Shown here: positions 1 to 64,000 of the stretch, piece after piece | Layout: each line of letters begins with the position of its first letter | Numbering within the stretch: position 1 is the first letter of the stretch | NCBI RefSeq assembly: GCF_013177315.1 | Contig: NZ_CP053661.1 | Span: 4,588,001 to 4,652,000, forward strand | DNA: 64,000 bases | Source: Thermoleptolyngbya sichuanensis A183 | GTDB lineage: Bacteria > Cyanobacteriota > Cyanobacteriia > Elainellales > Elainellaceae | Direction: 5' to 3' | The notes under the pieces: model-generated | Databases searched by the model: none | What the model saw: only the letters and a program-made list of their open reading frames with translations | Told to the model about the DNA's origin: nothing | Translations under genes and position numbers: made by a program

Positions 1-764
1 GGATGTGCGGTTCTATGTGCAGCTTTGCTCACACCACGCATTACACTACAAGCCTTTGCGCTCTGTTCTTGGGTCAAGCCTGTTAAGGAGCAGATTGCCA
101 ACGGATATAACGCTGAGTTATATAGACCATAAAAACAATTACTTTGGTTTATATTGCCAAAGCGTCCAACCCCCTTGTATTCTGACAATGGGAATTCCGT
201 CGTGCTTTTCCAATCTATTTCTTGTGATGCAAATGCCGAGTTTGTTTGCTCATTTAGAGATTTTTTGGACATCTTGTGATATCGGCTGAATCTAAATTTC
301 AGCACTTTATCTAAGGATTTGAAGCCGTACAGGTTGTTGACTATGGCTAGATCTCCTCAGAGGTTCCTACAGGAAACTCCAGAGTAATTGCTCTATGCCC
401 ATGTTGCACGGTTGTTCTGGTTTGAAGCACGCTGAGGATGATGGTTGCCGGGTTGGCTAACCGCAGCTTGTATAGCTGAGACAAAGCGTTATCGCTTGCG
501 TCATTTCCCACACCTATGGTCGCTTAAGTCCATTCTGCAAGACTGATGGAAGGTTGAAGCAGAGTCGTTATATCTAAAGTCGCTGCTGGCTGTTACTTAG
601 TTGCACATAACTTGTCATAATTAACAGTTGCAGACAGATTGACGGTGTTGGGCTGGTGAATAAGGGTTCTGGACGAGTTTGCTGGCCCAGGCTGCGAGTG
701 GCGATGAATGGCGATCGCAGGTTGTAGTTTTGTTTGAGTACCGTTTTTTGGAAGGGAGAAAACG
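1..764. other. Non-coding region upstream of the ccm operon
   Basis: I find no convincing gene in this stretch: the open frames are short, lack a ribosome binding site and have atypical composition. The last part is the leader of ccmK. A purine-rich Shine-Dalgarno (GGGAGA) sits just before the ccmK ATG. I could not assign a promoter with confidence. Confidence 0.5.
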
Positions 765-1106
765 ATGGCAATTGCAGTTGGAATGGTAGAAACTCTGGGC
801 TTTCCTGCCGTGGTCGAAGCGGCGGACGCAATGGTGAAAGCAGCACGGGTGACGCTAGTTGGCTATGAGAAAATCGGCAGTGGGCGGGTGACCGTGATTG
901 TCCGTGGCGACGTGTCCGAAGTGCAAGCTTCCGTGGCAGCTGGGATTGAAAACGTGAAGCGAGTCAACGGCGGACAAGTGCTGTCCACTCACATTATTGC
1001 TCGTCCTCATGAAAACCTGGAGTACGTGCTGCCGATTCGCTATACCGAAGCCGTTGAAGCCTTCCGGGAAAGCGTCAGCGGGATTCGCCCCGTCAACCGT
1101 CCGTAG
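765..1106 (+). CDS. ccmK: Carboxysome shell hexamer protein CcmK (CcmK1/K2 type)
   Basis: This 113-residue protein is a single-domain bacterial microcompartment (BMC) shell protein. CcmK hexamers tile the flat facets of the beta-carboxysome, and their central pores are thought to pass bicarbonate and RuBP. The sequence shows the near-invariant CcmK stretch [18 protein letters not shown], the pore segment KIGSGRV and the [16 protein letters not shown] end of the fold. The ATG has a GGGAGA site at good spacing. It is the first gene of ccmK-L-M-N-O; many cyanobacteria carry two adjacent ccmK genes, but only one is seen here. The C-terminal tail after EAF ([13 protein letters not shown]) is of the longer, CcmK1-like kind. 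Confidence 0.97.
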
Positions 1107-1116
1107 TAGCCGCTAG

Positions 1117-1419
1117 ATGCAGATTGCCAAGGTTTGCGGTACGGTCGTTAGCACTCAAAAAGAGCCTAGCTTGCAGGGGGTCAAGTTTCTGTTGTTGCAG
1201 TTTGTCGATGTGGAGGGAAACCTCTTGGCAGACTATGAGGTGGCAGCAGACAGCGTAGGGGCCGGGCTAGATGAATGGGTCTTGGTCAGTCGAGGCAGTG
1301 CTGCGCGTCAGACCCCTGGCGGAGAGTCTCGTCCCCTGGATGCCCTAGTGATTGGCATTATTGATACCGTGAGCGTGGAGAATCTCATGCTTTATCGCAA
1401 GCGGGATCAAGATCGATGA
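1117..1419 (+). CDS. ccmL: Carboxysome vertex pentamer protein CcmL
   Basis: This 100-residue protein belongs to the CcmL/EutN family, whose pentamers cap the twelve vertices of the icosahedral shell. It starts MQIAKVCGTVVSTQK, has the core LLLQFVDVEGN and the typical GAGLDEWVLVSRGSAAR loop, followed by DALVIGIIDTVSVEN. The length matches the family. It begins 10 bp after the ccmK stop, so the two are almost certainly co-transcribed. A strong stem-loop follows in the gap before ccmM. Confidence 0.97.
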   Translation: MQIAKVCGTVVSTQKEPSLQGVKFLLLQFVDVEGNLLADYEVAADSVGAGLDEWVLVSRGSAARQTPGGESRPLDALVIGIIDTVSVENLMLYRKRDQDR

Positions 1420-1532
1420 TTGTCAATGGTTGTCTAAGAGGGCTGTCCAGCAGTGGTTCCGATTCTAGAGTTCTAAGTTCTAGCGTTCCGATTCTAGAGT
1501 GGTGAGGGCGATCGCCCGTTGAGTGCTGTGGG

Positions 1533-1571
1533 AAACCGAGAGCCTGACCATGTGTTTCAGGCTCTCGGTTT
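1533..1571 (+). terminator. Perfect 15-bp stem-loop between ccmL and ccmM
   Basis: AAACCGAGAGCCTGA (1533-1547) is exactly complementary to TCAGGCTCTCGGTTT (1557-1571) around a 9-nt loop. No long T-tract follows, so it may be a partial terminator, an RNA-processing site or a 3' stabiliser of the ccmKL message rather than a full stop. Upstream, TTCCGATTCTAGAGT occurs twice (about 1457 and 1485). Confidence 0.55.
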
Positions 1572-1723
1572 ACGGCTGATCGGGGTCGATCGGGCTGTGA
1601 GGGTGGTGAAAGGTTTGGATTGACCTTGCTCGATCTGTGTCGGCCGGTTTTGCGGGTTGATCGGCCTGTTAATTTTGCCGGTCACGGTTCGAGTTTTGTT
1701 GCTGGGTCAGGAGAGCTGTGGTC

Positions 1724-3418
1724 ATGGTTGCTCAAAGCTCCGTTGCTGCTACACCCTGGGCAAAGGGGGTAACGCAGCCCAAGATTCATGAGACTGCATA
1801 CGTTCACTCCTTTTCGACAGTGATGGGAGATGTGCAGATTGGTGCAAACGTACTGATCTCACCGGGCGCTTCCATCCGAGCAGAGGAGGGCGCACCCTTT
1901 TATGTCGGTTCGGGCAGCAGCGTTCAGGAGGGGGCGATCGTTCACGGGTTGCCGCAAGGGCGCGTGCTGGGGGATGATCAGCAGCCCTACTCAGTCTGGA
2001 TTGGTCAAGACGCTTCTATTACCCACATGGCGCTGATTCATGGGCCGGCCTATGTGGGCGATCGCTGCTTTATTGGCTTTCGGTCTACGGTGTTCAACGC
2101 CCGCATCGGCGAGGGCTGCATTGTCATGATGCACGCGCTCATCCAGGATGTGGAAATTCCGCCGGGTCGGTATGTTCCCTCTGGGTCGATCATCACCACC
2201 CAGCAGCAGGCCGACCGCTTGCCAGAGGTTCAGTCGGTTGATATCGAGTTTGCTTCCCAAGTCGTTGGTTTCAACGACGCAATGCGGTCTGGTGGGGGGG
2301 GCGCTGGTTCTCCGGCCCGCTCCGAATCAGCCCGCCTTCAGCAGCCGAGCGATCGCGCTGCCGAGTCCTCCTATCGTTCCAGCCAAAATCCTGAGATGCT
2401 GAATACTCAATTAACTCCAGAAGTTGTCGAACAGGTACGCCATTTGCTAGCCCAGGGCTATCGAATTGGCACCGAACATGCGGATACTCGCCGATTCCAA
2501 ACCAGTTCCTGGCATAGCTGTGCGCCCATCCAGTCTTCCCGCGAGGCAGACGTGCTGGCGGCGCTACAAGCCTGTCTGACGGAGCATAGTGGCGAATACG
2601 TGCGGCTGTTTGGCATCGATACTCACTCCAAGCGGCGCGTCGGGGAACTGATCGTGCAGCGACCGGGCGATCGCACCAACGGAAACGGCGCATCGACCAG
2701 TGCTGCCAGCTATTCCAGCCAAAGCTACACTAGCCAAAGCTATAGCAAGCCTGCTGCGTCCTATGGCAGCACAAACCCGTCTGGACTGTCGGCGGAAGTG
2801 GTGGAACATGTTCGTGGGCTGCTGTCTCGCGGCTTGAAAATTGGCACCGAACACGCCGACAAGCGCCGCTTTCAAACGAGTTCCTGGCATACCTGCGCTC
2901 CCATCCTGGCAACCCGCGACTCTGAAGCGATTTCGGCACTGCAAGCCTGTCTGGCAGAGCATTCGGGTGAGTATGTCCGGCTGTTTGGCATTGATCCCAA
3001 GCTCAAGCAGCGGGTTGGAGAACTGATCGTGCAGCGTCCTGGCAATGGGCAAAACGGCAGCGCTCCTGCCCCTAGCTACAGCAGCAGTGGCTTATCCTAT
3101 CAGCAGCCCGCCGCCAGCAGCTTCAACGCAGGCCATAGCTCTGCTACTTCGAGCCAGCGCCTCAGCCCCGAAGTCGTCGATCAGGTTCGCCACCTGCTGG
3201 CTCAGGGCTACAAGGTTGCCGTAGAACACGCCGACAAACGCCGCTTCCAGACTGGCTCTTGGGAAAGCTGCTCGCCGATCGAGTCGGGTCGCGAATCGGA
3301 TGTGCTGGCAGCTTTGGAGCGCTGCTTGGGAGATAACCAAGGGCAGTATGTCCGGGTTTATGGAGTCGATACTCAGTCCAAGCGGCGGGTTGCAGAGACG
3401 ATCATTCAGCGTCCATAG
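1724..3418 (+). CDS. ccmM: Carboxysome assembly protein CcmM (gamma-CA domain plus three SSU-like modules)
   Basis: CcmM condenses Rubisco into the carboxysome core and links it to CcmN and the shell. Counting from the upstream in-frame GTG at 1718, residues about 20-190 form a left-handed beta-helix gamma-carbonic-anhydrase domain with the three zinc histidines in place (H76, H103, H108). A serine/glycine-rich linker follows, then three Rubisco-small-subunit-like modules at about 232-315, 355-437 and 481-566, each with the EHADxRRFQTxSW core and a pair of cysteines. Both starts are possible: AGGAGAG at 1709-1715 is 4 nt from GTG 1718 and 10 nt from ATG 1724. Families often have three to five modules; an internal start may give a short form (M35-like), but none was chosen here. 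Confidence 0.96.
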
Positions 3419-3528
3419 ACCCTCTAGCCATTTTGTGTAGCTGCCGTGTAGCTGCTCTATGGCGTTGCGGCTCGTTGATCGGGTGGGGTCAGGTTTAACG
3501 ACAGATTGGTTTATACACCTTTAGGGCA

Positions 3529-4170
3529 ATGCAGAGGTCATCGCTATCGTCAGTTGAGGGCAGCCCTGGGCTGACAAGTGGCGATGTGGTGATTGAACCC
3601 GGTGCGGCGATCGCCCCTGGGGTTTTGCTCCAGACTGATCCTGGCAGTCAGATTACGATTCGGGCAGGGGTTAGCGTTGCGGCGGGGGCTATCTTGCACG
3701 CCCACGGCGGCCCGCTGACGATCGAGGCAGGCGCGACGATCGGTTCGCGGGTGCTAATCATTGGGGCGGGACACATCGGCGCGACAGCTTGCATCGGTGC
3801 TGAGGCGACGATTCTGAATCCGGCGATCGCCCCCGGCGAAATAGTGCCACCCAGGGCATTGCTGGGAGACACGAGCCGTCGGGTTGACCTGGATACTCCA
3901 CTCGCCTCCGCGATGCCAGACTTCAGCGGTGCGGTTCCATCTATACTTCCATCCATACCGCTGTCTACTCCACCCTCCACGTCTGCTGCTGGGCCCGGGC
4001 CCGATGCGCTGAGTGAGCATCGCTCTGTGGGCGGACTCTCGACCACTGCGCCGATTAGTCTGTCCACACCCCCGGTCTACGGACGGGAGGCACTTCAGCA
4101 GCTTCTAGCAACCATGTTTCCCTATCGGCAAGCGGAGACAGATGGCGCTTCGCCGCCTGATGCTGGCTGA
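3529..4170 (+). CDS. ccmN: Carboxysome core-shell adaptor CcmN
   Basis: This 213-residue protein has an N-terminal left-handed beta-helix built of hexapeptide repeats (residues about 18-115, e.g. VIEPGAAIAPGVLL, LTIEAGATIGSRVL). A low-complexity Pro/Ser/Thr linker follows (about 125-185). Near the C-terminus is a short amphipathic helix, YGREALQQLLATMFPYRQ, the expected encapsulation peptide. In the family the beta-helix binds CcmM and the peptide recruits CcmK and the shell. It lies 110 bp after ccmM in the same orientation. Its position and architecture make the call secure despite low overall conservation in this family. Confidence 0.93.
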   Translation: MQRSSLSSVEGSPGLTSGDVVIEPGAAIAPGVLLQTDPGSQITIRAGVSVAAGAILHAHGGPLTIEAGATIGSRVLIIGAGHIGATACIGAEATILNPAIAPGEIVPPRALLGDTSRRVDLDTPLASAMPDFSGAVPSILPSIPLSTPPSTSAAGPGPDALSEHRSVGGLSTTAPISLSTPPVYGREALQQLLATMFPYRQAETDGASPPDAG

Positions 4171-4338
4171 ATCATTTGGTTTAATGTTGTACAGAATTGT
4201 GCAGAAATATTGTGCAGAAATCATGCAGAAATCGCGCCAGTGTCTAGCGCAAGTTGGGCAGTGCGAGCCAAAAGACCGCCAAGCCGAGGGCGTAGTGTTA
4301 AGCTGAGAAGGCGATCGCCAATCTGAGCATCAAACCCT
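4171..4338. repeat. ccmN-ccmO spacer with short GTGCAGAAAT repeats
   Basis: The first part of the spacer (about 4187-4233) holds four imperfect copies of a TGTRCAGAAAT-like word in tandem. Nothing gene-like is seen, and ccmO starts at 4339 with only a weak ribosome binding site. Confidence 0.5.
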
Positions 4339-5238
4339 ATGGACGCATCCGGCAAACTTCAGGTTGGAACGACCCCGCCCCGGCGAGACTTTGGAGACAG
4401 CGCTTTGGGGTTAGTTTGCACGCGCAGCTTTCCCGCCATTGTGGGCACGGCTGACATGATGCTGAAGTCCTCCGGCGTGACGCTGATTGGCTATGAAAAA
4501 ACAGGCAGCGGCTATTGCACTGCCGTCGTGCGGGGCGGCATTTCCGATGTCCGCATTGCTGTGGATGTGGGTGAAGAAACGGCGCGACGGTTCGACCAGT
4601 TTATTTCTAAAACCATTATTGCTCGCCCCTCGCCCAACCTCGAAGCCGTGCTACCCATCGGCAGTCGGCTGGCAAAGTTTCTCTCCGACCGGGGCTATAG
4701 CCGCCTCAGCAAGCAGGCCGTAGGGCTTCTGGAAACACGCGGCTATCCGGCGATGGTCGGCGCAGCCGATGCCATGCTGAAGGCGGCCGAGGTGCAGCTT
4801 GCGGCGTGCGAAACGATTGGCGACGGGCTGTGTACTGCAATTATTCGCGGGCGTGTGGCGGATGTGGCAATGGCCGTAGAAGCCGGGATGCACGAAGCCG
4901 AGCGGATTGGTGAACTGCACGCTGTGATGGTGATTCCGCGCCCGCTAGATGATTTGGAAGAAACCCTTCCTCTGGCTAGCTACTGGATCGAGAGGCCGCA
5001 GCCGATCGCCCTGCCGCTTGATCTAAAAGCGCCGCAGAAGGAGTTGGCGGCACCAGAACAGCCCGAAGTTGAAGTGCAAAAGATAACCGTACAAAAGACC
5101 ATCGAGTCGGCGGAGCCGCTGGAACCCGAAGCGCGATCGCCCCACGCTGCTCCCCCTCTTGCCGAACCGATTCCCCTGCCAGAGCTAGCCCCCCTGGCTG
5201 ATCAGCGTCCCAAGCGCCTGGAAAATCCTGAAGAATAA
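4339..5238 (+). CDS. ccmO: Tandem-BMC carboxysome shell protein CcmO
   Basis: CcmO is a shell protein with two fused BMC domains that forms pseudohexamers in beta-carboxysomes. Here BMC1 spans about residues 22-107 (FPAIVGTADMMLKSSGV, then IIARPSPNLEAVLP) and BMC2 about 127-212 (YPAMVGAADAMLKAAEV, then VIPRPLDDLEETLP). The remaining 87 residues form a Pro/Glu/Ala-rich tail without an obvious fold, longer than I expect for the family. Two BMC domains of CcmK type, rather than the different fold of CcmP, support CcmO. The gene closes the ccmK-L-M-N-O order seen in other beta-cyanobacteria; rbcLS is not in the window. Confidence 0.93.
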   Translation: MDASGKLQVGTTPPRRDFGDSALGLVCTRSFPAIVGTADMMLKSSGVTLIGYEKTGSGYCTAVVRGGISDVRIAVDVGEETARRFDQFISKTIIARPSPNLEAVLPIGSRLAKFLSDRGYSRLSKQAVGLLETRGYPAMVGAADAMLKAAEVQLAACETIGDGLCTAIIRGRVADVAMAVEAGMHEAERIGELHAVMVIPRPLDDLEETLPLASYWIERPQPIALPLDLKAPQKELAAPEQPEVEVQKITVQKTIESAEPLEPEARSPHAAPPLAEPIPLPELAPLADQRPKRLENPEE

Positions 5239-5293
5239 TCAAATCAGAATCATCTGACTTTCCCCAGTTCTAAACTCGCTCTCACCTTTCAAC

Positions 5294-5917
5294 ATGCCTC
5301 CAGTTCTGGATTTGCCCACCCTGGCCCGGTGGCTTGCGGGCGAGTTTGACAATCGCGCCCAGTCGCTTGACCAGCCGGCCTGGTTTGTTCACCTGCGGCT
5401 ATGGCACCGCCCCCTGCCCATTCGGATAAATGGATGCCTTGCGCTGTTTGCGGAACAGGCCAACGCGCTGTATTTGCAAAACCCCTACCGACAGCGGGTG
5501 CTGGTCTTGCAGGAGAATGACGACGGGAACACCGATGCGGGCGGTGGGGACGACGGCAAGCCTGCTGTGCAATATACCGTGCAATACTGGGCCTTTCGCC
5601 AGCCGGATCGGTTTCGGGGCGCGGGCGCACGACCGGAGCTACTGTCTGACTTAGCGCTAGACGACTTGCAGCCCCTACCGGGCTGTCGGCTGCGGCTGCG
5701 GCCTCAGGGAGACGGGGTGGCCGCAGAACCCATCGAGGGCGATCGCTGCTGTTTTCAATACAATGGCGAAACGCGCCAGGTTGTGCTGGGGTTTGAAGCC
5801 AGCCCAGGCCGCTTTCGCAGCTACGACAAAGGCGTTGACCCAGACACCGGCCAGGCGCTTTGGGGAGCGCTGATGGGCCCTTACGAATTCACCAAACAGG
5901 TGGACTATCCCCTCTGA
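5294..5917 (+). CDS. CpcT/CpeT-family phycobilin:biliprotein lyase
   Basis: This 207-residue protein matches the CpcT/CpeT lyases, which attach phycocyanobilin to the beta-155-type cysteine of phycobiliproteins. Family features include LARWLAGEFDNRAQSLDQP at the N-terminus, NALYLQNPYRQRVL in the middle and the late motif CCFQYNGETRQVVLGFEAS followed by SYDKGVDP. The fold is a lipocalin-like beta-barrel, consistent with the length. It lies 55 bp after ccmO but belongs to antenna assembly, so the linkage may be only positional. Whether it is CpcT (phycocyanin) or another paralogue cannot be decided without phycobiliprotein context. Confidence 0.85.
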   Translation: MPPVLDLPTLARWLAGEFDNRAQSLDQPAWFVHLRLWHRPLPIRINGCLALFAEQANALYLQNPYRQRVLVLQENDDGNTDAGGGDDGKPAVQYTVQYWAFRQPDRFRGAGARPELLSDLALDDLQPLPGCRLRLRPQGDGVAAEPIEGDRCCFQYNGETRQVVLGFEASPGRFRSYDKGVDPDTGQALWGALMGPYEFTKQVDYPL

Positions 5918-6367
5918 AACGCCAGCAGGAGTGCCAAGATCGCCTACCAGGGATGACCCAAACCCCTGCAAAAGAAACATCGTCAATCTTCCCAATGCGA
6001 TCGCTGAGGGCTTTCGGCTTTTGCCGCCGAGGAGTGACTTCACCCAATCAGAGGATTGTGGAGCGTCTGAAAACAAGGGTTCCTAATTGATTCTCTATAG
6101 ACCCATAGAAGAAATGAATATTGCCGCCTGCATCCGGGATTTTGAGATGCAAGACTGAAGGGATGAGCTAGGATGTGTTTCGACAGATAAGTTGCTGGCT
6201 GAGTTTGAGTTGATCTGTTACCCAAGTGCGGCCGATTGAGCATCGGCTGATTGAATTGAACCGCTGGGTGCGGCTGTGGCTCCGCGCTGCTAGACTCCAC
6301 GCTGCTGAGGGAGCGCTCTGCGAGGTCAGGATAACTTTTACCCTAGAGGAAATTTAACAAGTTAATT
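5918..6367. other. Non-coding region, about 450 bp
   Basis: I see no gene with a plausible start or family signature. The frames open here are unsupported. The last 60 bp are AT-rich and serve as the leader of the DUF4327 gene (AGAGGAAATT before ATG 6368). Confidence 0.4.
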
Positions 6368-6598
6368 ATGGTGAATCGTGTTGTTAGCCCGGATTTGCAT
6401 CCGATGGTGAAATTTCAGCGTCAGGTGAAATCGCTCGTAGATTCAGATATTCTGAAGCCGAGCGATCGCCTTTGGAAGATTGCGCTGCTCTATGGCGACG
6501 AGTGGGCCTACTGGAAGCGCGAACTGGAGGACTTCGACTTTTCCATGCGAGATCCCGTAGCCGACTTGCTTGCTGTAGAGTCCTGGGACGAAGATTAA
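6368..6598 (+). CDS. DUF4327-family small protein
   Basis: This 76-residue protein fits the cyanobacterial DUF4327 family: a short N-terminus, then the spacing LV-x-I-x-LWKIA-x-EWxxW-x-ELExxDF-x-MRDxVxDLL-x-WDED. The family has no established function. It is acidic at the C-terminus and has no signal peptide or membrane segment. A purine-rich AGAGGAAAT lies a few bases upstream of the ATG. It converges on the phosphatase gene on the other strand, 22 bp away. Confidence 0.78.
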   Translation: MVNRVVSPDLHPMVKFQRQVKSLVDSDILKPSDRLWKIALLYGDEWAYWKRELEDFDFSMRDPVADLLAVESWDED

Positions 6599-6620
6599 TG
6601 AGCAATTAGGTTGCGATCGC

Positions 6621-9044
6621 CTATCCGCGCTTCATCAGGTCTAGATTTGGACGCACGCGGGCATGGATGGCGATCGCCGTGATGTTGTCATGGCCATTAT
6701 GCTGATTTGCCAGGTCGATGAGCATGTTCACACCGTTATCTAGGCTCACCTGCCCGTCGAGCATTGGGTCGAGGTGGCTCTCGACATGGGTTTCCAGCAG
6801 GTCATTATCGGTCAGCCCGTCGGAACACAGCAGCAGCAGCAAATCCTCAGTCAGTTCGACAAACTGCACATCGGGATTGACGAAATGCTCGTCTCGCGGG
6901 CCGAGGGCTTGGGTTAGCTGGTAGGCATCGGGGCGACCGTAGGCGATCGCAGGCTCCACACCCCGCTGAATCTCTCGCTGCCCCACCTCATGATCTACCG
7001 TCAGCTGCTCCAGCCCACGACGGCGACTGTAGCGATAGAGGCGGCTGTCTCCCACATGGGCGATCGCCGCTTCGGTGTCCTGGATGAGCGCCAGGACTAA
7101 AGTTGTACCCATGCGACCGCTGCCCGAACTGGCATTTTCCTGGTTCAGCGTGTAAATCGCCTTGTTTGCCAGCAAAATGCCATCTCGAATGGTTGCCTCG
7201 CTGGGCAGTCCATCCTTCCAGTGATCTTGAAAATACTGCTGGAGCGTACTGGCAGCCAGGGCGCTGGCCACCTCGCCACTGGCGTGGCCACCCATGCCAT
7301 CGCAGAGAATGTATAGCCCTTTCGCCTTGAGCGATCGCCCGTTCTGGCTTTCCAGCTTTTTCACGTCCACCTGGATGGCGTAATAGTCTTCGTTGTGTTC
7401 TCGCTGGCGGCCAATGTCGCTCCGTCCTGCATCTTCCAGCCCAATCAGCTTCATCGGCAGCACCACCGTTGGCAGGTCGTCGCCTTCGGTCTCGCTGTCT
7501 TCGTCGGGACTGCCCAACTCTAGGCGGGTGGGGCTGGACGACACGCTGATATCTGCCATCCGCGACACCGTGGGAAAAAGAATCTCCGTTGTTTCCGATT
7601 CAGCCGAATCAGACATCGGCAAGGCTTCTGAGTTGGTCGCCGGGGCCGGCGCAGGGTTGGCAGCAGCAGATTCTGCGGTGATGGGTTCCGCTTCCATTGC
7701 GGCAGGTTCTGCGGCGGGTTCCGACGCGACGAGTTCTGCGGTGATGGGTTCGTCTGTAACTGGTTCGCCCGTAATCAGTTCGGACGGGATTCGCTCACCG
7801 GTGATGGGTTCGTCTGTGGCTGACTTCGGAGGGGCTGTGTCAAGGAGGCTGGCGGTAACCCCACCGAGCAATACCGCTGTCGGATCGAGGGGGCGATTGG
7901 GATGATTGGCAGATGCAGCGTCGGCCGGCGCGGTGTCCTTTGCGGAAAGCGCAGGGGGAAGCACGATCGTATCTTCTGCCTGTATATCATCTGCTTGCAA
8001 ATCAGGTGCTTGCAAATCAGGGGCCGTTTCGTCAGCCGCTTCAGGCTTATCGAGGGCGATCGCCTCTGTAGTCGCATCGAGGGCGATCGCCCCTGCATCA
8101 GGCAATTCCTGCTCTCCCTGCAACAGATCCGCAATCATGCTGAGGCAGTGCTGCAACACATCCACTGTGGCGATTGTGCCCAGTTCCAAATCCTGACAGA
8201 CCTGCACCAGGGGATTCAGATTTTCGTGGCTGGGCTGTTGCTGCAACAGGAGTTTCCAAACGCGGCCCAGGTCGCGGAGCTGGGGGGACGCGTCGGGTTT
8301 ATCCTGATAAAGCCGCTGAAGATAGAGCAACTGATCTTCATCGACCTTCAGGTTATTGAGTTCTAGCAAGCTCTGGGCATAGCCCACGGGTTGCAGTGCG
8401 TTCCACAGTTCCGTCATCTGGTGGAGCAGGTGGAGAATCTGGAACAGAGGCAGCACCTCCGACGCGCCCAGTTCTGCCAAGGAAGGTAGGCTGCTCCGGT
8501 CTTCCAGTAGCACCACAATTTGCCCATCCTTCTCCCAGGCATCGTGAATATGGGGCAGAGACGGATAAAGCTGCTGTTGCAAATCCAGATAAGTCTGGGC
8601 GATCGCCGGAATGGTGTTCTTGCTGCTCTGGGCGATCGCTTCATCACTCCGTGCTAGCCCCGCATCAGGTGCATCGGGGTTCTGGCTATAGAGCATCTCT
8701 AGCGGCGACAGGCGAAACGGCTGGCAGTCCAGTACGCGCACCTCAGCCCCCACCAAAGAGAGCGAAGTTGCAGACAGCGCCTCCAGCAGCCGATAGCGAT
8801 GTTGCAGATCCAGGTAGGGCAGGGCGGGCAACACGAGCGGCCAGCCGACGGCTGCATCAACGGCGGCAATAATGGCTCGCCAGGACGTTCCCGCCGTTGC
8901 GCCGCAGGTCGGGCAAAGTTCCACATCAAAGGGCACCGACGACCCGCAGGCAGGGCAGGCGATTTCCTGGAGGGAAGCCCCACACTGCTGACAAAACTTG
9001 TTACTGTCGGGATTCTCGAATTCGCACTGAGGACAAACAAGCAT
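6621..9044 (-). CDS. Zinc-ribbon / PP2C-type Ser/Thr phosphatase
   Basis: An 807-residue multidomain protein. Residues 1-50 carry two CxxC zinc-ribbon pairs (CPQC...CQQC, CPAC...CPTC). Residues about 55-310 form a region without catalytic motifs, possibly a degenerate kinase-like fold. An Ala/Glu/Thr-rich low-complexity linker runs to about 535. Residues about 540-800 are a full PP2C domain with the metal-binding aspartates in REHNEDYY, ILCDGMGGHASGE, LLCSDGLTDND and GHDNITAI. PP2C enzymes remove phosphate from Ser/Thr in a Mn/Mg-dependent way. The ATG has AAGGAAG upstream. The combination of zinc ribbons and PP2C is found in cyanobacteria; the substrate is unknown. Confidence 0.9.
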   Translation of the reverse strand: MLVCPQCEFENPDSNKFCQQCGASLQEIACPACGSSVPFDVELCPTCGATAGTSWRAIIAAVDAAVGWPLVLPALPYLDLQHRYRLLEALSATSLSLVGAEVRVLDCQPFRLSPLEMLYSQNPDAPDAGLARSDEAIAQSSKNTIPAIAQTYLDLQQQLYPSLPHIHDAWEKDGQIVVLLEDRSSLPSLAELGASEVLPLFQILHLLHQMTELWNALQPVGYAQSLLELNNLKVDEDQLLYLQRLYQDKPDASPQLRDLGRVWKLLLQQQPSHENLNPLVQVCQDLELGTIATVDVLQHCLSMIADLLQGEQELPDAGAIALDATTEAIALDKPEAADETAPDLQAPDLQADDIQAEDTIVLPPALSAKDTAPADAASANHPNRPLDPTAVLLGGVTASLLDTAPPKSATDEPITGERIPSELITGEPVTDEPITAELVASEPAAEPAAMEAEPITAESAAANPAPAPATNSEALPMSDSAESETTEILFPTVSRMADISVSSSPTRLELGSPDEDSETEGDDLPTVVLPMKLIGLEDAGRSDIGRQREHNEDYYAIQVDVKKLESQNGRSLKAKGLYILCDGMGGHASGEVASALAASTLQQYFQDHWKDGLPSEATIRDGILLANKAIYTLNQENASSGSGRMGTTLVLALIQDTEAAIAHVGDSRLYRYSRRRGLEQLTVDHEVGQREIQRGVEPAIAYGRPDAYQLTQALGPRDEHFVNPDVQFVELTEDLLLLLCSDGLTDNDLLETHVESHLDPMLDGQVSLDNGVNMLIDLANQHNGHDNITAIAIHARVRPNLDLMKRG

Positions 9045-9238
9045 GGGGGAACTTCCTTCACTCCCGTAGGCGGCAAGCCGGACTGGGAACTCTACTGAAT
9101 AGCTCTTGAATCACTCTACTGAATCACTCTGCTGCCGTTGAAGCTGGCTTTGGCGACCTGACTCGGCTTTCGTGACCTGACGAATCGGCCGCTTGACTAA
9201 AAGGTTACACGATCCATTCTCGACCCGCACCCCCAACT

Positions 9239-9856
9239 CTACGGGCGTGGGCGCGATCTTGGAGACAATCTTGCCAATTCAGCCAATTCATCAGGTGTGA
9301 GATCGCGCCACTGGCCCGGCTGCAACCCGTCCAACCGCAGATGGGCGATCGCCACTCGCACCAGTCGCAGCGTCGGAAACCCCACTGCCGCCGTCATCCG
9401 ACGCACCTGGCGATTGCGCCCCTCCGTCAGCGTTAGCTCTAGCCACGCCGTTGGCACGGTCTTGCGGAAGCGAATCGGCGGATCGCGCGGCGGCAACTCT
9501 GGCTCCTGGGACAAGATTCGAGCCTTGGCCGGGCGCGTCCGGTAGTTTTGAATTACCACCCCCTGACGCAGTTGTTGCAAGGCAGCCTCATCGGGCGATC
9601 GCTCGACCTGCACCCAATAGGTGCGAGGATGCTGAAACCTGGGGTTCGTTAAAACATGCTGCAAGCGCCCGTCGCTGGTGAGCAACAGCAGTCCTTCGCT
9701 GTCTCGATCTAGCCGACCCACTGGATACACCCTTGGAACCGGGATGTAGTCCTTGAGCGTGCGATAGGCTGGCGCAGGGTCGGGCAGTTCGCTAGGCTGC
9801 CCAAACTGGGTCAGCACATCGTAGGGTTTGTAGAACAATAGATAGCGATGAGGCAC
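9239..9856 (-). CDS. RluE-type 23S rRNA pseudouridine synthase
   Basis: A 205-residue member of the RsuA/RluB/E/F pseudouridine synthases. The catalytic motif [17 protein letters not shown] holds the nucleophilic aspartate, and the N-terminus [14 protein letters not shown] and the late motif [21 protein letters not shown] are diagnostic. It lacks the S4 RNA-binding domain of RsuA/RluB, which together with its length points to the RluE subgroup (23S U2457 in E. coli). The start is a GTG (9854-9856). It stands alone on the minus strand, downstream of the SH3-like gene. Confidence 0.88.
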
Positions 9857-9944
9857 ACGGTCGATCCAGGGGTGTAATCAGGCGGAGATGGGACAAGCCG
9901 ATCCTAGCGAACTTCGGCTCCTGGAATGTGACTCGATCGACTAG

Positions 9945-10009
9945 CTAGACAGAGCAGCTAGACAGAGCAGCTACGCAGAGCAGCTAGGCAGAGCAGCTAA
10001 ACAAAGCAG
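9945..10009. repeat. Five 13-bp tandem repeats overlapping a stop codon
   Basis: CTAGACAGAGCAG and close variants occur five times in tandem (5 x 13 = 65 bp). On the minus strand the last-listed unit (9997-10009) contains the final codons and TAG stop of the SH3-like gene, so the repeat grew by copying the gene end downstream of itself. Confidence 0.92.
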
Positions 10010-10533
10010 CCCGCTACCCAGCCCAACTGATTTCTATCAAGCTGGTTGAAGGCTCCTGGCGCGAAGGATGGCCAGAGGCGAGACTGATTCACCACTTGAT
10101 GCCAGAGAATACCATCGGCGTAGCTCACCAATCCCGTCAGCAGCACCCATTCCTCATGCGGCACGACACCCCGAATGCCGTGGTTTGCCAGCCCCGGATA
10201 AGCTCGAAAGTTTGCCGCTGCCGGATAGACTGTGCCGCACTCAACGATTTGAAAGAAGCCACGTCCGTAGCCATAGCTTGGGTCTGGTGCCAGCGTGGAG
10301 GTGGAGGGGCCACCCACAGACAGCGGCGGATGATTGGGCAAGGCAGCGGGAAATTCTTCTGCGGGTGGCATGGGATCGGCAAGGGCGATCGCCGGGTTGA
10401 TGTTGATGTCTGGCAGCATCACTTTCAGCGCCAAACTTGCGGCAATTGAAATTGTGGTGATGGTCACCACAGTCTTTCCAGCGTCATTGGAGGGGGGTGG
10501 CGGCTCCTTGTCTTTCACGAGCCGCAATTCCAT
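9997..10533 (-). CDS. Membrane-anchored SH3-like domain protein (hypothetical)
   Basis: I do not recognise a named family with certainty. From ATG 10533 the protein has a short charged cytoplasmic start (MELRLVKDKEPPPP), one hydrophobic segment (VVTITTISIAASLALKVML, residues about 20-38), a Pro-rich spacer, and a C-terminal domain of about 80 residues with the bacterial-SH3 look (YPAAANFRAYPGLANHGIRG, then GILWHQVVN). An in-frame ATG at 10566 would add 11 residues. The topology suggests an anchored periplasmic ligand- or wall-binding domain. Its stop lies within a 13-bp tandem repeat. Confidence 0.65.
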   Translation of the reverse strand: MELRLVKDKEPPPPSNDAGKTVVTITTISIAASLALKVMLPDININPAIALADPMPPAEEFPAALPNHPPLSVGGPSTSTLAPDPSYGYGRGFFQIVECGTVYPAAANFRAYPGLANHGIRGVVPHEEWVLLTGLVSYADGILWHQVVNQSRLWPSFAPGAFNQLDRNQLGWVAGCFV

Positions 10534-11327
10534 ATGATTTTCGTAATTCAGCATTGGGCAAGTCATGGCGTTGTGTGGAGTTCACTGGGTTATTCGCTGG
10601 GTTCGCTGGATTGCGAGTGGTATCTACTCTCCGAAGCAGAGCTACGCATGAAATGGCTGGAAGCCCCGTAGACGCTTTGGCTGGCGACCCAAAATCGCAA
10701 ATCCAAAATCGCAAATCCAAAATCGCAAATCCAAAATCGAGAATTGATGGAGATCTGGAATGCAAAACGGGCGCAGCACACTGTGCGGTGTAGACGGATG
10801 TTCTACATCGTGTCAGCCGTTGGAAGCGGCCTATTCCGGTATCCCGAATTTAGATATCAATTTTTGATATTGAATTACTGATATCGTAATCTGGTATCGG
10901 AAAATATGCAAGAAAAATTCTGGGCAAAGTTTTTTGTGAATCTAGTTTAGAAATCTTCATGAAAACTAGGCATAAAATGGGGCGATCGCCCACTCTGCTG
11001 AAGATCCAGCAAAAGACGGGCGATCGCCTTGACATTGATAGCTTATCTTGATAGCGTAAAACAGGCTCTACAACCGCCCTCTCAAAGAACGTCTTAGATG
11101 TTCCGCAGCCCGTTTTTGGCTCCTATTCTGGAAGCGATCCGGCTGGCTGAATATTTGAGCAAGCTTTGTCAGGACAATGATTTCCGCTACTCTAGGTCTG
11201 GAGCGGGCTGATTTCCCTAAGCCCCAATCGGATATCCAGGGTAGGATATGGAAAATTCTGAAATCCATCCGCCAGAGGTTTCGCTCTGGTTAATGGGGTT
11301 GGGTTTGCGGTTCCAGAGTGCATCTCC
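10534..11327. other. Non-coding region with tandem repeats and hairpins
   Basis: No gene is supported here. The stretch holds a 14-bp tandem repeat (10691-10738), a TATCAATTTTTGATATTG near-palindrome at about 10855, and paired GGGCGATCGCC words at about 10981 and 11018 that could form a stem. Part of it is the leader of hicA. Confidence 0.45.
10691..10738. repeat. 14-bp tandem repeat AAAATCGCAAATCC
   Basis: Three full units and one partial unit of AAAATCGCAAATCC occur in tandem. The same word family recurs at about 34741-34772 and 39803-39849, so it is a dispersed short tandemly repeated repetitive (STRR) family in this genome. Confidence 0.88.
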
Positions 11328-11618
11328 ATGACGGCCAGTGACGACCATCAGCAGACGTATCAGGCAATTTTTGAGAACCCCCCTCGGCCTGATATTTCAT
11401 GGGAGAAGGTTTTGGATTTGCTTTGCGTATGCGGAGCGAAGCTGTTTCAAAACGGTGGCAACGACGGTCAATGGATTCAAGTCTGGTGTGAGACGCGCCG
11501 AGCCAACGCGATCTTCCATCGGCTAGACCATCAGCCCTGCCTCGCCCCATTGATGGTGATCGAAGTCCGTCGATTCTTGATCGCGTCAGGCATACAACCT
11601 CCCCGCACGAACGAGTAA
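11328..11618 (+). CDS. hicA: HicA-family toxin
   Basis: This 96-residue protein matches the HicA mRNA-interferase fold as found in alphaproteobacterial-type hicAB pairs: an N-terminal AIFENPPRPDISWEKV helix, a mid-strand, the AIFHRLDH segment carrying the likely active histidine, and VRRFLIASGI at the end. HicA cleaves mRNA and is neutralised by HicB. The hicB gene starts 4 bp after its stop, the usual operon order. The start ATG has no strong ribosome binding site, so a small shift in start is possible. Confidence 0.78.
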   Translation: MTASDDHQQTYQAIFENPPRPDISWEKVLDLLCVCGAKLFQNGGNDGQWIQVWCETRRANAIFHRLDHQPCLAPLMVIEVRRFLIASGIQPPRTNE

Positions 11619-11622
11619 TGTT

Positions 11623-12393
11623 ATGAGTACTTTGCTGAATTACCGAGGCTACACCGCAAAAGTAGATTACGACCCTGAAGCTGAGGTCCTTCATGGAACG
11701 GTTTTAGATTTGCGAGATGCTATCGTCTTTCAGGCAAAGGAAATAAAGGACGTTAAGCGCAATTTTCACGACGCGGTTGATCAGTATTTGAGTTTGATGG
11801 AGCGAACGGGGCAGGAACCCGAAAAACCGTTCAAAGGCAACATTGCGTTTCGTACCTCATCGGCAACCCATAAGAAGATTTCCCTGGCCGCCGCCCGCGC
11901 TGATATGAGCATCAATGCGTGGATGGATCAGGTATTGAGTGAAGCGGCCGATGCCGAGCTAAAGGGCTATCGCTATGAGCGGGGCAATGCCGGACATTTC
12001 AATCAGCTTGTGGCTGTGCCGCTGGAGCAGGCGGTTGCGACTTCTTCTGCGGTTTTGTTGACTGAGGTTCTGCGCCAGGATGGAGCGATCGCCCCTCAGT
12101 TGGTTAGCGCCTTCAACCCCTACGCCAGCCGCAAAGACCCCCACGCCAGCCTAGAGATTATGAAGTCTCTGGATCTGATTCTGCGAGGCATCGCCATTGA
12201 TCGCGCTCAAGTTCAAGAGGGCATGGCAAAACTTTTAAGTCTCACCAAGTCGGATGATGTCGCTGAGGTGCCGCCCTTTGTGCTGAGGGCGATTTCAGAT
12301 CAGATGTTGAGAACAATTAATCTAGACCCTGCTGCACCGGCGAATGTTAATTTTTCGCTGCATCCTGAAAATACACCCGTAATTAACACCTGA
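11623..12393 (+). CDS. hicB: HicB-family antitoxin with a C-terminal extension
   Basis: Residues 1-115 are a standard HicB: partial RNase-H-like N-domain (LLNYRGYTAKVDYDPEAEVLHGTVLDL) and a ribbon-helix-helix-type DNA-binding segment (FRTSSATHKKISLAAARADMSINAWMDQVL). HicB proteins normally stop near 110-140 residues; this one continues to 256 residues with a helical region I cannot assign (ending NFSLHPENTPVINT). It pairs with the hicA gene just upstream and would autoregulate the operon. The extension might sense a ligand or partner, but that is inference. Confidence 0.85.
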   Translation: MSTLLNYRGYTAKVDYDPEAEVLHGTVLDLRDAIVFQAKEIKDVKRNFHDAVDQYLSLMERTGQEPEKPFKGNIAFRTSSATHKKISLAAARADMSINAWMDQVLSEAADAELKGYRYERGNAGHFNQLVAVPLEQAVATSSAVLLTEVLRQDGAIAPQLVSAFNPYASRKDPHASLEIMKSLDLILRGIAIDRAQVQEGMAKLLSLTKSDDVAEVPPFVLRAISDQMLRTINLDPAAPANVNFSLHPENTPVINT

Positions 12394-12973
12394 GCCGTGG
12401 TATTGGCATTGGAACTGCCCGATACCCTGGGCAATCTCTTTCCCGTGCTTCTCTGTTGACGCTTGAACTCTGACGCTTGAACGTCTGACGCTTGAACCCC
12501 ACTTGCTGACCCAAGGCGCTGACCCAAGGCAAGGATTCTCGAACCCGGATGAGTTTGGGGCGATCGCTATGATTGCTCTGCACCAGTTGGGCGGGTTAGC
12601 ATTGGCCGGGTTCATCTGGCAAAACTTCAACTGTTTACCCATCTATTGACCCATCTATGCAAGAAGCCGTTTGGGGTGCTTCAATCTTTTTAGGCTGATC
12701 AAGTAATTTTTTGAACGTTGTGCCCACACCTGGCAACTGGTGTCAGGCTTTTATCAATCGTCGCAATAGTCGCAAGAGTCGGAAGAGACAGTTCTGAGAG
12801 GGAGCGCTTTCAACCCCGCTAGGTGGAGCTTTTTCCAGGGTTTGAACCTCTAAGCTGTGCCACTTTTTAGAGTGGAACTAGTCCGGTTAAGCTACTGGCA
12901 TAGGTGGCCGCATCCCCCAAATAGATGAACCTATAGACTACTACTGGTTTTAGCTCCCCTCAGGAAATTTCTC
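12394..12973. other. Non-coding region, about 580 bp
   Basis: I see no gene. It contains three near-tandem copies of TGACGCTTGAAC (about 12457-12498) and two of GCTGACCCAAGG (about 12503-12528). The end of the region is the leader of the RTX gene, with a CAGGAAA site before the GTG start. Confidence 0.45.
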
Positions 12974-15718
12974 GTGAGTCCTGCCCGCCCCCCTCACGTT
13001 TCGCTGGTTTCCTCGACTAGCCTGCCCGCTGCGATTTTGGCTAGCGAGGTTTTTGCGTTCCTGTATCCAAGCGCAGAGATTGACTCTTTTATCGTCGAGC
13101 TGCAAAAGCAGGCCCACAGCATTATTCAAGAATTAATTCGCACTCGCATCCCGGTGGTGGTTCTAAAGCCAGGGCTAGATCGAGTTTTGGACGTGATTCG
13201 CAGAGAGTATCAACATCCAGAACTGGCACAGCGAATTGAAGACCTGATTGACCAAATCAACCTCTGCCTGGTGCCGCTGCCAGAGGGGCATGAGTGGGGA
13301 GAGGATCACGATTCCAAGCCACATGAGTTGGCGATCGCCCAGCGGGATAGGTTAAGCATTGTTGCATTCATACCTGGAAACTACTTCAATTTTGATGGCA
13401 GCATTCAGATCCACACGGCCAGCGACTTCCTCAAGTGGTTGCAGCAAATACCCCACCCTGTCGATGAACCTAGCGAAACGCCAGTCGCGGAAGAGTCCAG
13501 CCCGGCCCTAGAAACCGATGCTCCCACCGCTTCAAAATCGGTTTTGCCCTGGATCGGGCTGAGCGTTGCAGGGCTGTCGTCCCAATTTTTGCGATTTCAC
13601 TCGGAAAGACCAGAGCAGACCGAAGCCCTTGTCGCGCTACTGTTGTACCACCTGCTGTCTACTGAGGCGCATCGCTGGAATTCTGCCAAGCCTGTGGAAC
13701 TGGCCGAAAGCCTCGACTGGCTCCGCCGCTGGGCCAATTTGGATCGATTGGTCAGAGCAGAAGACGCACCTAGAGGCGGCGGAAAGTTTGACGATCTCGT
13801 AGCATTGCACGTACTAGGGCAGACAAGTGGGTCTGCTGTAGATGGGGCGCTGGATGGGGCGATCGCCCCAGGTGCGCTGCGTCCTCAAGAGACTGCTCTA
13901 CCAAAACCCGCCATCCCTGCGGAACCAGACGAAGATCATAGCCCCAGTCTGCCAAAAGCTGGCGGGAAGCGATCGCAGTTTCCGATTCTTGACGGCGAAA
14001 CTTGGCCCGACGACGGAGCCGGAGATCCGCCCGCGTCCGATCTAGACCCCACGAATGGCGGAGAGCCGACGCGCCCAACCCCTCCACCCATCTTTGAGTA
14101 TCCAACCTTAGACCTTTCCGAACCTGGAGCGGATGGGGCAGGAGGCGATCCCGTTGTCGGCGATTTGGATGGCGACGATCCGGGAAGTCCTGGCAGCGAC
14201 GATGGCGGTAGCGATCCGGGAAGCCCTGACAATGGGGGCGGCGGGGGCGGCGGCCAGCCAAAATCACCCAGAACTCCACACACTCCCCAGCCGCCCATCG
14301 ATAGCCCGCCTGGAACAGATTCCCCAAACATCCCGGAACCCCCTGCCCCTCCACCAGGGCCAACCCAACCGCCACCCAATTTGGGTAATCCAGGCGATAC
14401 CCCCGGTGGTGAGGTGCCAGGTAATAATGCGCCAGGTGATCATACGCCGGGTGGCAATGCGCCGGGTGGCAATGCGCCAGATGGGCCGGGTGGCAATGCG
14501 CCGGATAACAATACGCCGGATAACAATACGCCAGGTAATCACGCGCCGGGTGATCATACGCCAGGTGGCAGCAATGGTGGCAATAGCGGAAACAGTGGCG
14601 ACAATGACGGACTGCCTGAGCCGCCAGGACTGGGAAATGGCGACGATGAGCTTCCTAGCCCGCCCATCGTTCCGCCCAATCTGCCAGAGCCGCCAATCGG
14701 GCCGCCCCCACCCAATTCTGGCGGCGCAGACGGGCCCCCACCGACCCAGCCGACTCCGCCGGATGAATCGGGTTTGCCCGGTAGCAGAGAGAACGACCAG
14801 CCAGGCGACGGGGAGTTACCCAACCCGCCGGACAATGTGCCTGTGTCGCCGACACCCCCTCCTGCGATGCTGGATGGCGCAGGAGGCAACAAGACTTTTG
14901 TGCTGCAACTGGGTCACCCTGAAGCCCTAGTGAGTGCTGGAAAAGAAACCCTCTCAGTCTCGGTGGGCCGCGAAGTCGTGATTGCGAACTTCAGCGGCGT
15001 GGGCACAGGCAGCATTACAGCGGCGAATCCGGATGAGCTGGATATGATTCAGCTGGTGGGTACGCCGTTCACTGCAAGAAACATGCTGCTGACCCAGGTC
15101 GGGGCTGACCTGCTGATTACTTTTGATGGCGCGTCCGATTTCACGATTCGCCTGAAGGACTTTGCGCTGAAAGACCTCGACAACTTTGTTGGGAACGGCA
15201 ACCTGCTGTTTGACGGACACACGGCGATCGCCGATGACTTTGATGTCATCCACTGGCGCGAAGACCTGACTGTCTTCCGGAGTAACGTTGTCACCTTCCT
15301 CAATGACTATGACAACCGCGTTACAGGCCGCGACAACTCCAACGACACGATTAATGGCATGGGCGGCAACGATGTGCTGCTGGGGCTGAGTGGCGATGAC
15401 CTGCTGCGCGGCGGCGATGGCAATGATCTGCTAGACGGCGGCATCGGCAACGATACGCTGGTGGGCGGTGCTGGGCGAGATACCTTCGTGCTGGGCCTGC
15501 GGCCGGGCGTGGATGCGATCGCCGACTTCGAGGTGGGGCTAGACAAACTGCGACTAACGGGCGGCCTATCTCCTAGCCAGTTGACCTTTAGCGCCAGCGG
15601 CAGCGATACCCTCATCCGCTATGGAAGCAGGACACTGGCAATTTTGCAGAATGTGCAACCCAACAGCCTGGACTTTAGCAACCTGTTTGATCCAACGAGC
15701 AATGCCACGGCGACCTAA
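12974..15718 (+). CDS. Large RTX (hemolysin-type) calcium-binding repeat protein
   Basis: A 914-residue protein starting at GTG 12974. Residues about 1-300 form a folded N-terminal region with no recognised domain, rich in helices. Residues about 315-640 are very Pro/Gly/Asp/Asn-rich, including six-residue repeats of the GGNAPG/DNNTPG kind coded by 14401-14575. Residues about 640-780 look beta-rich. Near the C-terminus (about 795-842) are RTX nonapeptides (GGNDVLLGLSGDDLLRGGDG), which bind calcium after secretion, typically through a type I system. No transporter genes are adjacent. A surface or secreted role is likely; the exact function is unknown. Confidence 0.85.
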   Translation: MSPARPPHVSLVSSTSLPAAILASEVFAFLYPSAEIDSFIVELQKQAHSIIQELIRTRIPVVVLKPGLDRVLDVIRREYQHPELAQRIEDLIDQINLCLVPLPEGHEWGEDHDSKPHELAIAQRDRLSIVAFIPGNYFNFDGSIQIHTASDFLKWLQQIPHPVDEPSETPVAEESSPALETDAPTASKSVLPWIGLSVAGLSSQFLRFHSERPEQTEALVALLLYHLLSTEAHRWNSAKPVELAESLDWLRRWANLDRLVRAEDAPRGGGKFDDLVALHVLGQTSGSAVDGALDGAIAPGALRPQETALPKPAIPAEPDEDHSPSLPKAGGKRSQFPILDGETWPDDGAGDPPASDLDPTNGGEPTRPTPPPIFEYPTLDLSEPGADGAGGDPVVGDLDGDDPGSPGSDDGGSDPGSPDNGGGGGGGQPKSPRTPHTPQPPIDSPPGTDSPNIPEPPAPPPGPTQPPPNLGNPGDTPGGEVPGNNAPGDHTPGGNAPGGNAPDGPGGNAPDNNTPDNNTPGNHAPGDHTPGGSNGGNSGNSGDNDGLPEPPGLGNGDDELPSPPIVPPNLPEPPIGPPPPNSGGADGPPPTQPTPPDESGLPGSRENDQPGDGELPNPPDNVPVSPTPPPAMLDGAGGNKTFVLQLGHPEALVSAGKETLSVSVGREVVIANFSGVGTGSITAANPDELDMIQLVGTPFTARNMLLTQVGADLLITFDGASDFTIRLKDFALKDLDNFVGNGNLLFDGHTAIADDFDVIHWREDLTVFRSNVVTFLNDYDNRVTGRDNSNDTINGMGGNDVLLGLSGDDLLRGGDGNDLLDGGIGNDTLVGGAGRDTFVLGLRPGVDAIADFEVGLDKLRLTGGLSPSQLTFSASGSDTLIRYGSRTLAILQNVQPNSLDFSNLFDPTSNATAT

Positions 15719-16293
15719 CCTATCGTCCTGCCCGCAACTGGTTCTGCCTGCAACTGGTTCTGCATACCAGTCGTTCCACCCACAACTGCTGACCTGCCGC
15801 GCTAAGATCGAAATCGCCTAAAAGCCTGGAATCCTCGACTTGGCGATCGCCCACAGCATGAACCATCGAGGAATTTCGAGGGTTGGGCTGTGAATCTGTC
15901 CGGGTTTCGGCGTTTTGCTGATGAAACAGACTAGAGGCGGGTGATAGCACATCTTGCAATCGAACTTCTTGGTATCTTATTGCGAAACCTGATAGGCTTT
16001 TTCAAAAGTTCATCCGGTCTAGGATAGATTCGTTCCCAAACGTTCTTTCATTAAGCTTGCTTGCAGATTTGTAAGTTTGCTTGCAGAAGTCTTTTGCTTG
16101 CTCGCGGCTGCGTTTCAGCCCTGTGGCGATCGCCCTGATTTTGGCGACCTCCCCAGGGCTGAGCCAAGATTCCCTCCTTTGAGGAACGCCACAGCAGCTA
16201 GTTCTCAACTAAGGTAGAAGCTTCAGTTGAGTCTGAGTTACTGAGTCTGAGCTGCACGAATCACGCTGATGATGGGTTTGGGTCAAGATCGAC
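15719..16293. other. Non-coding region, about 575 bp
   Basis: No supported gene. CTGCAACTGGTTCTGC-like words are duplicated just after the RTX stop (about 15730-15765), and GCTTGCTTGCAGA-like words recur at about 16057 and 16077. A minus-strand frame of 68 codons (16002-16208) has no family signature and was not called. Confidence 0.4.
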
Positions 16294-16338
16294 ATGCTGG
16301 AATGCAAGATGTTGGAACGCAACATGTTGGAATACAAA
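16294..16338 (+). repeat. Triplicated 15-bp start region of the orphan hicB
   Basis: Three 15-bp units (ATGYTGGAAYRCAAV) give three in-frame ATG codons. Because 15 is a multiple of three, the expansion extends the protein N-terminus without breaking the frame. Confidence 0.88.
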
Positions 16339-16668
16339 GGCTATACAGCAGAGATTGAGGTGGATATTCAGGCCGGCGTGCTGCATGGTCGCGTCCGCGA
16401 CATTCAGGATGTCGTGACCTTTGAAGCCGAGACTGCGGCTGAGCTAGAGCGCAAGTTTCGCCGCTGTATTGATGTATACCTAGAATTTTGCCAGGAAACT
16501 CAGCAAGAACCCAATCGCCCCGGTCTTCAGCCTGATTCCAAAACTATCGCCTTAAAAGCCACGCCCGATTTGTGCCGTGCCGCCGACCACGCAGGCAAAA
16601 GCATTGATTCCTGGGCGCAGGATGTCCTCTCTGAAGCTGCTCGTCGCAGCTTGGAACCCTTTGCTTAA
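16294..16668 (+). CDS. Orphan HicB-family antitoxin-like protein
   Basis: A 124-residue HicB relative: N-domain EYKGYTAEIEVDIQAGVLHGRV and a C-terminal helix-rich DNA-binding part ending SIDSWAQDVLSEAARRSL. No hicA-like frame adjoins it, so it is a solitary antitoxin or regulator. The first 45 bp are three tandem 15-bp units, each starting with an ATG (16294, 16309, 16324), coding MLECK-MLERN-MLEYK. The conserved domain begins after the third ATG, so 16324 may be the ancestral start. Confidence 0.8.
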   Translation: MLECKMLERNMLEYKGYTAEIEVDIQAGVLHGRVRDIQDVVTFEAETAAELERKFRRCIDVYLEFCQETQQEPNRPGLQPDSKTIALKATPDLCRAADHAGKSIDSWAQDVLSEAARRSLEPFA

Positions 16669-16777
16669 TGGGCGTACCTAAAGGTTGCATGAGAATTTAG
16701 GGAATTCTCAGTAACGCCACGTTTTTACGGTAACGCTGCGTTTTATAGTGGAGTTGCTGCTCATTCCTTAAGCAATT

Positions 16778-17950
16778 GTGAAAGCGATTACTCTGCTTGG
16801 CTCCACTGGCTCCATCGGCACCCAAACCCTGGACATTGTGAGCCAATATCCCGACCAGTTTCGGATTGTGGGGCTGGCGGCGGGGCGAAACGTAGACCTT
16901 TTGGCTCAGCAGATTCGCCAGTTTCGCCCCCAAATTGCTGCAATTTGTGATCCGGCGCTGTTGCCCCAGGTGAAAGAGGCGATCGCCGACCTCACGCCGC
17001 AACCCATCCTGCTCGCGGGCGAAAATGGCGTAGTCGAAGTCGCCCGCTATGGCGATGCCGAGGCCGTGGTGACGGGGATTGTGGGATGTGCGGGGCTGCT
17101 GCCCACCATTGCTGCCATCGAAGCGGGCAAAGATATTGCGCTGGCAAACAAGGAAACCCTGATCGCGGGCGGCCCGGTCGTGCTGCCGCTGGTGCAAAAG
17201 CATGGCGTGAAGCTATTGCCCGCAGATTCTGAACATTCCGCCATTTTCCAGTGCCTCCAAGGGGTTCCAGAGGGCGGGCTGCGGCGCATCCTGCTGACGG
17301 CATCGGGCGGCGCATTCCGCGATTTGCCGGTGGAAAAGTTGGCCACTGTTAAGGTTGCCGACGCGCTCAAGCACCCCAACTGGACGATGGGGCGTAAAAT
17401 CACCATCGACTCTGCCACCCTGATGAACAAAGGGTTGGAAGTGATCGAGGCGCACTTCCTATTTGGGCTGGACTATGACCACATCGAAATCGTCATCCAT
17501 CCCCAGAGCATTATCCATTCGCTGATCGAGCTAGAAGATACCTCCGTGCTGGCACAGTTGGGGCTGCCCGATATGCGCTTGCCGCTGCTCTATGCCATGT
17601 CCTATCCCGGCCGGGTGCCGACCCAGTGGGAACGACTCGACTTGGTGAAATGCGGCGATCTTACCTTCCGCGCCCCCGACCACCAGAAATATCCCTGCAT
17701 GGGACTGGCCTACGCGGCGGGACGGGCGGGCGGCTCTATGCCCGCCGTGCTAAACGCTGCCAATGAACAGGCGGTGGATCTGTTCCTGCGGGAAAAAATC
17801 CAGTTCCTCGACATTCCCCGGCTGATTGAGCAAGCGTGCGATCGCCATCATCCGCGCAATCTGCCCCAGCCCACCCTCGACGACATCCTTGCAGCCGATC
17901 AGTGGGCGCGGCAGGCGGTGCTGTCGGCGAGCCAGCGGTTGGTAGCGTGA
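16778..17950 (+). CDS. dxr: 1-deoxy-D-xylulose 5-phosphate reductoisomerase
   Basis: Dxr catalyses the second step of the MEP isoprenoid pathway, rearranging and reducing DXP to 2-C-methyl-D-erythritol 4-phosphate with NADPH. The 390-residue length is typical. The N-terminal dinucleotide-binding motif [18 protein letters not shown], the substrate and metal region [15 protein letters not shown] and the [19 protein letters not shown] motif are all intact. The start is GTG 16778. It stands after the orphan hicB and before a small membrane protein gene; no other MEP genes are nearby. Confidence 0.97.
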
Positions 17951-18088
17951 TGGGGGATGCAGGGTGGCGGAGATTCAGAGATGATGGGATGGGGGGATAG
18001 GATGCGCGAGTGGTCGTCTTCAACACGCCAAACCCGCAATGCTCGTCCCCGTTACGCCAAAACGCTCACAGCCCAACATTCCCTCACT

Positions 18089-18502
18089 ATGTCCAACCCC
18101 CTCCGCCGAATCAAGCAACTGCCCTGGCTGCCGCTGTTTCAGACGGCGGGCTATGCCGTGATTGGACTATTTGCGGTGGAACTGTTGCTGTGGTGGGGCG
18201 GTTCTCGACTGCCGTTTGTGGCGCGGACGAATGCCCTGATCTTTTCGCCGCCGCTGGATTTGCTGATTGTGCTGTCCATTGCGATTGGCGTGGGGGCTTT
18301 GGCGGTGCATTTGCTGGATCAGTTTCAGCGGCAGATTTTTATTAACCTGGGTGTTCTTTGGGGGCTGATTGCTTGCTTGGTGGTGATGGTGTGGGTGCGA
18401 TCGCTCTCTGGCATCCCCTCGCTGCTGCCGCCCAGCCAGCCTGCATTGATGGGCTTGATTATCGGCGTGTTTTGGCGCGGCAAAAATCACTGGCGCTGGT
18501 AA
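18089..18502 (+). CDS. Small membrane protein, hypothetical
   Basis: From ATG 18089 the product has 137 residues and about three hydrophobic helices (AGYAVIGLFAVELLLWWGG; LLIVLSIAIGVGALAVHLL; LGVLWGLIACLVVMVWV) and a basic C-terminus. The frame is open upstream to 17957, but those residues are low-quality and the conserved-looking part begins at MSNPLRRIKQ. It is probably a cyanobacterial membrane protein of unknown function. It lies 112 bp before the ClC gene in the same orientation. Confidence 0.68.
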   Translation: MSNPLRRIKQLPWLPLFQTAGYAVIGLFAVELLLWWGGSRLPFVARTNALIFSPPLDLLIVLSIAIGVGALAVHLLDQFQRQIFINLGVLWGLIACLVVMVWVRSLSGIPSLLPPSQPALMGLIIGVFWRGKNHWRW

Positions 18503-18614
18503 ACTGGCGCTGCTAAACCAGTTTGGCAAATTGAGCCTTTGGGGGCGATCGCCTTTGGTGCTGAATCCCACAGAATAGAGATAGATCTGCCCCTTCTCGC
18601 CCCAACTTGCCGCC

Positions 18615-20672
18615 ATGCCTGCTTCTCCTCAAACTGTGGGGCCAACTTTGCCAAACGCAGCCGATAGCGCGGCTCCTGCCAAGCCCCTGCGCCTCAGTGC
18701 GGTGCTAACCCGGTTTCAACCCACGCCCGATTCCCGGCTGCTGGGGCTGGCGCTGCTCATTGGCACGGGTGCAGGGCTGGGCGTGGTTACGTTTCGCTAT
18801 CTGATTCACCTAGTCAACCAACTCATGCTGGGGCGCGTGGCGGGCGTGCTGTCCGTTTGGGGACACTGGACGCTGGCGCTGCTGCCGATTTTGGGTGGGC
18901 TATTGGTGGGCGGGTTGCGCTGGGGTGTGCAGGGCTTTGGGCCGGGCCTGTCGGCGCTGATGGAAACGGTACAGGGCGGCAAGGAACTGGCCCCGCTCAA
19001 GCCCGTGAGCAAGATGGTGGCGGCCGCAGTATCGCTGGGCAGCGGTGCGTCCCTGGGGCCAGAAGGTCCGAGTGTGGAAATTGGCGCAAATTTTAGTCTG
19101 CTGTTGGGGCAGGCGCTGAAGGTGTCGCAAGCGCGGCAGTTGTTGCTGCTGGGGGCGGGGGCGGCGGCGGGTTTGGCGGCGGGGTTTAATGCGCCGATTG
19201 CAGGGGTGTTCTTTGCGCTGGAAGTGGTGCTGGGCAGCCTGTTTGCCCCGTCGTCGGCGAGTGTGGTGCTGCTGTCGGCGGTGGTGGCGGCGTGGATCGC
19301 ACAGATTGGGCTGGGGGCAAAGCCTGCCTTTGCGCTGCCGGCCTATGAGGTGCGGAGTCTGCTAGAACTGCCGCTGTATGTGGGGTTGGGGGTGTTTGCT
19401 AGTCTGGTGTCCATTCTCTATCGGCAGGCAATGGCGATCGCCCAGCAGGCGTTTCAGGGGCAACTGCCGGGGACGCAATGGCTGGCGAAAATTCCCAATC
19501 CGCTGCATCCGGTGCTGGGTGGCATTGCGGTTGGGGCTGTGGCGCTGTGGTTTCCGCAAATTCTGGGCGTGGGCTACGAAACCATCGAGTCCATTTTGCA
19601 AGATGTGCAGTTTCCGCTGCGGATGGTGATCGCGCTGCTGGGGCTAAAGCTGGTGATGACGGCGGTGAGCTTTGGCAGCGGGTTTGTGGGCGGCGTGTTT
19701 GCCCCGGCGCTGTTTTTGGGCGCGTCGCTGGGGTTGGTGTATGGCAAAACATTGGCGATCGCCCTGCCCGTGCTGCATCCCTATATGGCCTCGCCGCCGG
19801 CCTATGCGATGGTGGGCATGGCAGCAGTGCTAGCAGGCAGCGTCCGCGCCCCGCTCACGTCCATCCTGCTGCTGTTTGAGCTAACGCAAGACTACCGCAT
19901 CATTTTGCCGCTGATGTCGGCGGTGGGGCTGAGCATCTGGCTGGTGGAAACCCTGCAACCCACCAAACTGATGGACTCCGACGGCGAACAGCAGGAAGCC
20001 CCAGAGGAGACAATTGCCGGAATCTCCGTCCCCGCATCGCTGTTGGTGGTCGATGCTTTGCAGCCGATCGCCCTCAAGCTGTCTGCGAACCTGCTGCTGG
20101 CACAAGCCGCCCGCACCCTGATCGACCAGCGGGCCACCTGCGCCTTAGTGATGGACAACCTGGCCGGGCTAGATAACGTAGATCACCTGAATAATTTAGA
20201 CTATCTGGGCGGCGACGAAACACTAGTGGGTATCCTGACCCTACGCGATATCAACCGCTTGATTCTCAAGGCTGAAGAAGCCCCCGACCTGCTCCAGCAA
20301 CCCATCCGCGACCTCTGCACCACTCATGTCCTGTTTGCCTACAGCGACGAAACCGTGAAAGAGGCGATCGCCCGCATGGGCACTCGCGGCTTGCACCAGA
20401 TCCCCGTCGTCGAGCGCGACCACCCCACCCACGTCATCGGCCTGCTCACGGAAGAGAGCATTACCACCGCCGCCCGCCTGGCCCGCATTACCAAAGCCCT
20501 AGGCGACAGCGAGGAGTCGTCGGAAGATTTTCAGGCTGACCTGGCAGAACGAAACGGAAAGGCGATCGCGCCGCCAGAGGAAAAAATCGAGATCGAGAGC
20601 CAAATTCTGCCAAATTCTCTAACAGTTGATGACTCTCTTGATGCCGAGAGCCTTGGTAAAGTTAGATCCTAA
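18615..20672 (+). CDS. ClC-family chloride channel/antiporter with CBS domains
   Basis: A 685-residue membrane protein. Residues about 40-450 carry the ClC fold, with SGASLGPEGPSVEIG (the GxEGP selectivity segment and gating glutamate), AAGFNAPIAGVFFALE and FGSGFVGGVFAPALFLG. Residues about 470-630 contain two CBS motifs, the second ending in QIPVVERDHPTHVIGLLTEESI; CBS pairs usually bind adenine nucleotides and regulate transport. The C-terminal tail is acidic. Its last 47 bp overlap an open frame of the next gene, whose likely true start is 40 bp after the stop. Transport of chloride, possibly in exchange for protons, is inferred from the family. Confidence 0.93.
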   Translation: MPASPQTVGPTLPNAADSAAPAKPLRLSAVLTRFQPTPDSRLLGLALLIGTGAGLGVVTFRYLIHLVNQLMLGRVAGVLSVWGHWTLALLPILGGLLVGGLRWGVQGFGPGLSALMETVQGGKELAPLKPVSKMVAAAVSLGSGASLGPEGPSVEIGANFSLLLGQALKVSQARQLLLLGAGAAAGLAAGFNAPIAGVFFALEVVLGSLFAPSSASVVLLSAVVAAWIAQIGLGAKPAFALPAYEVRSLLELPLYVGLGVFASLVSILYRQAMAIAQQAFQGQLPGTQWLAKIPNPLHPVLGGIAVGAVALWFPQILGVGYETIESILQDVQFPLRMVIALLGLKLVMTAVSFGSGFVGGVFAPALFLGASLGLVYGKTLAIALPVLHPYMASPPAYAMVGMAAVLAGSVRAPLTSILLLFELTQDYRIILPLMSAVGLSIWLVETLQPTKLMDSDGEQQEAPEETIAGISVPASLLVVDALQPIALKLSANLLLAQAARTLIDQRATCALVMDNLAGLDNVDHLNNLDYLGGDETLVGILTLRDINRLILKAEEAPDLLQQPIRDLCTTHVLFAYSDETVKEAIARMGTRGLHQIPVVERDHPTHVIGLLTEESITTAARLARITKALGDSEESSEDFQADLAERNGKAIAPPEEKIEIESQILPNSLTVDDSLDAESLGKVRS

Positions 20673-20712
20673 TATCCATCATTCGCAATCCTTCCACCGC
20701 AATTTTTCCGCT

Positions 20713-21762
20713 ATGAGCAATCGTAGTGTTATCACAATCAAGCCTGATGAGCATGGCGATACTCCATACATTCGCCACACACGTATCACGGTGTATGACG
20801 TTTTGGGCTGGCTTGCCGATGGACAATCCATCGCTGAAATTGTCAATAAATTCCCAGAACTGACAGAAACCGATATCAGGGCTTGCCTGGAATTTGCAGC
20901 CGATCGCAGTCATTACGGTTCATCTATTTCTAGACCTGAAGCCTCTAGAACTGAAACCCTCTCTTCGCCAATTCTTCACTCCATCAGCCCCGCCTATTCC
21001 GAAACCTCGATCAACGCTCAGCAGCATGTCGATGATCCAGTTTCGTCCCAAGAAATCGATCAAACTCCGCCTGCCCCGCAGCCCAGCGCCTTGCTTAAAC
21101 CCTTTGTCTGGATGGAGAAGCGGATTTGGGAGCCGCTACTTTCCTGGGGAGAAAATCAGGCCTTAATCAGCCTGCTGGGGTTATTGGGTAACCTTGGTCT
21201 CATCATTGCCGTCGTCAGTTACATCGGCTTAGAAAAACAGCGGCGCGACGATCAGGTTTATGCAGCTTGGCAGACCATCACCAACGCCCAGGGACAAAGC
21301 GGGAACGGAGGACGCATCCTGGCTCTAGAGTTTCTGAATGCTTCGCCAGGGGCAAACTGGCGTTTGCATTTTCCCTGGATTTGCATCTCTGAAGATTGGC
21401 TCTGTTCCAAGTGGGAACCGGAAAGCTTGGACGGGGTGGACTTGGCAAAGGCCTACCTAGCCGGAATTCAGCTACCCAAAGCCAGCTTGGTTGAAGCGAA
21501 TTTGGAAGGCGCAGTTCTATGGGGAGCCAACTTGCAGGGGGCAAATTTGGAAGAAGCGAATTTGAGAGGGGCAAAGTTGGGCGCAGCCAATCTACAGGGG
21601 ACAAGACTGGATGAAACCAACTTTCAAGGAGCCTTTTATTCTGACGAAAAAACGTCCAGGAGTTTGTGTGTAGATATTACCTATCCGCCCATTTATCCCT
21701 GCCCGACTCAATTTCCAGAAGGCTTTGATCCAGAATCCGCCGGAATGAAACCGCTTCCCTAG
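20713..21762 (+). CDS. DUF433 - transmembrane - pentapeptide-repeat protein
   Basis: From ATG 20713 the protein has 349 residues. Residues about 1-67 match DUF433 (PYIRHTRITVYDVLGWLADG, then FPELTETDIRACLEFAADR), a winged-helix-like family common in VapB-type antitoxins. A Ser/Pro-rich linker follows, then one membrane helix (about 150-173, LGLLGNLGLIIAVVSYIGL), and pentapeptide repeats of the A(N/D)LxG kind at about 238-309. The combination is unusual: a DNA-binding-like domain tethered to the membrane with a beta-helix outside it in sequence. Function unknown. A short repeat array and an IS4 element follow directly. Confidence 0.78.
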   Translation: MSNRSVITIKPDEHGDTPYIRHTRITVYDVLGWLADGQSIAEIVNKFPELTETDIRACLEFAADRSHYGSSISRPEASRTETLSSPILHSISPAYSETSINAQQHVDDPVSSQEIDQTPPAPQPSALLKPFVWMEKRIWEPLLSWGENQALISLLGLLGNLGLIIAVVSYIGLEKQRRDDQVYAAWQTITNAQGQSGNGGRILALEFLNASPGANWRLHFPWICISEDWLCSKWEPESLDGVDLAKAYLAGIQLPKASLVEANLEGAVLWGANLQGANLEEANLRGAKLGAANLQGTRLDETNFQGAFYSDEKTSRSLCVDITYPPIYPCPTQFPEGFDPESAGMKPLP

Positions 21763-21787
21763 CAGTCTATTCATAAACAGTCTATTC

Positions 21788-22889
21788 CAGAAGTGTTGAA
21801 TTGAGACATAAAACTTTACATTCAACCCTACGAAGCTCCTACGAGTGTCTCTGGCAGCAGATCGTAGCTCCAATGGACAATCGAACAACGACGACTCAAT
21901 TCAAGTTGCAAATAGCGCAACTTATCTAGTAATTGATGACCATAAAACTCTGGAATTTCTATCAATTGCAGAATCAGATAGGCAATCAACACCATGTAGA
22001 TTTGAATGGTGACTCCATTGACACTCTTAGAGATTAGTTTATCTAGCTTCAAGTGCATCTTTAGAAACTTCCACAGCACTTCTATCTGCCACCGATGGCG
22101 ATAGACTTCACTAATCTCTTCATTCGTCATCAGTTCTACATTGGTCGCCAGCCGAAACTCCGTTTGGCTCTCTAAGTCACAAAACCAAACCACTCGATAT
22201 CGCTCATGCTCAAACTCGGTCTTCATCGTGTTCTTAAGGCGGACAACAAAGCGAGTCTGATCCTGGCTTAATTGGTCAAGGAAATCCCAACTGGCAAAGC
22301 CTCTATCCATGACGCCGATGGCATCTTCAGGAATCATTCCTGTCACTCTGTCAGCAAATTTTGCGTCATGTCCTTGACCAAAATGAATCAGGCATTCACT
22401 GGGATTACCTTGCGTTAAGTTGACTCCATTAAGCAATTTGACTTGATGATAGCCTTGCATCCAGAACAACTTGCTTGTCAATGTGATGACCGTTGAATCA
22501 ATGGAAAACAGCATCTGTGCTGTCGCTGGATTTTTTTGTTTTAGCTGTCTTATGAGCTCAGCGTAGATGCGACAAAAGTGTTCATCCTGTCGAGTCTTGC
22601 AGGCTTTAGAAAAGGTGGAAATATCAACCTTGATTCCTGCTTTGTTGAGACGATAAAACAGGCTTCTCATGCTCGTTAAACCCTGGTCTAAAACGAAGGT
22701 CAACCAGATTTCAAAGAATAAGCGAGAGTTCAAAACAGGATAGTTATGTGGGCACAACTGCTTGAGTATCGGTTTGACAAGCGCAGGAAATGACACTAGC
22801 ATCTTAAACATTGTTTTTGTTTGCTGGGGGCTAGAATACAATATTCTGCCCCTATTTTTTGTATGTTGAGCTATCTTTCAACACTTCTG
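21788..22889 (-). mobile_element. Intact IS4-family insertion sequence, 1102 bp
   Basis: The ends are inverted repeats CAGAAGTGTTGAA (21788-21800) and TTCAACACTTCTG (22877-22889). They are flanked by a perfect 9-bp target duplication, AGTCTATTC (21779-21787 and 22890-22898). One transposase gene fills most of the element. The insertion split a tandem array of AGTCTATTCATAAAC-like units. Confidence 0.92.
21828..22841 (-). CDS. IS4-family transposase
   Basis: A 337-residue DDE transposase. The catalytic residues can be placed in SIDSTVITL (first Asp), GVMDRGFASW (second Asp) and YRHRWQIEVLWKFLK, which has the exact IS4 spacing Y-2-R-3-E-6-K. The gene is full-length and shows no frameshift, so the element may still be active. 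It lies between inverted terminal repeats and a 9-bp target duplication. Confidence 0.95.
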   Translation of the reverse strand: MYSSPQQTKTMFKMLVSFPALVKPILKQLCPHNYPVLNSRLFFEIWLTFVLDQGLTSMRSLFYRLNKAGIKVDISTFSKACKTRQDEHFCRIYAELIRQLKQKNPATAQMLFSIDSTVITLTSKLFWMQGYHQVKLLNGVNLTQGNPSECLIHFGQGHDAKFADRVTGMIPEDAIGVMDRGFASWDFLDQLSQDQTRFVVRLKNTMKTEFEHERYRVVWFCDLESQTEFRLATNVELMTNEEISEVYRHRWQIEVLWKFLKMHLKLDKLISKSVNGVTIQIYMVLIAYLILQLIEIPEFYGHQLLDKLRYLQLELSRRCSIVHWSYDLLPETLVGAS

Positions 22890-23220
22890 AGTCTATTCAT
22901 AAACAGCTTATTCATAAACATTCATAAGTATGTGATTGCTTTATTGCCGAATATGGATTGCCAAAGAGAGCTAATCCGAGGGGCTAAAGCGATTTGGTCT
23001 GGACTGGTTGTTATCAGTCATGGTTTGATTTTCAAAATCTTTGTGATTTCCTGGATGACGAAGCTCGAAAACGCTTGTGATTATAGAAGTGCGAATAGTG
23101 TGACTATAGAAGTGTGACTATAAAAGATAGTGGTGCTTCATTGAGAACTGGCATCACCTGTTGGCTTCACGCTTGAAAAACAGAGGTCACGATCCGAATC
23201 AAGACGCTAAAGGAGCAAAC
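22890..23220. other. Non-coding region after the IS4 element
   Basis: The first 45 bp hold the rest of the split repeat array (AGTCTATTCATAAAC, AGCTTATTCATAAAC, ATTCATAAG). Further on, GAAGTGYGAMTA-like words recur at about 23088-23118. No supported gene; the end is the leader of the DUF4230 gene. Confidence 0.5.
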
Positions 23221-23880
23221 ATGAATTCGTTGGGTATTTTGAAAATGGCTCAAGGGGTCGTGGAGCGATTGGGCGATCGCGCGAAGGTTTACATCGGCGC
23301 GGGGCTGGTGGGTCTTGCAGTGTTGGCGATGCTGCTGTTTTCGCTGTTCCGTCCAGCCCAGATCATGACGACTGAAAGCGTGCGAAACCTGATCTTTAGC
23401 GGTGTGGAAAATGCCAGCGAGTTTGTGGCCGCCACGACGGACAGCTATGCTACGGTCAAGGTGGAAGAAGTCGCCAAAAAGTTGGGCATTCCTATTGGAA
23501 AAACCAGCCTGATCTATGAAGGCGTGGGCACGGTGCAGGCAGGCTTTAACCTGAAAGACTTGGTGGTTTCAGATCTCGACTTCAAGAATCGCGTCATCAA
23601 AGCCGAATTGCCCGCTCCTCAGATTTTGAACATCAATCTCGACATTGCGCGGAGTTCAAAAATCGACGACTACCGCTCGTGGTTTGGCCCCGCGGCGACC
23701 GCCGATCTATACGAAGAAGCGCAGCACGAAGCACTCGCCATCATTCGCGAAAAAGCGTGCAGCGGCAACCTGTTCAAAGCCGCCAATAGCAGCGCCAAAG
23801 AGCAGATCAGGACGATTCTGAATAAAGCTGGATTTAATACCGTGACGGTTGAAGTGGAGTCTGGAAACTGCGCCGCCTAG
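23221..23880 (+). CDS. DUF4230 single-pass membrane protein
   Basis: The start is ATG 23221, chosen because CTAAAGGAGCAAAC gives an excellent ribosome binding site. The 219-residue product has a short cytoplasmic start, one hydrophobic helix (IGAGLVGLAVLAMLLFSLF, about residues 28-46) and an outer domain of the DUF4230 family (YEGVGTVQAGFNLKDLVVSD, then ELPAPQILNINLDIARSSK). Two cysteines near the C-terminus (ACSG and NCAA) could form a disulfide. DUF4230 has no established function; in this topology the domain would be periplasmic or lumenal. Confidence 0.82.
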   Translation: MNSLGILKMAQGVVERLGDRAKVYIGAGLVGLAVLAMLLFSLFRPAQIMTTESVRNLIFSGVENASEFVAATTDSYATVKVEEVAKKLGIPIGKTSLIYEGVGTVQAGFNLKDLVVSDLDFKNRVIKAELPAPQILNINLDIARSSKIDDYRSWFGPAATADLYEEAQHEALAIIREKACSGNLFKAANSSAKEQIRTILNKAGFNTVTVEVESGNCAA

Positions 23881-24076
23881 CGTTGCAGCCGCCTTAGCTT
23901 GAATCAATCGTGAATAAACCGGCATGAATAAACCGGGCAGGCTGGATGGGGCGATCGCCCTCTCCAGCTTGTTTATTTCTCCCCTATGCCGCTTGCTTTT
24001 TCTCGCTCACCTGTGGCACAAGGGCAGTAGACCGTTCGTTATCGTTCCAACATCGCGTCGCCACCCAACCCCCAAC

Positions 24077-24772
24077 ATGCTGTATTGGCTTATCTGGCTC
24101 GGCTTTATTGCCTACGCCGCCTTCCTCGCGCCGCCCGATCGCCCCGAAACGCTTAGCCTGATTCAGAACCTCTCAACGGGCCAGTGGGATGGCATCAATC
24201 CCCTGATTATTGCGCTGTTTAATCTAATGGGCATCTGGCCGCTGATCTATAGCGCGGTGCTGTATGCCGACGGGCGCGGGCAGCGGGTGCGGGCGTTTCC
24301 CTTTGCGGCGGGTAGCTTTGCCGTAGGTGCGTTTGCCCTGTTGCCCTATCTGGCACTGCGAAAGCCGAATCCCACTTTTATCGGCGAAACGTCCTGGCTG
24401 ATTCGCATCTTGGATTCCGTCTGGACGGGGCGCGTGCTGCTATTGGGGGCGATCGCCCTGCTGGTCTACGGCTTCACCCAGGGCAACTGGGCTGATTTTG
24501 TGCAGCAGTGGCAAACCAGCAAGTTTATTCACGTCATGAGCCTGGATTTTGTTGCCCTGTCGGCGCTGTTTCCGGTGCTGCTGCGCGATGATCTGGCACG
24601 GCGGGGTCTGGGAAGCCGCTGGTTCTGGGCGATCGCGCTGGTTCCCCTGCTGGGGCCGCTGGTCTACCTATCCATCCGCCCGCCCCTTGCCCGTGCCACC
24701 GAATTTGCCACCTCAGAAATTGCCCCAGAAACCGCCCCAGAAACCGCCCCGGAAGTCTCCCTAGAGGGATAG
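24077..24772 (+). CDS. Cyanobacterial polytopic membrane protein, hypothetical
   Basis: From ATG 24077 the product has 231 residues with about six hydrophobic segments (LYWLIWLGFIAYAAFLA; IIALFNLMGIWPLIYSAVL; FAVGAFALLPYLAL; VLLLGAIALLVYGF; FVALSALFPVLL; WFWAIALVPLLGPLVYLSI). The C-terminus is a run of APETAPE repeats. The frame is open upstream to 23924, but membrane-protein character starts at 24077. I recognise the pattern of a conserved cyanobacterial and plastid-type membrane protein but cannot name a function. Confidence 0.7.
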   Translation: MLYWLIWLGFIAYAAFLAPPDRPETLSLIQNLSTGQWDGINPLIIALFNLMGIWPLIYSAVLYADGRGQRVRAFPFAAGSFAVGAFALLPYLALRKPNPTFIGETSWLIRILDSVWTGRVLLLGAIALLVYGFTQGNWADFVQQWQTSKFIHVMSLDFVALSALFPVLLRDDLARRGLGSRWFWAIALVPLLGPLVYLSIRPPLARATEFATSEIAPETAPETAPEVSLEG

Positions 24773-25203
24773 CTGCAACAATGGGCGATCGCAGCTTAAT
24801 ATCCCTGCGGAATGAAGTTTGCTGACATGTGATCTCGTAACATTCAACATATCAAGCAAGTTTGCAAAACTAACAGGGGATATCGAGCGATCGCCCTGTG
24901 CAGTGTTTTTGATTTTCTAAGAGCTAATTTATGAAGCAAATCTTAAGAAGCCTGAAACTCTTGGCATGTGTGGCTTTGAGGTCATGTTTGCCCAGGAAAA
25001 GCGGTTTCTCGGAAATCCTTGATTAACAAGGCTTTCAGGCTCCTTTACAAATTAGCTCTAAAGCGGGTTATGCGTTGTACCGAAATATTGGGTCAACGCA
25101 CTGCTTTCCGTGAAATTAAACGCTTCTACGGACCGAGTAGGTTCGTCGGCTGTTGAGATCAATTTGTTCTTTAATTTGTTCTTTAAACTGTGGGAGAAAG
25201 ATC
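24773..25203. other. Non-coding region containing a MITE
   Basis: Apart from the 138-bp MITE at 24921-25058, this region has no gene. Just before the GlsB-like gene the word AATTTGTTCTTTAA occurs twice in tandem (about 25161-25187), followed by a GGGAGAAAG ribosome binding site. Confidence 0.5.
24921..25058. mobile_element. 138-bp MITE, copy 1 (TNA target duplication)
   Basis: A non-coding element bounded by GAGCTAATTT and its inverted copy AAATTAGCTC, with a second inner inverted pair (AGCCTGAAA / TTTCAGGCT). It is flanked by TAA on both sides. A second copy of the same length at 28389-28526 differs at one position and is flanked by TGA. GAG ends with a 3-bp TNA duplication are the signature of the IS1031 group of the IS5 family. 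No matching transposase is in the window. Confidence 0.9.
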
Positions 25204-25461
25204 ATGGCTAATCTATTGACTTGGCTGTTGTTGGGCTTTATCGCGGGCGCGTTGGCAAAGCTAATTTATCCAGGACGGCAGGGCGGCGGCATCTTTGCCA
25301 CAACGCTACTGGGTATTTTGGGTGCAATGGTGGGCGGATGGCTGGGCACGGTGCTGTTGGGAGGAGCCGTTACAGGGCTGAATCTGACCAGCATTATCCT
25401 GGCAGTGATTGGGGCAATGCTGCTGATCTTCCTGTGGGGTGTATTTACTCGCGCTGCCTAA
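25204..25461 (+). CDS. GlsB/YeaQ/YmgE-family stress membrane protein
   Basis: An 85-residue protein of the transglycosylase-associated (GlsB/YeaQ/YmgE) family, despite the old name not an enzyme. It is three hydrophobic helices with glycine-rich turns: LLTWLLLGFIAGALAKLI, FATTLLGILGAMVGGWLG and SIILAVIGAMLLIFLWGVF. The PGRQGGGIF loop is typical. The ATG at 25204 follows GGGAGAAAG. Relatives are induced by general stress in many bacteria. Confidence 0.88.
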   Translation: MANLLTWLLLGFIAGALAKLIYPGRQGGGIFATTLLGILGAMVGGWLGTVLLGGAVTGLNLTSIILAVIGAMLLIFLWGVFTRAA

Positions 25462-25479
25462 CTCATTTGAAACAGCAAG

Positions 25480-25569
25480 GGGAACCTCGAAAATTGATAT
25501 GATTCCTGCAATTCACTTCTGTCTCATCTGAGACTGTGATCGGGTCAAATTCAATCCATCGAGGTTCCC
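25480..25569. repeat. Long inverted repeat after the GlsB-like gene
   Basis: GGGAACCTCGA (25480-25490) and TCGAGGTTCCC (25559-25569) are perfect inverse copies bounding 90 bp, with partial complementarity continuing inward. It begins 18 bp after the stop, so it could act as a 3' structure or be a small mobile palindrome. Confidence 0.6.
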
Positions 25570-25696
25570 AAAGATTCATTCAAAGTTGAATAGGCAGGAA
25601 CCCCTATTTACCCAAAGGGTATGACTATCTGCGCGATCGCACGACTGGGAACATCATGCCGCCGCTGGAACAGATAGCGAAGCGCAACCGAAAGAT

Positions 25697-26110
25697 TTAC
25701 GACTTTGGCGTTTGGTCTTCCATCAGCTTTTCCCAGGCAGCTTTGGCCGCCTCCGAAAGGCGATCGCCCAGTTCGTTGACCTCGCTCACCAGCGCATTCC
25801 AGTTTTTCTCCGCTTCCTTTTGAATCGAGTCGATCGACTGCTCCAATTCATCAGGCTTGAAAAGCTGGTTTTTCTCAACGGCCTCGCGGGCCTGGCGCAC
25901 CACCTTGAGATAGGTTTCGCGGGTAAACTCCCCTGCGGAACGGGCTTCCTGTTGGGCGCGGTGCGTAATGGCATCAATCAGCGCCTTGGTTTCTCGCTGA
26001 ATTTCATCCAGCCCTTCCAAGGCAGAGCCGTGGTCGCCCGTAGCGGGTCGCGCTTCCAGGACGATTGGCTCTTGGTCAGACCCGTTCGGTGAATTTGGAT
26101 CAAAGCTCAT
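25697..26110 (-). CDS. Hypothetical helical protein, probably coiled-coil
   Basis: A 137-residue acidic protein with no recognised family. The first 35 residues are disordered in look (NSPNGSDQEP). The rest is predicted helical with charged heptads: DEIQRETKALIDAITHRAQQ, then DELEQSIDSIQKEAEKNW and LSEAAKAAWEKLMEDQ. No signal peptide or membrane helix. The ATG lies after a G-rich, GAGGCAACGC-type leader. It shares orientation with htpX, 127 bp downstream of that gene's stop, so joint expression is possible but not shown. Confidence 0.68.
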   Translation of the reverse strand: MSFDPNSPNGSDQEPIVLEARPATGDHGSALEGLDEIQRETKALIDAITHRAQQEARSAGEFTRETYLKVVRQAREAVEKNQLFKPDELEQSIDSIQKEAEKNWNALVSEVNELGDRLSEAAKAAWEKLMEDQTPKS

Positions 26111-26167
26111 CGCGTTGCCTCCTAAAAACCTAAAACTATAGCGGGAGAGTCGGATTGCGGCAGGCTC

Positions 26168-26231
26168 AAATGACAGTCTCAGGAAATGACAGCCTCAGGA
26201 AATGACAGTCTTAGGAAATGACAGCCTCAGC
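26168..26231. repeat. Four 16-bp tandem repeats near the htpX stop
   Basis: AAATGACAGYCTCAGG occurs four times in tandem (4 x 16 = 64 bp), with one or two changes per unit. It lies between the minus-strand htpX stop and the start of the coiled-coil protein. Confidence 0.9.
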
Positions 26232-26237
26232 GAAACG

Positions 26238-27134
26238 TTAGAGTCCAGACGACTTCAGCGTTGCCGAGTCTCCTGCCGCCAAAAGCTCTTGCTCGACCCG
26301 CAGCAGATTTTCGATGCGGGCTTCGGTGGTTGGATGGGTCGAAAAGAGGCTGGAGAGAAATTGTTGAGGAATGGCGTTCATAATCAGCAGTGGCTCGAAC
26401 GCAGGATTGGTCCGCAGCGGCATTTGTCGGGCGCTTGCCTCCAGCTTTTGCAGCGCGCTCACCAAGGCACGGGGATTGCCCGTCATCCGGGCAGAGCCAG
26501 CGTCGGCTTCAAACTCGCGGGTGCGAGAAATCGCCATCTGAATTACGCTGGCGGCCAGCGGCGCTAGAAGAACGGTGAACAGCAGGCCCAGGGGATTGCC
26601 GCCGCCCTCACGCTCGTCGCGACTGCCCATGCCGCCAAACATCAAGCTGTACTGCATCATCTGCGCCAGCCAGGAGATTGCCCCAGCAACCGTTGCAGCT
26701 ACAGCTTGGGTCAGCGTGTCGCGGTTGCGGACATGGCTGAGTTCGTGGGCAATGACGGCTTCTAGCTCCGGCTCTGTGAGCATTTGCACGATGCCCTGCG
26801 TAACGGCGATCGCCGCATGTTCTGGGTCGCGCCCGGTGGCAAAGGCGTTGGCTCCTGGAGAGGGAATGACAAAGATCCGAGGCATCGGCAGGTCTGCCCG
26901 CTCACACAACCGCCGCACCATTGCATATAGCCCCGGTGCTTCGGCTTCAGTAATCGGTTGGGCCTGATAGGCAGCCAGCGCAATCTTATCCGACGAATAC
27001 CAGGACATCAGGTTTGTAAAGGCGGCGATCGCTAGTCCAATCAGCGCCCCGCTGGAACCACCCAGCATCCAGCCAATGCCAACCAGCAGCCCACTCAACA
27101 GGCTCAACAGCGCCAGGGTTTTTACTTGGTTCAT
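26238..27134 (-). CDS. htpX: HtpX-type M48 membrane metalloprotease
   Basis: A 298-residue M48 peptidase. The zinc motif HELSH (HExxH) is seen in EAVIAHELSHVRNRDTL, with the third ligand glutamate in REFEADAGSARMTG. N-terminal hydrophobic helices (TLALLSLLSGLLVGIGWML; SGALIGLAIAAFTNLM) and a central pair anchor it in the membrane with the catalytic domain in the cytoplasm. HtpX degrades misfolded membrane proteins under stress. Length and motifs are typical; the AGGAGCCGG leader supports the start. Confidence 0.95.
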   Translation of the reverse strand: MNQVKTLALLSLLSGLLVGIGWMLGGSSGALIGLAIAAFTNLMSWYSSDKIALAAYQAQPITEAEAPGLYAMVRRLCERADLPMPRIFVIPSPGANAFATGRDPEHAAIAVTQGIVQMLTEPELEAVIAHELSHVRNRDTLTQAVAATVAGAISWLAQMMQYSLMFGGMGSRDEREGGGNPLGLLFTVLLAPLAASVIQMAISRTREFEADAGSARMTGNPRALVSALQKLEASARQMPLRTNPAFEPLLIMNAIPQQFLSSLFSTHPTTEARIENLLRVEQELLAAGDSATLKSSGL

Positions 27135-27254
27135 ATCCGGCTCCTATCGCAACTCACCCGCTATTTTGCACTCAAATTGTACGAGTCGGGGATCGCCAAT
27201 CGTGAGGAAAAAACCGTTAAAGTTGGGGCGGTTTTCCGTATTGGGCAGTGTTAG

Positions 27255-27340
27255 GACTTACGCAGTTGGACAATTTCTCGCGGGCGCAGTCCGCGAGAAA
27301 TTGTCCAAACCCCAAAGAGATGATCGCAAGTGCGTAAGTC
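27255..27340. repeat. Palindromic element with a perfect 18-bp stem
   Basis: TTGGACAATTTCTCGCGG (27266-27283) pairs perfectly with 27291-27308 around a 7-nt loop. An outer inverted pair GACTTACGCA / TGCGTAAGTC (27255-27264, 27331-27340) bounds the 86-bp unit. It lies 30 bp past the CYTH gene stop and upstream of htpX. It resembles a small mobile palindrome and could also terminate transcription of the CYTH gene. Confidence 0.85.
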
Positions 27341-27369
27341 GTGAGTGGTTAGATTTGGAGGAAAAAGGA

Positions 27370-27852
27370 TCACGATTCTGGAGCGGAGTGCCACTGGCGG
27401 TAGGGATGCTTCACTAGCGCCGCGTTGAAATAGCGCGGGTCGTGGGAGACTTCTTCGCCAATCCAGTCGGGAAGTTGCACCGTCTGGTCGGGGCTAGAGA
27501 GTTCCACTTCGGCAACAATTAGCCCGTCGTTGTCGCCCCAAAACTCGTCCACTTCCCAAATCAGCCCTTCGTAGGGAATTTTGTAGCGAGTTTTCTCGAT
27601 CAGCGGGCGATCGCACAGGGTATTCAGCAATTCTTCCGCATCCGCCAGGGGAATTTCATACTCAAACTCGCTGCGCGATACTCCTTCCGTCGCGCCCTTA
27701 ATCGTCAAAAAGCCCCGCGTTCCTGCAATCCGCACCCGCACCGTCCGCCCTGCCCCCGACAGCAGATAGCCCTGGCGATAGGTTGTGCCTTCCGCCAGCC
27801 CACGCCAGCGATCGCCCACCACGAGAAATTTTCGCTCGATTTCCTGCGCCAT
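27370..27852 (-). CDS. CYTH-domain protein (inorganic triphosphatase-like)
   Basis: From ATG 27852 the protein is 160 residues, a single CYTH domain. The defining ExExK motif is at the start (MAQEIERKFLV), followed by tunnel-lining charged residues in TVRVRIAG, FLTIKG, EFEYEIPL and the acidic VDEFWGDNDGLIVAEVEL. Bacterial single-domain CYTH proteins mostly hydrolyse inorganic triphosphate. An upstream extension of the frame to 27990 looks non-conserved. A large palindrome follows its stop. Confidence 0.88.
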   Translation of the reverse strand: MAQEIERKFLVVGDRWRGLAEGTTYRQGYLLSGAGRTVRVRIAGTRGFLTIKGATEGVSRSEFEYEIPLADAEELLNTLCDRPLIEKTRYKIPYEGLIWEVDEFWGDNDGLIVAEVELSSPDQTVQLPDWIGEEVSHDPRYFNAALVKHPYRQWHSAPES

Positions 27853-28215
27853 ATCGATTTTGGGTTTGAGATTACTAATTTTGGAGCCAGGGTTCGGTCT
27901 CGCGTCCAGCGACTTCATGGGCAGCAGTGATCCCGGAACCACCAGGTAGTCTACGTTGAAACCCAGAACGCAGACTCGGAAGCAGCCCACGAAATGCCTG
28001 CACAGGTTCTATCACAACCAAAGATTGGCCTTGGGTTGTTCAGATTACGCTGGGGACGCAAACTTGATAGGGTTATAAAGGAGGATCGGTCGCTAGAGGT
28101 TTGCTGGAAAGAACTTGGAAACCATCCAAACCCCGCGATTGAACCTTGAACCCGAACTCCTGAATCCTGATTAAAGTCCAACGTCTACGCACCCTATGTG
28201 AGGGGTGGAACGCTT
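27853..28215. other. Non-coding region between CYTH gene and small ORF
   Basis: No gene is supported. The minus-strand side is the promoter region of the CYTH gene, and the plus-strand side leads into the 39-codon frame at 28216 with a GAGGGG site. Confidence 0.4.
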
Positions 28216-28335
28216 ATGCAGTCTGTTCGCAACGTGGTGAATGTGGTGATTATGTTCATGCTGTTGGCGTTTATTGCCAGTAGCCTGTTTCGGCTGGGTA
28301 TATTCTTTTTGGGGGATGGCTTGTCTGCGTCTTAG
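28216..28335 (+). CDS. Putative 39-residue single-pass membrane protein
   Basis: ATG 28216 opens a 39-codon frame: a short basic start (MQSVRN), one hydrophobic helix (VVIMFMLLAFIASSLFRL) and a short tail. GAGGGG about 10 bp upstream could serve as ribosome binding site. It resembles small cyanobacterial membrane subunits in size and shape but I cannot match it to a known psb, pet, psa or ndh gene. Its stop codon (TAG 28333-28335) is formed by the edge of an inserted element; without the insertion the frame would continue five codons to a TAA. Confidence 0.5.
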   Translation: MQSVRNVVNVVIMFMLLAFIASSLFRLGIFFLGDGLSAS

Positions 28336-28645
28336 AGGATGTTTGAAAAGTCCTACTGTTTGTAGCAAAGCGTGCAAGATCCCCCTGAGAGCTAATTTAT
28401 GAAGCAAATCTTAAGAAGCCTGAAACTCTTGGCATGTGTGGCTTTGAGGTCATGCTTGCCCAGGAAAAGCGGTTTCTCGGAAATCCTTGATTAACAAGGC
28501 TTTCAGGCTCCTTTACAAATTAGCTCTGAATCCCCCTTAAAAAGGGTGACTTTAAGGCGGTTTTCCCCCCTTTTTAAGGGGGGCTTAAGGGGGGGATCTC
28601 TGAGTGCTTAACATTACAGGCAATACCTTTTCAAACACCCTCTTA
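28334..28645. mobile_element. Nested small element with AGAGGRTGTTTGAAAAG ends
   Basis: The outer ends AGAGGATGTTTGAAAAG (28334-28350) and CTTTTCAAACACCCTCT (28627-28643) are near-perfect inverted repeats. A 15-bp direct repeat, GCTTGTCTGCGTCTT, flanks it (28319-28333 and 28646-28660). Inside is a GATCCCCC palindrome (28378-28598), which itself contains MITE copy 2 (28389-28526). No protein is encoded. Confidence 0.82.
28389..28526. mobile_element. 138-bp MITE, copy 2 (inside another element)
   Basis: Same length as copy 1 (24921-25058) with a single base difference (T/C, within CATGYTTGCC). Ends GAGCTAATTT / AAATTAGCTC and flanking TGA on both sides show a clean TNA-type insertion into a GATCCCCC palindrome. 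The high identity suggests recent movement. Confidence 0.9.
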
Positions 28646-28808
28646 GCTTGTCTGCGTCTTCAATTAAATCTATGCCTTAATCTATTGGCGGCAAGCCAAT
28701 TCCCTCAAACCTCCCTGGCAAGGAACCCTTGAGGAAAAAGGAACCTTTGAGCCAGGTTTTCCTGCTTCCACACGCACTGTTTTAACCCTCCAACCCCCTT
28801 AACCTCTC

Positions 28809-29099
28809 ATGGCCGACATCCTCTCTCCTGCAATCAGTGAGCGCATTTGCAAGCACATGAACGAAGACCACGCCGACGCGGTGTTGCTCTATGCCAAGGT
28901 CTACGGCGGGGCAGTGGCGGCCACGGCGGCGAAAATGGTGTCGATTGACCCGGAGGGCATGACGCTAGAAGCGGAACAAGCCGGGACAGCAACCCCCGTG
29001 CGCGTCACCTTTGACCATCCGCTGCAAGACTCGGAAGACGCGCATCAAACGCTGATTGCAATGGTGCGCCAAGCGCGATCGCAGACACCCGGAGAATGA
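28809..29099 (+). CDS. DUF2470-domain protein
   Basis: A 96-residue protein that is a single DUF2470 domain: ISERICKHMNEDHADAVLLYA at the N-terminus and the MVSIDPEGMTLEAE core. DUF2470 is also found at the C-terminus of HugZ-type haem oxygenases and in related plant proteins. The invariant histidines are in KHMNEDHAD. As a stand-alone domain, a role in haem or tetrapyrrole handling is plausible but not shown. It converges on the gene at 29116, 16 bp away. Confidence 0.88.
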   Translation: MADILSPAISERICKHMNEDHADAVLLYAKVYGGAVAATAAKMVSIDPEGMTLEAEQAGTATPVRVTFDHPLQDSEDAHQTLIAMVRQARSQTPGE

Positions 29100-29115
29100 G
29101 GGGGCACTGCGCCTG

Positions 29116-29853
29116 CTAGCCCCGCACCTTAACGCTGACTTTGCCAGCCGGGGGGCGGCGGGCCAGGCGAACGGTGTTGGGCATGACACCGACCATCAGC
29201 GCGAAGGATTCGTCAGGAATGCGAGCAATAGTAGGCGCGTCGAAGTAGGTTTCAAACTGGTTCAAAATCTTTTTGGCCCGCTGAATCGCCTCGGAGGTGT
29301 CGGTGAACTGCTGCGTCAGGCGAATCCACTGTCGCCGAATTAGGTACGCTTCTTGGCGCTCTTCGTGGGTTTCTGGAGCCACCAGCGACAAGTTGCCCAC
29401 CGGGATCACCTTCTTGCAGTCTGCATCAAACACGCCGCCGACCGCTGCACCAGGCCCAGCGAACTCAGCATGGAACTGTTTGTAGAGAACGAGTCCGTTG
29501 CGCCTGCGCTTATTGACCGCAAGCACGCGCCCTTCTTGGATGTAGCGCAAAAGCTCGTCTGGATTTGTGCAGTCAATAATTTGCACGGAGGTGTTTGCAG
29601 CGGATTCGTTAGGGGATCGCTCAGCCGAGGCCAAGCCAGAGGACGATTGGAGACTCTCTTTAGAAGAATAGTCTGAACCTGTGGGATTTGTGCGATCGCC
29701 CTTCGCAATAGGCTGAGAAATCTCCGCATGATCCAGCAACCCATTCTGCTGAGTTGTCAGGCGAGGGGATGAATGGTGTAAATCGCGATCGCTGATAGCA
29801 GCAGACTCTTGACGAGCAGAATCTTGACGGTTCCCTTTAGCGGTATCTAGCAT
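29116..29853 (-). CDS. Cyanobacterial conserved hypothetical protein
   Basis: From ATG 29853 the product is 245 residues (a TTG-initiated extension to 29916 is unlikely). The first 90 residues are Ser/Gln-rich and look disordered. The rest is compact: IIDCTNPDELLRYIQEGRV, a basic KRRRNGLVLYKQFHAEF strand, and a C-terminal helical stretch with DAPTIARIPDESFALMVGVM then NTVRLARR, which looks like a helix-turn-helix-type segment. I do not recognise the family. The last part could bind nucleic acid; this is inference only. Confidence 0.7.
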   Translation of the reverse strand: MLDTAKGNRQDSARQESAAISDRDLHHSSPRLTTQQNGLLDHAEISQPIAKGDRTNPTGSDYSSKESLQSSSGLASAERSPNESAANTSVQIIDCTNPDELLRYIQEGRVLAVNKRRRNGLVLYKQFHAEFAGPGAAVGGVFDADCKKVIPVGNLSLVAPETHEERQEAYLIRRQWIRLTQQFTDTSEAIQRAKKILNQFETYFDAPTIARIPDESFALMVGVMPNTVRLARRPPAGKVSVKVRG

Positions 29854-30237
29854 GTTCCCACGAAGCTCTGAGGACAGACGGCAGTCCGTATCTAGAGTTA
29901 ATTCTAAGGGCAGCAAATCCAGAACGCATCGGAACCCACAATGGCTTTATAAAGCCCCAGTAAAAGTTGGATGCGACAATTTAAACCTCTCGTAAAGTTG
30001 CGTTAGCGCTGTCCAGCCAACTCTCCTGAAAAGTCCTCATAATCCTCAATCGCGCCGGATTGGCCGGGCGATCGCAGATCAGCCAACAAACTTCAAAGAT
30101 GTCAAGAAGAGTAGATTGTTCCACCGTTGCGATCGGCACCTCTCCGCTGGCATAGAACTGAAGGTAGAACCGATGGTAGAACTGATGCGATGCATTTACT
30201 CAATACATTCTATAAGTGCTATCCCTGTAGCTGTGAC
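29854..30237. other. Non-coding region, about 385 bp
   Basis: No supported gene. GTAGAACYGATG occurs twice (about 30166-30187) and ATCCCTGTRGCTGTGAC twice (about 30220-30257), the second reaching into the end of the acetyltransferase gene. Confidence 0.45.
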
Positions 30238-30951
30238 CTATCCCTGTGGCTGTGACAGGCGTTTTTGCAAGAAAAGCTGCTGGGGTTGCCCCACTGCCCA
30301 AGTGAACGGATTCCACTCAGATTTACTAACGTGATAGCCTGCCTTTTCATACAGCAGTCGGGCTGCCGTATTGTTTTCCAGCGTGTGCAAATAGAGTGCT
30401 GCAAAGCCCCACTCGACCGCAATGCGATCGCACGCTTGCAGCAGTTGCAGCGCAATGCCCCGCCGCCGATAGCCCGACCGCACCGCTAGGTTGGAAATAT
30501 AGAGATAGCGATCGCCCACCACATTCCAAAATGCAGGACGATGCAGATTCATCTCCAGCGTGCCCACTACACGCTCGGTCAGGGTGTTGTCGCTGCCGTG
30601 TTGTTCAACGGCGACCAGGCAGGTATAGTGTGGCGTTTTGCGATGCAGCCGGCCGCGCAAATCGTCCAAAATACCCGCTCGAAACAGCGGATAGGCCCAG
30701 CCCAGCAGCCCGTCTGGATTGTGAAAGCTGCTCGCTAGCACCTCGGCTAGATCGGGCAGGTCGCGCGATCGCGCTGTTCGGATTAAGATCGTTCCAGGTT
30801 CATCTACTTGGGATATCCCACACGGCTTATCCATCCACCCAGCCAGCAACGCCGATAAAAACACGTCTCGACCCACGGCCACGCCCGTAATCACTGCATC
30901 TCCCCATTCTAGACCGAGCGAAAACCGAGAACGAGCGAAAACGAGTCGCAT
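30238..30951 (-). CDS. GNAT-family N-acetyltransferase
   Basis: A 237-residue frame whose residues about 55-235 form a GNAT domain. The acetyl-CoA motif is clear: YISNLAVRSGYRRRGIALQL (R/QxxGxG/A type), followed by LYLHTLENNTAARLLYEKAG. The first 39 residues are not domain-like, and an internal ATG at 30834 (MDKPCGISQ) may be the real start. Many cyanobacterial relatives of this type are uncharacterised; the substrate cannot be inferred. It diverges from the cyclase gene across 231 bp of repeat-rich DNA. Confidence 0.88.
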   Translation of the reverse strand: MRLVFARSRFSLGLEWGDAVITGVAVGRDVFLSALLAGWMDKPCGISQVDEPGTILIRTARSRDLPDLAEVLASSFHNPDGLLGWAYPLFRAGILDDLRGRLHRKTPHYTCLVAVEQHGSDNTLTERVVGTLEMNLHRPAFWNVVGDRYLYISNLAVRSGYRRRGIALQLLQACDRIAVEWGFAALYLHTLENNTAARLLYEKAGYHVSKSEWNPFTWAVGQPQQLFLQKRLSQPQG

Positions 30952-30998
30952 CTACCCTGCCTTGTCTCATCTACCTTGTCCCATCTGCCTTGTATCAG
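30950..30998. repeat. Imperfect tandem repeat between acetyltransferase and cyclase genes
   Basis: CATCTRCCYTGTC-like units occur three times in near-tandem (CATCTACCCTGCCTTGTCT, CATCTACCTTGTCC, CATCTGCCTTGTATC), in the divergent promoter region. Confidence 0.65.
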
Positions 30999-31182
30999 TA
31001 TTCCCCCACTATTGCGCGTCTGGCATTTACAGTTACATCTATTGCTAGATTGGGAACGCTAAGAGTCAGGTAAGTCCGTGGTGCATTTGGTGTTCACAGT
31101 TTGGCAGCACGTTGAATTCTATGCGGCACATTATTTCTAGCCGTCCCTTGAGAGCGATGAACTCCCGGCAGGAGCGCGATGC

Positions 31183-34100
31183 ATGGCGGCGATAAATCCC
31201 AACAAGCCCAAAATTCTGGTCGTCGATGACGAACCCGATAATCTAGACCTGCTCTATCGCACCTTTCACCGCGAGTACAAAGTGCTGCGGGCAGAGAGCG
31301 GGCCAGAAGCGCTCAACATTCTGGCCAGCGAAGGTGGCGTGGCGGTGATCATTTCCGACCAGCGGATGCCGTCTATGAGCGGTACAGAATTCCTGAGCCT
31401 GACCGCAACCCAGTACCCAGACATTATCCGGATTATCCTCACGGGCTATACCGATGTGGAGGATTTGGTCGAAGCCATCAACTCCGGCAAAGTCTTCAAG
31501 TACGTTACCAAGCCCTGGGACGATGAGGAACTGAAGGGCGTGGTGCGACAAGCCGTAGACACGCACAATGTCCTGAAAGCTCGCACTCAGGAATTGCAGC
31601 GATCGCTCCGTCAGGAATCTTTGCTGAATGCCGTCACCAACACCATTCGCGGCGCGTTGAACTATCGGCAGATCCTGCAAACCATTGTGGAAACCGTCGG
31701 CCACATGTTTGAGGTGGACTGCTGCCTGCTGCGGCCGGTTCACGATAACCGCCTGGGGAGCGAGGTGTTTGTCTATCGCTCTCGCAGCGTCACCGAAGCC
31801 GAGGAACACACCGACCTGGCCCACCGACTGGATGATGTCAGCAGCCTCGCCCACACCGTCTGGGAAACGCGAGACGTGCAGATAATCTACGATGCCCGCG
31901 CCGAAGCGGAACTGCTGGCCACCTGCCCTACCGAAGCCGGACAGCAGGCCTATCGCGCTGCTAACATTGCCTCTAGCCTGGTGGTGCCGCTGATCTGTCA
32001 GCAAGAACTGATGGCAGTGCTGGCGCTGCATCAGTGCGAAATGCCGCGCACCTGGCAAGACGACGAGGTGCAACTGGTGGTGATGGTGTCGGATCAGGCA
32101 GCCCTGGCGCTGTCGCAGGCCAAGGCCTATGAACAGGTGCGATCGCTCGCTCGGCGAGAAGCGCTGGTGAACACAATCACCACTGCCATCCGCTCTAGCC
32201 TCGATCCCCAGGATATTTTCTCTGCTATTACCCAAAAGCTGGGTCAGGCGATTCATGTAGACGGCTGCGCCCTGTCGCTGTGGACGGAGGGCAACGAGTT
32301 TGTGCAATGTGTTGGGCTGCACGAGCTGACCCACGACGGCAAAGAGGTGTCCTCTGGGCTACCGCTAGATGAATGGGGGCGGAGTGACCCCAGTTCACGC
32401 CACCAGTTGCCGCTGTCGTTGGTTCCCATTTCGGGCAATCCCGTGCTGCAACGGCTGCTGTCTACCCAGGCTCCGGTGGTGATCAACGATCTCAGCCAGC
32501 ATCCAGAGCTAAATGTCCCTGACCTGCCGCTGCGATCGCCCGCCCGTGCCCTGCTGGTTGTGCCGCTGCTCAGCGATGGCCAGATTATCGGCAGTATTTC
32601 ACTGCGCCAGATGCACCAGCCCCGCCAGTGGTCGGCGGATGAGATTGAACTGGCCCAGGCCGTGGCAGCGCAGGCGGCGATCGCCGTGCAGCAGTCTCGC
32701 CTTTATCAAAAAACGCGCCAGCAAGCAGAACAGCTTTTGGAACTCGATCGCCAGAAAACCGAGTTTTTCCAAAACGTATCCCACGAATTTCGCACCCCGC
32801 TGACCCTCACCATCGGCCCGCTAGAGTCGGCCGTGTCCCAGCAGCAGGGCCTCAGCTTCGAGCAGTCGCAAATTGCCCTGCGAAACTCGCGCCGTCTGCT
32901 GCGACTGGTGAACCAACTGCTCGATCTCCAGCGGCTCGATGCGGGACGAATGCAGCCTAGCTTCCGCCCCTGCGACCTGCGCGACTTTGCCAGCCAAATC
33001 ATCGACAGCTTCCGCCCCTATTGTGAAAAGAAGCAGATTCATCTGATTACCCACCTAGAGCCGTGTCCCCCGGTGTACCTGGATGTCGAAAAGTTCGACA
33101 AGGTGCTGTACAACCTGCTGTCGAACGCCATGAAGTTCACGCCGTCGGGCGGCACAATTACCGTCACCGTGGCTCCAGCAGGGGATCATTGCCAGATTCG
33201 GGTGCAGGATACGGGCATCGGCATCCGTGCTGACCAGATTCCGCATCTGTTTGAGCGATTCCGTCAGGCCGACGGTTCTGCTAGCCGCAGCTACGAGGGC
33301 AGCGGTTTGGGACTGGCACTGGTGAAGGAACTGGTCGAAATGCACGGCGGCCAGGTAACGGTGGAATCGGTCTATGGCGAGGGTACGTCCTTTATCGTGT
33401 GGTTGCAAACCGGACTGACCCATCTGCCGTCCGACCAGGTGATCGAGATTCCCGCTGAGTTGGAGCATAGCCGCTCTACGGTGGAACTGGCGGATATTGA
33501 GGGCGATCTAGCGCTTGCCCAGGATACAGAGCAGCGACCCGTGGCGATCGCCCCTTCCCCCAACGCTCCCCCGACCCAGATTACGGGCGCACCGGCCCTA
33601 GAGTCGCTGCCCCTTGCCCAAGCTGCTGCCACTTCACAAAGCACGGTCTTGGTGGTAGATGACAACGCCGACATGCGCGGCTATGTGTCCAGCGTCTTGC
33701 AGCAGGCGGGCTATCAGGTGATTACTGCCCGCAACGGAGCCGAAGGCTTTATGACGGCCCAGGTGCATCGTCCGCAGCTCATCCTGACCGACCTGATGAT
33801 GCCGCTGGTGTCGGGGCTGGAGTTAATCCAGATGGTGCGCCAGGACGACGACCTGAGGGGCACGCCCATCGTGCTGGTCACTGCTAAGGCCGACGAAGAA
33901 ACCCGCATTGAAGGAGCCGAAAAGGGAGCCGACGGCTATCTTTCTAAGCCGTTTAACGCACGGGAACTGGTGGCCGAGGTGCGGAACTTGCTGGCGCTGA
34001 AAGAGAGCGAACGGCGCGTGGCGGAGCTAAATACCTATCTGACGGAATCGGTGCTGAAGCGATTTTTGCCGCCGTCGCTGGTGGAAAAAGCGGCACGGGG

Positions 34101-34719
34101 CAACCTGGCGCTGGATTTGCGACCGGAACCGCGCATGATTACGGTTCTGTTTAGCGACATTATCGGGTTTACGCAGCTTTCCAACACGCTGCGATCGCGC
34201 CGGGTGGCCGAACTGCTGAACGAGTATCTGACCGAAATGACCCACGCCATTTTTGAGCATGGTGGCACGGTTGATAAGTTCATGGGCGATGCGATTTTGG
34301 CGATCTTTGGTGCGCCAGAGGAAATTAGCCCCAACGAGCAGGTGAAGCGGGCGATCGCCGCTGCCCAGCAGATGTATCGCACCCTCGACAAGCTCAACGA
34401 GCGCTGGCAGGCTCAGGGCATCAGCCGCGTCCAGTTTCGCTGCGGCATCCACCAGGGAACGGCCGTCGTCGGCATGTTCGGCGGCTCCGAACGCACCGAC
34501 TACACCGCTATCGGCCCCAGCGTTAACATTGCTGCCCGCATCCAGGAAGCCGCCGAACCCGATACGATTCTGGTGTCTGCTGCCGTGGCCGATTACCTGG
34601 ATCAGCACACGATTACCAAGTTCAGCCCGCTGGAACTCAAGGGCGTAGATGAGACTGTGCTGACCTTCGCCATTCGCATCGATCACCTAGACGAGGCGAT
34701 TGCCAAGACACAAGGATAA
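31183..34719 (+). CDS. cyaC: CyaC-like hybrid sensor kinase / adenylate cyclase
   Basis: A 1178-residue signalling protein. Order of domains: receiver 1 (about 10-130, phospho-acceptor D59 in IISDQRMP); two GAF domains (about 150-315 and 335-510); histidine kinase with H534 in FFQNVSHEFRTPLTLTIGP and an ATPase domain to about 745; receiver 2 (about 822-940, D870 in LILTDLMMP); and a class III cyclase domain (about 985-1160) with metal Asp D992 in LFSDIIGF and a second in VDKFMGDAI. The Lys in DKFMGD and Thr in DYTAIG fit ATP as substrate. The same layout occurs in cyanobacterial CyaC. AGGAG supports the start. Confidence 0.92.
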   Translation: MAAINPNKPKILVVDDEPDNLDLLYRTFHREYKVLRAESGPEALNILASEGGVAVIISDQRMPSMSGTEFLSLTATQYPDIIRIILTGYTDVEDLVEAINSGKVFKYVTKPWDDEELKGVVRQAVDTHNVLKARTQELQRSLRQESLLNAVTNTIRGALNYRQILQTIVETVGHMFEVDCCLLRPVHDNRLGSEVFVYRSRSVTEAEEHTDLAHRLDDVSSLAHTVWETRDVQIIYDARAEAELLATCPTEAGQQAYRAANIASSLVVPLICQQELMAVLALHQCEMPRTWQDDEVQLVVMVSDQAALALSQAKAYEQVRSLARREALVNTITTAIRSSLDPQDIFSAITQKLGQAIHVDGCALSLWTEGNEFVQCVGLHELTHDGKEVSSGLPLDEWGRSDPSSRHQLPLSLVPISGNPVLQRLLSTQAPVVINDLSQHPELNVPDLPLRSPARALLVVPLLSDGQIIGSISLRQMHQPRQWSADEIELAQAVAAQAAIAVQQSRLYQKTRQQAEQLLELDRQKTEFFQNVSHEFRTPLTLTIGPLESAVSQQQGLSFEQSQIALRNSRRLLRLVNQLLDLQRLDAGRMQPSFRPCDLRDFASQIIDSFRPYCEKKQIHLITHLEPCPPVYLDVEKFDKVLYNLLSNAMKFTPSGGTITVTVAPAGDHCQIRVQDTGIGIRADQIPHLFERFRQADGSASRSYEGSGLGLALVKELVEMHGGQVTVESVYGEGTSFIVWLQTGLTHLPSDQVIEIPAELEHSRSTVELADIEGDLALAQDTEQRPVAIAPSPNAPPTQITGAPALESLPLAQAAATSQSTVLVVDDNADMRGYVSSVLQQAGYQVITARNGAEGFMTAQVHRPQLILTDLMMPLVSGLELIQMVRQDDDLRGTPIVLVTAKADEETRIEGAEKGADGYLSKPFNARELVAEVRNLLALKESERRVAELNTYLTESVLKRFLPPSLVEKAARGNLALDLRPEPRMITVLFSDIIGFTQLSNTLRSRRVAELLNEYLTEMTHAIFEHGGTVDKFMGDAILAIFGAPEEISPNEQVKRAIAAAQQMYRTLDKLNERWQAQGISRVQFRCGIHQGTAVVGMFGGSERTDYTAIGPSVNIAARIQEAAEPDTILVSAAVADYLDQHTITKFSPLELKGVDETVLTFAIRIDHLDEAIAKTQG

Positions 34720-34740
34720 GATAATCCAAGTTGTCCAGCC

Positions 34741-34772
34741 AAAATCGCTTATCCAAAATCACCCAGCTAAAC
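34741..34772. repeat. Degenerate TCCAAAATC repeat
   Basis: CAAAATCGCTTATCC followed by AAAATCACCC belongs to the same AAAATCGCAAATCC family as 10691-10738 and 39803-39849, but is more decayed. Confidence 0.5.
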
Positions 34773-34933
34773 TCTAAAATCGCCCCAGGCCTTGCCGGAT
34801 TTCTCGTCCCAAGCTTGCGCCTGTGATCAGGTTTCGAGACAATATCCTAGATATTCTAGAAAGATTCAAAGGAAGAAGTCGGCTTGACCTAATCCTGACG
34901 CAATTTTTGAGACCCATTATCACATCTCATCAC

Positions 34934-35974
34934 ATGCAGATTCGGGTTCAGCCGTTTACCGTCCACAAGCGAGTCCCGCTCACCATTAGCCGGGGAACGA
35001 CGGCCGAAAGCACGAACCTGTGGCTAATTTTGGAACACGACGGGATTGAAGGCTGGGGCGAAGCGTCGCCGTTTGCCGCTGGGCGATCGCCCCAGACGAC
35101 CAGCACGATCGCCGCCGCCCTGGAAGCCGCCGCACCACACCTGGCAGACTATACGCCCTACGACCAGCAGGCGATCGCCGCTCGTCTGGGGGAGCTGCAC
35201 CTGCCCTCGGCGGCCCGGACTGCGCTGGATCTGGCGCTGCACGACTGGCTCGGCAAACGAGCGGGGCTGCCGCTGTGGAAGTTGTGGGGATTGGAGCGCG
35301 ATCGCATCGTGCCCACCTCCATCACCATTGGCATCAACACACCGGAGTCCGCCCAGCAGCGACTCCGGGGCTGGCTGGAGCTAACCCAGGTTCACGCGGT
35401 GAAAATCAAGCTGGGCAGTCCGGCGGGGCTGGAAGCCGACCGCGCCATGTTTTCGGCGGTGCTGCAAGACGTGCCGACGGGCGCAAAGGTGAGCGTGGAT
35501 GCCAACGGCGGCTGGGATTTGCCAGGGGCGATCGCCATGAGTCACTGGCTGGCAGAGCGCGGGGTCACCTATCTAGAACAGCCGCTCGCACCGGGACAGG
35601 AAGCCGATTTGCCAAAGCTCTACCGCGAGTCGCCGCTGCCGCTGTTTGCCGATGAAAGCTGCTTTGACCGCGCGGATATTCCCAAGCTGGGCGATCGCGT
35701 CCACGGCATTAATATCAAGCTCATGAAAGCGGGCGGGCTGAGTGAAGCGCTGGCAATGGTACATACGGCCCAAGCTCACGGCTTGCAGTTGATGTTTGGC
35801 TGCTATTCTGACAGCACGCTGGCCAACACCGCCGCCGCCCACCTCACGCCCTTTGCGACCCACGTCGATCTGGATAGCCACCTGAACCTGCTGGATGACC
35901 CGTTTCTCGGTGCGGAGATGCAGGAAGGACGGCTGATACCGGGCGATCGCCCTGGATTAGGAGTCTACTGCTAG
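34934..35974 (+). CDS. Enolase-superfamily dipeptide epimerase (Ala-Glu epimerase type)
   Basis: From ATG 34934 the protein has 346 residues and belongs to the muconate-lactonising subgroup of the enolase superfamily. Catalytic and metal residues can be placed: K157xK159 in VKIKLG, D189 (VDANGG), E215 (LEQPL), D240 (ADESC) and K262 (NIKLMKAGG). This Lys-Lys pair across the barrel is the mark of L-Ala-D/L-Glu-type epimerases, which recycle peptidoglycan peptides. An extension to 34823 has no conserved look. Its stop codon overlaps the stop of the convergent mnmA gene by 3 bp. Confidence 0.88.
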
Positions 35975-37056
35975 GGATGCACTTCGATGATGCCGCCGCC
36001 CAAGACGCGATCGCCCCTGGTCGCGTCCTGCCCGTCGCCGTCATACCACACGGCCGCTTGCCCTGGGGTAATGCCAAACTGCGGTTCGTCGAAGGTGATT
36101 TTCAGGCGAGTCGCGTCGTCGTTGAGTGGGACGAGCGTGGCGGGAACGGGCGTGGCGCGATAGCGGGGCTGCACAAAGGCGCGAATCGGGCCGCTGGGCG
36201 TGGCGATCGACACCCAGTTCACCCGCTGCACGGTGCATTCTGGCTGGTGAACACTGGCGCGATCGCCCACAATCACCTGATTCCGCCCCACGTCAATGCC
36301 CACGACATACAGCGGTTCCGCCGCCGCAACCCCGATACCCCGGCGTTGACCGATGGTGTAGTGGTGAATGCCGTCGTGCTGACCCAACACGCGACCCGAC
36401 TGATCGACAATATCGCCCGGTTTAGGAGCCAGATATTTGTCCAAAAAATCACGCATAGAGCCGTGTGCTTCAATCAGGCACAAGTCCTGGCTTTCGGGTT
36501 TTTCGGCGGTGTGCAGGTTAAACTCGGCGGCCACCCGGCGCGTTTCGGTCTTGGTCTGGTCGCCCAGGGGAAAGTGGACGTGGGCCAGCACGTCTTGCGG
36601 CAGGTCGTAGAGAAAGTAGGACTGGTCTTTGCTCAGGTCTGCGGCGCGGCGTAGCTCATAGCGCCCAGTTTCGGGGTTGTGGCTGATGCGGGCATAGTGC
36701 CCTGTGGCGATCGCGTCGATGCCCAGTTCCTCTTTTGCATAGCGCAGCATCGGGCCAAACTTCACCGCCCGGTTGCACTGCGAACAGGGCAGCGGCGTAA
36801 TGCCCGCGCCATAGCCTTCCACCAGATAGTCCACAATATTTTCCTGGAAGAGATCCCGGCTATCGACAATGTGATGCGGGATTTCCAGTTCCTCACACAG
36901 CCGAGCCGCGTCCACCATGCCCTCCGAGCAGCACTGACCTTTGCCCTTCATCAGCCACAGCGTCACGCCCACCACCTCATAGCCCTGGTGGTGCAAAATG
37001 GCAGCAGCGGTGGAACTGTCTACGCCGCCGGAGAGGCCGACAACAATTTTGGTCAT
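35971..37056 (-). CDS. mnmA: tRNA-specific 2-thiouridylase MnmA
   Basis: MnmA thiolates U34 of tRNA for Lys, Glu and Gln. From ATG 37056 the product is 361 residues, the usual length. The PP-loop [19 protein letters not shown] opens the protein. The catalytic cysteines are in PLPCSQCNR and in the later [18 protein letters not shown] motif. RTRE-type residues and [20 protein letters not shown] are typical. The frame extends upstream to 37182, but that part lacks conservation. The gene diverges from rlmN, and its stop overlaps that of the epimerase. Confidence 0.96.
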
Positions 37057-37180
37057 GCTTGGATATGCGGGTGAGAAGGGCGTAAAAAATATCGGGCTTG
37101 ACAGCTTTTCTTGACAGCTTTTAAATTCTAGTCCAAAACGCTGGGTGGCTGGTTTGGGGTGAGGCGCGTGCTGGGGGCGC

Positions 37181-38482
37181 ATGGTGGAGGCGTATAGTGA
37201 GGGCGATCGCCCCGTCCTTCAAACCGCAAGCGATAATGGAAAGCGTGCCAACTTTCTGCCCTCTGCCGCCCTGATGCCATCCATTCACTCCGACTCTTCC
37301 ACGCTGCCCGCCGATCTGTCATCGGCTGAAGCTGCCGAATCCACTGCTGCACCTGCGGCCGACTCGCTCCAAGCACCGCTGCTGGGCCAGTCGCTCGACC
37401 AGTTGACCGCGTGGGTGCAGCAGCAGGGACAGCCCGCCTATCGCGGCAAGCAGCTTTATCAATGGCTCTATCAGCGGGGAGCGCGATCGCTCTCGGAGGT
37501 GACCGTGTTTCCTAAGGCGTGGCGGGCCGAGGTGGCAGATTATCCCATCGGGCGATCGCACGTCCACTATCGCGCCACGGCTCCAGACGGCACGGTGAAG
37601 TTTCTCCTGCGCCTGGGCGATGGGCACATCATCGAAACCGTCGGGATGCCGACCTATGCCAGCCCGCTTGATCCCCCTAAATTCCCGCGCTTACACGCCG
37701 CTCCGCTAGAAACAAAGGGGACTTCCGAGCCTCAACACCTCAGTTCCCCGACTCCCCTCTCGCGGCTGACGGTCTGCGTCTCCTCCCAGGTGGGCTGTCC
37801 CATGGCCTGCGACTTTTGCGCCACGGGCAAGGGCGGCTTTTTGCGAAACCTGGAAGCGCATGAAATTATCGACCAGGTGCTGACGGTGCAGGAAGACTTT
37901 GGGCAGCGGGTCAGCAATATCGTGTTTATGGGCATGGGTGAGCCGCTGCTGAATACGGACAATGTGCTGGCGGCCGTGCGATCGCTCAATACCGACGTGG
38001 GCATTGGTCAGCGCACGATGACGATTTCCACCGTGGGCATTCCCGGCCACATCCGCCGCCTGGCCCAGCACAAGCTCCAGGTGACGCTGGCCGTCAGCCT
38101 GCACGCCTCCAACCAGCCCACCCGCGAAGCCCTCATCCCCAGCGCCAAGCATTATCCTCTGGAAGCATTGCTCGACGAGTGCCGCGAATACGTCCAGCAC
38201 ACTGGGCGGCGCGTCACGTTTGAATACATCCTGCTGGCAGGGCTGAACGACGAACCCGAACACGCCGAAGATCTGGCGCACCACCTGCGCGGCTTCCAGA
38301 GCCACGTCAATCTAATTCCCTACAACCCCATCAACGAAGTCGATTATCAGCGCCCCGACGAGCGGCGGATTAAAGCATTCGTGCGATCGCTCCAGGATCA
38401 TCACATCGCCGTCAGCGTCCGCTATTCTCGCGGGCTAGAGGCGGATGCGGCCTGTGGGCAGTTGCGGGCCAGGAGGGGGTAG
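37181..38482 (+). CDS. rlmN: Dual-specificity 23S/tRNA methyltransferase RlmN
   Basis: RlmN methylates C2 of A2503 in 23S rRNA and A37 of some tRNAs by a radical SAM mechanism. The CxxxCxxC cluster motif is CPMACDFC in [19 protein letters not shown], followed by [11 protein letters not shown] and the methyl-accepting Cys near the end (ADAACGQL). Residues about 166-200, just before the cluster, are an insertion rich in Pro and Ser that most relatives lack. The N-terminal 60 residues are also poorly conserved, and ATG 37274 is an alternative start. It diverges from mnmA. Confidence 0.94.
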
Positions 38483-38568
38483 GGGAAGAGGAAAGAGAGA
38501 AGAACGAAGAGGGAAGAGGTTTCGTTTTTCGTTCTTCGTTTTTCGTTCTTCGTTTTTCCGTTTTTCCC
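38483..38568. terminator. Polypurine/polypyrimidine hairpin between convergent genes
   Basis: A purine tract (GAGAAGAACGAAGAGGGAAG) is followed by repeated CGTTTTTCGTTCTT pyrimidine units. GAAGAACGAA and TTCGTTCTTC are exact inverse copies, so the transcript can fold in either direction between the convergent rlmN and glycosyltransferase genes. It likely serves as a shared terminator. Confidence 0.6.
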
Positions 38569-39531
38569 TCAACCTCCCCACACCTTGCTCAACACCGTCT
38601 TCGGGTCAATATCAGCCATGTTGCCTGTGGGGGATTTGATGCCTGCGAAGCGATCGCTCTTGGGCAGCAGCTTTTCGGGATCGGTGGGGCCAAACAGGGC
38701 GAGGGTGAAGACCTTCAGCGCCACGGCCAGGTGCATGGGGGCGCTGTCGGTGCAGAGCATCAGGTTTGCCCCGGCAATCATGGCGGCCAGTTTGCCAATG
38801 TCCGGCGGCGAGGTGATTTTGATACCGGGGGCTGCCTGAGCCAACGTCGCCACAAACGCCTCATCCTCTGGGCCCTTCACCACTACGATCGGCAGGTTGG
38901 GCTGCTTGGTCTGAAAGTCTTGAATAATCGCCTGCCAGCTTTCGACGGGATAAATCTTGTCGATGCCCTTAACCTTGGCAAGCTGGCTAGAGCCGCCGTG
39001 GATCAGCACATAGCCGCCGCTGCCCAGTCCCAGCCGGGCCCGCTCGGCCTCGGCCCAGTCCAGATCTTTTTTGGGAATGCTGATGGACGGATCGGGGCAG
39101 GGCGTGTCGATGCCTAGCCCCTTCAGCAGGTCGTGGTACATCGCAGCCGCATACTGGTCGGTGTTAAGCGGCACTGCATCGGTGAGAAACAGACCGCTCG
39201 AACCGCTCTGATAGCCGATGCGCTTGGGCGTACCCGTCAGCCACAGCAGCAGCCCCACGCCCCAGCGCTGCCCCAAGGAAAGGGCTACATCGTAGTAGCG
39301 ATCGCGCAATACGCCCAGCAGGTTTGCCCAATCCGCCGGGCTATTGTTGTCTTTGAAGTCAAAGGACAGCACATCGCTGACTGACTTGCTGACCCGATAG
39401 GCACTTGTTGCCCTGGGTTCCACCACCACATCAATATCCGCATTGGGATAGGCTTGCTTCAGGTCATCCAGGGTGGGGAAGAACAGGATCTGGTCGCCAA
39501 TTCCCCCCGGAACAAGGGCCACAACTCTCAT
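38569..39531 (-). CDS. Glycosyltransferase family 9 (heptosyltransferase-like)
   Basis: A 320-residue GT-B glycosyltransferase of family 9, the ADP-heptose:LPS heptosyltransferase type. It starts MRVVALVPGGIGDQILFFPT, the usual N-terminal acceptor-side motif. The C-terminal domain has IHGGSSQLAKVK and the donor-site signature ANLMLCTDSAPMHLAVALKV followed by LFGPTDPEKLLP. Cyanobacteria often lack heptose in LPS, so the sugar donor is uncertain. It probably acts in surface polysaccharide synthesis in the cytoplasm. Confidence 0.9.
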   Translation of the reverse strand: MRVVALVPGGIGDQILFFPTLDDLKQAYPNADIDVVVEPRATSAYRVSKSVSDVLSFDFKDNNSPADWANLLGVLRDRYYDVALSLGQRWGVGLLLWLTGTPKRIGYQSGSSGLFLTDAVPLNTDQYAAAMYHDLLKGLGIDTPCPDPSISIPKKDLDWAEAERARLGLGSGGYVLIHGGSSQLAKVKGIDKIYPVESWQAIIQDFQTKQPNLPIVVVKGPEDEAFVATLAQAAPGIKITSPPDIGKLAAMIAGANLMLCTDSAPMHLAVALKVFTLALFGPTDPEKLLPKSDRFAGIKSPTGNMADIDPKTVLSKVWGG

Positions 39532-39849
39532 ACCACTTGGTTACTCATACATCTCCCCCAAAAGCTTACAGCAAGACGGCAAGGGGCGATCGTATCCAGA
39601 GCATCGGAGTCGCACCAGAGTTTGAGCAAACCCAGACACGCGCCGCGTCTTATAGAATGGAGCGGGATTTGCACGCGCACCCGCCTCGATCACCGTAGTT
39701 CTTCATGTCGCATATGTCGCATTAGTTCTCCTAATGCTGTGGCGCTTGATGTAGCGTTCCGAATGAAACTACCAGAAGCCCCCAGAAGCTCGACTCGGCA
39801 ATCCAAAATCACACAAAATCGCAAATCCAAAATTGCAAATCCAAAATTT
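39532..39849. other. Leader region of the GST gene with STRR repeat
   Basis: About 320 bp without a gene. A short hairpin GCATTAG / CTAATGC lies at about 39719-39737. The last 47 bp are a STRR array that runs to the GST start codon. Confidence 0.5.
39803..39849. repeat. STRR array abutting the GST start codon
   Basis: Three TCCAAAATYGCAAA-type units end exactly at the ATG at 39850. No Shine-Dalgarno is seen, so the repeat has become the translation-initiation region of the gene. Confidence 0.82.
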
Positions 39850-40557
39850 ATGATTGACCTCTACTATTGGCCAACCCCCAACGGACACAAAATCACCATC
39901 TTTTTGGAAGAAGCGGCGCTGGACTATCGCATTGTGCCCGTCAATATCGGCGCAGGGGATCAGTTCAAGCCTGATTTTTTGAAAATTGCGCCCAATAATC
40001 GGATGCCTGCCATTATCGACCCAACTCCGTCCGATGGCGGCGAGCCGATTTCGGTGTTTGAATCGGGGGCGATTTTGCTGTACCTGGCGGAAAAGACGGG
40101 GTTATTTCTGCCGAACACCCTGCGAGGGCGCAAGACCGTCACCGAATGGCTGTTTTGGCAGATGGGCGGGCTGGGGCCGATGGCGGGGCAAAACCATCAC
40201 TTTTCGCAGTATGCGCCAGAAAAAATTCCCTATGCGATCGCCCGCTACGTCAACGAAACCAATCGGCTCTACGGCGTACTCGATCGACAACTCCGGGGGC
40301 GTGAATATATTGCTGGGGACTATTCCATCGCCGATATGGCGTGCTATCCCTGGATCGTGCCCTACGAGCGGCAGCAGCAAAACCTGGAGGACTTTCCCCA
40401 CCTGAAGCGCTGGTTTGAAACCATGCGCGATCGCCCTGCCGTCATCCGCGCCTACGAACGGGGGCAGCCCTTCAGCAACACGCCCACCATCAACGACGAA
40501 AGCCGCAAAATCCTCTTTGGGCAAACCGCCGCCTCGATCTCGCAACCTGGAGAGTAG
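39850..40557 (+). CDS. Glutathione S-transferase (Nu class, YghU/YfcG-like)
   Basis: From ATG 39850 the protein has 235 residues with a thioredoxin-like N-domain (IDLYYWPTPNGHKITIFLEE; the TPNG turn is typical of Nu-class disulfide-bond reductases) and an all-helical C-domain (EWLFWQMGGLGPMAGQNHHF, then DYSIADMACYPWIVPYE). YfcG-type enzymes reduce disulfides with glutathione. The frame is open upstream to 39454, but that part runs through repeats and is not protein-like. The gene lacks a ribosome binding site because a tandem repeat directly precedes the ATG. Confidence 0.92.
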   Translation: MIDLYYWPTPNGHKITIFLEEAALDYRIVPVNIGAGDQFKPDFLKIAPNNRMPAIIDPTPSDGGEPISVFESGAILLYLAEKTGLFLPNTLRGRKTVTEWLFWQMGGLGPMAGQNHHFSQYAPEKIPYAIARYVNETNRLYGVLDRQLRGREYIAGDYSIADMACYPWIVPYERQQQNLEDFPHLKRWFETMRDRPAVIRAYERGQPFSNTPTINDESRKILFGQTAASISQPGE

Positions 40558-40672
40558 ACAGCTTCACTCGTTTCTCCGAACTCCATCCCGCCTCACCTCT
40601 CCAGCCAACTGGAGGGTTTATCATGGGCATAAGAGTTTGGCGGAATTGAGTATGCTCACGCGCGAAAAAACA

Positions 40673-41065
40673 ATGCGAATTGGTGAAGTTGCCAGAGTCA
40701 GTGGCCTGCCAATTAAGACGATTCGCTACTACAACGAGTTGGGCTTGCTGAAAATCTCTGGCAGAACCGAAGGCGGCTATCGGCTCTTTGACCCAGACGT
40801 GTTGGGTCGGCTTCGCTTCATCAAACACGCCCAGAGCCTTGGGCTGAGCCTGATGGAAATCAAGGAATTCCTGGCGGTCTATGACCAGGGAAACTTACCT
40901 TGTGACCATATTCGCGAAAAGCTGGAAGATAAGTTACTTGAAATCGAGCAGCAGATTCAACAGCTTCAAATTCTCAAGCAAGAACTGGGCGGGCTGCTGT
41001 CTGGCTGGCAGGCAGCGCCAACTGCTTCGGCGGAAACCATTTGTCCAATTATTCAGCGGAGTTAA
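40673..41065 (+). CDS. MerR-family metal-responsive regulator
   Basis: From ATG 40673 the protein has 130 residues: an N-terminal winged HTH (MRIGEVARVSGLPIKTIRYY, then GGYRLFDPDVLGRLRFIKHA), a dimerisation coiled coil (about 80-115), and a metal-loop region with Cys in LPCDHIREKL and in TICPIIQRS near the C-terminus. This pattern fits the CueR/ZntR/CadR side of the MerR family. ATG 40652 is an alternative that would add seven residues. No metal exporter gene is adjacent, so the target is unknown. Confidence 0.9.
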   Translation: MRIGEVARVSGLPIKTIRYYNELGLLKISGRTEGGYRLFDPDVLGRLRFIKHAQSLGLSLMEIKEFLAVYDQGNLPCDHIREKLEDKLLEIEQQIQQLQILKQELGGLLSGWQAAPTASAETICPIIQRS

Positions 41066-41310
41066 GGGGAGTTGGGGATGATAGTCTGATGTCCTTCGTT
41101 CGCGGAGATAAACGGGAAAGCCATCAAGGTCTAAAGCAGGGCTGAAGCAAGTGTCTGAACCGTCAAAAGTCGAGGACTGGTGGGGGCGATTGATCGGGCA
41201 ATTGACGGGGGCGATCGCATCCCTTACAATCAACCATCAAGCTGTGATGATGCCAAGTCAGCGCGGCTTGACTTTCCCCCCGAAACTTTGGTCGTTTAGT
41301 CATTTACGGC
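41066..41310. other. Non-coding region after the merR-type gene
   Basis: I see nothing convincing here apart from a HIP1 octamer and AT-rich stretches. It leads into the structured leader of the next gene. Confidence 0.4.
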
Positions 41311-41471
41311 GTTGGTAGATGTTCCTAGCATCTACCAACACCTGACCCCTGGACAGGTATAGTCTGTCTCAGGGCTGCGTCCATTTTAGGCCGCCCTGTC
41401 ATCAGCGCTTCACGTCTATGGGCGGCCAACTTTTCGGGGTTTCCTACCCCTCGTTTCCTGGAGGAAACCCC
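41311..41471 (+). promoter_or_regulatory. Highly structured 5' leader, possible cis-regulatory RNA
   Basis: Three strong stems follow each other directly before a small gene. P1: GTTGGTAGATG (41311-41321) with 41329-41339. P2: GGCCGCCC (41389-41396) with GGGCGGCC (41420-41427). P3: GGGGTTTCC (41436-41444) with GGAAACCCC (41463-41471). The Shine-Dalgarno GGAGG (41461-41464 region) overlaps the right arm of P3, so P3 would mask it. I do not recognise a known riboswitch class. Confidence 0.55.
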
Positions 41472-41473
41472 AA

Positions 41474-41746
41474 ATGCTACACATTCAATATGTCTGGTCG
41501 TCCCCATTGTCGGAGGCGACCCAGTTTTCGCTGCCGCCGCTGACCTGCGAGCTGCCGCACCGTCGCCGTCTGCGCCACTACCTCGTCGGCCTGCCCGAAG
41601 ATGCCCAGATGGCGATCGATCGCCTGCACCTGCTCCACTACGCCGAGCGCTTCGAGTGGACTCGCGCCCTGCAAGTCCCCCAAAACGGCATCGTCATCAA
41701 CTCCCGCCCCGGCGAGGTGCTGCGATACTTGCATCGCGATGTGTGA
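41474..41746 (+). CDS. Small hypothetical protein behind a structured leader
   Basis: A 90-residue protein with no family I recognise: LHIQYVWSSPLSEATQFSLP, a basic CELPHRRRLRHYLVGLP turn, and a C-terminal RPGEVLRYLHRDV. It has no signal peptide or membrane helix. CTGGAGGAAACCCCAA gives a good ribosome binding site, which is also part of a leader hairpin. The coding frame has typical local codon use, so it is likely real. Confidence 0.6.
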   Translation: MLHIQYVWSSPLSEATQFSLPPLTCELPHRRRLRHYLVGLPEDAQMAIDRLHLLHYAERFEWTRALQVPQNGIVINSRPGEVLRYLHRDV

Positions 41747-41975
41747 AGTGATGCTGCGGCGAATGAGTAACTGCTGACTGAAAGCGTGGGCGATATTGCT
41801 CTGCAAGACTTTGCCCACGCTTTCTTATGCGCTTAAAGATCAAGGAGAACGATATTGCTCCGCAAGGCTTCGCCAACGCTCAACTGCATTCCATGAGTTT
41901 TCCTTATCTAAAGATTTACTGAAGTTGTCTGCCTAATTCCCGGAATCAGGGGTATTATGCAGATTATAGCGTTTT

Positions 41976-42548
41976 TCATTCTGGCGAGGCATAGTAACAG
42001 CAATGGGAGAACCAATTCTGTAGGTCATTCAATGACACTTGGGAGAAGGACTCCTCAATGGCTTTGTCTAGATCAAGATAGCTCCGTGCCCCAAGGGAGC
42101 GCAGAATACTCTTAATCTTTGAAAAGCAATTCTCGATGGGTGAAAAGTCCGGCGAGTACGGCGGTAGAAACATCAGTTTAGCACCTGCATCCTCAATCAA
42201 CCTCCTAACTTCTTCACCAAGATGAATCGAGCAGTTATCCATGATGACACATGCCCCTTTCCACAACTTAGGAACGAGTCTCTGGGAAATGAAGGCTTCA
42301 AAGGTAAGTCCATCGACTGAACCGATGAGATTGGAATAGGTAATTACCTTTTTAAGGCTAATTGCACCAAGAATCGAGACCCGTTTCCCTCGTTTGCTGG
42401 GACGCTTACCATGGGCTCGTTTTCCTTTCGGGGCACGTGCCCGGAGTCGAGTCAAAGCCAGGTTCACTCCTGATTCGTCAATAAAGATTAAGTCTTGAGC
42501 CAGGAATCCTCGAACCAGTTGCCAAAATTTGACTCGTTCGATTTGCAC
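41976..42548 (-). CDS. IS630 transposase, DDE part (copy A)
   Basis: 190 residues with the DDE catalytic core: LIFIDESGVNLALTRL (first Asp), CVIMDNCSIHLG (second Asp) and YSPDFSPIENCFSKIKS (Glu). It is joined to the upstream HTH frame by a +1 shift at a run of eight A residues in the coding strand, which both copies share, so a single fused transposase is probably made by programmed frameshifting. Confidence 0.93.
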   Translation of the reverse strand: MQIERVKFWQLVRGFLAQDLIFIDESGVNLALTRLRARAPKGKRAHGKRPSKRGKRVSILGAISLKKVITYSNLIGSVDGLTFEAFISQRLVPKLWKGACVIMDNCSIHLGEEVRRLIEDAGAKLMFLPPYSPDFSPIENCFSKIKSILRSLGARSYLDLDKAIEESFSQVSLNDLQNWFSHCCYYASPE

Positions 42549-42552
42549 CCGT

Positions 42553-42930
42553 TCAGTTTCCTTTTTGTCGGGATACAGCGTTTTTTTTAAGGGTTAAGTT
42601 CAGTTTCTCTAACATACGAAACATCGTCGAAACGCCAATCCGAACACCGACCCTTTGTTCCAGCAAGTCACACAACTCTGCCAATGTCACGTCATGATTT
42701 GATTCAGCAATCGTTTTTAGGATCTCTAGTTGCTCATTACTTAATTTGGTTGGCGTTTGCTCAGTGCGGCGTTTGGGGGCAATCTCACCTGTTTCCCGAT
42801 ATTGTTTGATCAGCTTTCGCACGAAACTGTAAGCAACTCGAAATTGTTGAGCGATTTGACGTTGCGACGTATTCCCTTCAATGTAGACATCAATAATTTT
42901 TTGTCTAAGATCTAGTGAGTAGGGTCGCAT
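42553..42930 (-). CDS. IS630 transposase, helix-turn-helix part (copy A)
   Basis: 125 residues of the N-terminal DNA-binding region: MRPYSLDLRQKIIDVY and QRQIAQQFRVAYSFVRKLI form an HTH, followed by a second helical domain with GVRIGVSTMFRML. The frame ends just after A8 (seen as T8 on the plus strand at about 42581-42588), where a +1 shift leads into the DDE frame. It differs from copy B by one residue (Val instead of Ala in NHDxTLAEL). Confidence 0.92.
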   Translation of the reverse strand: MRPYSLDLRQKIIDVYIEGNTSQRQIAQQFRVAYSFVRKLIKQYRETGEIAPKRRTEQTPTKLSNEQLEILKTIAESNHDVTLAELCDLLEQRVGVRIGVSTMFRMLEKLNLTLKKNAVSRQKGN

Positions 42931-43006
42931 TTGAGTTAAGGGTAAAGTAAATTCACTGAATAGATTATATCAAAATACGCCTCACTAGGCTAGAAATTGC
43001 TATAGC

Positions 43007-43083
43007 GTCAGCCTAACTCCCCAAATTGGGATCTTAGACAGATCTGAATCAGCCTAATCCCCCGATTTGGGGAGTTAGGCTGA
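43007..43083. repeat. Inverted repeat CAGCCTAACTCCCCAAAT
   Basis: CAGCCTAACTCCCCAAATTGGG (about 43007-43028) and its inverse CCCGATTTGGGGAGTTAGGCTG bound a 77-bp unit. This kind of palindrome is dispersed in many cyanobacterial genomes. It directly follows IS630 copy A. Confidence 0.75.
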
Positions 43084-43304
43084 CAAATTTCAGCCTAATT
43101 GCCCTTCTGGAGGTAGATAGGCAGACACGATCAGTCTAATTACTAGTTAGACTACCAGTCTGTTCTACGGTTCTAGCCGAATACAAAACCTGTAATTTTT
43201 GTTTATTCAAAGGGAAATCTATAGCCCAAGCCATATAATGTTTACTGATTCCTTTCCTAATTCTTTCCGGATCAAAGAATTGGTCTTATTGAGAGGTAAG
43301 AAAC
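43084..43304. other. AT-rich leader of the hypothetical membrane protein
   Basis: No gene. GAGAGGTAAGAAAC before the ATG at 43305 gives a usable ribosome binding site. Confidence 0.4.
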
Positions 43305-44384
43305 ATGAGCTTTGGTAAATTGCTTTTAATGGCGGTTGTTATTGGGTTCGTTTCAATATCTAAATGTGCTGATGGTATTGCTCAGGATAGGGTCAATAGT
43401 GAGCAAAGTAGCCAAGTAGATGCTGAACCCTCAGAATTGGAAGTACGCCTTTCAGGAAAAGAATTATATGATGCTTTAGTTTCTCAGACTGTCAGCGAAC
43501 TTGACAGATTAGCTAGAGAACGTGAAGCATTGCGTTGGACTATTGTTAGTATTATCACAGCATTACTGGTAGGTGCAATTACTGTTGCTGGAGTTGCAGG
43601 ATATAAGGATTTGCAGAAGAAGATATATGCACAACTCAAGGATGAAATTAACATCAATGAGTCGATTAAAGCAGCTATAGAAGAAAATGTACGCAAAGTT
43701 GCGTTGTCAAGAATTGATGAAAAAGTAGAGCAGCTAAACAAAGAATTTGCATTTTATAAATTCTCTAACCTAGCTTCGGATTTATCAGATAAATCTAGAG
43801 ATAGTTTCTCCAATGCAGAGCGAGATGCTGTCATGGAAGTCGTTGATATCATAAAAGATTCTAAAGAAATTACGAGTAGACCTGAGTTTTTAGCTTCGTT
43901 AGAAAAAGTCGTAGATGTTTTTATCTCTGCTGATTTAGACGATTATATTGACGATTTAGAAGGGGTGTTGGAGGCGATAATAGGAAGATATCCTGGAATC
44001 GTCTATTCCTTGATGAACCAGTATGGTATGCGTGTTCTGGGTGATACTGAAGTTAGTGATGCTACTAAGGCGAGATTCTTCAAGTATGCCTATGCTTGTA
44101 AACATCACCGAATTTGGGAGATAGCCTTACCTTGGCTTATGGTGTACGAATTTAGCAACCAGCTTAATGGATGGGAAAAGAAAATCGAAGAGTACTTCAT
44201 AGATGCACAACAGCTAAATCCAAATGATAAACAGAGATTCCTTGATGTTTTTGAACGATATACAGATCCTTCAAGATACAGAAGATCAACAGGGCAGATA
44301 ATTCGATTTACCTGTAAATTTCAAGAATTTATCAAACACTATGAAGAGAAAATAGCTGCATTAAATCTTGCAGCTTCAACTTAG
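43305..44384 (+). CDS. AT-rich, membrane-anchored hypothetical protein in the IS island
   Basis: A 359-residue protein without a family I recognise. It has an N-terminal signal-like segment (LLLMAVVIGFVSISKCADG), a charged stretch, a membrane helix at about 78-100 (TIVSIITALLVGAITVAGVAG), then a long helical, charged region with coiled-coil character (about 105-165) and a compact all-helical C-terminus. Codon use is AT-rich (AAA, GAA, TTA, ATA), unlike the surrounding GC-rich genes, pointing to recent acquisition. It sits between IS630 copy A and IS110 copy 1, near the R-M genes, so a defence role is possible but unproven. Confidence 0.72.
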   Translation: MSFGKLLLMAVVIGFVSISKCADGIAQDRVNSEQSSQVDAEPSELEVRLSGKELYDALVSQTVSELDRLAREREALRWTIVSIITALLVGAITVAGVAGYKDLQKKIYAQLKDEININESIKAAIEENVRKVALSRIDEKVEQLNKEFAFYKFSNLASDLSDKSRDSFSNAERDAVMEVVDIIKDSKEITSRPEFLASLEKVVDVFISADLDDYIDDLEGVLEAIIGRYPGIVYSLMNQYGMRVLGDTEVSDATKARFFKYAYACKHHRIWEIALPWLMVYEFSNQLNGWEKKIEEYFIDAQQLNPNDKQRFLDVFERYTDPSRYRRSTGQIIRFTCKFQEFIKHYEEKIAALNLAAST

Positions 44385-44585
44385 TAGAGGCTAAATATCT
44401 CAAAGATTTAGTAGTCTAACATAGGCCCTGAGGGAGACGGAGTCAACAGTCAGCCGTAAAGAAGCACTGAGTAAATTGATGCACAGATTCTAAATGCAGC
44501 AGACCATAAGCCATCCTGAGGTTGGCCACATTGCATTCTTAAAAGCGTTCCGTTCGTTGAATTGTTGCGTGTGTTTTAGTGTGAT

Positions 44586-45271
44586 CTAAACCCTAGAATT
44601 ACTGCACTCACCTCCTGCACTCGTCGTCACTTCAGCAGCGCTTTGAACTAGTATTGCCGCCAGCGGCGACTTCTTGCGCTGGAGCGCCGCCAGATAGCGG
44701 TCTTCGTCATAGGGCACTCGGTCTTGCCAGCAGCGCCAGAGAATCCGTCCCCACTTATACGCCAGAGCGCGAATCGCTTTGGGATGACTTTTGCCGGATC
44801 GCCGCTGCTGCTGATAGAACGCATTGGCCCACGATGAGTGCCGCCGCGACTGGTCAGCCCACTCTACAAAGGACTGCCGCAAGAACTTTGGACAACTCCA
44901 GCGCCAATGCGTCCAACGTTTCTTGCCACTCTCCTCTTTGACCGGTGCAATGCCGATATAGCTCATAAACGCCTGGGCGCTGCCGAAGCGACTGCGGTCA
45001 TCGCCAAACGCAATCAGTAGCCGGGGCGCAAGATGGGGTCCTGCTCCGGGTAAAGCATCGAAAAACGCCGCATCTGGCAAAGACTGAAACAATTGCTCAA
45101 TCGTTTGATTTAACTCATCGAGTCGATGCAACAGCGCCTTGAAGGGTATTGAGTGATAAAGTCACAAAACACTTGGGTGTCTTTATCCTCAAACCACTCC
45201 AGCACTTGAGGATAAAAGTTTTTCAAAGCAGCGGTGATGCGATTGGTCAGTCGTACCTTCTCTCCCACCAG
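44586..45271 (-). pseudogene. IS110 transposase, C-terminal part (copy 1)
   Basis: Encodes the Transposase_20-type domain (LPGAGPHLAPRLLIAFGDD, then AQAFMSYIGIAPVKEESGKK) in an open frame 44586-45131, with the rest of the gene running to the IS4 junction at 45271. A frame change near 45145, at ACCCTTC on the coding strand, is also present in copy 2. The gene is cut by the IS4 insertion and cannot make a full transposase. Confidence 0.88.
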
Positions 45272-46560
45272 CTGCTTGACTGACAAAACAGGTTAAAGCT
45301 GGAACGAAAGCCATGCGGGAAGCAGAGCATGATTTAGGCTGAGAAGTAACCACACAAACCAGTCAAATCAATGTCACCGACTTCCCGTCTTTATGATGCG
45401 TTGAATGATTTTCTGCGTCAATGCGACATTCAGTGGCAGGATGCTCGCCATCTGCAAACACTGTGCTGGATGATCATTGGCATGATTGGAAGCCAAAACG
45501 TTCATCTCAATGGATTTGGGGTGTATGTGAGGAGTCGCGCTCAAATGGCTCAATCCCACCAACGCCGGTTTCGCCGCTGGTTGTCGAATCGGCGGATCAA
45601 TGTCGCGTCCGCTCATCATGCGCTGATTGGGCAGGCTCTGTCCAACTGGCAGACCCAACGACTCTACTTAAGCCTCGATACAACGGTCGTATGGAATTGT
45701 TTCTGCATCGTCTGGGTCGCAGTGGTGTACCGAGGAAGAACGGTTCCGGTCGCTTGGAAAGTGGTGGCGCAATCAAGCAGCACCGTCAGGTTGTGGACGA
45801 TTCAACGGGTACTGCGGCAAGCGCAACGGCTGATGCCCGAGGGTGTCGCGATTGTCCTTTTGGCAGACCGAGGGTTTGCCGATGGCAAGTTGATGAAATA
45901 CCTCCGGGAGAATCTGGGTTGGCATTTCCGCATCCGCATCAAACGCTCCTTCCAATTTCAGCACCAAGGGCAGTGGCGCCAGGTATCGTCGGTTCAATTG
46001 CAACCAGGACAAGCTTACTTTACGCCTGCAGTGTCGGTGGGTAGAACAAAGCCCTACGACAATGTTTACCTTGCCTTTGCCCACGACAAACTCAGCAGCG
46101 AGAATTGGACAATTGTGAGTGATGAGCCGACGAACTTGCAGACGTTTGCCCAATATCGACTGAGATTTCAGGTGGAGGAGTCGTTTTTGGATTTGAAGTC
46201 CAACGGGTTTAATCTCGAAGCCTCCAGACTCAGAGACAAGGTTGCCCTTTCCCAGTTGTGTGGGGTAATCGCCTTGACGATGCTGTTCTTAGTTCTCCAA
46301 GGGGTGCAAGTGGTCGCATCCGGCAAGCGTCGCCAAGTCGATGCTCACTGGAAGCGCGGCATGAGTTATCTCAAGCTGGGCTGGAATTGGATTCGGCTGG
46401 CTATCACTCACCAGTGGAAGATTCACGTTTATCAGTTCCTCTCCTGTTCACCTGACCCTCAACCTGCCATCGCATCAAGGCGACAACACGATGACTCCCT
46501 AAAGCGTGAATTCACTGTCCTCAGCCGTATTCCAGCTTCTTAGTTTTGTCAGTCAAGCAG
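45272..46560 (+). mobile_element. IS4-family element inside IS110 copy 1 (1289 bp)
   Basis: Inverted ends CTGCTTGACTGACAAAAC (45272-45289) and its complement (46543-46560), with weaker pairing continuing to AAGCTGGAA. The 10-bp CTCCCACCAG is duplicated on each side (45262-45271, 46561-46570). Comparing with uninterrupted copy 2 at 51064-51073 confirms the single ancestral site. Confidence 0.95.
45371..46543 (+). CDS. IS4-family transposase (within IS110 copy 1)
   Basis: A complete 390-residue DDE transposase. First Asp in YLSLDTTVVWN, second in VLLADRGFADGKLM, and YRLRFQVEESFLDLK with the Y-2-R-3-E-6-K spacing. It is distinct from the 337-residue transposase at 21828. A truncated relative lies at 51829-52311. 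No frameshift is visible, so the element could be active. Confidence 0.95.
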   Translation: MSPTSRLYDALNDFLRQCDIQWQDARHLQTLCWMIIGMIGSQNVHLNGFGVYVRSRAQMAQSHQRRFRRWLSNRRINVASAHHALIGQALSNWQTQRLYLSLDTTVVWNCFCIVWVAVVYRGRTVPVAWKVVAQSSSTVRLWTIQRVLRQAQRLMPEGVAIVLLADRGFADGKLMKYLRENLGWHFRIRIKRSFQFQHQGQWRQVSSVQLQPGQAYFTPAVSVGRTKPYDNVYLAFAHDKLSSENWTIVSDEPTNLQTFAQYRLRFQVEESFLDLKSNGFNLEASRLRDKVALSQLCGVIALTMLFLVLQGVQVVASGKRRQVDAHWKRGMSYLKLGWNWIRLAITHQWKIHVYQFLSCSPDPQPAIASRRQHDDSLKREFTVLSRIPAS

Positions 46561-46570
46561 CTCCCACCAG

Positions 46571-47002
46571 CATGCGGCGGGATTCACTCCACTGCCGCAA
46601 CGCTCGCAGTTCACAAGATGCGGCTTGCCACGGGGGGATCTTGTCTGGGTGCTTGAGCAGCAGCTCAATCAAAATCTGGGCATCTACGGGGTCTGATTTT
46701 GCTCGTGAGGGCTGAAAGGCTCGTCGATAGTTAGAAACCGTGCGCGGATTGATGGGAAACAGCACTAGGTTGTCGTACTGGCACAGCGCGTAAATCAGGG
46801 GTCCTCGCTTTTGCTCCAGGCAGATGGCAATTGGGCTGTTGCCGTATCGCTGTTGCAAGGTCGCAACCCAGTTGGCAATCTCTTGCGGTTGAGCGCCAAT
46901 CACGCTGTATTCTCGCTGTGCGCTCTCGGGGTCGTACAGACAGATGTCGTGTTTGCGATCTGACCAGTCAATGCCGATGTAGGCGACAAAGGTTCTTTCC
47001 AT
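46571..47002 (-). pseudogene. IS110 transposase, N-terminal part (copy 1)
   Basis: Encodes the DEDD RuvC-like catalytic region: YIGIDWSDRKHDICLYD (first Asp), AICLEQKRGPLIYAL (Glu) and AKSDPVDAQILIELL (two Asp). It ends at the IS4 junction. The intact counterpart is 50911-51504. Confidence 0.9.
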
Positions 47003-47121
47003 CAGCTAAGTTGGGGATAGTTTGTTGTCTGGAACTGGGCTGCCTGCTTCTGAGCGAAGAGATTATGGAAGGTGTCTGTCACCACTCCCTGAGAATTCGT
47101 TGAAGGAAGCTGGTCAAGGTT

Positions 47122-47299
47122 GAGGCGATGCAATATGTTAGTAGACATCGAGATGTCTGACGTTGGATGGTCGTCCTCAATCCCTAGCCCAGTCCCTTTT
47201 CCTATTACCATTTCTCTGGCTCTTAGCGATCTCTATGAGAGGAGCGAAGCGATATGTTAGTAGACATCTGACTGTCGCTCAATGCATGGTCGTCTCCTC
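47122..47299 (-). ncRNA. Candidate bridge-RNA region of IS110 copy 1
   Basis: Upstream of the transposase, two related stem-loop units occur: 47239-47299 (61 nt) and 47122-47178 (57 nt). In the transcript sense both begin GAGG-A-CGACCAT and end with GATGTCTACTAACATAT then a closing CCTC-type arm, but their inner segments differ. Two similar loops with different inner guides is the layout of IS110 bridge RNAs. The promoter and ends are not determined. Confidence 0.42.
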
Positions 47300-47326
47300 T
47301 CTGTTGCGGTTCTGTCTCCCCATAAC

Positions 47327-47510
47327 TGCGCTGCAACGGACGGAGCAGAGATCTTGACTGGGACTCAAAGGTTGTCTGCCGCCGTTGAGCTTCACCGTTA
47401 GCCGTCTTAGGCTTCAGCCTCGCCCCCTCTGTCCCTCTTGAAAAAATGCTGGAGTTAAGCGACAAGCTCAGGCTATCGTGATAAACTGCTGCAAGATCAT
47501 TTGTTCTTGC
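47327..47510. other. Short spacer between IS110 copy 1 and the methylase gene
   Basis: No gene is seen. Composition changes here from IS-like to AT-rich, marking the start of the R-M segment. Confidence 0.4.
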
Positions 47511-48464
47511 ATGATGATGGCGAATCTACCCCACTTCATTCAATATCAAGGCAGCAAGAGGAATCTGGCAAAGCACATCCTCCAGTTTTTTCCAAAAAAT
47601 CTCAATAGGCTGGTAGAGCCTTTTGCTGGAACTGCTGCGATTAGTGTTGCTACGTCTGCAAGTCAGATTACCCACAGTTTTTGGTTGAATGATCTGAACA
47701 AGCCGCTAATCGAGCTACTAGAACTGTCTATAGAAAGACCAGACGAAATAGCAAATTTTTACTTGGAGCTATGGAATGAGCAACATACTAATTCTGTAGC
47801 CCATTATTTTGAAGTTAGGTCAAAATTTAATGAGACTAATGATCCAAAATTGTTCCTTTATCTACTAGCGAGATGCGTTAAAGGTTCGGTTCGCTACAAT
47901 TCTGAAGGATTGTTCAACCAAAGTCCGGACAAAAGACGCAAAGGAACACGACCTGAAACAATGAGAAAAAATATAGCAGGTGTATCTAGTTTGCTCAAAG
48001 GCAGATGCAAGTTTACGAGTTTGGATTATCGAGAAGTATTAGAGCAAGTCCAAGAAGATGATTTTATTTATATGGATCCTCCGTATCAAGGTGTATGCGG
48101 AAATAGAGATTCAAGATATCTGTCTGGGATAAATTTCGATGATTTTGTGTTAGCTCTTGAACAATTAAATCGAAAAGGAGCTACATTTGCTATCAGTTAC
48201 GACGGTAAATTGGGTGATAAGGCTTTTGGCAAGATTCTTCCTAAAAGCTTAAATCTTGAAAGAATCGAAATCGAAGTTGGCAGATCTTCACAGTCTACAT
48301 TATTGGGCAAGGAAGAAACTACAATTGAGTCGTTGTACTTATCGCCAAGTTTATCCAAAAGCTTAATGAATACTAAGATCATAGATTTTAGCTATGTTGG
48401 AAAGAAACCAAAGCAGCTAACCCTCTTGGAAAAGCATGGAGAATTCGCAGCAGCTACCCGATGA
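47511..48464 (+). CDS. D12-class adenine-N6 DNA methyltransferase (type II R-M)
   Basis: From ATG 47511 (ATGs at 47514 and 47517 also possible) the protein has 317 residues. It has the Dam/D12-class order: an SAM-binding FIQYQGSKRNLAKHILQFFP and LVEPFAGTAAISV at the N-terminus and the catalytic DPPY in DDFIYMDPPYQGVCG near residue 185. D12 enzymes methylate adenine at short palindromes, often within GATC-like sites; the recognition site cannot be read from sequence. It overlaps the endonuclease gene by 29 bp, a typical R-M operon. AT-rich codon use suggests transfer. Confidence 0.9.
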   Translation: MMMANLPHFIQYQGSKRNLAKHILQFFPKNLNRLVEPFAGTAAISVATSASQITHSFWLNDLNKPLIELLELSIERPDEIANFYLELWNEQHTNSVAHYFEVRSKFNETNDPKLFLYLLARCVKGSVRYNSEGLFNQSPDKRRKGTRPETMRKNIAGVSSLLKGRCKFTSLDYREVLEQVQEDDFIYMDPPYQGVCGNRDSRYLSGINFDDFVLALEQLNRKGATFAISYDGKLGDKAFGKILPKSLNLERIEIEVGRSSQSTLLGKEETTIESLYLSPSLSKSLMNTKIIDFSYVGKKPKQLTLLEKHGEFAAATR

Positions 48465-48691
48465 CTTCTTAGAACTTTGTCGCTCTGTAACAGCAAAGAG
48501 ACCGAAGGCAGTCATTGATCACATCTTGCAACACGGATTTATTACAACTGAGGAGTTGAAAGAAACCTACGGTTATAACCATCCTCCAAGAGCAGCTAGA
48601 GATGTCAGAGAGAATGGTATAGCAATTTCTAGCCTAGTGAGGCGTATTTTGATATAATCTATTCAGTGAATTTACTTTACCCTTAACTCAA

Positions 48692-49069
48692 ATGCGACCC
48701 TACTCACTAGATCTTAGACAAAAAATTATTGATGTCTACATTGAAGGGAATACGTCGCAACGTCAAATCGCTCAACAATTTCGAGTTGCTTACAGTTTCG
48801 TGCGAAAGCTGATCAAACAATATCGGGAAACAGGTGAGATTGCCCCCAAACGCCGCACTGAGCAAACGCCAACCAAATTAAGTAATGAGCAACTAGAGAT
48901 CCTAAAAACGATTGCTGAATCAAATCATGACGCGACATTGGCAGAGTTGTGTGACTTGCTGGAACAAAGGGTCGGTGTTCGGATTGGCGTTTCGACGATG
49001 TTTCGTATGTTAGAGAAACTGAACTTAACCCTTAAAAAAAACGCTGTATCCCGACAAAAAGGAAACTGA
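48692..49069 (+). CDS. IS630 transposase, helix-turn-helix part (copy B)
   Basis: 125 residues, same as copy A except for NHDATLAEL. It ends past a run of eight A (49034-49041). A +1 slip at this run would give a continuous product reading LKKTLYPDKKETERVQIERV into the DDE frame. Confidence 0.92.
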   Translation: MRPYSLDLRQKIIDVYIEGNTSQRQIAQQFRVAYSFVRKLIKQYRETGEIAPKRRTEQTPTKLSNEQLEILKTIAESNHDATLAELCDLLEQRVGVRIGVSTMFRMLEKLNLTLKKNAVSRQKGN

Positions 49070-49073
49070 ACGG

Positions 49074-49646
49074 GTGCAAATCGAACGAGTCAAATTTTGG
49101 CAACTGGTTCGAGGATTCCTGGCTCAAGACTTAATCTTTATTGACGAATCAGGAGTGAACCTGGCTTTGACTCGACTCCGGGCACGTGCCCCGAAAGGAA
49201 AACGAGCCCATGGCAAGCGTCCCAGCAAACGAGGGAAACGGGTCTCGATTCTTGGTGCAATTAGCCTTAAAAAGGTAATTACCTATTCCAATCTCATCGG
49301 TTCAGTCGATGGACTTACCTTTGAAGCCTTCATTTCCCAGAGACTCGTTCCTAAGTTGTGGAAAGGGGCATGTGTCATCATGGATAACTGCTCGATTCAT
49401 CTTGGTGAAGAAGTTAGGAGGTTGATTGAGGATGCAGGTGCTAAACTGATGTTTCTACCGCCGTACTCGCCGGACTTTTCACCCATCGAGAATTGCTTTT
49501 CAAAGATTAAGAGTATTCTGCGCTCCCTTGGGGCACGGAGCTATCTTGATCTAGACAAAGCCATTGAGGAGTCCTTCTCCCAAGTGTCATTGAATGACCT
49601 ACAGAATTGGTTCTCCCATTGCTGTTACTATGCCTCGCCAGAATGA
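49074..49646 (+). CDS. IS630 transposase, DDE part (copy B)
   Basis: 190 residues, identical in translation to copy A, with the IDESG, MDNCSIH and SPIEN catalytic motifs. It is likely expressed by frameshift from the preceding frame, since its first codons have no ribosome binding site of their own. Confidence 0.93.
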   Translation: MQIERVKFWQLVRGFLAQDLIFIDESGVNLALTRLRARAPKGKRAHGKRPSKRGKRVSILGAISLKKVITYSNLIGSVDGLTFEAFISQRLVPKLWKGACVIMDNCSIHLGEEVRRLIEDAGAKLMFLPPYSPDFSPIENCFSKIKSILRSLGARSYLDLDKAIEESFSQVSLNDLQNWFSHCCYYASPE

Positions 49647-50365
49647 AAAACGCTATATCCCGTTAGAGACTTTTCGTGTTACTGGAAGTGATGGCAGAAA
49701 AATAGCTGCATATCGGTTTGGAGATATTAGCAAGGCAAGATTCACTCGCCTTTCTGGAAGAACAGGTTTATCCAAGCAGATTAAAGAGGCACTGATTAGT
49801 AGATACGGATGTAAGTGTTTTATTTATCTTGAAGAGGTAGATGAACGCGAGTTGCAAATTGATCATCGTGTTCCTTTTGAAGTTGATGGTGAGCCGGATC
49901 TAGCCCCGGAAAACTTTATGTTACTTTGTGGCTCTGCCAACCGGGCTAAATCGTGGTCATGCGAACATTGCGAAAACTGGAACAACATTAAGGATAAGTC
50001 TATTTGTCTATCCTGCTACTGGGCGTATCCGGAAAGCTATGAGCATATTGCAATGCGGCAAATCAGAAGAATAGATCTGCTTTGGGAAGGAGATGACATT
50101 GAGATTTATGAAAGGCTCAAGCAAAGGGCTGTTAGCGTAGAAAAGGAACTGCCTGAGTTTGTCAAAGAGATTATTGAGCGTGAGATCGAACGTAATGGCG
50201 ACGGCTAACATAGGCCCTGAGGGAGACGGAGTCAATAGGTAGCCGTGAAGAAACATTGAGTCAATGGATACACAAAATCTAAACGCAGCAGATTATAAGT
50301 CAGCCTCATGCTGACTGCATCACATTCATCGCCACATTCCCAAAAGCGTTCCGTTCGTTGAACTG

Positions 50366-50932
50366 TCATGTGTCTTTTAGCGTAACTTGAACCCTAGAAT
50401 TACTGCACTCACCTCCTGCACTCGTCGTCACTTCAGCAGCGCTTTGAACTAGCATTACCGCCAGTGGTGACCTCTTCCGCTGGAGCGCCGCCAGATAGCG
50501 GTCTTCGTCATAGGGCACTCGGTCTTGCCAGCAGCGCCAGAGAATCCGTCCCCACTTATACGCCAGAGCGCGAATCGCTTTGGGATGACTTTTGCCCGAT
50601 CGCCGCTGCTGCTGATAGAACGCATTGGCCCACGATGAGTGCCGCCGCGACTGGTCAGCCCACTCTACAAAGGACTGCCGCAAGAACTTTGGACAACTCC
50701 AGCGCCAATGCGTCCAACGTTTCTTGCCACTCTCCTCTTTGACGGGTGCAATGCCGATATAGCTCATAAACGCCTGGGCGCTGCCGAAGCGACTGCGGTC
50801 ATCGCCAAACGCAATCAGTAGCCGGGGCGCAAGATGGGGTCCTGCTCCGGGTAAAGCATCGAAAAACGCCGCATCTGGCAAAGACTGAAACAATTGCTCA
50901 ATCGTTTGATTTAACTCATCGAGTCGATGCAA
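50366..50932 (-). CDS. IS110 transposase, C-terminal frame (copy 2)
   Basis: 188 residues of the Transposase_20-type domain (LPGAGPHLAPRLLIAFGDD; FMSYIGIAPVKEESGKK). It lies in the -1 frame relative to the N-terminal part; continuing the upstream sense with PFKALLHRLDE would join the two. Since copy 1 has the same frame change at the same ACCCTTC, the shift predates duplication. Confidence 0.85.
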   Translation of the reverse strand: MHRLDELNQTIEQLFQSLPDAAFFDALPGAGPHLAPRLLIAFGDDRSRFGSAQAFMSYIGIAPVKEESGKKRWTHWRWSCPKFLRQSFVEWADQSRRHSSWANAFYQQQRRSGKSHPKAIRALAYKWGRILWRCWQDRVPYDEDRYLAALQRKRSPLAVMLVQSAAEVTTSAGGECSNSRVQVTLKDT

Positions 50933-51504
50933 CAGCGCCTTGAAGGGTATTGAGTGATAAAGTCACAAAACACTTGGGTGTCTTTATCCTCAAACCACTC
51001 CAGCACTTGAGGATAAAAGTTTTTCAAAGCAGCGGTGATGCGATTGGTCAGTCGTACCTTCTCTCCCACCAGCATGCGGCGGGATTCACTCCACTGCCGC
51101 AACGCTCGCAGTTCACAAGATGCGGCTTGCCACGGGGGGATCTTGTCTGGGTGCTTGAGCAGCAGCTCAATCAAAATCTGGGCATCTACGGGGTCTGATT
51201 TTGCTCGTGAGGGCTGAAAGGCTCGTCGATAGTTAGAAACCGTGCGCGGATTGATGGGAAACAGCACTAGGTTGTCGTACTGGCACAGCGCGTAAATCAG
51301 GGGTCCTCGCTTTTGCTCCAGGCAGATGGCAATTGGGCTGTTGCCGTATCGCTGTTGCAAGGTCGCAACCCAGTTGGCAATCTCTTGCGGTTGAGCGCCA
51401 ATCACGCTGTATTCTCGCTGTGCGCTCTCGGGGTCGTACAGACAGATGTCGTGTTTGCGATCTGACCAGTCAATGCCGATGTAGGCGACAAAGGTTCTTT
51501 CCAT
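50911..51504 (-). CDS. IS110 transposase, DEDD catalytic frame (copy 2)
   Basis: 197 residues carrying the full RuvC-like DEDD set: IGIDWSDRKHD, CLEQKRG and KSDPVDAQILIEL, followed by the coiled coil (ALRQWSESRRMLVGEKVRLTN). The frame ends shortly after FITQYPSRRCC, where relatives would read on into the C-terminal domain. IS110 enzymes use a bridge RNA for target choice. Confidence 0.88.
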   Translation of the reverse strand: MERTFVAYIGIDWSDRKHDICLYDPESAQREYSVIGAQPQEIANWVATLQQRYGNSPIAICLEQKRGPLIYALCQYDNLVLFPINPRTVSNYRRAFQPSRAKSDPVDAQILIELLLKHPDKIPPWQAASCELRALRQWSESRRMLVGEKVRLTNRITAALKNFYPQVLEWFEDKDTQVFCDFITQYPSRRCCIDSMS

Positions 51505-51623
51505 CAGCTAAGTTGGGGATAGTTTGTTGTCTGGAACTGGGCTGCCTGCTTCTGAGCGAAGAGATTATGGAAGGTGTCTGTCACCACTCCCTGAGAATTC
51601 GTTGAAGGAAGCTGGTCAAGGTT

Positions 51624-51801
51624 GAGGCGATGCAATATGTTAGTAGACATCGAGATGTCTGACGTTGGATGGTCGTCCTCAATCCCTAGCCCAGTCCCTT
51701 TTCCTATTACCATTTCTCTGGCTCTTAGTGAGCTGTATGAGAGGAGCGAAGCGATATGTTAGTAGACATCTGACTGTCGCTCAATGCATGGTCGTCTCCT
51801 C
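51624..51801 (-). ncRNA. Candidate bridge RNA of IS110 copy 2 (two paired loops)
   Basis: Read on the minus strand, unit 1 (51801-51741) and unit 2 (51680-51624) share CGACCAT near the 5' side, GATGTCTACTAACATAT near the 3' side and closing GAGG...CCTC arms. The inner segments (GCATTGAGCGACAGTC in unit 1; CCAACGTCAGACATCTC in unit 2) differ, as expected for target- and donor-binding loops. The region is upstream of the transposase, where IS110-group bridge RNAs are encoded. Confidence 0.45.
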
Positions 51802-51828
51802 TCTGTTGCGGTTCTGTCTCCCCATAAC

Positions 51829-52311
51829 CATCACATCGGGGTACGACTGCAACAGCCGATGGGCTAACCGCAGCATGGGGAGGTATCGCTTTGTGCTGAC
51901 GGTGGCACTGGGATGCTCCAAAACCCGCCACAGCAGCGGCACCGCTCGTCCGCAACAGGTAACCGTCAGGTGAATCCTGCAGTAGCGATTCCACAACACC
52001 GTCGTATCGAGCGCCAGGTAAAGCCGCCGACCTTGCCAGCGATGGATGGCGGCTAGCACCAGCGGCACGTACAGACTTTTGACCCGCACCCGGCGATTGC
52101 CTAGGAAGCGCTGCCACCGGCGTTCGGTGCTTTGCGCCTGACGGGCCCGACTGGGCACATAGGCTTCCCACTGCGGCAGGCTCAACCGACCGCTGCACAC
52201 CAGGGCCGTCACCATCCACGCCAGCGCTTTGAGGTGGCGCAGGTCGCGGGCATTACTGGATTGACGCAATAACGACAGCACTTGATCATAGAGGCAGGTG
52301 GTGGCTGGCAT
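51829..52311 (-). pseudogene. Truncated IS4-family transposase (N-terminal part)
   Basis: From ATG 52311 the frame encodes a relative of the 390-residue transposase at 45371, with the first catalytic Asp in YLALDTTVLWN. It is cut by the end of IS110 copy 2 after SYPDVMV, just before the expected second Asp motif (ADRGF). The C-terminal half is not found next to the left end of the IS110 copy, so a rearrangement followed. Confidence 0.85.
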
Positions 52312-52819
52312 GATACAGACCCTGAGATGACGCAAATTTCAGCATCTCATGTCAGCTCACCTTTTCCCTCTGTTGACGAGGTCTCAACTCTTTCAACCAC
52401 TTGTGTCAGGCAGTCAGGCCCATAGCTCCTGAGTTGGAGCCGGAGGGCTTGGTCAGAGGAGCTTTTGGGCCAGCGTCCCCTACGAGAAATCAGGGGTTTC
52501 CAGAGATGTGTCAGGCAGTCAGCGCTGTACCTTATGTATCCTGCCGCTCACTAATCCAAGTAGTAAAACAAATACACTACAGTTGCCCAATTGTCAGACA
52601 GCATTGTTAAAGATTTGTCTATCGATAGAGTGACCTCTCTTGTCTAAGGGGTGGTTAATATACTGTTGGTGGTGTGGTGTTTCTAGATAAGTCTTGTTCT
52701 AGCTGATGTTGGTCAGGGCTGCTGAGATTTTGCATCATACGCCTCCATTACCTTAAAGGTTCGGTCGATCCTTGGGGAACTTCTTCATCAGTTCTCAGGA
52801 TGCCGTCTGAACAGTTGGG
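52312..52819. other. Non-coding region, about 500 bp, with IS remnants
   Basis: No gene. TGTGTCAGGCAGTCAG occurs twice (52402-52417 and 52507-52522), and this may mark the end of the truncated IS4-type element. The last part is the promoter region of the channel-like gene. Confidence 0.45.
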
Positions 52820-54517
52820 TTGTCCTCTTTGCATCTGAATGGTTTTATGGTGTTTGATTCTGCTTTTCTGACAAACATTAGTACTCAGTTGGGAAGTTTT
52901 TTGCCCAGTCTGCTGGGTGCAGTCTTCATTCTTATTGCCGGTTGGGTTCTGGCGGCGATCGCAGCTTCGATTACCAAGCGAATTCTGCTGCGAACGAACC
53001 TAGACAACCGACTGGTCTCTACCTTTTTACCCGCCGGATCAACGGCTCGTCCCCATGTAGAGCAGTGGGGCGCGGCGCTGGTGTTTTGGATCATTATGAT
53101 CTTTGCTATCGTGGCGTTTCTAAATGCGCTGCGGCTGGATGTGGTTTCGCAACCTTTGAATAATTTCCTCCAGCAGATTTTCAGCTATCTGCCTCGGCTG
53201 GGCGGTGCTGCAATTTTGGTGGCGTTAGCCTGGGTTTTGGCAAGTCTGGTTAAAGCCTTGGTAACTCGCGGATTGGCTCGATTTGGATTAGACGAAAAGC
53301 TAAATGTTGCCCCAAAAGAGGCAGAAACGGGGATGGCTGATCCCAATGTGGCTGCAAGAAGCGCAGAGGCAGGCGTGGTCGATCCATCCCGACAGCCCGT
53401 AGCCGAAAGCCCGTTTCTCTTGAGTGAAACGCTGGGCAATGTGCTGTATTGGTTTGTCTTTCTGTTTTTCTTGCCGCTGATTTTAGATGTGCTGCAATTG
53501 CAGGGGCCGTTGCAGCCTGTGCAGACTTTGCTCAACGACTTTTTGGTGATTTTGCCACGAATTTTGAGCGCGATCGCCATTGGTGCGGCAGGCTGGTTCA
53601 TTGCCCAGGTCGTGCGGAATATCGTTACGAATCTGCTGCGGGCAGCGCGGGTCGATCGGCTGGGCACTCAGTTCGGCCTTTCCCGCACTCAGGGGGCGCT
53701 GTCGCTTTCTAGCTTGATTGGCACGCTGGTTTATGTGCTGATTTTGATTCCGACGGCGATCGCCGCGTTGCAAGCACTGGGAATTCGGGCGATTTCCGAT
53801 CCGGCAGTCGCCATGCTGAACGACATTCTGACCGCGTTGCCTCGCATCTTCACGGCGGCAGTGCTGCTGATCGTGTTTTATGTCATTGGGCGATTTATTG
53901 CAGACTTGGTGACGAACCTGCTGACCAGCTTCGGCTTCAACAATGTGTTTGAGTGGATGGGGCTGCCTAGACAAACGGTGGCCACGGTTTCGCCCTCGCC
54001 GTCCAGCTCGCCCTACGATGCAACGCCGGGAGGAGAACCCACGGTCGTCCAGCCTGCTGCGACGCTGCCTCGGCGCACCCCTTCGGAAATTGTCGGCATT
54101 TTGGCGCTGGTGGGGATTATGCTGTTTGCCGCCGTGGCAGCGGCTGAGGTCTTGCAATTCCAGCAGCTAACGGCCATTGTGAATGGTATTTTGGCAGTGT
54201 CGGCGCGGGTGCTGGTGGGGGTTATTGTCTTTGGCGTGGGGTTGTACCTGGCGAATTTGGCCTTCAATCTCATTGCGGGATCGGGCGGTCGGCAGGCGCG
54301 AATTTTGGCGCAGGCGGCTCGGATTGCGATTATTGCGCTGGTTTCTGCGATGGCGCTCCAGCAGATGGGCATTGCGACCAATATTGTGGCGCTGGCGTTT
54401 GGGCTGCTGCTGGGGGCGATCGCCGTGGCGCTGGCGATCGCCTTTGGGCTGGGCGGGCGTGAGGTTGCCGCGGAGCAGCTTCGCGAATGGCTGGCTTCCT
54501 TTAAGCAGCAGTCCTAG
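52820..54517 (+). CDS. Mechanosensitive-channel-like TM-helix repeat protein
   Basis: A 565-residue protein (or 556 from ATG 52847) with four to five repeated units, each a long hydrophobic helix pair: LGSFLPSLLGAVFILIAGWV, IFSYLPRLGGAAILVALAWV, LVILPRILSAIAIGAAGWF, ALPRIFTAAVLLIVFYVIG and VSARVLVGVIVFGVGLYL. This is the conserved TM-helix repeat of cyanobacterial MscS-related proteins (CmpX-like). The typical MscS beta-domain is not seen, so channel function is uncertain. The C-terminus (LAIAFGLGGREVAAEQLREW) is family-typical. Confidence 0.82.
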   Translation: MSSLHLNGFMVFDSAFLTNISTQLGSFLPSLLGAVFILIAGWVLAAIAASITKRILLRTNLDNRLVSTFLPAGSTARPHVEQWGAALVFWIIMIFAIVAFLNALRLDVVSQPLNNFLQQIFSYLPRLGGAAILVALAWVLASLVKALVTRGLARFGLDEKLNVAPKEAETGMADPNVAARSAEAGVVDPSRQPVAESPFLLSETLGNVLYWFVFLFFLPLILDVLQLQGPLQPVQTLLNDFLVILPRILSAIAIGAAGWFIAQVVRNIVTNLLRAARVDRLGTQFGLSRTQGALSLSSLIGTLVYVLILIPTAIAALQALGIRAISDPAVAMLNDILTALPRIFTAAVLLIVFYVIGRFIADLVTNLLTSFGFNNVFEWMGLPRQTVATVSPSPSSSPYDATPGGEPTVVQPAATLPRRTPSEIVGILALVGIMLFAAVAAAEVLQFQQLTAIVNGILAVSARVLVGVIVFGVGLYLANLAFNLIAGSGGRQARILAQAARIAIIALVSAMALQQMGIATNIVALAFGLLLGAIAVALAIAFGLGGREVAAEQLREWLASFKQQS

Positions 54518-54556
54518 GGTGTGCTAAACCGTTTGATCTCCCCTAGCCTCCCTTAG

Positions 54557-54672
54557 ATCCCCCCTAGCCCCCCTTAGAAGGGGGGGAAGCTGAGCGGCAC
54601 TGCTTTAGGAAGGGGGGGACTGGGCTGCAATGCTCCGGAGGTCCCCCTTTCTAAGGGGGATTCAAGGGGGAT
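54557..54672. repeat. GATCCCCC palindromic repeat, copy at 54.6 kb
   Basis: GATCCCCCCTAGCCCCCCTTAG at the left matches the inverse CTAAGGGGGATTCAAGGGGGATC at the right. It is the same family as the palindrome at 28378-28598. Located 40 bp after the channel-like gene, it can also form a strong 3' stem. Confidence 0.8.
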
Positions 54673-54689
54673 CGACCAGGAAATTCCTG

Positions 54690-54730
54690 CGTGAATCGTT
54701 GTGTAGTAACGCCGCGCAACGATTCACGGC
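54690..54730. repeat. Hairpin GTGAATCGTTG / CAACGATTCAC
   Basis: An 11-bp perfect inverted repeat with about 15 nt between the arms, followed by a second weaker pairing (CCTGC at about 54686 with GCAGG at about 54749). Upstream of the intradiol dioxygenase gene. Confidence 0.6.
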
Positions 54731-54799
54731 CTCAAAGAGGTCTTCGTGCAGGAGGTCTAACATGGATTAGGTGTATGGATTAAGTGCGAGTGTCTGCCA

Positions 54800-55654
54800 A
54801 TGACTGAGCCTGTATCCAAACCTGCATTCAAAAGAGTTAGCGCCATGAATCCACTGCGATCGCCAGCAATTTCACGCTCCCCAGTCCGCAGGCTTGCGCG
54901 ATCTCGGCGAGAAGTCCTTGGCTTTTTGGGCAGCGTTGCGGGTACGGCGCTGTTTGGGTGTTCCCGTCAGCCGGAGGGGTTGCCGCCCATTGCGTCTTCT
55001 GGCTCGGCGCAGGCGGAAGCCCTGCTCGATTGCATTGTGCGGCCTCAGCAAACGGCAGGGCCTTTCTTTGTCGATACGCAGCTCAATCGGGTTGATCTTC
55101 GCACTGACCCTGCCACAGGGCAGATCAGTGCGGGAGTGCCGTTGGGGTTGCTTTTTCAGGTCTTTCAGGTGGAAAGCTTTCAGCCGGAAGGCCCCCGCAG
55201 GTGTGTGCCGCTGCCCAATGCTGTGGTGGATGTTTGGCAGTGTGATGCAGCGGGCGTATATTCTGGCGTGCGCGATCGCCGGTCAGACACCACAGGTCAG
55301 GCCTTTCTACGGGGCTACCAGCGGACTGATCAAAACGGTGTGGCTGAGTTCCTGACTATCTATCCGGGTTGGTATCCTGGCAGAGCCGTTCATATTCACT
55401 TCAAGATTCGCACCGGGTCTCCCTCAGGGGCGATCGCCCCAAGCAGCTATGAGTTTACCTCCCAGCTTTACTTTGACGATGCCTTGACCGATCGAATTCA
55501 TCGCCAAACGCCTTACACAGCTAGGGGGCAGCGGGCCCAGCGGAATCATCAAGATGCGATCTTCCAGTTTGGCGGAGCGCAACTTCTGCTGCCTGTAGCG
55601 CAGACCGATTGGGGGTATTTCGGCAGATTTGGGATTGGATTAGAGATGGGCTAA
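54800..55654 (+). CDS. Exported intradiol ring-cleavage dioxygenase-like protein
   Basis: A 284-residue protein (ATG 54845 also possible) with a twin-arginine signal (RSRREVLGFLGSVAGTALFGC) whose last Cys could be a lipidation site. The mature part is an intradiol dioxygenase fold like protocatechuate 3,4-dioxygenase beta: the non-haem iron ligands are recognisable as Tyr in DAAGVYSGVRD, Tyr in YPGWYPGR and two His in RAVHIHFKI. The Tat signal would export it folded with iron. Substrate unknown; exported relatives act on aromatic compounds. Its stop lies in an 11-bp triplicated repeat. Confidence 0.87.
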   Translation: MTEPVSKPAFKRVSAMNPLRSPAISRSPVRRLARSRREVLGFLGSVAGTALFGCSRQPEGLPPIASSGSAQAEALLDCIVRPQQTAGPFFVDTQLNRVDLRTDPATGQISAGVPLGLLFQVFQVESFQPEGPRRCVPLPNAVVDVWQCDAAGVYSGVRDRRSDTTGQAFLRGYQRTDQNGVAEFLTIYPGWYPGRAVHIHFKIRTGSPSGAIAPSSYEFTSQLYFDDALTDRIHRQTPYTARGQRAQRNHQDAIFQFGGAQLLLPVAQTDWGYFGRFGIGLEMG

Positions 55655-55680
55655 ACCAGGGCTAAACCAGGGCTAAACTA
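55648..55680. repeat. Three 11-bp repeats spanning a stop codon
   Basis: GGGCTAAACCA occurs three times in tandem; the first unit contains the TAA stop (55652-55654) of the dioxygenase gene. Confidence 0.9.
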
Positions 55681-56566
55681 GGGCGGGTAGGGCGATCGCA
55701 TCTCTGCAATAGCTGGCTAGATGGGGCGATCGGTAGCCCTCCTGCGTCCACAGGATGGGGAAGAAGGATTCATCCAGGGTGCTGTCGTTAATCCGCTTGT
55801 AGCGACCGTAGATATAACCGGGGGGAACGTCGCTAAACCGTGCTTCAGAACTGATCGTGTGAATGCCCAGGCTGCGGCGCGGGGTGGTTTCACTCAGGTT
55901 TTTGCCAGAGCCGTGCCACAATAGCCCGTGATGGAAGGCGCAGCCCCCGGCGGGGATTGTCAGGGGCACAATGTCTGGCTCGCTGACTCCGGCTGCTTTT
56001 GCGGTTTCCAGCATGGCCCAGCGATAGTCTTTTTGGGGCGCATGAAACTCTCCCGCGACCTCAAGCAAGGGCCAGCGGTGGGACCCTCGCACATACTGAA
56101 GCGTGCCCGTTTCCAGGCTCACATCATCCAGCGCAATCCAGCAGGTGACCATTTCGGCGGGCGTGAGATAGTTGATGTAGGCTCCGTCCTGATGCAGGGC
56201 AATCTCCTTGCCGCCACCGGGTGGTTTATACCAGAGGCTATCCTGGCCGATGCGTGCCCCTGGCCAGCCCGCCAGTTGGGCGCTGATGCGGCCGACCTCT
56301 GCTGATAGAGCGACACTGGCAATCGTGCGATCGCTCTTCCACGCATTGCAAATTTCGCGGGTCACGTCTGGCAGGCTCAGCCCTGGTCGCCAGTGCCACT
56401 CGTCGGGGTAGACCGTCGTTTCAAATTCACCCCGAAACAGCGGCTCGATGCGATCGCGCAACTGCTGCACTAGCTCCAGATCAATAAACTGCTCCAGAAT
56501 GATAAACCCGTCTGTCTGAAACCGTTGAATGTCGTCCTCAGTAATCTGAAGGGGAGAATAAGCCAT
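55673..56566 (-). CDS. Phytanoyl-CoA dioxygenase (PhyH) family oxygenase
   Basis: From ATG 56566 the protein has 297 residues, an Fe(II)/2-oxoglutarate oxygenase. The iron site is HxD in IALHQDGAYINY with the distal His in GLLWHGSGKN; the 2-oxoglutarate-binding Arg is likely in TTPRRSLGIH. N-terminal FQTDGFIILEQFID is typical. An upstream extension to 56650 has no conserved look. The substrate cannot be read from sequence. It diverges from the methylated-amine cluster across 177 bp, so a shared function is possible. Confidence 0.88.
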   Translation of the reverse strand: MAYSPLQITEDDIQRFQTDGFIILEQFIDLELVQQLRDRIEPLFRGEFETTVYPDEWHWRPGLSLPDVTREICNAWKSDRTIASVALSAEVGRISAQLAGWPGARIGQDSLWYKPPGGGKEIALHQDGAYINYLTPAEMVTCWIALDDVSLETGTLQYVRGSHRWPLLEVAGEFHAPQKDYRWAMLETAKAAGVSEPDIVPLTIPAGGCAFHHGLLWHGSGKNLSETTPRRSLGIHTISSEARFSDVPPGYIYGRYKRINDSTLDESFFPILWTQEGYRSPHLASYCRDAIALPALV

Positions 56567-56743
56567 ACCGCAGAAATTCCGAGTGAAACGTGGGGGGAAT
56601 CGAGCCTGTTTGGACAACCAGCAGGACAGGCCCCCGGCATCGAGGGCCACTGTAGCGCTGCCTGCCCACTCTATTTGTGAAATTCGCTACGGTCTGCGGA
56701 GGCCAAGTTCCGCACAATGGGGTGCGTCTGTTTGTGCAGGATT

Positions 56744-57454
56744 ATGGAATTTTCAACGCTAACGCCGGGGCATCTCACGATCGCCGCCAGTGATTTTGAT
56801 GCTCGCCCAATGAGCTACCTTGAAAACGGCGAGCGGCTGGGGTATGAACCCGCTGTGGCGCGGGCGGTGTGTGCCAAGCTAGGGCTGGTGCCCGTGTGGC
56901 AAAATTTGCCCATGTCTGAGTTTTATTCCACACTGCACGCGGGCCAGTGTGATGTGGTGTGGTTTAACCAGGCGGTGACGGCAGAGCGCCTCAGCCACAG
57001 CCGCTTTACTCGGCCCTACGGGATCTATGACGAAGCGGTGATTGTGCGGGCCGATAGCCCCATCCACACGGCGACTGATCTTCAGGGCATGAAGCTGGGC
57101 GGGCTGGCGGATAGCACAAACCTGGCGCTGGGGGAGCAATTTGCCGACGTGACGCTGGTGCCGTTTCCGGGGAGCGATCAGGTGTTGCCGGAGATGCTGG
57201 CGGCGCTGCGGGCGGGCGAGATTGACGCGCTGGTGGATGATGAACTGGTGCTGATCACGGCGGCCGAGGCTGACCCGTCGCTGCGGCTGGCGTTTACGGT
57301 GGAAACGCGGCATCCGTTTGCGATCGCCCTCCGACCGACCGACGAAGACCTGCGACAGGCGCTGGATCAGACCCTAGAGGCGCTGCTCAGCGACGGCACG
57401 CTGGCGGCGCTGTGGGGCCAGTGGATTCCCTGGCGACCGTTTCCGTTTGTGTAG
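56744..57454 (+). CDS. Solute-binding protein family 3-like, no signal peptide
   Basis: From ATG 56744 the protein has 236 residues and the fold of amino-acid-type periplasmic binding proteins: GHLTIAASDFDARPMSYLEN, AVARAVCAKLGLVPVWQN, FTRPYGIYDEAVIVRAD, LRAGEIDALVDDELVL. No signal peptide or lipobox is visible in any upstream extension (an in-frame ATG at 56717 adds only CVCLCR-type residues). It may be a cytoplasmic ligand-binding protein. It leads the cluster tdm-unknown-tmm-glnT on the plus strand. Confidence 0.8.
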   Translation: MEFSTLTPGHLTIAASDFDARPMSYLENGERLGYEPAVARAVCAKLGLVPVWQNLPMSEFYSTLHAGQCDVVWFNQAVTAERLSHSRFTRPYGIYDEAVIVRADSPIHTATDLQGMKLGGLADSTNLALGEQFADVTLVPFPGSDQVLPEMLAALRAGEIDALVDDELVLITAAEADPSLRLAFTVETRHPFAIALRPTDEDLRQALDQTLEALLSDGTLAALWGQWIPWRPFPFV

Positions 57455-57491
57455 TGGAGGCTATGTAGTGGGGGCTGTGTAGTGGGGGCTA
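57450..57491. repeat. Three 14-bp repeats joining a stop and the next start
   Basis: TGTAGTGGRGGCTR occurs three times in tandem. Unit 1 contains the TAG stop of the binding-protein gene, and unit 3 ends with the A of the ATG of the next gene. Each unit supplies a GGAGG/GGGGG purine run. Confidence 0.92.
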
Positions 57492-59353
57492 TGATGCAGC
57501 AGGCTTGGGTGTCCGCGCCAGACCGCTATGATGACCTGCCCGCGCCCCTCGCGTCTGTTGTGGCAGAGTATCGGATTGCGCCCGGAACGGCGATCGCCTA
57601 TCCGGTCAAAGCGGGTCAATTCATCCAGATTATCGACGTAGACGGCAGCCAGTGTTCAGATTTTCTGGCTTTTGCGGGCGAGGGCTATGGGGAGGAACTG
57701 GACGGCACTGTGACGCGGACGCTGCTGGGCTTGGCGATGCCCCAGGTGGGTTTGTTCGGCCACTATTTTTCTCAGCAGATGCGGCCGCTGGTGGAAGTGG
57801 TGCAGGATACCTGCGGTCGCCATGATAGCTTCATGCTGGCCTGCACTCGCCGCTATTACGAAGATGCAGGCTATCCAGGGCATCCCAGTTGCAGCGAAAA
57901 TTTTAATCAGGTGCTTGGGCCCTACGGCATTGCGCCCCGGCTGGGCTGGCCTGCGATCAATTTCTTTTTTAATACTGAGGTGGATGGCACGGGCGCAATT
58001 ATCGCCGGAGAAGCCTGGTCGCGTCCGGGGGATTATGTGCTGCTGAGGGCGCACCAGGACTTGCTCTGTGCTAGTTCGGCCTGCCCCGACGACATCGACC
58101 CTGTAAATGGCTGGAACCCTACGCCCATTCACGTCCGCATCTATGGGGCAGAGTCTTCGTTCCCCAGGCTGAGGGGCCATCGCGCTGCGCCCAGTCTGCC
58201 GCTGCGCCTGACGCAAGACAGCGCCTTCACGCCGCGCATTCGAGACCTGACGCGGCATCTGGCAGACTACAACGGCTTTTGGGTTCCCCTCTCGTATCCT
58301 CAGCAGGGCAAGGCGGCGGACTATTGGGCCCTGCGGGAGCGGGTGGCGGTGATGGATCTGTCGGCGTTGCGAAAGTTTGACCTCACTGGAGCAGATGCGC
58401 TGGTGCTGCTCCAGTGGGTGTTTTCGCGCAATGTGGCTCAACTGGCGGTGGGGCAGTCGGCTTATGGCTGCTTGCTGAATCCCCACGGGGGGATCGTGGA
58501 CGATGGGATTGTGTTTCGCTTGGGGGAGGCGGCTTTTCGCTATGTGGGCAACTGCGACACCGATGCCCTGTGGCTGCACACCGTGGCCCAGGAGCGGGGC
58601 TTTGCGGTGGAGATTCTGCCGATGAGCGATCGCCTCCATAACTTATCCGTGCAGGGCCCCTGCTCCCGCGATTTGCTGACTCCGCTAATCCGGTTCGACC
58701 CCCAGTGGGGCCTCTCGACGCTGGCGGAACTGGGCTACTTCCGCTTTGCCACGGGGACGCTGGAGGGCATCCCGGTGTTTATTTCGCGCACGGGCTACAC
58801 GGGAGAGTTGGGCTATGAACTGTTTGTAGACCCCTGCGACGGACTGGCGCTGTGGGATGCCGTGATGCAGGCGGGCAAACCTTTTGGGCTGTTGCCGATG
58901 GGGATGGAAGCGATCGACTGCGCCCGCATCGAAGCTGGGCTGCTGGCGGCTGGTCGCGAGTTTAGTGATTTGATCTCGCCGTATCAGGCGGGCATTGGCT
59001 GGAGTGTGGCGCTGAAGAGTAAGGGCGATTTTATCGGTCGGGCAGCTCTGGAAGCGCTGCGATCGCGCCCCCCCTTCGTCGCGGTTGGGCTAACCCTGGC
59101 GGGGAATGAGGTCGCCTGTGGCGGGCAGGGGGTCTATGCCGCAGGGCAGCCCTGGCGGATTGGGCAGGTGACGAGCGGGACGTTTTCGCCTGTGCTGAAC
59201 CGCAGCATTGCGATCGCCCAGATTGCGCCGGACTATGCCCAACTGGGGACGGTCGTTGAGGTTGGCTTTTTGGATGGCATTAAGCGGCGCGATCGCGCAA
59301 CGGTCGGCCCCCTTTCCCCCTACGACCCCACCAAAAGCCGGGTCAAAGCATAG
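57491..59353 (+). CDS. tdm: DUF1989-GcvT fusion protein, TMAO demethylase (Tdm)-like
   Basis: From ATG 57491 the protein has 620 residues. Residues about 20-220 are a DUF1989 domain with conserved cysteines (VDGSQCSDFLAF, QDTCGRHDSF, HPSCSENF, LCASSACPDDI) likely to bind metal. Residues about 245-620 are a GcvT-type, tetrahydrofolate-binding domain (YWALRERVAVMDLSAL, RTGYTGELGYELFV, GMEAIDCARIEAGLL). This order is that of bacterial TMAO demethylase, which splits TMAO to dimethylamine and formaldehyde, the latter captured by THF. The tmm-like gene downstream supports the role. Other GcvT-type demethylases remain possible. GTG 57482 is an alternative start. Confidence 0.78.
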   Translation: MMQQAWVSAPDRYDDLPAPLASVVAEYRIAPGTAIAYPVKAGQFIQIIDVDGSQCSDFLAFAGEGYGEELDGTVTRTLLGLAMPQVGLFGHYFSQQMRPLVEVVQDTCGRHDSFMLACTRRYYEDAGYPGHPSCSENFNQVLGPYGIAPRLGWPAINFFFNTEVDGTGAIIAGEAWSRPGDYVLLRAHQDLLCASSACPDDIDPVNGWNPTPIHVRIYGAESSFPRLRGHRAAPSLPLRLTQDSAFTPRIRDLTRHLADYNGFWVPLSYPQQGKAADYWALRERVAVMDLSALRKFDLTGADALVLLQWVFSRNVAQLAVGQSAYGCLLNPHGGIVDDGIVFRLGEAAFRYVGNCDTDALWLHTVAQERGFAVEILPMSDRLHNLSVQGPCSRDLLTPLIRFDPQWGLSTLAELGYFRFATGTLEGIPVFISRTGYTGELGYELFVDPCDGLALWDAVMQAGKPFGLLPMGMEAIDCARIEAGLLAAGREFSDLISPYQAGIGWSVALKSKGDFIGRAALEALRSRPPFVAVGLTLAGNEVACGGQGVYAAGQPWRIGQVTSGTFSPVLNRSIAIAQIAPDYAQLGTVVEVGFLDGIKRRDRATVGPLSPYDPTKSRVKA

Positions 59354-59371
59354 ATAGCCAGCAGACTCCGA

Positions 59372-59457
59372 CTTTTGGTGTTCCGCAACGCTTGTATCTC
59401 TACCTCCGTCTCCACCTTTTGGCGTTCCGCAACACTTGTATCCCCATCTCCATCTAC
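59372..59457. repeat. Tandem duplication of about 43 bp before 59468
   Basis: Two adjacent units start CTTTTGGYGTTCCGCAAC and continue RCTTGTATCYCYA, with several differences. They lie between the tdm-like stop and the next gene. Confidence 0.82.
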
Positions 59458-59467
59458 GCTGCGTTCT

Positions 59468-59995
59468 ATGCCCCTCGCCCCCTCGACCGATCGCACGCTC
59501 TGGGACTTTGCTGGAATTGACGGGCTGCAAGTCGCCCGCCACCTGTTTGGTGAGTCCATTGCCCACATTAGCCCGTTCCAATCCCTGACCACGGCGCTGC
59601 AAGGCTATCCCTGCGCTGTGCTGCGGCTGTGTGAAAACAACTTTCGGGTTGCCTTGCCCCAGGCGTTGGCGCTGAATGAGCTGATTCGTCCGCTGCCCTG
59701 GCGGGTCTGGGTGGCGCGATCGCCCTACCTGACTGCACTCACGCTGCCTGTTGGGCCGGGCCTCTCCTGGCTCTATCGGCGGGCCACGACCAAGCCGCTG
59801 TATACGCTGCAACCGCTGCCGGGCGATCGCGCGGTTCCTGCCCGACTGGATGGCATTGCTGTTCTAATTTGGCATCACGAGTGGTTGGGGCAACCCCGGC
59901 TCGACCTCCACCTGGCCACCGCTGATGTGCCCCTGGTGCGGGCGCAGATGGCGGACGCGGGGATGGAGGAAGACCAGCGGGCGATCGCCCCTTAG
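59468..59995 (+). CDS. Hypothetical protein in the methylated-amine cluster
   Basis: From ATG 59468 the protein has 175 residues. I do not recognise a family. It is soluble and moderately hydrophobic, with LWDFAGIDGLQVARHLFGE, a central YPCAVLRLCENNFRVALP, and WRVWVARSPYLTALTLPVG. It might be a small subunit or folding partner, comparable in position to small subunits of sarcosine-oxidase-type complexes, but no sequence motif shows this. It lies between the tdm-like and tmm-like genes in the same direction. Confidence 0.62.
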   Translation: MPLAPSTDRTLWDFAGIDGLQVARHLFGESIAHISPFQSLTTALQGYPCAVLRLCENNFRVALPQALALNELIRPLPWRVWVARSPYLTALTLPVGPGLSWLYRRATTKPLYTLQPLPGDRAVPARLDGIAVLIWHHEWLGQPRLDLHLATADVPLVRAQMADAGMEEDQRAIAP

Positions 59996-60306
59996 AAGCG
60001 CCCTACAACGAAGCCCAGAACCCTGACCCAACGAAGCCCAGAACTCTGACCAGAGGAAAACATTTCTGCTCACCCGATCCAAACCCCATCGAACCTGGTC
60101 AAAATTCACAAAGTCCCGCCCAGCAAGCACCCCAGACCGAAGGACTGCCCCCCTCTGCTCCTGCCGACGGCATTCAGTATCCGCTTTAGCAAAATCAGCT
60201 TGTCGGAACAAGCTATAAACCCCAGTATTTGGAGCGGGCGATCGCTCTAGGCTCAGAGCGTTAATCTCAGCTCCAAACTGTCGGGCAAAAGAGGTGAAAC
60301 CAAACG
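59996..60306. other. Spacer before the tmm-like gene with a 23-bp duplication
   Basis: AACGAAGCCCAGAAC-type units occur twice (about 60008-60053). No gene is seen. The leader before ATG 60307 has an AAAGAGGTGAAA site. Confidence 0.5.
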
Positions 60307-61641
60307 ATGACTCCTCGCGTGGCAATCATTGGGGCGGGCCCTTGCGGACTCTCTCAGCTTCAAGCCTTCGAGCAGGCGCGGCTGAAGGGGGCCGACATTC
60401 CAGAAATCGTCTGCTTTGAAAAGCAGGCCGACTGGGGCGGGCTGTGGAACTATACCTGGCGCACTGGGCTGGACGAGTATGGCGAACCCGTCCACGGCAG
60501 CATGTATCGCTACCTCTGGTCGAATGGCCCCAAGGAATGCCTGGAGTTTGCGGACTACACCTTTGACGAACACTTCCAGCGCCCAATTCCCTCGTTTCCG
60601 CCGCGCGAAGTGCTGTACGACTACATCACCGGGCGGGCTAAGAAGAATCATCTCCGGCGCTACATCCGGTTCAGTACGGTTGTGCGGCAGGTGGAGTTTA
60701 CCGAAGGACAGTTTCGCGTCCGCGTCAAAGACTTGGTGGCTGACCAGGAGCGCGTTGAAACCTTTGACTTTGTGGTGGTTGCAACGGGGCACTTTTCAAT
60801 TCCCAACCTGCCCAAGTTCGAGGGGATTGAGCAGTTTCCCGGCCGCGTTCTGCATAGCCACGACTTTCGGGAAGCCCGCGAATTTGCAGGGAAGGATTTG
60901 CTGGTGGTAGGCAGCAGCTATTCGGCCGAGGACATTGCGCTGCAAACCTATAAGTACGGCGCGAAATCGGTCACCATCAGCTATCGCACTGCGCCAATGG
61001 GGTTCAAGTGGCCGGAGGGCATTGAAGAAGTGCCGCTGCTGACCAAGCTGGAGGGCAAAGTGGCGCATTTCCAGGACGGCAGCAGCAAAAAGGTGGATGC
61101 TATCGTATTCTGCGTGGGCTACCAGCACAACTTTCCGTTTGTGGAAGACAGTCTGCGGCTCAAAACCAAGAACCGACTCTATCCCGGCTCCCTCTACAAG
61201 GGCATTTTTTGGATGTCCAATCCCAAGCTGATGTATTTGGGAATGCAGGATCAGTTTTATACCTTCAGCATGTTTGATGTGCAAGCATGGTATGCGCGGG
61301 ATGTGATGCTGGGGCGCATTGCTTTGCCGTCTTATGAGGAGATGGCTGCCGACATTGCCCACTGGCAGGCGCGGGAAGAGAGTCTGGCCAATCCCTTTGA
61401 GCAGATTGACTTTCAGAAGGATTACATTGTCGATCTGGCGGATCAGGTGGACTATCCTTCCTGTGATTGGGAACTGACGACGGAGCTATTTAAGGTTTGG
61501 GAACACGATAAGGAACAGAGCATTTTGGGCTATCGAGATAAGGTGTTTCGATCTCCCTGCACGGGGACGGAAGCAACGGTACACCATACCCCGTGGATTG
61601 AGGCGATGGATGATTCGCTGGCTAGCTTCTTAGGGAACTAG
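60307..61641 (+). CDS. tmm: Flavin monooxygenase, trimethylamine monooxygenase (Tmm)-like
   Basis: A 444-residue flavin-containing monooxygenase. The FAD motif is VAIIGAGPCGLSQLQAF; the NADPH motif is LLVVGSSYSAEDIALQ; the FMO identity motif is FPGRVLHSHDF. The stretch from FEKQADWGGLWNYTWRTGLD to CLEFADYTFDEHF, and the late HHTPWIEAMDDSL, are near-identical to bacterial Tmm as I recall it. Tmm oxidises trimethylamine (and related amines) to the N-oxide. The length fits Tmm. Its upstream neighbour is Tdm-like, making TMA to TMAO to DMA plausible. Substrate specificity needs an enzyme test. Confidence 0.85.
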   Translation: MTPRVAIIGAGPCGLSQLQAFEQARLKGADIPEIVCFEKQADWGGLWNYTWRTGLDEYGEPVHGSMYRYLWSNGPKECLEFADYTFDEHFQRPIPSFPPREVLYDYITGRAKKNHLRRYIRFSTVVRQVEFTEGQFRVRVKDLVADQERVETFDFVVVATGHFSIPNLPKFEGIEQFPGRVLHSHDFREAREFAGKDLLVVGSSYSAEDIALQTYKYGAKSVTISYRTAPMGFKWPEGIEEVPLLTKLEGKVAHFQDGSSKKVDAIVFCVGYQHNFPFVEDSLRLKTKNRLYPGSLYKGIFWMSNPKLMYLGMQDQFYTFSMFDVQAWYARDVMLGRIALPSYEEMAADIAHWQAREESLANPFEQIDFQKDYIVDLADQVDYPSCDWELTTELFKVWEHDKEQSILGYRDKVFRSPCTGTEATVHHTPWIEAMDDSLASFLGN

Positions 61642-61665
61642 TTGGGGAACTAGTTAGGGAACTAG
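61630..61665. repeat. Three 12-bp repeats spanning the tmm stop codon
   Basis: TTRGGGAACTAG occurs three times in tandem (3 x 12 bp). The first unit contains the TAG stop (61639-61641), and each later unit carries a further TAG. Confidence 0.92.
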
Positions 61666-61730
61666 CGTCCCGGTTCCTGATGCTTCGCTGCTTGTGTCGA
61701 ACTGACTTGAGACCTACCAGAACTGACCTG

Positions 61731-61761
61731 GATTTTGCACTAAGATTTTGCACTAAGGAGG
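61731..61761 (+). promoter_or_regulatory. Duplicated leader and strong ribosome binding site for glnT
   Basis: GATTTTGCACTAA occurs twice in a row; the second copy leads into AAGGAGG, an excellent Shine-Dalgarno 7 bp before the GTG start at 61769. Confidence 0.75.
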
Positions 61762-61768
61762 TTGACCC

Positions 61769-63271
61769 GTGACTGCTCTCGTTCCCAAGCCAGAAACCCT
61801 GACCCACCTAGAAGCCTACGTCGCTCAGCCGGGGCGTGCAGACCTGGTGGCCCAAGTTCGCGCCAAGATTGATGAACTGGGTATCCAGTACATCTATTAC
61901 CAGTTTGTGTCGGTGACGGGGCGGATTACGGGTAAGGGGGTTCCTGCGGCCCACTGGGAAAGCGTTGCAGAACGCGGCATCCAGCTTGTGTATGGGGCGA
62001 TGGCCAATCTGTTTCTCGACCGCTACGGCAACTATATTGGCTACGGGCCCGAAGCGTCGGAACTGGTGGCGATTCCTGACCCGGATACCTTTTGCCAGTT
62101 ACCGTGGGACAAGCGGGTGGCTCGTGTCTTTTGTACGTGCTTCCGCAACCGCGAGGAGCCGGAAGCGCCCGGATCTTATCTGACGGCTGACTGTCGCGGC
62201 AATTTGCGCCGTATCCATGCCCAGTTTCAGGCGGATCATAACGGGCTGCACCTGCGTCATGGCACAGAGCCGGAGATGATGTGGCTGAAGAAGGGGCCAG
62301 ATGGCAAGCCGGATGGCGGAGTGACGAAGCCCAACTGCTACCATATCCACCAGTTTGAGGAATTGCGGCCGGTGGTGCTGCGGGTGATTGAGTATGCGAA
62401 TGCGATGGGGCTGGATATGATTCAGGGCGATCATGAGGATGCGCCGGGGCAGTTGGAGCTGAATTTTATGTTTGATGAGGCGCTGCGGACGTGCGATCGC
62501 CTCACGACCTATCGCCAGATCTGCGCCCAAGTGGCCCGCGAATTCAATCTGATTGCCTGCTTTATGTCGAAGCCGTTTATGGGGCTATCGGCCAACGGCT
62601 GCCACCACAACCTGTCACTATGGTATGGCGGACAGGATGAGGTCAACGCCCTGGGGCTGGATTCGCTGCCTGGAATGCCTGGTACGTTTAGCTATCGCAA
62701 GGGCGGCGAAAACACCTTCCTGCCCGACCCCAGCCTCAGCAAGACCAAGCCTGGCCCGATCGGGCTACAGTCGATTGGCGGCGTGATTGAGCATTTGGGG
62801 GCGTTGACGGCGATTGGCTGCTCTACGGTCAACTCCTATCGCCGCCTGTGGGATAAGGGACTGTGGGCCCCGGTCTATGCGGATTGGGGCTTTCAGAATC
62901 GTACCTGCGGGCTGCGAGTCTCGGCACCGGGTCGGTTTGAGTATCGCGCGGTGGATTCGATGGTCAACCCGTATTTGATGGCGGCTGCTCTGCTGAAGGC
63001 GTTTGATGATGGGATTCGGCGCAACCTCGATCCGGGTGAGCCGGAAAGCCGAAACCTCTATGAAGCGATGGAGGCTGGAAAGCAGGTGAAGAAGCTGCCG
63101 ATGTCGCTGGGGGAGGCGCTGGTACGACTGGATGAGGATGAGGTGATTCGGTCTGCGCTGCCGGGTGAGATGTACAAACTCTACGCCTGGTACAAGCGAG
63201 ATGAATGGGAGAAGTTTCTGGCGACGACCTCAGACTGGGATGTGGAGATGTATCTGGATTGCTTGCCGTAG
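61769..63271 (+). CDS. Glutamine-synthetase homologue (GlnT/GmaS class)
   Basis: A 500-residue protein of the glutamine synthetase superfamily, beginning at GTG 61769 behind AAGGAGG. The metal/ATP core is clear (GDHEDAPGQLELNFMFDE and PFMGLSANGCHHNLSLWYGG), and later NPYLMAAALLKAFDDG. It groups by eye with GlnT/gamma-glutamylmethylamide synthetase (GmaS) rather than GlnA: the motif is HEDAPGQLE and lacks the usual adenylylation loop. GmaS ligates methylamine to glutamate, which would fit the neighbouring tmm and tdm genes. Ordinary or polyamine-type gamma-glutamylation cannot be excluded. Confidence 0.83.
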   Translation: MTALVPKPETLTHLEAYVAQPGRADLVAQVRAKIDELGIQYIYYQFVSVTGRITGKGVPAAHWESVAERGIQLVYGAMANLFLDRYGNYIGYGPEASELVAIPDPDTFCQLPWDKRVARVFCTCFRNREEPEAPGSYLTADCRGNLRRIHAQFQADHNGLHLRHGTEPEMMWLKKGPDGKPDGGVTKPNCYHIHQFEELRPVVLRVIEYANAMGLDMIQGDHEDAPGQLELNFMFDEALRTCDRLTTYRQICAQVAREFNLIACFMSKPFMGLSANGCHHNLSLWYGGQDEVNALGLDSLPGMPGTFSYRKGGENTFLPDPSLSKTKPGPIGLQSIGGVIEHLGALTAIGCSTVNSYRRLWDKGLWAPVYADWGFQNRTCGLRVSAPGRFEYRAVDSMVNPYLMAAALLKAFDDGIRRNLDPGEPESRNLYEAMEAGKQVKKLPMSLGEALVRLDEDEVIRSALPGEMYKLYAWYKRDEWEKFLATTSDWDVEMYLDCLP

Positions 63272-63358
63272 GGTGTTTGTGAACCGTTTGGAACTGCCGA
63301 CAGGGTGACTGGGTTTGAGGGTGTGTATCTGGATTGCTTGCCGTAGGGTGTTTGTGAA
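63248..63358. repeat. Duplicated 3' end of the glnT-like gene
   Basis: A 35-bp stretch beginning TGTATCTGGATTGCTTGCCG and including the TAG stop occurs at 63248-63282 and again at 63324-63358, 76 bp apart. After it, a run of TTTACTTGAAGTAA palindromic units follows (about 63371-63415). Confidence 0.88.
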
Positions 63359-63387
63359 TCCTTTGAAGATTAGTTACTTGAGGTACT

Positions 63388-64000
63388 TTACTTGAAGTAA
63401 TTTACTTGAAGTAAATAAGCAAGTTTAGCCCCGGAATGGTGCGCGAGAGTGTCCACAGCAACAGGCCGGTGTAGATTCAGTCCAAAGGCCCACTGATACC
63501 AGACCAGGGTGGTGATTAGCCCCGGCAGATGCTCGTCGCGCAGGCGGATGTCGTTGAACCCGAAGCGCAGCAGGTTGTTGGCGCTGAGGTCGAGATAGTT
63601 GAGCCAGTTCCAGCGGCGATCCCACAGTAGCGGTGCATAACGTTCCCGAAACATGGGGTAGCGGGGAATGGTGGGCAAGCGTCCGATGAGAATCCGCAAC
63701 TGGCGCAGCGTGCCTTCTTCGACGAAGTAGCTCACGTCCATTTTGGGATGGAACCGCCCGCCGCGATAGAGCAAAAACAGCAGGATCGCCGGGACGGGAA
63801 TGATGACTGTGCCCAGACAGGCGAGGGTGAGCCAGGGTGATTCTGCGAGCCGAAAGACGATGGATAGTCCGACGGTGGCCAGTAGCCCGGTGCTGCTAAG
63901 CATCCACACGGCTTCGGTGGGGGTGGGCAAGATGGGCTGGGGATGGAGCCGCCGCACGCGGTCTACTAGCCAGAATACGAGCGCAAAGTAGGCGACGGCA
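63388..64000 (-). CDS. Membrane protein, hypothetical, 5' end outside the window
   Basis: The frame stays open on the minus strand to the window edge. In addition to the part from GTG 63957 it reads VAYFALVFWLVDRVRRLHPQ, so the real start is outside. Two or three membrane helices follow (SSTGLLATVGLSIVFRLAE; LACLGTVIIPVPAILLFLLY), then a soluble C-terminus with YFVEEGTLRQLRILIGRLP and WLNYLDLSANNLLRFGFND. I recognise no family; it resembles conserved cyanobacterial membrane proteins. Confidence 0.75.
   Translation of the reverse strand, partial: AVAYFALVFWLVDRVRRLHPQPILPTPTEAVWMLSSTGLLATVGLSIVFRLAESPWLTLACLGTVIIPVPAILLFLLYRGGRFHPKMDVSYFVEEGTLRQLRILIGRLPTIPRYPMFRERYAPLLWDRRWNWLNYLDLSANNLLRFGFNDIRLRDEHLPGLITTLVWYQWAFGLNLHRPVAVDTLAHHSGAKLAYLLQVNYFK

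What the first reader, a model, noticed from the sequence alone, without database searches (positions are those of the whole stretch)
56744..63271. Candidate trimethylamine oxidation/demethylation cluster in a cyanobacterium
Four neighbouring plus-strand genes fit consecutive steps: Tmm-like FMO (TMA to TMAO), DUF1989-GcvT protein with the domain order of TMAO demethylase (TMAO to DMA plus one-carbon), a GlnT/GmaS-like synthetase (methylamine to gamma-glutamylmethylamide) and a binding-protein-like leader gene. The pathway is known from marine methylotrophs, Roseobacter and SAR11; a cyanobacterial version with a one-carbon link to folate could supply N and C1 units. Dimethylamine monooxygenase and N-methylglutamate genes are not in the window.
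Basis: partly seen in the sequence, partly recalled or inferred. Interest (0 to 1): 0.78.

Follow-up and report, generated by a model that had tools for sequence, protein, structure and literature searches.

The report
Cyanobacterial trimethylamine-breakdown gene cluster
A photosynthetic bacterium carries genes that look able to oxidise trimethylamine and strip its methyl groups, and its relatives seem to do the same job with different enzymes in some steps, which points to two candidate enzymes to test for this pathway.

Summary
60307-61641 passes NCBI's curated cut-off for trimethylamine monooxygenase (Tmm). 57482-59353 is a DUF1989-GcvT protein closest to TMAO demethylase (Tdm). The synthetase (61769-63271) is not the characterised GmaS but a separate long subfamily; a GmaS-like gene lies elsewhere in the genome.

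New: (1) In 18 cyanobacterial genomes with Tdm, Tdm lacks the N-terminal domain that a 2025 paper calls ubiquitous, but keeps the metal ligands. (2) A small unannotated gene (59468-59995) has a predicted GcvT fold. (3) In these 18 genomes Tmm (5) and an acyl-CoA-dehydrogenase-fold flavoprotein with an altered catalytic motif (13) are exactly complementary; in Labrys that protein plus a flavin reductase stands with tdm and dmm-type genes where others have Tmm. (4) A 2-oxoglutarate dioxygenase (55673-56650) has a close homologue in 18 of 18 Tdm genomes and 1 of 22 others, and was never seen in one Tdm locus with the heme-type dimethylamine demethylase.

Best reading: TMA to TMAO to dimethylamine plus C1 (well supported by sequence). 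That the dioxygenase removes the next methyl group, and that the flavoprotein replaces Tmm, is inferred. No activity has been shown.

The parts
60307..61641 (+). Tmm: trimethylamine monooxygenase (FMO), 444 aa
   Evidence: NF058570 798 bits > cut-off 675; PDB 6hns, 8b2d, 2xve, 6kbw at E <= 1e-189
57482..59353 (+). Tdm-like DUF1989-GcvT protein, 623 aa, without the N-terminal DUF1989-like domain; metal-site residues D60, C121, H134, C137, C201, D204 kept (start could also be ATG at 57491 or 57494)
   Evidence: NF053776 aligned 148-763 of 763, 826 bits; PDB 9q59 E 1.5e-180; residue counts; M. silvestris numbering from passages of PMC12560246
59468..59995 (+). small protein, 175 aa, predicted GcvT (T-protein) fold, SoxG-like in size; homologue in 15 of 17 other cyanobacterial Tdm loci
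   Evidence: no family match; AF2 pLDDT 89.6; 1wos Z 13.8, 161 residues, rmsd 2.5; 2gag_C TM 0.62/0.57; counts
55673..56650 (-). PhyH-family Fe(II)/2-oxoglutarate dioxygenase, candidate dimethylamine demethylase (inferred); likely start near residue 29
   Evidence: PF05721 1.8e-29; H153/D155 16 of 16, H246 14 of 16 aligned rows; linked to Tdm
56717..57454 (+). SBP_bac_3-like binding protein without a clear signal peptide, probably cytoplasmic (ATG at 56717 or 56744)
   Evidence: PF00497 8.7e-24; N-termini of homologues
61769..63271 (+). long glutamine-synthetase-family ligase (500 aa), not the characterised GmaS subfamily
   Evidence: 75% identity to a Geminicoccaceae GS that stands beside MgsABC-like genes
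57448..57493 (.). short tandem repeat over the SBP stop codon (period 14)
61619..61665 (.). short tandem repeat over the Tmm stop codon (period 12)

Best explanation
A cyanobacterial methylated-amine salvage module. Tmm oxidises trimethylamine (TMA) with NADPH and O2 to TMAO. The short Tdm removes one methyl group from TMAO at a Zn/Fe site in its DUF1989 domain and gives dimethylamine (DMA) plus formaldehyde, which its GcvT domain may pass to tetrahydrofolate; the small GcvT-fold protein is probably a partner subunit. These two steps are inferred from family membership and conserved ligands. I further infer, with less certainty, that the PhyH-type 2-oxoglutarate dioxygenase hydroxylates an N-methyl group of DMA to give methylamine plus formaldehyde, and that methylamine is used by a copper amine oxidase or a GmaS-like ligase encoded elsewhere in the genome, so that the cell gains nitrogen and C1 units.
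For: Tmm over the curated equivalog cut-off. Tdm: best structure hit by far; metal-site positions conserved, five in 18 of 18 cyanobacterial rows, the sixth D in 17 and E in 1, and all six in 74 of 74 others. In 80 Tdm loci PhyH is seen in 9 and the heme-type Dmm protein (HODM) in 20, never both. An Amt-type transporter is in 12 of 17 other cyanobacterial Tdm loci, though not in the window. The genome encodes a copper amine oxidase and a GmaS-like protein (7cql 641 bits).
Against: No activity, expression or growth data. The Tdm falls below NCBI's cut-off because its N-terminal domain is missing, and the separated halves of M. silvestris Tdm (N-terminal part, GcvT part) were inactive (passages of PMC12560246); removal of only the first domain was not reported there. 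No MgsABC and no APC-type TMAO permease was seen in 17 other cyanobacterial Tdm loci, many of them cut short; TmoXVW was not searched. A HODM protein exists elsewhere in this genome, fused to a GNAT domain and not linked to Tdm (8 of 18 Tdm+ against 9 of 22 Tdm-). Among the 18 PhyH matches two (G400, G422) are in broken pieces and three (G396, G398, G409) have a stop codon inside the matched stretch though their open frames are 303-306 aa. The PhyH step rests on linkage alone.
Confidence: 0.72

Rival explanations
1. PhyH acts upstream: it makes TMA (or another tertiary amine) from a larger compound such as a betaine or choline derivative, and DMA is the end product or is handled by enzymes elsewhere (HODM, amine oxidase).
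For: PhyH enzymes hydroxylate many substrates (recalled); it is divergently transcribed from the cluster in the window; a HODM gene is present in this genome.
Against: PhyH and HODM were never seen together in 80 Tdm loci, as expected if they share a step; HODM is not linked to Tdm in cyanobacteria.
Confidence: 0.25
2. The module oxidises another soft nucleophile: Tmm enzymes also oxidise dimethyl sulfide, so the cluster could serve DMS or another amine rather than TMA.
For: Tmm is reported to turn DMS into DMSO (passage in PMC13352529).
Against: Tmm stands with a Tdm homologue whose metal site is conserved; DMSO would not need Tdm.
Confidence: 0.12
3. The Tdm-like protein without its N-terminal domain has another function, for example a DUF1989 enzyme of guanidine or urea metabolism or another folate-dependent demethylase.
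For: Below the Tdm equivalog cut-off (826 against 1100); N-terminal domain missing in all 18 cyanobacterial rows.
Against: DUF1989-GcvT order; Tdm hit far better than the next kind of structure; the urea-associated DUF1989 models score only 96 and 68 bits; every Tdm+ cyanobacterium examined has either Tmm or the flavoprotein.
Confidence: 0.1

Closest known systems
tmm-tdm-dmmDABC methylated-amine pathway of Ruegeria pomeroyi and Methylocella silvestris
   Same: Tmm and a DUF1989-GcvT Tdm; C1 released towards folate
   Different: No HODM or MgsABC-like gene was seen in 17 other cyanobacterial Tdm loci; a PhyH dioxygenase, a small GcvT-fold protein, an SBP without signal peptide and a different GS subfamily are present instead; Tdm lacks its N-terminal domain. 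TmoXVW was not searched
SAR11 methylated-amine genes
   Same: Tmm and Tdm without dmmDABC (passages of PMC5520151)
   Different: SAR11 has TmoX and GmaS (same passages); I did not look for PhyH genes in SAR11
Trimethylamine N-oxide demethylase (NF053776; PDB 9q59)
   Same: DUF1989 + GcvT domains, metal-site positions
   Different: First 147 model positions absent
Group D flavin monooxygenases (such as DszC; nitrososynthase DnmZ by fold), for the flavoprotein of the relatives
   Same: Acyl-CoA dehydrogenase fold; a flavin reductase gene beside it or beside Tdm in Labrys and Actinomycetota
   Different: By sequence nearer to acyl-CoA dehydrogenases; substrate untested; no flavin reductase of that type in 17 cyanobacterial loci

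Membership tests
Trimethylamine monooxygenase (Tmm, NF058570) | score above the curated equivalog cut-off over the full length | tested here: met
   798 bits against 675, model positions 1-442 of 443
Trimethylamine monooxygenase (Tmm, NF058570) | TMA-dependent NADPH oxidation, TMAO product | not testable with these tools
   needs purified enzyme
TMAO demethylase (Tdm, NF053776) | score above the curated cut-off over the full model | tested here: not met
   826 bits against 1100; model positions 1-147 not aligned
TMAO demethylase (Tdm, NF053776) | DUF1989 then GcvT domain order | tested here: met
   DUF1989 31-195, GCV_T 253-507, GCV_T_C 535-615
TMAO demethylase (Tdm, NF053776) | Zn/Fe-site residues (D198, C263, H276, C279, C343, D346 of M. 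silvestris) | tested here: met
   D60, C121, H134, C137, C201, D204 in the window; the spacing C263-H276-C279-C343-D346 is kept exactly; mapped by spacing and by the 9q59 alignment, not by the M. silvestris sequence itself. A344 of the proposed Fe site is P202 here
TMAO demethylase (Tdm, NF053776) | N-terminal DUF1989-like domain, called ubiquitous in PMC12560246 | tested here: not met
   5-49 residues before the common start in 18 of 18 cyanobacterial rows; 112 or more in 72 of 74 others, the exceptions being L048 (contig edge) and L024 (39)
gamma-glutamylmethylamide synthetase (GmaS) | closest to the GmaS / type III GS subfamily | tested here: not met
   305 bits against 469.6; 7cql only 182 bits while the genome's other GS scores 641
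ABC importer binding protein | N-terminal signal peptide or lipobox | tested here: inconclusive
   no clear signal peptide by simple hydropathy in the window protein or in most homologues; L138's long open frame has a hydrophobic start, its true start unknown. No signal-peptide program was run
DmmDABC dimethylamine monooxygenase | HODM_asu-like protein together with a DmmA-like reductase | tested here: inconclusive
   HODM-GNAT fusion at C1:618537-619976; no reductase recognised by eye among the neighbouring open frames; PF22290 not searched in the genome
Fe(II)/2-oxoglutarate dioxygenase (PhyH) | HxD...H metal triad | tested here: met
   H153, D155 in 16 of 16 rows, H246 in 14 of 16, with A in the other two

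The most novel reading that the evidence does not exclude
The pathway is modular with two interchangeable steps. An acyl-CoA-dehydrogenase-fold flavoprotein that lost its catalytic Glu, working with a flavin reductase, is a second, unrelated TMA monooxygenase; and a PhyH dioxygenase is a second, unrelated DMA demethylase. All four combinations (Tmm+HODM, flavoprotein+HODM, flavoprotein+PhyH, Tmm+PhyH) are seen, and the window is of the Tmm+PhyH type, with a short Tdm assisted by a SoxG-like subunit.
Probability: 0.42. Interest if true: 0.85.

Novelty: new variant of a known kind. Interest (0 to 1): 0.68.

Why it matters
TMA oxidation is best known from heterotrophic bacteria such as Roseobacter and SAR11. 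A phototroph that takes nitrogen and C1 units from TMA would change how methylated amines are budgeted in mats, freshwater and saline waters. Genome and metagenome surveys that count only tmm and dmm would miss the predicted alternatives. Organisms with tmm and tdm but no dmm are an open puzzle (passages of PMC5520151); the PhyH gene is a concrete, cheap-to-test candidate for such a missing DMA step, and the flavoprotein is one for TMA oxidation in organisms without Tmm.

Tried and rejected
HODM as the DMA enzyme of these cyanobacteria: present in this genome, but not linked to Tdm (8 of 18 against 9 of 22, one of the nine a partial match with stops). GmaS for the window's synthetase: rejected by score and identity. 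The small gene as the detached N-terminal domain of Tdm: its predicted fold is GcvT-like, whereas the paper calls the N-terminal domain DUF1989-like, so rejected. The flavoprotein as an ordinary acyl-CoA dehydrogenase: in 19 of 19 rows the position of the canonical Y-E-G-T reads M-G-P-T (that this Glu is the catalytic base is recalled). Fold search with the flavoprotein model: pLDDT 62, and hits mix dehydrogenases and monooxygenases (top hit 5z8t, a flavin-containing monooxygenase; DnmZ at rank 40), so not used. Copper amine oxidase as a fixed member: seen in 3 of 17 cyanobacterial loci (L004-L006); in this genome it lies elsewhere.

Literature, seen as search listings unless said otherwise: Tmm + cyanobacteria + tmm, 11 papers, none on cyanobacterial Tmm by title or start of abstract; Tdm + DUF1989, none; TMAO + tdm + demethylase, 13; methylated amine + cyanobacteria + trimethylamine, 23, of which 20 listed; Tdm + tetrahydrofolate + formaldehyde, 4; Tmm + acyl-CoA dehydrogenase, 2; dimethylamine + phytanoyl-CoA dioxygenase, none; cyanobacteria + TMAO + nitrogen source + genome + demethylase, 6; group D monooxygenase terms, 6; TMAO + two-component + flavin reductase + demethylase, 1. 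Passages read: PMC12560246, PMC5520151, PMC13352529; abstract and section list: PMC13390433. The library is open-access only, so this is no proof that nothing is in print.

Full report
What is there. Two more belong to the unit: a 175-aa gene at 59468-59995 and a divergent PhyH-family dioxygenase at 55673-56650. The genome is a single 5,525,100-base contig; I did not establish its name. GCGATCGC palindromes in the sequence (recalled as a cyanobacterial mark, HIP1) and the named kin of its Tdm make it a cyanobacterium.

Tmm. The FMO scores 798 bits against the curated Tmm cut-off of 675. Its best solved relatives are bacterial FMO/Tmm structures; Baeyer-Villiger enzymes come far behind. In a tree of 43 Tmm rows (no other FMO class included) the six cyanobacterial ones sit together on a weak branch (31), near a Geminicoccaceae row. 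In a sample of 386 genomes of the phylum 3 pass the cut-off, this one included.

Tdm. The 623-aa protein matches Tdm 9q59 at 1.5e-180; the best structure of another kind is at 5.7e-46. It lacks model positions 1-147. A 2025 paper (PMC12560246, passages read) describes an N-terminal DUF1989-like third domain as ubiquitous in Tdm homologs. All 18 cyanobacterial rows lack it (5-49 residues before the common start); 72 of 74 other rows have 112 or more residues there; the two exceptions are L048, which starts at a contig edge, and L024. The metal positions D60, C121, H134, C137 and C201 are invariant in 18 of 18, D204 is D in 17 and E in 1, and all six are invariant in the 74 others. In a tree of 42 Tdm rows the 18 cyanobacterial ones are one side of a branch (SH-aLRT 100). 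Tdm is rare in the phylum sample (2 of 386, this one included) but common near this genome (12 of 40 relatives including itself; 10 of 24 others of its genus and family; the one same-genus genome, 85% complete, has none).

The small gene. No family reaches significance. [quoted passage not shown] A homologue is in 15 of 17 other cyanobacterial Tdm loci; of the two without, L007 ends inside Tdm and L004 has a partial match. A partner role for Tdm's own GcvT domain is my inference.

Conserved neighbourhood. Within 17 other cyanobacterial Tdm loci, many cut by contig ends, homologues are seen of the SBP in 11, Amt in 12, PhyH in 9, the long GS in 7, the flavoprotein in 11, Tmm in 2 and a copper amine oxidase in 3; HODM, MgsA/B/C, APC-type TMAO permease and flavin reductase in none (single-sequence phmmer with bit limits of my own). 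Some loci add a GntR-type regulator; one was tested.

Tmm and the flavoprotein. Tmm is found in 5 (G000, G119, G401, G419, G423) and the flavoprotein in 13 at E <= 1e-20: none has both, none has neither. G318 has Tmm but neither Tdm nor the flavoprotein. The flavoprotein is in 0 of 28 Tdm- relatives (that call had no positive control, but the same query rang in 13 of 19). If the two were spread independently, a perfect complement of 5 and 13 would have a chance of 1 in 8568, but kinship makes this too strong: on the Tdm tree the label changes at least 2 times within the cyanobacteria and 5 times over all labelled rows. In the 80 loci, Tmm is seen in 38, the flavoprotein in 10, both in 0, neither in 32; outside the cyanobacteria at most about 10 kb on each side was examined, never the whole genome. 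In Labrys (L012) the order is flavoprotein - flavin reductase - Tdm - GcvT - (one overlapping frame) - DmmA-like reductase - HODM, where Hyphomicrobium (L050) has DmmA-like reductase - HODM - GcvT - Tmm - Tdm. Seven loci titled as Actinomycetota or members of it also have a flavin-reductase homologue near Tdm (one, L048, tested by Pfam and NCBIfam). In 19 of 19 rows the Y-E-G-T of acyl-CoA dehydrogenases, whose Glu I recall as the catalytic base, reads M-G-P-T. Acyl-CoA dehydrogenase fold is that of group D flavin monooxygenases (PMC13352529, passages). Against this: by sequence the protein is nearer to dehydrogenases, the structure model is poor, and no such flavin reductase was seen in the cyanobacterial loci.

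PhyH and the DMA step. A PhyH homologue of over 60% identity (a line drawn after seeing the list) is in 18 of 18 Tdm+ genomes and 1 of 22 Tdm- genomes; four more Tdm- genomes have paralogs of 45-53%. Two of the 18 are in broken pieces and three have a stop inside the matched stretch. HODM, the heme-type DMA demethylase family, is not linked to Tdm in cyanobacteria (8 of 18 against 9 of 22). In the 80 loci PhyH is seen in 9 and HODM in 20, never both. Combinations seen: Tmm+HODM in 17 loci, flavoprotein+HODM in 3 (Labrys), flavoprotein+PhyH in 6 (L005, L006, L014, L015, L019, L065), Tmm+PhyH in L002, L117 and the window. This mix-and-match is what two shared steps with alternative enzymes would leave. 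It does not prove the substrates.

The synthetase. The long GS is 75% identical to a Geminicoccaceae protein (L008) and about 30% to the GmaS-like group. Outside the cyanobacteria it stands with an MgsA/B/C-like trio in L008, L013, L015, L055 and L065, and with MgsA/B in L034, where the locus ends; in L062 the weak MgsA/B matches lie far away, and in L014 the locus ends at the GS. The GmaS-like type stands with another MgsABC-like trio in L053 and L064 and beside an MgsC-like gene in L073 and L079. So it may do an equivalent job, but it is not a member of the characterised group. That 7cql is a methylamine ligase is recalled; 9qur bears that name in the tool.

Verdict. The GmaS claim is not. 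The larger result is comparative: a short Tdm, a probable extra subunit, and two candidate enzymes for steps that other organisms run with Tmm and Dmm. All activity is inferred.

Noticed in passing
window 57448-57493, 59366-59453, 60006-60051, 61619-61665, 61731-61757, 63249-63365, 63374-63414: Short tandem or near-tandem duplications (period 12-75) lie in each gap from the SBP to beyond the GS (none was found in the PhyH-SBP gap); at three genes (SBP, Tmm, GS) they include the stop-codon region.
   Followed up: partly
window 48692-49646, and L115 3835-4789: A transposase-like pair of frames (IS630-like by recognition only); the same pair occurs at a second place in the genome.
   Followed up: no
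window 54800-55654: Intradiol-dioxygenase-like protein (PF00775, 8.4e-9) with a twin-Arg-like N-terminus, next to the cluster; not seen among window frames shared with the relatives' loci.
   Followed up: no
L111 9034-10479: HODM protein fused to a GNAT acetyltransferase domain in this genome; in relatives the two parts match separate places.
   Followed up: partly
L118 10162-11505: G318 has a Tmm over the cut-off but no Tdm, flavoprotein or PhyH match at the limits used; its role there is unknown.
   Followed up: no
L131 1740-2162, L133 4995-5402, L134 4819-5238, L136 15574-15978, L140 8948-9391: A small membrane-like protein without NCBIfam match (one tested) lies next to the Amt gene in several clusters.
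   Followed up: no
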